Positions 1 to 10,410 of a DNA stretch of 10,410 bases are shown piece by piece; position 1 is the first letter of the stretch; every line of letters begins with the position of its first letter. The stretch comes from Elusimicrobia bacterium RIFCSPLOWO2_01_FULL_54_10 (GTDB taxonomy: Bacteria; Elusimicrobiota; Elusimicrobia; 2-02-FULL-39-32). The DNA is taken from positions 846 through 11,255 of the forward strand of contig MGUQ01000026.1 in the NCBI GenBank assembly GCA_001799975.1, in the 5' to 3' direction. The notes beneath the pieces were generated by a model, which saw only the letters and a program-made list of their open reading frames with translations, was not told where the DNA came from and made no database searches. The position numbers and the translations under genes are program-made.

Positions 1-549
1 CAGAGAGAGGTGGGCCAATCCACCCATTCCTTCTCCAATGCCTTGCGCAGCGCTCTGCGCGAAGACCCGGATGTCATTTTGGTGGGCGAAATGAGAGACT
101 TGGAAACCATCCAGCTGGCCGTGACCGCCGCCGAGACCGGCCACTTGTGCTTCGGCACTCTGCACACCACGGACGCGGCTTCCACCGTGGACCGCATCAT
201 CGACGTTTTTCCGCCTTTCCAGCAGCAGCAAATCCGCGTTCAGCTCTCCAACGTACTGCGCGGCGTGGTGTCTCAAACTCTCCTGCCCCGTTCTGATGAG
301 GAGGGCCGCGTGGCCGCGCGGGAGATCATGGTGGTCACCTCCGCCATCTCCAACCTGATTCGAGAAGGCAAATCGCACATGATCAAAAACGCCATCGAAA
401 CCGGGGCCAAGTTCGGCATGATCACTCTGGACAAAGCCCTCATCGAGCTGGTCAACTCCGGCATGGTGTCTATGGAAGCGGCCTGCGCCAAAGCGCATGA
501 TCCCGAGCTGGTGAAGTCCGGCGGGAATAGCCGCGCGGGATCCCTCTAA
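1..549 (+). CDS. pilT: Type IV pilus retraction ATPase PilT (3' part, start outside window)
   Basis: The reading frame is open from base 1 (Q-R-E-V-G...), so only the C-terminal ~182 residues of a ~350-residue protein are present. What remains is the second half of a PilT/VirB11-type secretion ATPase. It begins inside the NQREVG stretch after the Asp box, followed by the Walker B region (DPDVILVGEMRD) and the His box (TGHLCFGTLHTTDAAST), then DRIIDVFPPFQQQQIR and the C-terminal helical part with AISNLIREGKSHMI, which corresponds to the AIRNLIREGK element needed for retraction in PilT. From family knowledge, PilT is a cytoplasmic hexamer that hydrolyses ATP to depolymerise pili for twitching motility. 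Six bases separate it from a second PilT-type gene. The Walker A half is outside the window, so intactness cannot be judged. Confidence 0.93.
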   Translation, partial: QREVGQSTHSFSNALRSALREDPDVILVGEMRDLETIQLAVTAAETGHLCFGTLHTTDAASTVDRIIDVFPPFQQQQIRVQLSNVLRGVVSQTLLPRSDEEGRVAAREIMVVTSAISNLIREGKSHMIKNAIETGAKFGMITLDKALIELVNSGMVSMEAACAKAHDPELVKSGGNSRAGSL

Positions 550-555
550 AAAACC

Positions 556-1641
556 ATGCTTCTGGACGAATGCCTCAAGCGCATCGTCGAACTCAAAGCC
601 TCTGATTTGCATTTGAAGGCAGGCCGGCCGCCCCTCATGCGCTTGAAGGGCGACATCGTGCCCATGGACGGGCAGGAAGCTCTTTCCGCCGAGGATGTGC
701 AGCGCCAGATCTATTCCGTCACCAGCACTCTTCAGCAAAAGCATCTGGAAGAACAGCGCGAGCTGGATTTTTCATTTCAAATCAAAGGCGTGGCGCGGTT
801 TCGAGGCAATGTTTTTTTTCAGCGCGGCACGCTCTCCGCGGTGTTCCGCGTCATCCCCACCCAGGCCCCCACCGTGGAAGAGCTGGGCCTTCCGCTCATA
901 TTAAAAGAGCTGGTGTCGCGCCCCCAGGGGCTGTTTCTGGTCACAGGGCCCACAGGGTCCGGAAAGAGCACCACCCTGGCCTCTCTCGTGCAGTTCATCA
1001 ATCTGAATTTTCCCAAGCATATCATCACCATTGAAGATCCCATCGAATTCGCCTATACGGATGCCAAGGCCGCCATCAACCAGCGGGAAATCGGCACGGA
1101 CACGGCGGATTTTGCCCAGGCCCTGCGCCGGGCCCTGCGCCAGGATCCGGACGTGATTTTAATGGGTGAGCTCCGCGACAGCGTCACCATTTCCACGGCC
1201 ATCACCGCCGCGGAAACGGGTCATTTGGTATTTGGCACCATCCACACAAACGATGCCCGGCAGACCGTGGACCGCATTGTGGATTCCTTCTCCGGCGAAA
1301 CCCAAAGCCAGGTGCGTCTGCAGATTGCCTCTGTTCTGATCGCCATTGTCTCGCAGCGGCTAATCAAGCGCGGCGACGGCACGGGGCGGGTGGCGGCCGT
1401 GGAACTCATGATCAACAGCCCCATGGTCAAGAAGTTGATTGAAGACAACAAGACGGGCCAGATCCCCAAAGTGATGGAGGAGTCTTCTTCTTTTTATAAA
1501 ATGCAGACCTACAACCAGGCTCTGATTCAGCTGATCAAAGAAAACTATATTACCTTCGAAGAAGCCCTCAAAGTGTCGGATAACCCCAGCGACTTGAAGA
1601 TCAAACTTCAAACGCAGGGCATATCTGCGCCCACTCTTTGA
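556..1641 (+). CDS. PilT/PilU-family twitching motility ATPase (second paralogue)
   Basis: A complete 361-residue retraction ATPase. The N-terminal domain (about 1-100) has the family's SDLHLKAGRPPLMRLKGDI stretch. The core has Walker A GPTGSGKST at 131-139, the Asp box IITIEDPIEF at 156-165, NQREIG at 175-180, Walker B DPDVILMGELRD at 197-208 and the His box TGHLVFGTIHTNDA at 221-234. All expected nucleotide-binding residues are present, so it should be an active ATPase. It lies 6 bases behind pilT; tandem PilT/PilT or PilT/PilU pairs are common, the second often acting as an accessory retraction motor. I cannot decide between a PilU role and a second PilT from sequence alone. No clear Shine-Dalgarno precedes the ATG, which suggests coupling to pilT translation. 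Its TGA stop overlaps the TTG start of rsfS. Confidence 0.93.
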   Translation: MLLDECLKRIVELKASDLHLKAGRPPLMRLKGDIVPMDGQEALSAEDVQRQIYSVTSTLQQKHLEEQRELDFSFQIKGVARFRGNVFFQRGTLSAVFRVIPTQAPTVEELGLPLILKELVSRPQGLFLVTGPTGSGKSTTLASLVQFINLNFPKHIITIEDPIEFAYTDAKAAINQREIGTDTADFAQALRRALRQDPDVILMGELRDSVTISTAITAAETGHLVFGTIHTNDARQTVDRIVDSFSGETQSQVRLQIASVLIAIVSQRLIKRGDGTGRVAAVELMINSPMVKKLIEDNKTGQIPKVMEESSSFYKMQTYNQALIQLIKENYITFEEALKVSDNPSDLKIKLQTQGISAPTL

Positions 1642-2039
1642 GTTTTTCTTCGTCTCAATTTAAGAAATTCGCCGTTGCCGCGGCCATGAGCGCCGATTCC
1701 AAACAGGGCGCCGAAATCTCCGTTCTTGACATCCGCAAAGCTCCGGGCGGGCCTTCGGACTACATGCTCCTGATGAGCGCGAACTCCCATGTCCACATGA
1801 AAACCTTGCGGGATTCCATTGAAGAGTCTTTGGAAGGATACGGCCTGACTTCCATTCACCGGGACGGTTCGCGCGACAGCAAATGGATGGCTCTGGATTA
1901 TGGCGGCCTTCTGATCCATATCTTTCTGGAAGAAGTGCGTGATTTTTATTCCCTGGAGAGGCTTTGGCCCGAAGCCAGGACGCTGGCGTGGGAGCCCCAA
2001 AAAACCAAAGTTCCATCCAGAAAGCGGCGCAAATCATGA
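1638..2039 (+). CDS. rsfS: Ribosomal silencing factor RsfS (Iojap/DUF143 family)
   Basis: A 133-residue protein with the RsfS signature in its second half: SKWMALDYGGLLIHIF followed by LEEVRDFYSLERLWPEA. The first half has the matching KQGAEISVLDIRKAPGGPSDYMLLMSA core strand. From family knowledge, RsfS binds ribosomal protein uL14 on the 50S subunit and blocks joining to 30S when nutrients are scarce. The start chosen is TTG at 1638, which overlaps the preceding stop as TTGA and keeps the first helix (SQFKKFAVAAAMSADSK). The alternative ATG at 1686 would remove that helix and is less likely. The tail after the conserved domain is basic (KTKVPSRKRRKS). Its TGA stop overlaps the argS ATG as ATGA. 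Family assignment is firm; the start codon is inferred. Confidence 0.92.
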   Translation: MSFSSSQFKKFAVAAAMSADSKQGAEISVLDIRKAPGGPSDYMLLMSANSHVHMKTLRDSIEESLEGYGLTSIHRDGSRDSKWMALDYGGLLIHIFLEEVRDFYSLERLWPEARTLAWEPQKTKVPSRKRRKS

Positions 2040-3670
2040 TCCGTTCGCGCATCACCCAAATCATCAAAAAAGCCCTGTCCAAACAATATCCGGAGGCCGC
2101 CGCCGCTTCATTTTCCGTGGATGAGCCCGGCACGGGGATTGCTGCGGACGTGTCCACCAACACTGCTCTCGCTCTGACTAAAAAACTTGGAGTTCCTCCC
2201 GCAAAAATAGCCGATGAACTGATTCGGAGCCTTTCCCAGGGCACTGAGAAAGGCATGTTCACCGGACTTGAAACAGCCAGAGGGGGATTTGTTAATTTTG
2301 TGTTGCACGACAATTATTTGCGGGATATCACCACTGAAATTTGTCTGAAAGGACAGTCTCTCGGCCCGGAAGCGCCGGTTGCGCCAGCCAAAGTGATGAT
2401 TGAGTTCGTTTCCGCCAATCCCACCGGGCCGCTCCATATCGGCCACGGACGGGGGGCATCGCTCGGAGATTCACTGGCACGCATATACCGCCAATGCGGC
2501 TATCCGGTGCAGACGGAATACTACGTCAACGATGTGGGCGTGCAGATGCAGATTTTGGCGCAGTCAACTGAACTGCGCAGCCGCGAACTTGAAGGAGAGA
2601 GTGTCAACTTCCCTGAAAATGGATATCAGGGAGCTTACGTCAGCGATATCGCCAAAGAGATGGCCGCGGCGGGAAGGAACGATTTTGACAAGTATCCGAG
2701 AGAATATATTTTAAACTGGATCCGCAAAGACTTGGAAGATTTCGGGGTGCCGTTCGACGCCTGGTTTTCGGAGTCCGAACTTTTTAAGCGCGGGAAAGTG
2801 GAAGAAGTCTTGTCTGCTTTGCGCGCCAAGGGCCTGCTCAAAGAAAAGGACGGCGCCTTGTGGTTCATCTCCCAGGCCGCGGAGGAGGATGCGGAGCTGG
2901 ACAAGGACCGCGTCCTCAAAAAATCCGACGGGCGTTACACCTACTTTGCCTCCGACATCGCTTATCACAAGGATAAATTTGACCGGGGCTTTGGCCTGGC
3001 CATCGACATCTGGGGCCACGACCACCATGGCTATGTGCCCCGCGTGGAGGCCTCCATTTCTGCTCTCGGAATCCCCAAGGAAAAACTCAAGATCCTGCTC
3101 TATCAGCTGGTGTCTTTAAAACGGGACGGAAAAAAAGTTGTGATGTCCACCCGTTCCGGCCAGTTTGTCACTCTCAAAGAAGTGGTGGATGAAGTGGGCC
3201 GGGATGCGGCGAGGTTTTTTTTCGCGCTTCGGAGCCCCAACTCGCAACTGGAATTTGACGTGGACCTGGCCAAGAAGCAGTCCAATGAAAACCCGGTTTA
3301 TTATGTGCAGTATGTGCACGCCCGGATTTGCTCCATTTTCCGGGAAGCCGAAAAGCGGGGGATTAAATATTCCGACCCGGAATTATCAAAGAATACCCGC
3401 CCGCTTGAAAAGGCCGAGAGAGACTTGGTCTTAAAGATGGGATTTTTTACGGATGTTCTGGAGGGATGTCTTCAAATTTCTTCGCCGCATCTGCTGGCGG
3501 TTTACCTGATGGATCTGGCCACGCGGTTTCACAAGTTTTACGACGCCTGCCGGGTGCTGGACGCCGAGCCTGCCGTGATCCAGGAACGCCTGAAAATCCT
3601 CCAGGCCACCCGAAGTGTTGTAAAGCTGGGATTATCCCTGCTCGGAGTCTCCGCGCCGGAGAAGATGTAA
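2036..3670 (+). CDS. argS: Arginyl-tRNA synthetase (class I)
   Basis: 544 residues from the ATG at 2036, close to the usual 550-580. It charges tRNA-Arg with arginine in the cytoplasm. The N-terminal Add-1 domain spans about 1-95. The catalytic domain carries EFVSANPTGPLHIGHGRG at 123-140 with HIGH at 134-137. The second signature is the degenerate VMSTRSG (369-375) in place of KMSKS, a variant I believe is common in bacterial ArgRS. The DALR anticodon-binding domain begins around NPVYYVQYVHAR (419-430) and ends with the typical LLGVSAPEKM. An upstream in-frame TTG at 1964 would add 24 residues inside rsfS and is rejected in favour of the ATGA overlap. The gene appears intact, although foreign-looking DNA starts right after its stop and a diverged copy of its last codons lies 1.37 kb downstream. 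Confidence 0.97.
   Translation: MIRSRITQIIKKALSKQYPEAAAASFSVDEPGTGIAADVSTNTALALTKKLGVPPAKIADELIRSLSQGTEKGMFTGLETARGGFVNFVLHDNYLRDITTEICLKGQSLGPEAPVAPAKVMIEFVSANPTGPLHIGHGRGASLGDSLARIYRQCGYPVQTEYYVNDVGVQMQILAQSTELRSRELEGESVNFPENGYQGAYVSDIAKEMAAAGRNDFDKYPREYILNWIRKDLEDFGVPFDAWFSESELFKRGKVEEVLSALRAKGLLKEKDGALWFISQAAEEDAELDKDRVLKKSDGRYTYFASDIAYHKDKFDRGFGLAIDIWGHDHHGYVPRVEASISALGIPKEKLKILLYQLVSLKRDGKKVVMSTRSGQFVTLKEVVDEVGRDAARFFFALRSPNSQLEFDVDLAKKQSNENPVYYVQYVHARICSIFREAEKRGIKYSDPELSKNTRPLEKAERDLVLKMGFFTDVLEGCLQISSPHLLAVYLMDLATRFHKFYDACRVLDAEPAVIQERLKILQATRSVVKLGLSLLGVSAPEKM
3637..3670 (+). repeat. Copy 1 of argS-end repeat (inside argS)
   Basis: These are the last 34 bases of argS, including the stop. 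They match 5010-5043 without gaps at 26 of 34 positions. The segment contains a short dyad: TCTCCG (3648-3653), loop CGC, CGGAGA (3657-3662). The C at 3649 and G at 3661 pair with each other in this stem. In the downstream copy they are T and A, so the pairing is kept. With two gaps the match extends left to 3621. Confidence 0.7.
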
Positions 3671-3675
3671 ATTCT

Positions 3676-3704
3676 TACTACGAAATAGACTATTTTCTGT
3701 AGTA
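3676..3704 (+). promoter_or_regulatory. Imperfect inverted repeat upstream of the endonuclease gene (possible operator)
   Basis: The left arm TACTAC-GAAATAG (3676-3688) pairs with the right arm CTATTTTC-T-GTAGTA (3690-3704), with a one-base centre and two single-base bulges. It overlaps the predicted -10 and is immediately followed by another small palindrome, AGTATACT (3701-3708). No run of T follows, so it is not a good argS terminator. Its position over the promoter fits an operator, as used for autoregulation in some R-M systems. No separate C-protein gene is present, and the sequence is not a canonical C-box. Confidence 0.4.
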
Positions 3705-3708
3705 TACT
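3703..3708 (+). promoter_or_regulatory. Candidate -10 box (TATACT) for the R-M operon
   Basis: TATACT differs from the TATAAT consensus at one position and lies in the only gap upstream of the endonuclease. A convincing -35 at 16-18 bases is not visible (ACGAAA at 3680-3685 is poor), so an activator or a different sigma factor may be involved. The expected transcription start, around 3713-3716, is only about 5-8 bases before the endonuclease ATG at 3721. That implies a leaderless or nearly leaderless mRNA, consistent with the absence of a Shine-Dalgarno there. Confidence 0.45.
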
Positions 3709-3720
3709 TAACACATATTT

Positions 3721-4314
3721 ATGGCGATTAGAGACATTCCCAAGGCGATTCGGAGTACATACGAAATTCATGAATGGAAACATGCGAGCGCAGTACTTAA
3801 AAATGACTTCCCAAATGAGTGGAATGACATTTTTAAAATTCTCTCAAATTTTTATGTTTACAAGAGTCAAATTCTTGCTCCTGGGGGCGGGATTTCTCCA
3901 ATTTCTAAAGTTTTTAATGATGTATTTTGCTCAAAGGGATGGTGTGAAAAATCCTTTGACACGAAAATTGTGGTTGATGAAACAACCATGGAAAGCCCAA
4001 CACATAAGGTTGATTGCTTCAAAAACGGTATAGCTCTTGAGGTTGAATGGAATAACAAAGACCCTTTTTTTGACAGAGACTTGAATAACTTTAGACTTCT
4101 GTTTGAATTGCGCGCGATTAGCGTGGGAATCATAATTACGAAATCCGATGAGCTTAGTGAGCTCTTTAAAAGTTATGGTACAGAAGTCTGGAGTAAGTAT
4201 GGATGGAGCACGACTTGGATGAAGAAACTACTTCCTAGAATTGAAGGTGGCGGGGGTGGCGGCTGCCCAATTTTGGCATTTGGAATTACAAAAAAACGGT
4301 GTAAGGGGGACTAA
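3721..4314 (+). CDS. Type II restriction endonuclease, BglII/BstYI-like
   Basis: 197 residues, a typical size for this family. The probable active site is D98-X8-E107-V-E109 in HKVDCFKNGIALEVEW. This matches the spacing of the BglII (D84, E93, Q95) and BstYI (D119, E128, Q130) catalytic triads as I recall them, with Glu replacing the third residue Gln. The core continues with NNKDPFFDRDLNNFRLLFEL and a hydrophobic strand VGIIIT (135-140). Near the C-terminus six glycines in a row (176-181) precede CPILAFGI. From family knowledge these enzymes cut GATC-centred palindromes such as AGATCT or RGATCY; the target here is not known. It is followed after 3 bases by an adenine methyltransferase, which supports an R-M role. 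No Shine-Dalgarno precedes the ATG. AT-rich codon use unlike argS points to transfer. Confidence 0.82.
   Translation: MAIRDIPKAIRSTYEIHEWKHASAVLKNDFPNEWNDIFKILSNFYVYKSQILAPGGGISPISKVFNDVFCSKGWCEKSFDTKIVVDETTMESPTHKVDCFKNGIALEVEWNNKDPFFDRDLNNFRLLFELRAISVGIIITKSDELSELFKSYGTEVWSKYGWSTTWMKKLLPRIEGGGGGGCPILAFGITKKRCKGD
4303..4310 (+). promoter_or_regulatory. Shine-Dalgarno of the methyltransferase gene
   Basis: AAGGGGGA lies 7 bases before the ATG at 4318, inside the last codons of the endonuclease gene. The contrast with the missing site in front of the endonuclease suggests that the methyltransferase is translated more efficiently from the same mRNA, which would help protect the host. Confidence 0.6.
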
Positions 4315-4317
4315 AAT

Positions 4318-4998
4318 ATGAGTATTAAGCATGCGCCCGCGTTGTCTGCATCTGAAGACCTCTTAACTTATAAATACGAGAGATTTGCAACTATTCTTGC
4401 CGATCCGCCTTGGCAGTTTTCAAACAAAACCGGGAAAATGGCCCCTGAGCATAAGAGACTTTTGAGATATCAAACAATGAAACTTTCGGAGATAATGGAA
4501 CTTCCGATTCCGCAGCTTGCTCTGCCACAGTGTCATCTTTATTTGTGGGTCCCTAATGCGTTAATTCTCGAAGGTTTGGAAGTCATGAAGAGATGGGGAT
4601 TTACATACAAAACAAATGTTGTTTGGTATAAAATCAGGAAGGATGGTGGGCCTGATGGGAGGGGAGTTGGTTTTTATTTTAGAAATGTTACTGAACTCAT
4701 TCTTTTTGGAACACGGGGATCAATGAGAACACTTGCTCCAGGTAGAAGGCAGGTCAACATTCTTTTGACCAGGAAGAGAGAGCATTCTCGAAAACCAGAT
4801 GAATCATATGACATTATTGAACAATGTAGTCCCGGCCCTTATTTGGAATTATTTGCTAGACATGATCGGAAAGGATGGGCTCAATGGGGAAATGAAATTG
4901 GTAAAAATAAAGTCCATAAACCAATTCAGTTTTCCGTTACTAAGAAGTTGAGGCAGCTTTCCTTCTTAGATGAGAATACCCTTCTCAGATCTCGTTAA
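4318..4998 (+). CDS. MT-A70-family adenine-N6 DNA methyltransferase (R-M partner)
   Basis: A 226-residue S-adenosylmethionine-dependent methyltransferase. The catalytic motif IV is DPPW (29-32, in FATILADPPWQF), followed by YLWVPN (75-80) and NVVWYK (100-105). The MT-A70 hallmark HSRKPDE is at 156-162, and the cofactor-binding strand PGPYLELFAR is at 172-181. The order, catalytic motif first and SAM-binding motif last, is the permuted beta-type arrangement. DPPW indicates adenine N6 as target. Next to a BglII-like endonuclease it is most likely the protective enzyme of a type II system; a phage-type orphan methyltransferase is the alternative but does not explain the neighbour. The gene is AT-rich like its partner. 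Its TAA stop at 4996-4998 coincides with the left limit of the gapped match to the argS end, so the gene finishes right at a junction. Confidence 0.88.
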   Translation: MSIKHAPALSASEDLLTYKYERFATILADPPWQFSNKTGKMAPEHKRLLRYQTMKLSEIMELPIPQLALPQCHLYLWVPNALILEGLEVMKRWGFTYKTNVVWYKIRKDGGPDGRGVGFYFRNVTELILFGTRGSMRTLAPGRRQVNILLTRKREHSRKPDESYDIIEQCSPGPYLELFARHDRKGWAQWGNEIGKNKVHKPIQFSVTKKLRQLSFLDENTLLRSR

Positions 4999-5043
4999 GC
5001 GTGGCTATTCTTGCTGAGAGTTTCCGCACCGGAAAAGACGCAA
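4996..5043 (+). repeat. Copy 2 of argS-end repeat (displaced, decayed argS tail)
   Basis: The segment matches the end of argS (3621-3670): 26 of 34 ungapped identities for 5010-5043, and 36 of 50 columns with two gaps for the whole. Read in the argS phase, 5011-5043 encodes L-L-R-V-S-A-P-E-K-T-Q against L-L-G-V-S-A-P-E-K-M-stop. Five of the eight codon differences are synonymous (CTG/TTG, CTC/CTG, GTC/GTT, GCG/GCA, GAG/GAA). That pattern indicates descent from a coding argS end and argues against chance similarity. The start and stop-type codons have decayed (ATG to ACG, TAA to CAA). The copy keeps the dyad TTTCCG (5021-5026), loop CAC, CGGAAA (5030-5035). Confidence 0.65.
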
Positions 5044-5044
5044 G
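5010..5044. terminator. Weak candidate hairpin between convergent genes
   Basis: The outer stem CTTGC (5010-5014) pairs with GCAAG (5040-5044), and the inner stem TTTCCG (5021-5026) pairs with CGGAAA (5030-5035), separated by unpaired TGAGAG and AGAC. It sits in the 46-base gap between the convergent methyltransferase and hydrolase genes, where a bidirectional terminator would be expected. The following CTATTTTG is only a weak T-rich tail and the - strand side has none. The dyad may instead be a leftover of the argS-end repeat. Confidence 0.3.
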
Positions 5045-6262
5045 CTATTTTGTTTGCTTCATATGGATTTTTAGATATTGAAGATTTTTCCAAACATCCT
5101 CATTAATCTCAAATAATTTCTCATAACTTAGCTTCTTCAAACTCATAAAGTTTTCATATGCCTCTAGATTTTCGTAATTTTTTGCCATTCCATTGATGTG
5201 GTTAATTATTGTATTAGCCGATTCCATACTACTCTGAACTGCCATAATTCCATCCCTCATCGCTTTTCTCTTAATTTGATCCAAAGCTTTAGGAGCATAG
5301 TCATATTTAAAAAGACCGATAAAACTTGAATTATTCCCCTTAAATATAAGTGCATTCGTATGTATATTGGAAGACATTCGAATGTTCCAATCAATTTCGT
5401 TTTCAAAGTTTTCCAGAATTATTAGTGCATTTTCCGTCTTTGATGTGTCAATAGAAAAATGAGAAATCTCGAAATCAATTTGCTTTATTCTATCTCGGAC
5501 CCATTGATGTAGTTGATCATTGCTGTCTCTTGGCTTGGCCATTTGTTTATGATTTTGTTCTAAAGCTAAGGGGTTTTCATCTACAAATGGGAAAATTAAA
5601 ACTCTTGGCACTGCAATTCTGAACCATTGTTTTCGTGTTTCGTATGCAGCGTAAATTCGAGGAAACTGATTGTTATTATTATCTCGCTCCTTTATAATTC
5701 TTCTCCATTTATATTCTTGAGCTTGCAAATACTTGTTATGATCAATTATGCCAATATCTTTAAAATGTACATTTGGACTAATCTTAACCCATTGTTTTTG
5801 GACGTAATCTGAGCCTCTGAAGGGCACGCCACTCAAGAATATGGCTCTGATGTGACTGTAAATATCCATATTTTCTTCTTTCAAGTTTCCGAGGCTTATC
5901 AAAGTAAGGAGGCCCCCCAAGCTATGGGAAACAATATATATATCGTCAAATTGATTTTTTAGTTTAAGATAATTAGAGAAATGATTGGCAATTTCTTCAA
6001 TATTTAAACCCTTTTTGAGAAGGCTAGAATTATAAATAAAAGTAGCTGTGGAGATATTTAAATGCTCTAACTCAACATCCTTAGCCATCAACATAGGCCA
6101 GAATGTACCAGTTTTTGTATTTGTAAAGGCTTTAGTAGCATTACTTCCCAATCCATGAACGAACAGAATAAGAATGTTTCTACTCTTATCCTCGGCTTGA
6201 ACGATATTAACAAAGCAGTTGATTTGAACCATACCTAGCATGAAAACAATTATTTTATTCAC
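5045..6262 (-). CDS. Exported alpha/beta hydrolase (lipase-like), AT-rich
   Basis: 405 residues from a GTG start at 6262. The N-terminus looks like a Sec signal peptide (MNK, hydrophobic stretch to about residue 20, then VQA before E24), so a periplasmic or secreted protein is likely. The oxyanion-loop motif is FVHGLGSN (34-41) and the nucleophile elbow is SHSLGG with Ser114. His238 in NHKQMAKP resembles the catalytic-His motif HxxIxKP of lipase-like hydrolases; an acid such as D228 is a candidate. Residues from about 265 to 405 form a polar extension I do not recognise. Substrate unknown; an ester or lipid is plausible. The GTG overlaps the EamA stop as GTGA with no Shine-Dalgarno, so expression probably depends on coupling. 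Base use is far more AT-rich than the genes upstream, suggesting acquisition. Confidence 0.78.
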   Translation of the reverse strand: MNKIIVFMLGMVQINCFVNIVQAEDKSRNILILFVHGLGSNATKAFTNTKTGTFWPMLMAKDVELEHLNISTATFIYNSSLLKKGLNIEEIANHFSNYLKLKNQFDDIYIVSHSLGGLLTLISLGNLKEENMDIYSHIRAIFLSGVPFRGSDYVQKQWVKISPNVHFKDIGIIDHNKYLQAQEYKWRRIIKERDNNNNQFPRIYAAYETRKQWFRIAVPRVLIFPFVDENPLALEQNHKQMAKPRDSNDQLHQWVRDRIKQIDFEISHFSIDTSKTENALIILENFENEIDWNIRMSSNIHTNALIFKGNNSSFIGLFKYDYAPKALDQIKRKAMRDGIMAVQSSMESANTIINHINGMAKNYENLEAYENFMSLKKLSYEKLFEINEDVWKNLQYLKIHMKQTK

Positions 6263-7134
6263 AATTGTTTCGTAGAGGATGACTTTAAAATTCCTAGAAA
6301 TTCAAGAGTTAATGCAGTGCCGAGGAGGATGACCGCGCCGCCAAGGAGCATCTGCAGAGTGATGGGCTCGCCCAAGAAAATCCTTCCCCATAACACCCCA
6401 AACACAGGAATCAGAAATCCCACCGCGATGGCGCGCGTGGCTCCCCAGCGGGCGAGCAGGCGAAAGAACAGGATAAAGGCCAGTGAGGTTGAAAGCAGGC
6501 CCAGCATCACCACCGCATGCCAGGCGCCCGGGCTTGGAGTCGTTGCTGGATAAACAAAGAACAACAACGGTGCCAGTAAAACGGCGGCACTCGCCAATCC
6601 CCAGGCCGTCAACGGAAGCGGCGGGATGCCCTGCAATTTTTCCTTCGTATAAATGGTCGCAATCCCGTAACAAAACGTGGCTGCAAGACCCGCAACAACC
6701 GCCAGAGCGCCCCCTTCCGGTTTAAACGATATGTTCCCCCAGCTTAAAATGAGAACGCCGCCAAAACCTAAAATGATCCCGATGAGCTGAACCGGGGTTA
6801 GCTTATTTTTAAGCCAAACCCAGCCCACGAGTGCCGTGAACAACGGCGCTGTGGAGTTGATGATGGAGGCAAAACCCGCGGTGACGTGGCGCGTGGTGTA
6901 GGCCAGAAGGCAAAAGGGCAGGGCATAATTGAATACCCCCAGGAAAAATATTTTGCGCAGATTGCCGCGGAGGTCCGCAGTGCCCCTCTGAACCAGCACG
7001 AACGGCAAGAGAAATAGTGAAGCGATGAGGACGCGCACGGCGATGAGGGCGATGGGCCCAAATTCCGGCACGGCCTGGCGCATGAAAAGGAAAGACCCTC
7101 CCCAGAGGGCCGCGATCAGGAAAAAATCAATCAT
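6259..7134 (-). CDS. EamA/DMT-superfamily transporter
   Basis: A hydrophobic protein of 291 residues with about ten membrane segments in two repeated halves, the usual EamA layout. Typical family stretches include ALWGGSFLFMRQAVPEFGPI at the N-terminus, LKNKLTPVQLIGIILGFGGVLIL in the first repeat (the positive end loop before TM5), and FLGEPITLQMLLGGAVILLG at the end of the second. It should act in the inner membrane as a drug/metabolite exporter; the substrate cannot be predicted. The ATG at 7134 is chosen because it overlaps the preceding stop as TGATG; a TTG one codon upstream is possible. The last ten codons or so (ILKSSSTKQL) are AT-rich, which suggests that the original C-terminus was altered when the hydrolase gene arrived. 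It has no obvious functional link to the Tol genes it follows. Confidence 0.88.
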   Translation of the reverse strand: MIDFFLIAALWGGSFLFMRQAVPEFGPIALIAVRVLIASLFLLPFVLVQRGTADLRGNLRKIFFLGVFNYALPFCLLAYTTRHVTAGFASIINSTAPLFTALVGWVWLKNKLTPVQLIGIILGFGGVLILSWGNISFKPEGGALAVVAGLAATFCYGIATIYTKEKLQGIPPLPLTAWGLASAAVLLAPLLFFVYPATTPSPGAWHAVVMLGLLSTSLAFILFFRLLARWGATRAIAVGFLIPVFGVLWGRIFLGEPITLQMLLGGAVILLGTALTLEFLGILKSSSTKQL

Positions 7135-7865
7135 CAATGTTTGACTGTGAAGCGGATGTGGACGCGAAGTGTGGGTTCTTTATAATCCTTTGGAAGCGGG
7201 AGAAACGGCGCGCTGGCATCCACGGCGCGCAGGGCCTGGCGGTCAAACAAGTCGTCCCCAGAGCTTTTAATGACGTCCCGAACGATCATGGACCCGTTCC
7301 GGTCGATCAGGAAGGCCACTTGGACATAAATTCTTTTACTGAACCCTCCGGTCACATTCCAGTTTTGGTCCAATTTCTTTTTGAGCGCATGGACATACCA
7401 TTGATACGGAAAATTCCCCGTGCCTCCCGATCCGCTCCACCCGTCTTTCCCAAATCCCACGCCTATCCCTGAGCCGTCACTGCTTCCGGGGATGCCGGCA
7501 GGGATGACAGATGAGGCCTCACTTTTTCCCGCAGATTCTTTGGGAGCTTTCGGGATGGGGATGGGAATGGCCTTAGCCTCAGAGGCAGTTTTTTTCGCCT
7601 TTTTTTTCTTAATTTTTGATTTCAAAAGAATGTCTTCTTTGGGGTCGGCTTTTACTTCCGCCTTGGCAGGAGTTTGCTGAGCAGGCGCCGGCGCCGTGAG
7701 GGTTGCCGTCATGGCGGCTCCGCCCGAGGCCGGTGCCTCCCCATAGAAATCCACCGCATAATAGGTTTTAGTTTCCTCAAAGGAAAATTGCCTAAGCCCC
7801 AGAGCGCCCAGGATGCAGGAATGCAGAAACGAAGAATATAAAACGAACTTTTGAATGCCCCACAT
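7134..7865 (-). CDS. TolA/TonB-like energy transducer
   Basis: 243 residues with a three-part layout. An N-terminal membrane anchor covers about 6-24. A long periplasmic linker is rich in Ala, Pro, Lys and Gly (about 45-150), with a lysine cluster KSKIKKKKAKK at 82-92 and a glycine-rich end. A TonB C-terminal-type domain covers about 152-243 (YVHALKKKLDQNWNV, IYVQVAFLIDRNGSMIVRDVI, LFDRQALRAVDASAPFLPLPKDYKEPTLRVHIRF). In this setting, directly behind tolQ and tolR and near tolB, it most likely plays the TolA role, carrying proton-motive energy from TolQR to the outer membrane. The linker is shorter than enterobacterial TolA. TonB for nutrient uptake is the alternative. It starts 5 bases after tolR. 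Confidence 0.85.
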   Translation of the reverse strand: MWGIQKFVLYSSFLHSCILGALGLRQFSFEETKTYYAVDFYGEAPASGGAAMTATLTAPAPAQQTPAKAEVKADPKEDILLKSKIKKKKAKKTASEAKAIPIPIPKAPKESAGKSEASSVIPAGIPGSSDGSGIGVGFGKDGWSGSGGTGNFPYQWYVHALKKKLDQNWNVTGGFSKRIYVQVAFLIDRNGSMIVRDVIKSSGDDLFDRQALRAVDASAPFLPLPKDYKEPTLRVHIRFTVKH

Positions 7866-7870
7866 GAGCT

Positions 7871-8299
7871 TTAAGGCGCCTGGGGCGCTTTTTGGACCGT
7901 AACCGCCACTCCCAGCTTCTGCGCTCCATTGGCCTTGGCCTGGTCCATGGCCTTGACCACGAACTCGAAAGGCACGGCGGAGTCGGCTTCAATGAGTACG
8001 ACGGCATCGGGTTTTCCCTGCAGGATGTTTTTTAAAACTCCGCCCAAATCATCTCCCAGCACCGCCTGGCCGTTCACATAAAACGTCCGTTGGGCGCTGA
8101 TCTGGACCTTGATGGGGTCGGAATCCGGCGTCGAACTTGAAACGGTTTTGGGCAGGTTGATTTTTATCTGGGTGCTGACCAGGTACGGCGTGAGCACCAT
8201 GAAGATGATCAGGAGGACCAGAGACACGTCGATGAGCGGGATCATGTTGATCTCCGCCATCAAGGGAAACTTGCCTTCGCGGCGGGAACGGACTCTCAT
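7871..8299 (-). CDS. tolR: TolR/ExbD-family proton-channel subunit
   Basis: 142 residues, the usual size. A short basic cytoplasmic tail is followed by EINMIPLIDVSLVLLIIFMV, in which Asp24 is the conserved membrane aspartate needed for proton-driven motion. One membrane helix (about 22-41) leads to a periplasmic domain with the family pattern KINLPKT, YVNGQAV, VVLIEADSAVPFEFVVKAMDQAKANGAQKLGVAV. It would work with TolQ in the inner membrane. A Shine-Dalgarno-like AGATAGGG lies in the tolQ/tolR junction, where the gap is 9 bases. TolR is preferred over ExbD because tolB is in the same string. Confidence 0.93.
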   Translation of the reverse strand: MRVRSRREGKFPLMAEINMIPLIDVSLVLLIIFMVLTPYLVSTQIKINLPKTVSSSTPDSDPIKVQISAQRTFYVNGQAVLGDDLGGVLKNILQGKPDAVVLIEADSAVPFEFVVKAMDQAKANGAQKLGVAVTVQKAPQAP

Positions 8300-8308
8300 G
8301 GATTTGCC

Positions 8309-8917
8309 CTATCTCTTGGAAAACAGTTCGGCGATTTCGTCAGCGCAGATTTCCATGGATTCGGTTAATCGCCGGACTTTGGTGGAAAAGTAGTTGTAGA
8401 ACACCAGGGCGGGGATGGCGACGAGCAACCCCAGGGCCGTGGCCACCAGGGCTTCGGCGATGCCGGAGGCCACCACTTGCGACCCGCCTCCGCCGGAAAC
8501 CGCGATGGATTTGAAAGCTCGGATGATGCCCATCACGGTGCCCAGGAGCCCGATGAAGGGGGCCGCCGCGGCCACCGTGCCCAGAAGAGGCACGAATTTC
8601 TCCATGTCCGCCATCTGCATGCGGATGGTGCGGTCCATGGCCAGGTCCAGAGCCGCGCGGCTGCCGTTGGTGGACAGGGCCTCCCGCACCAGGGTGAGCG
8701 CGGGTTCGCCCAGGGACGCCGCAATCACCGCGCCTTCCTTGCTGTTGGAAAGGACTTTGGGGATCTTCTTCAAGAAATCCTGAACATCGAGGCGCCGCTT
8801 CCTGAAAAAGAACAATCTTTCCAGAATCACGGCCACGGACATCACGGAACAAAGCAGGAGCAGAGAGAGAATGGGCCAGCCCAGCATGAAAATTTCTTTG
8901 ACGGAAAATGTGCTCAT
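8309..8917 (-). CDS. tolQ: TolQ/ExbB-family proton-channel subunit
   Basis: 202 residues with three membrane segments: near the N-terminus (about 12-33) and two close together in the second half (about 107-130 and 148-170). The signature APFIGLLGTVMGIIRAFKSIA and the SGIAEALVATALGLLVAIPALVFYNYF helix identify the MotA/TolQ/ExbB domain. It would assemble as a pentamer around TolR and conduct protons. It lies 12 bases after tolB, with a good Shine-Dalgarno (AAAGAGG) in the gap. Together with tolR and the TolA/TonB-like gene it forms a complete energising module. Confidence 0.94.
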   Translation of the reverse strand: MSTFSVKEIFMLGWPILSLLLLCSVMSVAVILERLFFFRKRRLDVQDFLKKIPKVLSNSKEGAVIAASLGEPALTLVREALSTNGSRAALDLAMDRTIRMQMADMEKFVPLLGTVAAAAPFIGLLGTVMGIIRAFKSIAVSGGGGSQVVASGIAEALVATALGLLVAIPALVFYNYFSTKVRRLTESMEICADEIAELFSKR

Positions 8918-8929
8918 GAAAACCTCTTT

Positions 8930-10186
8930 TTACGGCTCCCAGGCGGGCGTTGAGGAAGACCCGGGGATGTCCGAGAGCTTCCTCTGCACGATGCCGTCCA
9001 GGGAGGCGATGTAGATTTGCTTTTTGCCCTTGCGGGTGGATGAAAAAGCGATGAACCGTCCGTCGGGCGAGAAAACAGGGTTTTCATTCTTGCCGGAATC
9101 GGAGGTGATCCTGATTTTTTTCCCGCTGGACAAGTCCTGAACGATGATGTCGTGCAAGCCGCTGCCGTCGCCGCGGGAATAGGCGATTTTATCGCCGGAA
9201 GGCGACCAGGCGGGAGCGTCGCACCAGCCGCCGTCCGTCAAGCGTTCCAATCCGGAGCCATCTGCGTCCATCATGTAAATCTGGGGGCCTCCGGAGCGGT
9301 CGGACGCGAAGATGATTTTGCGGCCGTCAGCGGAAAAGGACGCGGAGGTATCCGCCGATTTGGAGTGGGTGAGGCGGCGGATGATTTTACCCGCTCGGTC
9401 CAGCAGATAGAGGCTGGTGGCTCCCTGGAACGAAAGCGTGGCCACCACCTGGCTGCCGTCCGGGGAAAACGAGCCTGAGGTATTTAAGCCTTTTCGCCGG
9501 GAAAAAATTGCGGGTTTGCCCGCGGCCAATGAAAACAGCGCCAGGTCCGGGTTGCCGTGCCGGTATGTGGTATAGAGAATTTCTTTTTTGTCCGGTGCCC
9601 AGCGCGGGAGAATGGCCACGCTCTTGTCGTGCGTGAGCCGGCGCAGGTTTTTTCCGTCGTAATCGATCACATAAATTTCCTTGTTTCCGGTGGTGTCGTT
9701 GGCAAAAGCGATGCGGCTGTTCGACACTCCCCGGCTGCCGGTAAAGCGGAATATGAAATCCGCCACGAATTCGTGGGCCGCCTGGCGGGCGTTTCTCAGG
9801 GGAGTCCTGTAAAGTTTCTGGAAGATGGGATTGCCGTCCGGAACTTCAAAAACCGAGGCGGTGAAAGTGACATTTCCGTCGGACTGGCTCACCACGCCTT
9901 TGATGAGGAGGTCCGCTCCCGCCGTTCCCCAGGCGCCGAAATCAATTTTGCCCTCCGTCAGGGCCGGGCCCGCTTCCGCGAGATTGAAAAAACGGGTGAA
10001 GAGGATGTCGTCTTTGGCCGTGTCGTGGATTTCGCGGGAAAGGGCTCCGGTTTCAGGAGTGTCGTCCTTGGTTGAAAATTCAGGAATGGCCACGGCCACT
10101 TTCTCGCCGCGCTGGATCTGGAGGTAAATGTCGGCGCCGCGCAAAGGCGCCGCAATGAACAGAAGCGAGAGGACGGCGAACTTCAT
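8930..10186 (-). CDS. tolB: Tol-Pal system periplasmic protein TolB
   Basis: 418 residues, close to the usual ~430. A signal peptide (MKFAVLSLLFIAAPLRGA) ends around residue 18. The TolB N-terminal domain follows (about 25-150, beginning with KVAVAIPEF). A six-bladed propeller of PD40 repeats covers about 155-418, seen as repeated units such as FSPDGSQVVATLS, FSADGRKIIFASDRSGGPQIY, WSPSGDKIAYSR and FSPDGRFIAFSSTRKGKKQIY. It works in the periplasm, binding Pal and linking to TolA. The ATG at 10186 overlaps the upstream stop as ATGA. Placing tolB before tolQRA is the reverse of the enterobacterial order. Confidence 0.95.
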   Translation of the reverse strand: MKFAVLSLLFIAAPLRGADIYLQIQRGEKVAVAIPEFSTKDDTPETGALSREIHDTAKDDILFTRFFNLAEAGPALTEGKIDFGAWGTAGADLLIKGVVSQSDGNVTFTASVFEVPDGNPIFQKLYRTPLRNARQAAHEFVADFIFRFTGSRGVSNSRIAFANDTTGNKEIYVIDYDGKNLRRLTHDKSVAILPRWAPDKKEILYTTYRHGNPDLALFSLAAGKPAIFSRRKGLNTSGSFSPDGSQVVATLSFQGATSLYLLDRAGKIIRRLTHSKSADTSASFSADGRKIIFASDRSGGPQIYMMDADGSGLERLTDGGWCDAPAWSPSGDKIAYSRGDGSGLHDIIVQDLSSGKKIRITSDSGKNENPVFSPDGRFIAFSSTRKGKKQIYIASLDGIVQRKLSDIPGSSSTPAWEP

Positions 10187-10410
10187 TCTTTGGGTGTTTT
10201 CTTGGGCGGCGAGAGTTCTCTGAGGATTTCCTTCGCGGCTTCGGATTCCGGGGATTTAGGAAACTCTTTGATGAGAGCTTCCAGAGTCAGCTTCTGATCC
10301 TTGGTCTGTCCGCTTCCTTTGAGAGCGTAGGCCCGCTTGAGCAGGGCCTGCGGGCGGAATTCGCGGGAGCCGGCCAGAGCATTGTCAAATTCCACCCGGG
10401 CGGGTTTATA
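10183..10410 (-). CDS. TPR-type protein, possibly YbgF/CpoB-like (C-terminal part, start outside window)
   Basis: The frame is open to the right edge, so only the last ~75 residues are present. They contain one recognisable TPR-like helix pair: FRPQALLKRAYALKGSGQTK, then TLEALIKEFPKSPESEAAKEIL. The -EFPKSPES/A- phrase is typical of the tetratricopeptide tail of YbgF/CpoB and of BamD-like lipoproteins. Its stop overlaps the tolB start (ATGA). From position, a Tol-associated YbgF/CpoB role is plausible, but a general TPR outer-membrane protein cannot be excluded because the N-terminus is missing. Confidence 0.6.
   Translation of the reverse strand, partial: YKPARVEFDNALAGSREFRPQALLKRAYALKGSGQTKDQKLTLEALIKEFPKSPESEAAKEILRELSPPKKTPKE

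Follow-up and report, generated by a model that had tools for sequence, protein, structure and literature searches.

A restriction-modification pair between two copies of the argS 3' end in an Elusimicrobia genome, read as an insertion with long target duplication

A predicted type II restriction-modification (R-M) pair lies directly downstream of argS, the gene for arginine--tRNA ligase, in Elusimicrobia bacterium RIFCSPLOWO2_01_FULL_54_10, and is bracketed by the 3' end of argS and a diverged second copy of that end. We refer to the entire stretch of DNA analysed, 10,410 nucleotides of contig MGUQ01000026.1 from a 1.89-Mb draft genome (79% complete), as the window. The repeat is present on both sides of the pair, a relative of the same genus has an R-M-free arrangement of the site, and homologous pairs at other genes have a like anatomy. 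The best reading of the window is an R-M insertion with long target duplication, an event of a known kind; the pair probably entered at the argS end and duplicated its target in one and the same event.

Genes for R-M systems move widely, and the cited literature does not, in our reading, settle how pairs lacking a transposase or integrase enter chromosomes. Pairs homologous to the one described here are found at five conserved genes, in genomes named under different phyla, and insert-free sites are available for four of these genes, so that the mechanism becomes testable by comparison. The cases hint at a repeated route by which such pairs could move without breaking host genes.

The argS locus and its repeat

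The order of features in the window is argS, the R-M pair, copy B of the argS end, a lipase-like gene and eamA (Table 1). The argS protein ends in GVSAPEKM*, in conformity with the pattern of the ends in 28 relatives. If the duplication is equated with its 34-nt ungapped core, the R-M insert is 1339 bp long, and its right edge lies within 4993-5009. The stop codon of the lipase-like gene is 1 nt past copy B, and its GTG start overlaps the eamA stop (GTGA). Because this low-GC gene separates copy B from eamA, the AT-rich stretch extends to about position 6300.

Table 1. Features of the argS locus in window coordinates
Feature	Coordinates	Strand	Evidence
argS (arginine--tRNA ligase), insertion target, open and full length	2036..3670	+	TIGR00456, 425.4 bits, cut-off 261.65 (match scanned as 1964-3670)
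Copy A, functional argS 3' end	3620..3670 (ungapped core 3637-3670)	+	Alignment; protein end kept in relatives
Putative inserted R-M unit	3671..5009	+	Absent between argS and eamA in G001; low GC
Restriction endonuclease, BglII family (predicted)	3721..4314	+	PF09195, E 2.8e-45
MT-A70 family methyltransferase, R-M partner (predicted)	4318..4998	+	PF05063, E 1e-31; PADLOC MTase_II, E 6.3e-89
Copy B, probable decayed duplicate of the argS 3' end, stop changed to CAA	4994..5043 (ungapped core 5010-5043)	+	Alignment
Lipase/esterase-like gene, convergent to argS	5045..6262	-	DUF676, E 0.00062, 19.8 bits, under the Pfam cut-off of 20.3
eamA transporter gene	6259..7137	-	PF00892, E 8.2e-53

The endonuclease domain and the adjacent methyltransferase gene together predict a type II R-M system of the BglII family. 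As in other systems of this family, the endonuclease matches PF09195 far above the curated cut-off; the window differs from them in that the partner is an MT-A70 enzyme and in that no solved structure was matched by the endonuclease sequence at E 0.001. Solved relatives of the MT-A70 partner include METTL3-type RNA methyltransferases. Aligned with 82 homologues, the endonuclease shows at least 97% identity at residues D86, D98, E107, E109, N112, K113 and D114, and the methyltransferase, aligned with 75 homologues, reaches the same level at D29-P30-P31-W32; we take the acidic residues of the former and the DPPW motif of the latter to be catalytic. The endonuclease has homologues in 13 of 72,556 plasmid records and in 5 of 50,697 phage records.

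A preliminary description of this DNA had proposed that the last 34 nt of argS recur just past the methyltransferase at 26 ungapped positions, with five of the eight codon changes in the argS phase synonymous and with exactly an endonuclease and a methyltransferase between the copies. All of this is borne out. None of 500 dinucleotide shuffles of both flanks reaches 26 matches (the best 34-mer averages 19.7 and never exceeds 24), contrary to the possibility, raised there as well, that shuffled sequence would do equally well. A recount of the codon changes agrees, the three that are not synonymous being G to R, M to T and stop to Q, and Pfam identifies the two genes between the copies (PF09195 and PF05063). 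Transitions account for seven of the eight differences.

Allowing one gap extends the repeat from the core to 3620-3670 and 4994-5043, and the gapped score is reached in 2 of 2000 shuffles. Within the window, on both strands, neither 34-mer has any further match of at least 21 positions apart from the other copy. When the comparison is anchored on gene ends, none of 4614 cross-locus nulls, built from the right flanks of other loci, reaches the score of the window. The repeat at the argS end is confirmed as real and beyond chance.

Each copy also contains two inverted 6-bp arms separated by 3 nt (TCTCCG/CGGAGA at 3648-3662 and TTTCCG/CGGAAA at 5021-5035), which a paired change preserves from one copy to the other, possibly by chance.

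The idea that copy B is a piece of the mobile R-M unit itself was ruled out, since copy B is absent beside homologous units: the sequence following their methyltransferase genes scores at most 12, against 50 for the window's own. At no more than three mismatches, the 22-nt core of copy B is matched once in the draft genome that contains it and in none of 20 relatives.

The surroundings of argS in relatives lacking the R-M pair supply an unoccupied counterpart. In G001, of the same genus, argS is followed directly by a convergent eamA, with neither R-M genes nor a lipase-like gene between them, and the two genes overlap by about 36 nt (counted by eye on the sequence). In G006, of the same family, a tonB-like gene comes after argS. 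A second genome of the same genus, G002, was left out: its argS was not found and its eamA is cut at a contig end. A search for other R-M insertions after argS, covering 50 of 51 listed downstream ORFs in 28 relatives with Pfam and PADLOC at E 1e-5, recognised none, the PADLOC matches there being to candidate-system models. Among the same 50 ORFs (L003-L031), the toxin-antitoxin-like families PIN, HepT-like and nucleotidyltransferase have one match each.

Homologous pairs at other conserved genes

A scan of genome contigs for the endonuclease gave 152 confirmed stretches, from which 80 loci were kept; 79 of 83 loci, including the window and two loci from relatives, were long enough to be tested for repeats. 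Two of the loci, L033 (G032, same class) and L038 (Candidatus Obscuribacterium magneticum, Elusimicrobiota), have identical printed flanks and very probably represent a single locus that entered the count two times.

Bracketing repeats are rare, being found within 400 bp at 4 of the 79 testable loci (the window included) and at one more locus, L084, further out. At L041 a direct repeat of 47/50 nt has the 3' end of hypE as its left copy, at L073 one of 54/55 nt has the 3' end of dnaE, and at L034 a perfect 17/17-nt repeat corresponds to the overlap of pheS and pheT. L084, tested with 1500-bp flanks, has a repeat of 73 columns at a tRNA-Ser(tga) gene that extends about 50 nt past the gene, and ARAGORN calls only the left copy as a tRNA. 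The names hypE, dnaE, pheS, pheT, epimerase and VOC were presumed by us from the protein sequences. Each of the five R-M pairs is located downstream of its target gene and shares its orientation. Repeat lengths span 17 to about 73 bp, and the inserts of the four protein-gene cases are 1332-1418 bp long and contain little besides R and M.

With 400-bp flanks, the score of L073 and that of L041 are each reached by 0 of 2208 control placements and that of L034 by 4. The controls with 1500-bp flanks are noisier: out of 2096, 13 score as high as L084, 13 as high as L073 and 14 as high as L041. A test restricted to gene ends is sharper. Of the 45 ORF ends located at most 200 bp upstream of R-M units, 3 are duplicated beyond the unit at a score of at least 20, compared with none of 946 controls, which were other ORF ends of the same loci in the same geometry (Fisher P 9e-5). 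The threshold of 20 was chosen with the window's score of 21 known, and the top controls, two in number, stand at 19. Omission of the window, which prompted the test, leaves 2 of 44 against 0 of 946 (P 0.002).

Several candidates were set aside. The 48-bp repeat at L061 does not qualify as a gene-end case, as it is an internal piece of a gene and lies 647 bp before the unit; at L042 a long repeat is more than 500 bp off on both sides, and its score is reached by 10 of 2096 controls; and L074, L093 and L097 score 13 in the anchored test, inside the null (P 0.014 each). The L061 piece, presumably from a ribonucleotide-reductase-like gene, lies at 5279-5326 and is repeated just past the R-M pair at 7236-7280.

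Thirteen further PF09195 loci, drawn from 398 genomes of the phylum of L073 and 294 of the window's phylum, showed no bracketing repeat of 17 or more, the highest value being 15, in a cruder fixed-frame test that fits L148 badly. These are what remains of 15 loci once the window and G048 are subtracted, and five of them (L151 and L154-L157) have no tblastn match to the window's endonuclease.

Together with argS in G001, insert-free sites are known in relatives for four of the five target genes. In G069 and G068, hypE is closely followed by the convergent epimerase-like gene that in L041 is located past the R-M insert. The DNA downstream of dnaE in G745 is colinear with the DNA that follows the right copy in L073. 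Within the genus of G048, pheT was matched in 18 of 19 genomes, and 12 of these loci were retrieved. The exact pheS/pheT overlap is present twice in G048, with pheS retaining its stop and pheT its start, and 10 of the remaining 11 loci carry one intact 17-nt overlap (17 genomes matched besides G048). The eleventh, in G054, carries a DpnI-family gene between pheS and pheT (L164, 499-1275; PF06044, E 5.2e-60); there the pheS end and the pheT start agree at 12 of 17 positions (our own count), the overlap being present twice in diverged form. One and the same pheS/pheT junction is accordingly occupied by a BglII-type pair in G048 and by a DpnI-family gene in G054, of the same genus.

Origin of the two copies

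On the reading that we favour, an integrase-free type II R-M pair would have inserted directly past the argS stop codon, with duplication of some 34-51 bp at the 3' end of the gene. Of the two copies, the upstream one would have stayed with argS under selection, and the downstream one, lying beside the old downstream DNA, would have been free to decay. Insertion and duplication would have been a single event, in which staggered ends were joined illegitimately or in a repair-type reaction, and the survival of such events would be accounted for by a duplicated junction that spares both neighbouring genes. An insertion into the argS 3' end had already been proposed in the preliminary description, and it gains support from the R-M-free arrangement in G001 and from the similar cases at other genes. 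Given that the argS copies differ at 8 of 34 positions, a single event is neither proven nor dated.

The argS ends of relatives indicate which copy is native. In 28 relatives (the fetched loci that reach the end, out of 57 genomes with a match), the G near the end is kept in all 28 and the final M in 24; copy B has R, T and Q in place of the near-invariant G, M and stop. At the five synonymous differences, G001 carries the base of copy A in four and that of copy B in one. Copy B is nearest to the argS end of its own genome (26/34) and matches none of the 28 relatives' ends at more than 24 positions. The direction of this evidence favours copy A as the native end and copy B as the decayed one.

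The strongest competitor, which we nevertheless hold to be unlikely, is that the R-M pair arrived together with a foreign argS 3' end, so that copy A would be imported and copy B would be the old native end. This would take homologous recombination inside argS at one end of the insert and an illegitimate join at the other. In its favour, the insert starts at the stop codon, the point at which between-species homology would run out. The agreement of copy A with G001 at four of the five synonymous differences speaks against it. The synonymous share of 5/8 compares with a mean of 1.7 if all change were neutral in copy B (P 0.014) and with a mean of 2.5 if the target was duplicated and copy A constrained (P 0.07). 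This excess fits pure decay poorly and target duplication marginally, and replacement of the argS tail therefore retains some weight.

The comparisons at hypE and dnaE bear on the same choice. In L041, where two synonymous differences separate the hypE copies, most relatives have the states of the right copy and not those of the left (by eye), which would suit replacement of the tail, but the two copies also share two synonymous states without parallel in the nine nearest relatives read, which tells against it. More distant relatives carry one or other of these two states, and over the last 50 nt of hypE the copies are no closer to each other (46 positions) than each is to the nearest relative, L124 (46; by eye). 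The near-identity of the dnaE copies of L073 tells against a foreign tail: they match each other at 54 of 55 positions and any of nine relatives at no more than 49 of 55, but the bases common to both copies that differ from G745 occur in G738 (L177). Less cleanly than one might wish, the hypE and dnaE sequences would support an origin of both copies within the same lineage. The preliminary description had left two options open at argS: target duplication fits somewhat better, and a foreign argS end is less likely but keeps weight. Its view that copy B was once a functional argS end is true by descent in either model.

A different reading concerns the extent of the imported DNA. The lipase-like gene (5045-6262) has no match in G001, so that G001 does not show the site exactly as it was before the insertion; no fewer than two events must lie between the arrangements of G001 and the window, in an order that is unproven. 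The R-M pair and the lipase-like gene may have been imported together as a single island with the repeat inside. Against this reading stands the 1-nt distance between copy B and the lipase stop, which resembles an old argS/lipase junction, as if argS and the lipase-like gene had formerly been arranged tail to tail.

We regard it as improbable that target duplication is mimicked by a degenerate integrative element, whose integrase would since have been lost or would have acted in trans. Gene 3' ends are common integrase sites, and integrative elements with attL and attR at such ends restore the gene end on one side and leave a leftover end on the other. The window resembles them in this respect, and the targets found here are 3' ends, one of them of a tRNA gene, with co-orientation in all five cases. 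Unlike such elements, however, the window has no integrase between the copies, and the cases involve five different targets, repeats that vary in length from 17 to about 73 bp, and, for the four protein genes, inserts of 1332-1418 bp that contain little other than R and M. No integrase gene was found between the argS copies, where R and M occupy most of the stretch, and visual inspection of the printed flanks revealed no terminal sequence shared by the inserts.

Chance similarity or an assembly artefact is very improbable: although the window's score in a generic flank-against-flank scan (15.5 with 400-bp flanks) is reached by 27 of 2208 control placements, and with 1500-bp flanks by 171 of 2096, the shuffles (0 of 500) and the gene-end controls (0 of 4614 and 0 of 946) never do as well as the window, and copies matching at 26 of 34 positions would be too different for an assembly duplicate.

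Relation to known insertions and apparent registration at stop codons

Published work describes, for Helicobacter pylori, the insertion of R-M genes with long and variable target duplications (PMC3874152, PMC1643837, PMC3031569, PMC4978471), under the term 'insertion with long target duplication' in two of these sources (PMC3874152, PMC1643837); the term target duplication is absent from a 2025 review (PMC12707154). The window is like the H. pylori case, as described there, in having R-M genes without a known mobile element flanked by direct repeats of the target. It differs from that case in the pair involved (BglII and MT-A70) and in the host, an Elusimicrobiota genome, the pair having homologues in other bacteria. 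The repeats here range from 17 to about 73 bp, and a further possible difference is that the four protein-gene inserts are co-oriented with their targets and start 0-2 nt past the stop codon. R-M insertion with long target duplication was reportedly described by Nobusato et al. in 2000 for H. pylori and by Furuta et al. in 2010.

The duplicated stretch ends past the stop by 0 nt in the window, 1 nt at hypE, 2 nt at dnaE and 0 nt at pheS, and in all four of these protein-gene cases the insert begins 0-2 nt past the stop codon, runs in the direction of the host gene and contains no integrase. This registration is the least explained feature, because the need for an intact upstream gene would by itself let the left copy run on into downstream DNA. 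One tentative generalization, to which we would give little credence at this stage, is that small integrase-free R-M cassettes enter exactly at stop codons, co-directionally, and duplicate a junction that both neighbours need (compare the 17-nt pheS/pheT overlap). Recurrence within one R-M family across bacterial groups, combined with registration at stop codons in four cases, may be new. Should the registration hold in a larger set, a specific mechanism would be indicated, or else strong selection in favour of insertions that preserve the junction.

At two other loci, L087 and L036, homologous R-M pairs seemingly lie within or beside another DNA methyltransferase gene, as judged by eye from the printed flanks.
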